This document shows, one piece after another, positions 1 through 10,252 of a stretch of DNA of 10,252 nucleotides. The position numbers were made by a program, and so were the translations under genes. Position 1 is the first letter of the stretch. The number at the start of each line of letters is the position of its first letter. This stretch comes from Fervidobacterium sp. (lineage in GTDB: Bacteria > Thermotogota > Thermotogae > Thermotogales > Fervidobacteriaceae), in the NCBI GenBank assembly GCA_003522805.1, contig DPIB01000048.1, positions 1-10,252 on the forward strand, written 5' to 3'. The notes beneath the pieces are model-generated. The model was not told where the DNA came from. It worked only from the letters and a program-made list of their open reading frames with translations, and did no database searches.

Positions 1-228
1 AGGCTGGTCTAAGCAGCCTCTAGCCTGTAGAGCCATCAATCAGGCTCATCAGTTTACTTGTCCGCACTAATGTTTTGAAAGTTTAAGACGAACAGAAAGG
101 AGGAAGGGCAATTCCTCTCCAACTTAGGCTAACGCTTAGAAGTTGAAGTATCCTTGCCAAGTATACTGATGAAATTGTCGAATTCTCCGAAGTACTACGG
201 AACCACCATACTTTGCCAAAATACCCCC
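1..228. other. Gene-free, hairpin-rich region; possible remnant of an IS200/IS605 right end
   Basis: No intact gene is visible; all three plus-strand frames contain stops. The region is dense in inverted repeats: AGGCTG/CAGCCT (1-6 with 9-nt-spaced partner at 14-19), CTCTA/TAGAG (18-22/28-32), which competes with AGCCTG/CAGGCT (22-27/41-46), GAGGAA/TTCCTC (100-105/112-117), a bulged 9-bp hairpin (121-144, loop TAAC), AGTAT-c-CTT/AAG-t-ATACT (147-167) and a near-perfect palindrome (186-201). In frame 3 a broken peptide reads PVEPSIRLISLL, then after a stop DEQKGGRAIPLQL, which resembles the variable tails of TnpB proteins, whose 3' ends carry such hairpins. The IS-remnant idea rests on pattern memory and is weak; a structured RNA or the leader or trailer of a gene left of the window is also possible. 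Confidence 0.3.
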
Positions 229-257
229 TTGACTTTGAAGACTTTGTGATTTATCAT
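229..257 (+). promoter_or_regulatory. Promoter of the sensory-hydrogenase operon
   Basis: TTGACT (229-234) and TATCAT (252-257) are separated by exactly 17 bp, a good sigma70-type match. Transcription would start near 263-265, giving a leader of about 55 nt before the ATG at 321. The -10 block with its flank, TATCATTAA, is identical to that of the hydC promoter (3501-3509), which supports both calls. Confidence 0.72.
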
Positions 258-267
258 TAAGATAGAA

Positions 268-285
268 TTGTGAAAAAGATAACGA
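268..285 (+). promoter_or_regulatory. Candidate Rex operator upstream of the sensory operon
   Basis: TTGTGAA-N4-ATAACGA lies just downstream of the predicted transcription start. The left half matches the Rex consensus half-site (TTGTGAA or TTGTTAA); the right half matches TTAACAA at 5 of 7 positions. Nearly the same block, TGTGAA-N4-ATAACG, occurs at the hydC promoter. Placement over the start site fits repression. The degenerate right half keeps confidence moderate. Confidence 0.45.
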
Positions 286-320
286 ATAAATTATAATTAT
301 CTGCTGGATGGTGATTGGCC

Positions 321-617
321 ATGACTTCAAACAGTGAAAAAGAAAGTAAAAAAGTAACAATAAAAATCTGTCTTGGAAGCTCCTGCCATTTAAAAGGTGC
401 ATATGAAATGACAAGAAGATTGAAAGAAATGTTTGAAGACGATCCAAATGTTGTGCTAGCTGGTTCGCTGTGTATGAACAATTGTGCGAATGGTGTCATT
501 CTTGAAATTGACGGTAAAACTGTCTCGAAGGTGACCCTAGATAATTTAGAGGAAGTAGTGAAGAAAAAGATTAGAGATACGCAGAAACGGTTGGTGGATG
601 GTAATGAAACAGAGTGA
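321..617 (+). CDS. Stand-alone thioredoxin-like [2Fe-2S] ferredoxin
   Basis: This 98-residue protein has the NuoE-type thioredoxin-like [2Fe-2S] fold: C17-x4-C22 (CLGSSC) and C51-x3-C55 (CMNNC) are the four cluster ligands. It probably passes electrons to or from the hydrogenase-like protein encoded next. Start choice: the upstream in-frame TTG at 315 falls inside the ribosome binding site GGATGGTGAT (306-315), so the ATG at 321, 5 nt after it, is preferred. The gene overlaps the next by 14 nt, implying translational coupling. The sequence closely resembles the C-terminal domain of HydA in this window (CLGTSC..KGSYE), more than it resembles HydC. It is equivalent, by position, to the small ferredoxin gene before the sensory hydrogenase in T. 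maritima. The partner is inferred. Confidence 0.88.
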   Translation: MTSNSEKESKKVTIKICLGSSCHLKGAYEMTRRLKEMFEDDPNVVLAGSLCMNNCANGVILEIDGKTVSKVTLDNLEEVVKKKIRDTQKRLVDGNETE

Positions 618-2250
618 GTATATCATCTCAAATGATGCAAACTGTAAATACTGCTACAAATGTTTGAGAAACTGTCCAGTGAAGGCGATAAGTTTTCATG
701 ATGAAAAGTCGTTTGTCATAGAAGAAGAATGCGTGCTTTGCGGAACATGCGTAACCGTATGTCCACAGCATGCAAAGAACTATAGGCGAGATATCGACAA
801 ATTCGATTCCATTCTTGGGAAACCCTTCGTCATATCCATTGCCCCATCTGTTTACGCACATTTTGATAAACCGTTGAAATTATTCGATATCTTCAGAAAT
901 CATGGATGTGTATACATTTCAGAAACCGCAGTCGGAGCTGAATTTGTTACGAAAGAATATCTTAAGCAGATAGAAATGGCTGACGGTCCTCGCATAACAA
1001 CATCTTGCCCTGTTGTTGTCAACATCGTAGAAAAGTATTTCCCAGAATTCATTGAATACCTTATGCCCATTGTTTCACCTGCTATTGCACATTCAGAGTT
1101 CCTAAGACACAGATTTGGAGATCTACCGAAAGTTTTCGTCGGACCTTGTGTTGGGAAAAAAGAAGAACTAAAAGAATACTATGATGTTGTGCTAACTTTT
1201 GAAGAAATCGAAGAATGGATAGAGAAAGAAGAGCTCAATGTTGAATCTTACCAGGACAAACTACCAGACCCTCCATACCCAGAAAGAAGCAGAATGTATC
1301 CAATGACAGGTGGCATAATATTTTCTGCCGACAAACAAGCAATTGATCACATAGTTATAGAAGGGGCAGAGAATATCATTGATTTCCTCGAGAAGTTGCA
1401 AACCTCTCCTCATGAACCAGTGATTATAGAAGCATCTGCATGCATAGGTGGGTGCTTAAACGGCCCTGCTATGAGAAAAGATAACAACATTCTAGCAAGA
1501 AAGAGCATGCTTACAGAATACTTTAGGATTCTTTCGAAAGTTGAAGACAAAAGAGTGGGTGTTTCAAACTACAATTTCAAACTTTCAAGGGCTTTTACTA
1601 ACAAGCAAGTAAAAATAGATGTCCCAGAAGAACGGATAAGACATGTTCTGCACCTGTTACACAAAGATGACAAATCAAAAGAACTGAACTGCACAGGATG
1701 CGGATATGAAACTTGTTATGAAAAGGCCAGAGCAGTAGCTCTTGGTAAGGCTGAAAAGGATATGTGCTTTGCGTATCTTGTTGAGATAGTTTCTTCCGTA
1801 AGTTACAAGGTAGTCGACGAGACACCCAATGCTATCGTCATATTCAAAGACTCGCGTCTTACTTACATAAACACATCTGCGAAGAAGTTATTTGAAGGAT
1901 ACACTGACGAAAAAATCTTGGAAATATGTAAAAAAGTATATGCCAAACGATACAAGATACATGAACTATACATAAACTCAAGAAAAGTTTATTTCTATCC
2001 AAAAACTTTCGAACTTCCAGGAGATGAAGGCAACGTAGTGCTTTTTGTTGACATTACAGACATGGTCCTTCAGAAGGAGAAAATGGATGAAATAAAACAC
2101 AGGAGTATACAGAAAATAGAAGAAGTACTGAACGATCAGATGAAATTGGCTCAAGACATTGCAGGTTTGCTCGGTGAATCCATAGCTGAAACCAAGTCAC
2201 GTTTCTTGGAATTCAAGAAATACATGGAGGGTGACAATGATAACCTGTGA
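604..2250 (+). CDS. hydS: Sensory-type [FeFe] hydrogenase with PAS domain (HydS-like)
   Basis: Domains in order (548 residues from ATG 604): two [4Fe-4S] ferredoxin motifs (C14/17/20/24, then CVLCGTCVTVCP), an H-cluster domain (about 75-310), a C-x2-C-x4-C-x16-C [4Fe-4S] domain (C363, C366, C371, C388), a PAS domain (about 400-475) and a C-terminal helical, probably coiled-coil segment. Cysteines that should hold the H-cluster remain: C135 (SCP), C182 (GPCVGKK), C280 and C284 (ACIGGC). The proton-relay cysteine of catalytic enzymes (first C of TSCCP) is Ser134, and the methionine of the ExMxC motif is Ser278. Such changes and the PAS tail mark group C sensory hydrogenases, of which T. maritima HydS is the studied example. 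Expected role: cytoplasmic H2 or redox sensing, with output through the PAS region to the co-translated phosphatase. ATG 604 has GGTGG 6 nt upstream; ATG 598 has no room for a ribosome binding site. Confidence 0.88.
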   Translation: MKQSEYIISNDANCKYCYKCLRNCPVKAISFHDEKSFVIEEECVLCGTCVTVCPQHAKNYRRDIDKFDSILGKPFVISIAPSVYAHFDKPLKLFDIFRNHGCVYISETAVGAEFVTKEYLKQIEMADGPRITTSCPVVVNIVEKYFPEFIEYLMPIVSPAIAHSEFLRHRFGDLPKVFVGPCVGKKEELKEYYDVVLTFEEIEEWIEKEELNVESYQDKLPDPPYPERSRMYPMTGGIIFSADKQAIDHIVIEGAENIIDFLEKLQTSPHEPVIIEASACIGGCLNGPAMRKDNNILARKSMLTEYFRILSKVEDKRVGVSNYNFKLSRAFTNKQVKIDVPEERIRHVLHLLHKDDKSKELNCTGCGYETCYEKARAVALGKAEKDMCFAYLVEIVSSVSYKVVDETPNAIVIFKDSRLTYINTSAKKLFEGYTDEKILEICKKVYAKRYKIHELYINSRKVYFYPKTFELPGDEGNVVLFVDITDMVLQKEKMDEIKHRSIQKIEEVLNDQMKLAQDIAGLLGESIAETKSRFLEFKKYMEGDNDNL

Positions 2251-3376
2251 AATACACTACGCTCAAAAAAACAGATCAGGTGAATCCATTTGTGGAGATA
2301 CAATAAAAATAAAGAAGAGTGAGGAAAAGACAGTCGTTAGCATATCCGACGGACTGGGAAGTGGAGTAAAAGCAAGTATATTATCCACTCTAACCGCGTC
2401 TATGGCAACAACGATGGTCTTTGATGGTATATCTATATCCGAAGTGTTTGAATCGATAATCTCAACACTTCCAACTTGTAAAGTACGTGGCATAAGCTAT
2501 GCGACGCTAGCGACATGCCTAATCGACCACGAGAATGAGAAATGTACCATCTTCGAATACGATTTCCCAGTAGTATTGATCTACCGTGACGAAAAATTCC
2601 TTGGCTATGAGAAGGACTTTAAAAATATACAAGGTAGAAAGATCTCCGAAATGAGTACTGACATAAAAATAGGGGACATCATATTCCTCATGACAGATGG
2701 CATATCACAAGCTGGGATGGGTACAAGCAGATATCCATTTGGCTTTGGTCTGGACAACATCGTTAAAGAACTCGACAACTTATTAGTTAACAAAGTCGAT
2801 TTACCTAGCATAACAAACCATCTTATAAGACTGGCAGAAGCATTAGATTACAAAACTAAAGGTGACGACGCAACTGTCTGCGCAATAAAAATCAGGGAAA
2901 AACGCCTCGTTACGATCATGGTCGGTCCACCAGAGAAGAAAGAACATGACAAAATAGTCGTCACCAGGCTTATCGAATCGGAAGGAAAGAAAGTCATATG
3001 TGGCGGTACAACAAGCCAAATAGTTGAAAGAATACTTGGAAAGAAAGTAGAGATCGACTTTTCAACTATTTCCGAAATATCTCCCCCTGTTGGATACATG
3101 GACGGTATAGATTTAGTTACTGAGGGCATAATCACACTCACACAGGTCTTCAGATACTACGAGGGTCAATCAACTGAACTTGGCATCGGTGCACAGAGAC
3201 TTGTAGATATGCTCAACGAAGCCGATGTAGTGAACTTCCTTGTTGGACGCGCCATAAACCCGGCCCATCAGAATCCATTATTCGTTCATGATATCTCTTT
3301 GAAATTCAGATTGATCTACGATATTGCAAACATACTCGAGAGAATGGGAAAAATCATCAATATAGAGTATTATTGA
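2237..3376 (+). CDS. SpoIIE-family PP2C-type Ser/Thr phosphatase with extra C-terminal domain
   Basis: The first about 220 residues are a PP2C/SpoIIE catalytic domain: metal-binding Asp in GD21, D38-G-x-G-x-G (SDGLGSG), TD154G and GD210-D211-AT. It should dephosphorylate phosphoserine or phosphothreonine on a regulatory protein, typically an anti-sigma antagonist. Residues about 228-379 form a second domain, with G230-PP, C255-GGTT, GIDLVTEG and INPAHQNP (about 340-347) as its distinctive motifs; I know this tail from SpoIIE-like proteins beside [FeFe] hydrogenases but no assigned function. ATG 2237 sits 6 nt after GGAGG (2226-2230), and is preferred to the GTG at 2231. The 14-nt overlap with the sensory hydrogenase implies coupled translation and a shared pathway. 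No STAS antagonist or anti-sigma kinase is in the window, so the substrate is unknown. No membrane segment is seen. Confidence 0.87.
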   Translation: MITCEIHYAQKNRSGESICGDTIKIKKSEEKTVVSISDGLGSGVKASILSTLTASMATTMVFDGISISEVFESIISTLPTCKVRGISYATLATCLIDHENEKCTIFEYDFPVVLIYRDEKFLGYEKDFKNIQGRKISEMSTDIKIGDIIFLMTDGISQAGMGTSRYPFGFGLDNIVKELDNLLVNKVDLPSITNHLIRLAEALDYKTKGDDATVCAIKIREKRLVTIMVGPPEKKEHDKIVVTRLIESEGKKVICGGTTSQIVERILGKKVEIDFSTISEISPPVGYMDGIDLVTEGIITLTQVFRYYEGQSTELGIGAQRLVDMLNEADVVNFLVGRAINPAHQNPLFVHDISLKFRLIYDIANILERMGKIINIEYY

Positions 3377-3417
3377 TGATATTCGTTACAGATAACCAAT
3401 ATTCTTGGTTTTTCCCA
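3345..3417 (+). terminator. Nested, partly exclusive hairpins at the end of the sensory operon
   Basis: Three helices are possible. A perfect 10-bp stem ATCATCAATA/TATTGATGAT (3353-3362/3371-3380) covers the phosphatase stop codon. A 6-bp stem AACCAA/TTGGTT (3394-3399/3405-3410) is followed by TTTCCC. A 9-bp stem TGGGAAAAA/TTTTTCCCA (3345-3353/3409-3417) would enclose the first and compete with the second. The 6-bp hairpin with its short T run is the most terminator-like part, but it is weak and the tract is broken by Cs. The structure may end or attenuate the first operon, or protect its mRNA end. Confidence 0.45.
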
Positions 3418-3477
3418 ATTTAAAGGTTCATCCATTTTTTCAAATATCTTTATCGTGAAAAAAATCGAAATTCTCTC

Positions 3478-3506
3478 TTGACATTTACAGCATTCTGCCA
3501 TATCAT
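3478..3506 (+). promoter_or_regulatory. Promoter of the hydCBA-rex operon
   Basis: TTGACA (3478-3483, consensus) and TATCAT (3501-3506) are separated by 17 bp. Transcription should start around 3512-3514, leaving a leader of about 137 nt before hydC. The start site is covered by operator-like palindromes, so the promoter looks strong but repressible. GTGAAAA also occurs upstream of the -35 (3455-3461). Confidence 0.82.
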
Positions 3507-3508
3507 TA

Positions 3509-3526
3509 ATGTGAAAATAATAACGT
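3509..3526 (+). promoter_or_regulatory. Candidate Rex operator 1 of hydC
   Basis: ATGTGAA-N4-ATAACGT starts 2 bp after the -10 box and overlaps the expected start site. It shares TGTGAA-N4-ATAACG with the site before the sensory operon (268-285), which argues that the asymmetric right half is a real feature of this regulon and not decay. Its right half overlaps the next operator. Confidence 0.45.
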
Positions 3527-3540
3527 GAAAATCTTCACGG
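3523..3540 (+). promoter_or_regulatory. Candidate Rex operator 2 of hydC (symmetrical)
   Basis: CGTGAA-AATC-TTCACG (3524-3539) is a perfect palindrome with the Rex geometry GTGAA-N4-TTCAC; only the outer bases differ from TTGTGAA-N4-TTCACAA. It lies about 10 nt into the transcript, where a bound dimer would block elongation or initiation. Rex is encoded in the same operon, making it the natural candidate regulator. Confidence 0.62.
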
Positions 3541-3558
3541 ACGTGCAGTCTGTCAGAC
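3536..3558 (+). repeat. Two further palindromes in the hydC leader
   Basis: CACG-GA-CGTG (3536-3545) and GTCTG-T-CAGAC (3548-3558) follow the Rex-like palindrome directly. They could be a binding site for a second regulator or RNA hairpins in the long 5' leader. Nothing in the sequence identifies the binder. Confidence 0.4.
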
Positions 3559-3617
3559 ATGGTTTTCGCAAGTAGTTGAGTTATTGACAACTTTGGCAAA
3601 TACTGAATCGTATCTAA

Positions 3618-4127
<510 letters not shown>

Positions 4128-4129
4128 AT

Positions 4130-6025
4130 ATGATAACTACAACGAGAAAGAGATTCGATAATGCAGAAGAAATCATAAAATGCGTAGAGAAGCTAAAGGC
4201 AAAGAGAGAAAAGAAGCTTCAGAAGAAGTCTGTATTCGTCTGTGTAGGTACAGGCTGTACAGCAGGTGGTTCTAGAAAAGTCTATGCAAAGTTTGTAGAG
4301 GTAGTAAAGAATAAAGGCTTAGATGTAGCGATCGAAAAGATAGATGATGATGACGAACCGGTGAAAAGGACGGGATGCTGTGGTTTGTGTTCACTTGGGC
4401 CACTTGTAAAAGTAATGCCACAAGGGATTACATATAGTCATGTCACAATTGATGACGTAGAGGAAATTGTTGAAAAGACACTCATTAACGGAGAACCTAT
4501 AGAGAGATTGCTTCTTACAGATCCGATTACCCACAAGAAAGTTGAAAGGCTTGAGGATGCAACGTTTTTCAAGAATCAGACCTTTTACATAATGAACGAG
4601 GTAGGAACAAGCGTGTTCGAGAGTATTGAAGACTACATGGCACGTGGAGGGTATCTATCGCTTGCTAAGGCAATATCAATGGACAAGAAAGAACTGATTG
4701 AAGAAATAAAGGCGTCAGGACTACGCGGTCGTGGTGGTGGAGGATTTCCAACGGGTCTGAAATGGGAGGCCGCATACAATAGTAAAGGTGATATCAAGTA
4801 TGTTGTATGTAATGCAGACGAAGGTGACCCTGGAGCATTCATGAACAGGACACTTCTTGAAAGAGATCCTCATTCTGTTTTAGAAGGTATGATCATAGCC
4901 GCATACGCGATAGGTGCAGAAGAAGGCTATGCATACATTAGAGCAGAATACCCGATTGCAGTTGAAATGTTCAACAAGGCTATAGAGTCTGCAAAAGAAT
5001 ATGGACTACTTGGTGAAAACATACTTGGAACTGATTTCTCGCTTGACATACATGTAAAAGAAGGTGCAGGGGCATTTGTTTGCGGAGAAGAAACAGCGCT
5101 ACTCTCTTCAATAGAAGGGAAACGCGGAGTTCCCAGACCAAGACCGCCATTTCCAGCCCAATCAGGTCTGTGGGGCAAACCAACACTCATCAACAACGTC
5201 GAAACCTATGCAAATGTTCCCAAAATATTAAGAGATGGGGTAGAAAGTTATAGAAAAAAGGGCGTGCAAAAATCACCTGGAACGAAAATGTTCTCTGTCA
5301 CAGGTCCCCTCAATCTAACTGGAATAATCGAAGTACAGTTTGGTACAACATTGAGATACATCCTTGAAAACATCTGTGGTGGTACATCAAATGGCCGTAA
5401 GATAAAGGCTATTCAAATAGGTGGACCATCCGGTGCATGCTTGCCTGAGGAACTCTTTGACCTGCCACTTGACTATGACACACTAAAATCTGTCGGTGCA
5501 ATGGTTGGTTCTGGCGGTATTGTTGCAATAACAGATGACAGATGTATGGTCGAAGTTGCAAGGTTCTTCCTGGACTTCACAAAACGCGAGTCCTGTGGAA
5601 AGTGTGTACCATGTAGAGAAGGCACGATGCAAGCATATAACATACTTGAGAAATTCACTCAGGGCAAGGCAACATACGATGATCTTGAAACACTGGAATA
5701 CGTTGCTGAAATCATTAGGACTACATCACTGTGTGGTCTTGGTAAGACAGCTCCAAATCCTATAATAAGCACGTTGAAGTATTTCAAAGAAGAATACATT
5801 GAACACATAGAAGGAAAATGTCCAAGTGGTATGTGTACTTCATTCAAGAAATACATGATCTCTGCCGAGAAGTGTAAGAGTTGTAGCCTGTGTGCAAGAA
5901 GTTGTCCGAATGGTGCGATCAGTGGAGAACGTGGCAAACCGTACGTAATAGACCAAGAAAAATGTGTCAAGTGCGGACTATGTATCACAAAGTGTAAGTT
6001 CGGTGCAATAGAACTTGTCGGGTGA
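4130..6025 (+). CDS. hydB: Electron-bifurcating [FeFe] hydrogenase, subunit HydB (FMN/NADH-binding)
   Basis: HydB is the flavin subunit, where NADH is oxidised at FMN and electrons are split toward the H-cluster and ferredoxin paths. From ATG 4130 (631 residues) the domains are: a thioredoxin-like [2Fe-2S] domain (C38-x4-C43, C83/C87), a NuoF core with the FMN/NADH motif RGRGGGGFPTGLKW (about 199-212) and NADEGDPGAF (228-237), an SLBB stretch, a NuoF-type [4Fe-4S] site (C489-x2-C492-x2-C495 plus C535), and two C-terminal [4Fe-4S] ferredoxin motifs (C582/585/588/592 and C612/615/618/622). Length agrees with T. maritima HydB. In the last motif the usual Pro after the fourth Cys is Lys (CKFG). 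Start is uncertain: GTG 4124 overlaps the hydC stop and has GGAAGG 4 nt before it; ATG 4130 is 10 nt away. Confidence 0.95.
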   Translation: MITTTRKRFDNAEEIIKCVEKLKAKREKKLQKKSVFVCVGTGCTAGGSRKVYAKFVEVVKNKGLDVAIEKIDDDDEPVKRTGCCGLCSLGPLVKVMPQGITYSHVTIDDVEEIVEKTLINGEPIERLLLTDPITHKKVERLEDATFFKNQTFYIMNEVGTSVFESIEDYMARGGYLSLAKAISMDKKELIEEIKASGLRGRGGGGFPTGLKWEAAYNSKGDIKYVVCNADEGDPGAFMNRTLLERDPHSVLEGMIIAAYAIGAEEGYAYIRAEYPIAVEMFNKAIESAKEYGLLGENILGTDFSLDIHVKEGAGAFVCGEETALLSSIEGKRGVPRPRPPFPAQSGLWGKPTLINNVETYANVPKILRDGVESYRKKGVQKSPGTKMFSVTGPLNLTGIIEVQFGTTLRYILENICGGTSNGRKIKAIQIGGPSGACLPEELFDLPLDYDTLKSVGAMVGSGGIVAITDDRCMVEVARFFLDFTKRESCGKCVPCREGTMQAYNILEKFTQGKATYDDLETLEYVAEIIRTTSLCGLGKTAPNPIISTLKYFKEEYIEHIEGKCPSGMCTSFKKYMISAEKCKSCSLCARSCPNGAISGERGKPYVIDQEKCVKCGLCITKCKFGAIELVG

Positions 6026-6045
6026 CTTTGGGAGGGTGATAAAAT

Positions 6046-8052
6046 ATGAAGATAACTGTTAATGGTAAGCAAGTCGAGATAAATAATGGCTCAAAAAATG
6101 TTTTGGAAGCACTGAGAGAAGTAGGCATAGAGATTCCAAACCTATGTTATCTTTCCGAAACATCTGTCTACGGTGCTTGCAGAATGTGCCTCGTAGAAGT
6201 TGATGGAAAGGACATAGTTACTTCGTGTACACTCACACCCAGAGAGGGAATGAGCATAAAGACACATACACCACAGATATATGAAATGAGAAAGGGCATT
6301 TTACAACTCTTGCTTGCTTCCCATGATGGTGATTGTACAACTTGTGAAATGAACGGGAAATGCAAACTACAGAGATACGCACGAGATTTTGGGCTGACAA
6401 CGAATAGATTTGAAACAGTCTCTAAAAAAGCTGTTACAGACAACACATCGATAATTGTTAGGGACAATGCTAAGTGTATACTCTGTGGAGATTGTGTAAG
6501 GGCTTGTGAAGAATTGCAGACTGTTGCTGCTATAGACTTTGCACATAGAGGATTCGATACGCAAGTTGTTCCATCGTTTGAAGAGAAATTGGAAAACACC
6601 GAATGTGTCTTCTGTGGTCAGTGTGTTGCTTATTGCCCAACAGGTGCACTCTCCATAAGAAACGATGTTGATAGGGTCTATAAGGCAATCAAAGACGGAA
6701 AATACGTTATTGGAATGATCGCTCCCGCGGTTAGAGCTTCACTTCAAGAAGAATTTGGACTCGAAGATGATATTGTAATGGCAGGTAGAATGGTCTCTGT
6801 ACTCAAGATGATCGGATTCAAGAAGGTTTTTGATGTGGCATTTGCTGCAGACTTAGTTGCATATGAAGAAGCACACGAGTTCCTGGATAGACTTGAGAAG
6901 AACGAAAGATTACCGCAGTTCACTTCCTGTTGTCCTGGATGGGTGAAGTTTGTAGAGCAGTATTACCCAGAATACCTACCACACCTATCAAGCGTAAAAT
7001 CACCACAAATGGCACTTGGTGCAGTGATAAAGAAGTATTATGCAAAAGAACTAGGTGTGAACCCTGCAGATATAGTTCTCGTATCGATCATGCCATGTAC
7101 CGCTAAGAAATTCGAATCTGAAAGGGAAGAATTCAATGGTGATGTAGACATTGTCCTTACAACGAGAGAACTCGTAAAGGTATTCAAATCAACAGGAATG
7201 GATATAAAGATGGTAGACCCAGAACCATTTGACAGACCTTTTGGACTCTCATCCCAATCTGGATTGAGCTTTGGCAAAACGGGTGGTGTACTTGGCAGTG
7301 TTGTGGAAGTCATTGCAGACAAAGTAGCTGTTAAGAACGTAAATACAAGACAGATCTTCGAAGGCACGAACCTCACAGAAGTTGAACTCGAGAACGGGAA
7401 AATCGTTCGGGGTGTTGCAGTATTTGGATTGGGCAACGTCAGAAAAGTAGTAGACAAGCTGAAAAGTGGAGAACTTCAAGCAGATGTCGTAGAAGTCATG
7501 GCATGCAACTACGGTTGTATCGGTGGCGGTGGACAGCCCTATCCGAATGATATTAGGACCCGTACAAAGAGGGCAAGAATACTTAAAGATACACAGAGTG
7601 TTGATGTGCTCATTTCTCCGACCGAGAACTTCCATATGAGACAGCTATACGAAAAGTACTTCGGTGCCCCCTTGAGTCACGAGGCGCATGAAACGATGCA
7701 TACAGAATACAGACACAGAAGAAGAGTACAGGAAAAAGAAATAGAAATACTTCCACTACCAACTGATGATGAAGACAAAATCGAAGTCAGCGTATGTTTG
7801 GGTACATCATGTTACACCAAGGGATCATATGAAATACTCGAAAAACTCATAGCACTATCGAATAACGAAGAATGGGCAAAGAACTTAGAGATAAAAGGTA
7901 CATTCTGCGTAGAGAATTGCGGTAAGGCACCAAATGTCGTAATCAATGATAAAATAGTAGATGAAGCAACAATCGAAAAGATAAAAGAGGTGGCGCTTAG
8001 TGAGATCAGAAAAGAAGAAAGAGATCCTGAGGTTTCCAAAAGCAACCTTTGA
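6046..8052 (+). CDS. hydA: Electron-bifurcating [FeFe] hydrogenase, catalytic subunit HydA
   Basis: HydA carries the H-cluster that makes H2 from protons. Its 668 residues contain an N-terminal [2Fe-2S] domain (C34, C45, C48, C61), a His-ligated [4Fe-4S] site (H93-x3-C97-x2-C100-x5-C106), two [4Fe-4S] motifs (C144/147/150/154 and C187/190/193/197), and the H-cluster domain with all three signatures intact: TSC295-C296-PGW, MPC351-TAKK and MAC487-x3-C491. A linker leads to a C-terminal thioredoxin-like [2Fe-2S] domain (C584-x4-C589, C621-x3-C625). This domain layout is that of the T. maritima enzyme. Start ATG 6046 follows the strong site GGAGGGTGAT (6031-6040). The last 53 nt overlap rex. The proton-relay C295 is present, in contrast to the sensory homologue upstream, so this is the catalytic enzyme. 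Maturases HydE/F/G are not in the window. Confidence 0.96.
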   Translation: MKITVNGKQVEINNGSKNVLEALREVGIEIPNLCYLSETSVYGACRMCLVEVDGKDIVTSCTLTPREGMSIKTHTPQIYEMRKGILQLLLASHDGDCTTCEMNGKCKLQRYARDFGLTTNRFETVSKKAVTDNTSIIVRDNAKCILCGDCVRACEELQTVAAIDFAHRGFDTQVVPSFEEKLENTECVFCGQCVAYCPTGALSIRNDVDRVYKAIKDGKYVIGMIAPAVRASLQEEFGLEDDIVMAGRMVSVLKMIGFKKVFDVAFAADLVAYEEAHEFLDRLEKNERLPQFTSCCPGWVKFVEQYYPEYLPHLSSVKSPQMALGAVIKKYYAKELGVNPADIVLVSIMPCTAKKFESEREEFNGDVDIVLTTRELVKVFKSTGMDIKMVDPEPFDRPFGLSSQSGLSFGKTGGVLGSVVEVIADKVAVKNVNTRQIFEGTNLTEVELENGKIVRGVAVFGLGNVRKVVDKLKSGELQADVVEVMACNYGCIGGGGQPYPNDIRTRTKRARILKDTQSVDVLISPTENFHMRQLYEKYFGAPLSHEAHETMHTEYRHRRRVQEKEIEILPLPTDDEDKIEVSVCLGTSCYTKGSYEILEKLIALSNNEEWAKNLEIKGTFCVENCGKAPNVVINDKIVDEATIEKIKEVALSEIRKEERDPEVSKSNL

Positions 8053-8677
8053 AAGGCTTAAACAATATCATGCCCTCTTAACGCAACTGAAAATTGAACA
8101 GAAACAACAGTACATTCTGTCAGAAGAGATTGCAGAGATGTTAAGAATTACGCCTGAGCAGGTAAGGAAAGACTTTTCGTATCTTGAAACAGCAGGCAAA
8201 CCAAAGGTAGGATACAATATCGCAGAACTGCTTGCAGAACTAGATGAATTGTTTGGAACAAATGCCAATGACAACATCATCATAGTGGGCGCAGGACATC
8301 TGGGAAGCGCACTTGCAAACTACAAAGGATTTCAAAACATCGGAGCACGTGTAGTTGCCATATTTGACAAAGACCAAGAAAAAATTGGGAAGATGGTGGG
8401 AGAACTCATGATCCTTCCACTGAAGGACATCCCAAGAGTTATACGGAGATTCAAAGTCAGAACTGCGGCCATCTGCGTACCTGAAGAATCTGCTCAGCAA
8501 GTTGCAGATTTACTAGTTGCATACGGAATAAAGGCAATTTGGAACTTTTCTACAAGGATACTTGATGTGCCTAATGATGTAATAGTCCAAAACGAAGACA
8601 TAACCAGAGGCCTGCTTAGCATCAAACATATGCTTGCAGAATCCGAAAAGAAAAACTACGAAAGTTCACAAGCTTAA
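8000..8677 (+). CDS. rex: Redox-sensing transcriptional repressor Rex
   Basis: Rex binds DNA when NAD+ is plentiful and is released by NADH, so it should raise hydrogenase expression when reducing power accumulates. The 225-residue protein has an N-terminal winged helix with the recognition motif VRKDFSYL (about 55-62), a Rossmann NAD(H)-binding core with G97-AGHLG102 and an acidic strand end (IFDKD), and the C-terminal domain-swap helix after WNFSTRILDVP. The wing reads ETAGKPKVGY where most Rex proteins have a FG..GKRGVGY-like stretch, a modest divergence. The GTG start at 8000, inside hydA, is supported by GAGGTGG (7987-7993) with 7 nt spacing. Being last in the operon it probably represses its own synthesis through the palindromes at 3509-3540. 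Confidence 0.93.
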   Translation: MRSEKKKEILRFPKATFERLKQYHALLTQLKIEQKQQYILSEEIAEMLRITPEQVRKDFSYLETAGKPKVGYNIAELLAELDELFGTNANDNIIIVGAGHLGSALANYKGFQNIGARVVAIFDKDQEKIGKMVGELMILPLKDIPRVIRRFKVRTAAICVPEESAQQVADLLVAYGIKAIWNFSTRILDVPNDVIVQNEDITRGLLSIKHMLAESEKKNYESSQA

Positions 8678-8782
8678 TCATCAAGCTCGTTAAATATAAG
8701 CTCGCAAAACACGAGGATAATTAAGACCTATCGCAAAGCAAGAAAACAACAGTGACAAAATCAATATGTAGACTTAAGCATT

Positions 8783-8811
8783 TAAAAACATATAGTGAGG
8801 AAAGACCTCAC
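8783..8811 (-). terminator. Rho-independent terminator for pyrBI
   Basis: On the minus strand a 6-bp stem GTGAGG/CCTCAC with a 5-nt loop (8795-8811) is followed by TATATGTTTTT. It lies about 50 nt beyond the pyrBI stop codon. The T run is interrupted, so efficiency may be moderate. Confidence 0.6.
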
Positions 8812-8832
8812 AGCGGCCACCACACCTTCCCG

Positions 8833-8859
8833 CCCCGGTTCACACCGGGGAGTTTTTTT
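8833..8859 (+). terminator. Rho-independent terminator of the hydCBA-rex operon
   Basis: CCCCGGT/ACCGGGG (8833-8839/8844-8850) forms a 7-bp GC-rich stem with a TCAC loop, followed by AG and seven T residues (8853-8859). It ends one base before the pyrBI stop codon (8861). It lies 155 nt after the rex stop, leaving a long 3' leader-like tail. Confidence 0.88.
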
Positions 8860-8860
8860 C

Positions 8861-10252
8861 TTAGATATTCCAAATTTCATGATATTCGTGGGCTGTCTCA
8901 CAATACTCGCAGATAAACTTTCCATCGACACGTACAAACGAAGCAGTAACGTTCTCACCATGCACAGGATTTGTGATGCAGTTCTCATTTTTACATCTGA
9001 TTTCATCAAACCCATATATTCTTGGAGGTAATTCTATTCTGTACTTTTCTTCTACTTTCCCATTTTTTACTACATTCACTGTCGTATTTGGCGAGATAGC
9101 AGATAGTTTCTTGATCTCTTTGAAACTAAGATATCTATCTGGCAAACTGATGTAACCTTTGTAATTTCCGTCGGCTGACTTAAAAATTCCGTCCGCACTA
9201 TCTACTTCGTATAGCTTCAGAATCCTACGTATCTTCAATATCGTGTTGTAAATCTCATCCGTTGATTTTCCCTTGGCTATGTGGTCTATTACTGTGCCAT
9301 TACTGATTGGCTTGATGCCCCTCTTGCCATCTTTCTGGGTGCCCTTTGTTCCATCAACAATTGGGGCGGGTAATATGAAATCTTCCACCGGCTCTTCCTT
9401 TTTAACTGTTGTATCAAAATCTGCTTTGAGTGCCCCACCCAGCATGGACAAGAGTACAACGCGCACCCAATATCCATTTATCGCTTGACCTTCCCAACCA
9501 TTCAGTGGTAAATTATCGAGGAAAATAGGTATTTCTGGATCTTCCTTGGGGCGTGGTAACGGATGGTAAAATCTTGTGTCTTCGGATATTTTATCAAGCA
9601 GATCTTTTCTGAAGGTTACTGCTTTCTTAAGCAAATGTGCCTTTTCAAGTATGTCTTCGCCCATTCGCTCGAGCTGTAGTCTGGTGAAGTACCATATCTT
9701 TGCAGGGTCACCATAGGACAAATATTCGTCGATTGAATTGAAAGTCCTCACTTCGAATCCATTCCTTTTCATCTTGCTCACATAACTTTGTGGCATTTGA
9801 AGCTGTTGAGGTGCAACCAAGTCTACTTGCACATTCCTAAAGATTCTAAGTCCATCGGCTTTAGAATGGACAGTCCTGCCATGGAGCAAGTCACCAACAA
9901 GCGCTATTCTGATGTGCGAATTATCGAAATTATTCTGCTCCAAGAATGTGTATTCATCGAGTAACTCTTGCGTTGGATGTTCATGTTTTCCATCACCACC
10001 ATTGATAAACGCTGGTCTGACTATACCATGTCGATCTGCAAAATCACCCACCTTCTGCTCCAATAACCTGCAAACGCCTTCAAGACGCGTCCTGAGGACG
10101 AATATCGAATAATCGCTGTAGCTTGTTAACATATTGAAGGTATCTACGTAGCTTTCATGCTTGTTGAATGAAGAATGTTCAGACTCGAAGATATTTACCT
10201 TTGCATTCTTGTGGAATTTTGCAGCATTGCTGAAGGATTCTTTCGTTCTCGT
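8861..10252 (-). CDS. pyrBI: Fused aspartate carbamoyltransferase PyrBI (5' end outside the window)
   Basis: This enzyme joins carbamoyl phosphate and aspartate in the second step of pyrimidine synthesis. Of the protein 463 codons are visible; the reading frame stays open to the window edge, where TRTKESF gives the carbamoyl-phosphate motif (S)TRT, so only the extreme N-terminus is missing. Catalytic motifs follow: HPTQ (9968-9979), LVGDLLHGRTVHS and HPLPR (9551-9565). After a linker the regulatory chain begins near NGTVIDHIAKG and ends with a C4 zinc site, C-x4-C (8978-8995) and C-x2-C (8900-8911). The one-polypeptide catalytic-regulatory fusion is known from T. maritima, where it is an allosteric enzyme. 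The gene converges on rex, with no sign of functional link. Its promoter lies outside the window. Confidence 0.96.
   Translation of the reverse strand, partial: TRTKESFSNAAKFHKNAKVNIFESEHSSFNKHESYVDTFNMLTSYSDYSIFVLRTRLEGVCRLLEQKVGDFADRHGIVRPAFINGGDGKHEHPTQELLDEYTFLEQNNFDNSHIRIALVGDLLHGRTVHSKADGLRIFRNVQVDLVAPQQLQMPQSYVSKMKRNGFEVRTFNSIDEYLSYGDPAKIWYFTRLQLERMGEDILEKAHLLKKAVTFRKDLLDKISEDTRFYHPLPRPKEDPEIPIFLDNLPLNGWEGQAINGYWVRVVLLSMLGGALKADFDTTVKKEEPVEDFILPAPIVDGTKGTQKDGKRGIKPISNGTVIDHIAKGKSTDEIYNTILKIRRILKLYEVDSADGIFKSADGNYKGYISLPDRYLSFKEIKKLSAISPNTTVNVVKNGKVEEKYRIELPPRIYGFDEIRCKNENCITNPVHGENVTASFVRVDGKFICEYCETAHEYHEIWNI

Follow-up and report, generated by a model that had tools for sequence, protein, structure and literature searches.

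A sensory [FeFe] hydrogenase and phosphatase gene pair in Fervidobacterium, its conservation in Thermotogota and a candidate coupling helix

Introduction

Sensory [FeFe] hydrogenases (HydS) have been studied by spectroscopy. Their division into classes includes one that HydDB defines as "C3, phosphatase-linked (putative)", where H2 sensing is putative too (HydDB, 2016), and a phosphatase subunit acting with a sensory hydrogenase was proposed in 2019 for Ruminococcus albus, whose eight-gene sensory-hydrogenase cluster is down 111-fold in co-culture with Wolinella, a change ascribed to the H2 level (PMC6776011). TM1420-TM1422 of Thermotoga maritima are listed as sensory hydrogenase genes (PMC3561251), and in Thermoanaerobacterium HfsB is a PAS hydrogenase encoded in the same operon as HfsC, a serine-phosphatase homologue (PMC11837493). 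Deletion of hfsB, which is HydS-like, leads to higher ethanol yield and adhE transcripts, deletion of hfsC leaves ethanol at the wild-type level (PMC5707799), and a strain without hfsABCD shows the high-ethanol phenotype when hfsD alone is expressed in it, which makes hfsC dispensable for that phenotype (PMC11837493); these genetic data do not establish the phosphatase as the effector. In a group D HydS, H2 does not reduce the C-terminal cluster, and the same 2026 paper calls the finding of interaction partners of sensory [FeFe] hydrogenases critical (PMC13104023). For the Bacillus phosphatases RsbU and RsbP, a coiled-coil linker sets phosphatase activity in cis (PMC12143880). No target of a HydS-linked phosphatase is named in the excerpted literature on sensory [FeFe] hydrogenases and their phosphatases.

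The pairing of sensor and phosphatase has thus been proposed before, and the locus described here, in a stretch of 10,252 nucleotides from Fervidobacterium sp. (the window), is probably a further C3 example. Added to the literature are linkage of the two genes in 48 of 48 copies, variants with a PAS-only sensor, conservation of the terminal HydS helix, a conserved unannotated domain in the phosphatase, and genomes that keep the pair without detectable STAS proteins. The comparison offers a named candidate partner and a candidate contact segment, the helix, with the PAS-only sensors as a natural hydrogenase-less control. These organisms produce H2, and relatives of theirs also ethanol; going by published genetics, the pathway may contribute to setting the balance.

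The Fervidobacterium locus

A trio of genes for a [2Fe-2S] protein, HydS and a phosphatase is followed by hydCBA and rex, with these features:

315..617, + strand: thioredoxin-like [2Fe-2S] protein, first gene of the trio, start TTG 315 or ATG 321 (PF01257, 4.5e-8)
604..2250, + strand: sensory [FeFe] hydrogenase HydS, ending in an FeS motif, a PAS domain and a helix (ORF, Pfam, motifs)
625..783, + strand: two N-terminal ferredoxin-type [4Fe-4S] sites of HydS (Fer4 and Fer4_10)
820..1479, + strand: H-domain of HydS, Ser at the proton-relay Cys position (PF02906, 1.4e-40; motif counts)
1690..1767, + strand: C-terminal [4Fe-4S] motif of HydS, Cx2Cx4Cx16C (PF04060, 3.2e-7; conserved, 3.41 bits)
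1804..2052, + strand: PAS domain of HydS (AlphaFold2, Foldseek, homology to PAS-only proteins)
2056..2232, + strand: long C-terminal helix of HydS, candidate phosphatase-coupling element, conservation peak 2134-2211 (AlphaFold2 model, conservation)
2237..3376, + strand: SpoIIE/PP2C-type Ser/Thr phosphatase, 379 aa (ORF, Pfam, model)
2240..2902, + strand: catalytic PPM domain of the phosphatase (metal Asp kept, fold search)
2903..3373, + strand: unannotated C-terminal alpha/beta domain of the phosphatase, 157 aa (no family over cut-off)
3651..4127, + strand: hydC of the bifurcating hydrogenase (PF01257, 1.3e-53)
4124..6025, + strand: hydB (PF01512, PF10589)
6046..8052, + strand: hydA, catalytic [FeFe] subunit (PF02906, 9.4e-92; best NCBIfam match NF040763, below its cut-off)
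8000..8677, + strand: rex, redox-sensing repressor (NF003996, over cut-off)

HydS starts at ATG 604 or ATG 598, its stop ends at 2250, and the phosphatase starts at ATG 2237; the 14-nt overlap (2237-2250) would become 20 nt with the alternative GTG start at 2231. Domain order, altered relay residue, linked Ser/Thr phosphatase and position upstream of a bifurcating hydrogenase are all as in TmHydS and class C3 of HydDB. The R. albus 7 plasmid pRUMAL01 likewise carries [2Fe-2S] proteins, HydS and phosphatase with a hydrogenase next to them (overlap 8 nt), and its phosphatase is 36.5% identical to that of the window over the full length, C-terminal domain included, but rex, adhE and an APH-type kinase lie upstream there and hydCBA is absent from the stretch shown. 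That kinase, sought in the fetched Thermotogota loci, gave a best E of 0.11. The types of HfsB and HfsC also resemble the window, and one surveyed genome (G015) has the hfsABCD type of order, but hfsABCD drives a ferredoxin-linked hydrogenase, HfsD, and this likeness is drawn from published descriptions. TM1422 of T. maritima we take to be the corresponding phosphatase.

An Rfam search of the whole window gave no match, and promoter- and terminator-like sites in it did not exceed those of shuffled sequence. Rex-like palindromes, with one mismatch to the pattern allowed, numbered 9 in the window against 8.35 expected by chance, and are uninformative.

The sensory hydrogenase

HydS matches Fe_hyd_lg_C (1.4e-40), Fer4 and the FeS family PF04060 above cut-off. 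As in class C3, the H-cluster cysteine motifs (TTSCP, GPCVGKKEE, EASACIGGC) are intact within the Fe_hyd_lg_C domain and a SpoIIE-family phosphatase gene adjoins with a 14-nt overlap. Serine occupies the usual position of the proton-relay cysteine. Of 40 HydS aligned across the phylum, 39 can be read at this position, with Ala in 29, Ser in nine, Pro in one and Cys in none; Ala is reported for TmHydS and C3, where the window has Ser. In a tree of 27 H-domains the window falls inside a branch of 14 Thermotogota HydS (100/99), and phosphatase-linked and MCP-linked rows separate only incompletely, the HydS of G095 pairing with an MCP-linked protein of G043 (87/77). We consider the window HydS a probable H2 or redox sensor.

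The C-terminal fusion to PAS, again a C3 trait, is below threshold by Pfam alone (PAS_8, E 0.013). Stand-alone PAS proteins are homologues of the region (E 4e-13 when whole genomes were searched, 1e-12 within a small local set), an AlphaFold2 model of the HydS tail (pLDDT 80, pTM 0.58) has a PAS fold followed by one long helix, and Foldseek matches this model to PAS/LOV structures (best E 4.2e-5). Group D proteins (TamHydS type) have no PAS after the C-terminal cluster, and the window HydS thus falls outside that group. The initial annotation, made from the letters of the window, had described H-cluster cysteines kept with proton-relay residues changed, a [4Fe-4S] and a PAS domain, and a 14-nt overlap with a SpoIIE-type phosphatase gene, and these lines of evidence, with the ORF coordinates and a PF07228 match, bear it out, for the relay change at the usual cysteine position.

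Among seven HydS segments set by hand, conservation is highest at the end of the terminal helix, with 3.48 bits compared with 2.77 in the H-domain and 2.32 in PAS, and model confidence drops toward this end. A short helix motif is present in 39 of 40 HydS rows (the exception being G026) and in all nine PAS rows, one of which is the C-terminal piece of the split HydS of G090. The helix is common to HydS with PAS, to PAS-only proteins and to the PAS-less HydS of G095, and its conserved end is a candidate docking element for the phosphatase.

The phosphatase and its second domain

The phosphatase exceeds the SpoIIE cut-off (PF07228, 9.9e-16) and, as expected of a SpoIIE-type PPM/PP2C enzyme, combines a PPM fold with metal-binding aspartates, Asp 21, 38, 154, 210 and 211 being present in all 166 rows of the alignment. 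In the model a PPM strand begins at residue 2, so that there is no room for a regulatory region at the N-terminus of the enzyme. PAS (in RsbP), helical linker and PPM output also make up RsbP and RsbU of Bacillus (PMC12143880), but those are single fused proteins, with sensor and linker N-terminal to PPM and the STAS protein RsbV as substrate, whereas in the window sensor and helix sit in HydS, the phosphatase is a second gene with an extra C-terminal domain, and a STAS protein is apparently not obligatory.

That second domain carries the motifs GPP, CGGTT, EGxDLVTEG and NPAHQNP and has pLDDT values of at least 90 over most of its model, except for the NPAHQNP stretch (residues 341-350, about 52). 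Family-profile searches with it returned no family over cut-off, and a PDB sequence-profile search gave a best E of 0.2, not significant. We claim no fold class for it, nor the lack of a structural relative, because fold searches with the full phosphatase were taken up by matches to the PPM domain (model residues 1-222). By sequence comparison it is a conserved, previously unrecognised domain of the full-length phosphatase members examined, and it probably supplies substrate or ligand recognition. Three phosphatase cysteines, C19, C81 and C255, to which SpoIIE has no counterparts, are almost invariant; obligate use of all three is weakened by rows, one or two divergent ones for each, in which a single one is missing. 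A search for stand-alone copies gave 349 matches among 416 candidates; of the 120 listed, most come from short contigs and have the appearance of fragments, and we therefore do not claim that the domain occurs alone. A search of viral contigs found no relatives.

Linkage in Thermotogota and beyond

The survey covered 103 Thermotogota genomes, 47 phosphatase-bearing and 56 others. A phosphatase split over two contigs (G007) counted once, a HydS in two frames (G090; 301 and 230 aa) counted as HydS, and G005 and weak second matches in G019, G057 and G060 (generic SpoIIE, E 2e-5 to 2e-4) were left out. In all 48 copies the gene immediately preceding the phosphatase encodes a HydS or PAS protein, and the arrangement is not due to chance, since this order is met repeatedly across the phylum; no open frame of the phylum matches fuses HydS and phosphatase. 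The thioredoxin-like [2Fe-2S] homologue is found upstream at surveyed loci uncut by a contig end, except in G026. In seven copies the preceding gene encodes PAS and helix without a hydrogenase domain, adjoining a group-B-like hydrogenase, Kosmotoga having such a PAS-only protein, and in G095 the HydS beside the phosphatase has the helix and no PAS. PAS-only-linked phosphatases form one branch of the phosphatase tree (100/99), in which the places of G026, G015 and Acetoanaerobium noterae are unsure because of their long branches.

Outside the phylum, sensor and phosphatase are linked in two of three clostridial records of a plasmid collection, R. albus and Monoglobus sharing the gene order of the window; in A. 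noterae they are about 0.88 Mb apart. Routine separation in related genomes, which the initial annotation had named as evidence against its signalling cassette, is therefore absent from Thermotogota and seen in one of the three records outside. The cassette stands as one conserved sensor/phosphatase unit; the accompanying remark that the partner was not established overlooked published proposals, and a route from H-cluster through PAS is not supported as obligatory, given the PAS-only copies and G095.

Proposed mechanism and alternatives

We propose, at a probability of roughly 0.6 for the model as a whole, that this C3 cassette passes a HydS signal via the helix to a trans-acting PPM phosphatase. 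The H-domain and clusters would read H2 or redox state; the C-terminal FeS cluster and PAS would relay the change to the long helix, which may dock on or dimerise the phosphatase and so set its activity in trans, by analogy with the RsbU/RsbP linker in cis; and the phosphatase would dephosphorylate a Ser/Thr protein adjusting hydrogenase and fermentation-gene output. This substrate need not, as genome comparison suggests, be a STAS protein. A wider proposal, that HydS-linked phosphatases are separate, STAS-independent redox-signalling enzymes combining activation in trans by a helix of HydS or of a PAS protein, a C-terminal alpha/beta domain for substrate or metabolite recognition and a redox or metal switch made by the three cysteines, is offered tentatively, as doubtful.

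We counted against the model the PAS-only variants, in which the module works with no H-domain fused to it, as well as the separation of about 0.9 Mb in A. noterae, the dispensability of hfsC for the ethanol phenotype and the group D cluster that H2 does not reduce.

The initial annotation implied a STAS/anti-sigma target, and activation of a STAS/RsbW partner switch controlling a sigma factor would suit the window's own genome, which has three STAS proteins and a single RsbW-like kinase, and the PF13581 matches below our threshold of E < 1e-13 in 45 of 47 phosphatase-bearing against 38 of 56 other genomes, a comparison uncorrected for relatedness. Yet the STAS genes lie on contigs other than the cassette's, and the switch could be served by two further SpoIIE phosphatases of this genome, of which, as judged by eye, one follows a receiver-like part and the other is joined to one. 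Also against such a target, the pair is retained in G082 and G084, each 98% complete, where two families detect no STAS protein, PF13581 matches are only weak (3.9e-7 and 6.7e-8), a strong RsbW-like kinase is missing and SpoIIE phosphatases were found solely within HydS/PAS cassettes. The target is probably not the usual STAS/anti-sigma one, going by gene content, and we think the partner switch improbable.

Somewhat less unlikely is a core of [2Fe-2S] protein, PAS and phosphatase that senses intracellular redox and not H2, the H-domain being a droppable, lineage-specific input; the PAS-only sensors beside a group-B-like hydrogenase, the recurrent upstream [2Fe-2S] gene and the near-invariant cysteines favour it, but the single PAS-only branch may be one derived case, and most copies have complete H-cluster motifs in HydS. 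That the two genes are merely co-expressed for a common purpose, with no interaction, would agree with their separation in A. noterae and with several Fervidobacterium-type genomes in which the trio lies apart from hydCBA-rex; against it are the unbroken 5'-sensor/3'-phosphatase order, kept even where the H-domain is missing, and the strong conservation of a helix for which hydrogenase chemistry has no obvious use, and we give it little credence. The gap between phosphatase and hydC is 274 nt in the window, against 3-18 nt in 27 of the 47 other copies.

Organization of the cassette

In the window, which is the entire contig G000:C9 of a genome 82% complete, the gene for the sensory [FeFe] hydrogenase HydS lies between those for a [2Fe-2S] protein and a SpoIIE/PP2C (PPM) phosphatase, and the annotated features are:

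315–617, + strand: [2Fe-2S] thioredoxin-like protein gene
604–2250, + strand: HydS gene
2237–3376, + strand: SpoIIE/PP2C phosphatase gene
3651 (ATG of hydC), + strand: hydC, then hydB, hydA and rex, after a 274-nt gap following the phosphatase gene
8861–10132, − strand: PyrBI-type fusion joining the catalytic part of aspartate carbamoyltransferase and its regulatory part (PyrI) in a single frame, running off the contig end

Gene calls and domain matches agree with the initial annotation on the 14-nt overlap between the HydS and phosphatase genes and on their domain content. The phosphatase, for which a PPM fold is predicted, is 86% identical to that of Fervidobacterium sp. UBA5837, the closest named relative found, and on such kinship the source genome is placed in Fervidobacterium. 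An inverted repeat lies 5′ of the trio (46–60/158–172; 15-nt arms, 93% complementary, 97 nt apart), with no match in an Rfam search. The gap 5′ of hydC contains a promoter-like TTGACA-17-TATCAT (3478–3506), a possible separate promoter for hydCBA-rex in this genome, but promoter-like sites are no more frequent in the window than in shuffled sequences.

HydS carries, in order, a pair of sites of the ferredoxin type, an H-domain in which all three cysteine motifs of the H-cluster are present, a Cx2Cx4Cx16C motif, a PAS domain and a long helix. Its proton-relay cysteine position is occupied by Ser, and among the 39 readable rows of the 40 in the HydS alignment this position is Ala in 29, Ser in nine, Pro in one and Cys in none; an extract of one paper gives Ala for T. 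maritima HydS (PMC10407848). The PAS domain, a weak match by sequence, is clear in the structure prediction, which shows a PAS fold and, after it, one helix of ~59 residues; the best structural matches are LOV and PAS domains. With segment borders placed by hand, mean information content over 39 rows is highest in the terminal helix (3.48 bits), followed by the C-terminal cluster (3.41), the ferredoxin part (3.2), the H-domain (2.77) and PAS (2.32). In a group D enzyme, H2 is reported not to reduce the C-terminal cluster (PMC13104023, extract).

Conservation and sensor variants in Thermotogota

Phosphatase matches were found in 48 of 103 Thermotogota genomes, leaving 48 copies in 47 genomes once a generic SpoIIE match was removed. 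Neighbourhoods were fetched for every copy outside the window, one split over two contigs being counted once. The gene directly 5′ encodes HydS or a PAS protein in all 48 copies, window included, at spacings from overlap to a 23-nt gap. Of the 47 copies beyond the window, 27 have hydC 3–18 nt downstream; in others, including several Fervidobacterium-type genomes, the trio occurs without hydCBA, and the unit is therefore the trio rather than the full operon.

Seven copies (G019, G021, G038, G040, G046, G101 and the second copy of G084) have on their 5′ side a gene for a PAS-only sensor of 165–171 residues, with PAS and helix and without an H-domain. The hydrogenase near these copies is of group-B type: the G021 protein scores 508 bits against TIGR04105 (cut-off 450), and the remaining loci were assigned by BLAST to it. 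In G095, the HydS preceding the phosphatase lacks PAS but ends in the helix, and immediately 5′ of this HydS is a PAS-only gene; the G095 phosphatase and those of the seven PAS-only copies form a single branch (support 100/99). As a database query, the G021 PAS-only protein retrieved 18 proteins, including itself and some fragments. The sensors have the helix in common, and its motif resembles QMxxAQEIAxLLGExxAETK; a short form occurs in 39 of 40 HydS rows, G026 deviating, and in 9/9 PAS rows, one being the C-terminal piece of a split HydS (G090), and a stricter form also failed to catch G002. A further PAS-only gene, in G056, has a match ending at residue 135. This shortened gene and a Trx gene (locus L117, contig C30, 6018–6661) look like a remnant, no phosphatase being found on that contig or in the rest of the genome (71% complete).

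Occurrence outside the phylum and published genetics

Three records of a plasmid collection carry the phosphatase: Ruminococcus albus 7, Monoglobus and Acetoanaerobium noterae. The first two share the order of the window, [2Fe-2S] gene(s), HydS, phosphatase, hydrogenase. In A. noterae, phosphatase and HydS (L115, L116) lie ~882 kb apart on one 2.6-Mb record, the phosphatase adjoining CoA-transferase and DUF445 genes. The linkage is unbroken in the Thermotogota copies, and A. noterae is a real exception to it. The R. albus cluster also has a gene for an APH-type kinase (PF01636; pRUMAL01 locus L113, 6049–6798), two small genes 5′ of HydS and between adhE and the [2Fe-2S] genes. The kinase is a possible counterpart opposing the phosphatase, and is perhaps the "adjacent Ser/Thr protein kinase" that PMC5707799 ascribes to Zheng et al. 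2014.

The cassette is real and its class ordinary: Table 1 of HydDB has C3 as "Phosphatase-linked (putative)" (PMC5037454), a phosphatase subunit has been proposed for R. albus (PMC6776011), HfsC is described as a serine-phosphatase homologue (PMC11837493), and TM1420–TM1422 are given as sensory hydrogenase genes (PMC3561251), all in extracts. Useful additions are the PAS-only variant, an unannotated phosphatase domain with near-invariant cysteines, and apparent STAS-independence. Thermoanaerobacterium genetics support a regulatory role for HfsB without showing HfsC to be the effector: hfsC deletion leaves ethanol at wild-type levels (PMC5707799) and hfsD alone suffices for the high-ethanol phenotype in a strain without hfsABCD (PMC11837493). 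Neither the phosphatase substrate nor its C-terminal domain is named in the search listings and passages covered, which draw on a limited set of journals.

Proposed mechanism and candidate target

HydS would sense a signal and pass it via its PAS domain and helix, activating the phosphatase in trans, which would then act on a putative target. The nearest working model is RsbU/RsbP, whose coiled-coil linker is reported to dimerise and activate the PPM domain (PMC12143880, extract), whereas in the window linker and phosphatase are two proteins.

The initial annotation had suggested a genome search for STAS/anti-sigma pairs lacking their own phosphatase. In a partner switch, the phosphatase would act on a STAS protein paired with an RsbW-like kinase (PF13581). 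Both are present in the own genome, which has one such kinase (its matches to RsbW models fall under their cut-offs), three STAS proteins and two more SpoIIE phosphatases, none on the cassette contig. Strong PF13581 matches occur in 45 of 47 phosphatase-bearing versus 38 of 56 other genomes, counts uncorrected for kinship. However, no STAS protein was found by PF01740 or PF13466 in G082 or G084, where all SpoIIE phosphatases are HydS- or PAS-linked and the best PF13581 matches are weak (3.9e-7 and 6.7e-8, respectively). Relatives G078 and G085 possess STAS, and G077–G080 and G085 have strong PF13581 matches and additional SpoIIE phosphatases. With the pair kept in G082 and G084 without detected STAS or other SpoIIE proteins, the partner switch thus seems to have been lost there and outlasted by the pair, although divergent STAS proteins or assembly gaps (98% complete) are a possible explanation.

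Hydrogenases of the MCP-linked sensory type were also seen, one fused to a chemoreceptor-like signalling domain (PF00015) in G043 (L072, 6875–8887), and one in G074 (L085, near 6785) ending in such a domain, recognised by eye from its C-terminal sequence.
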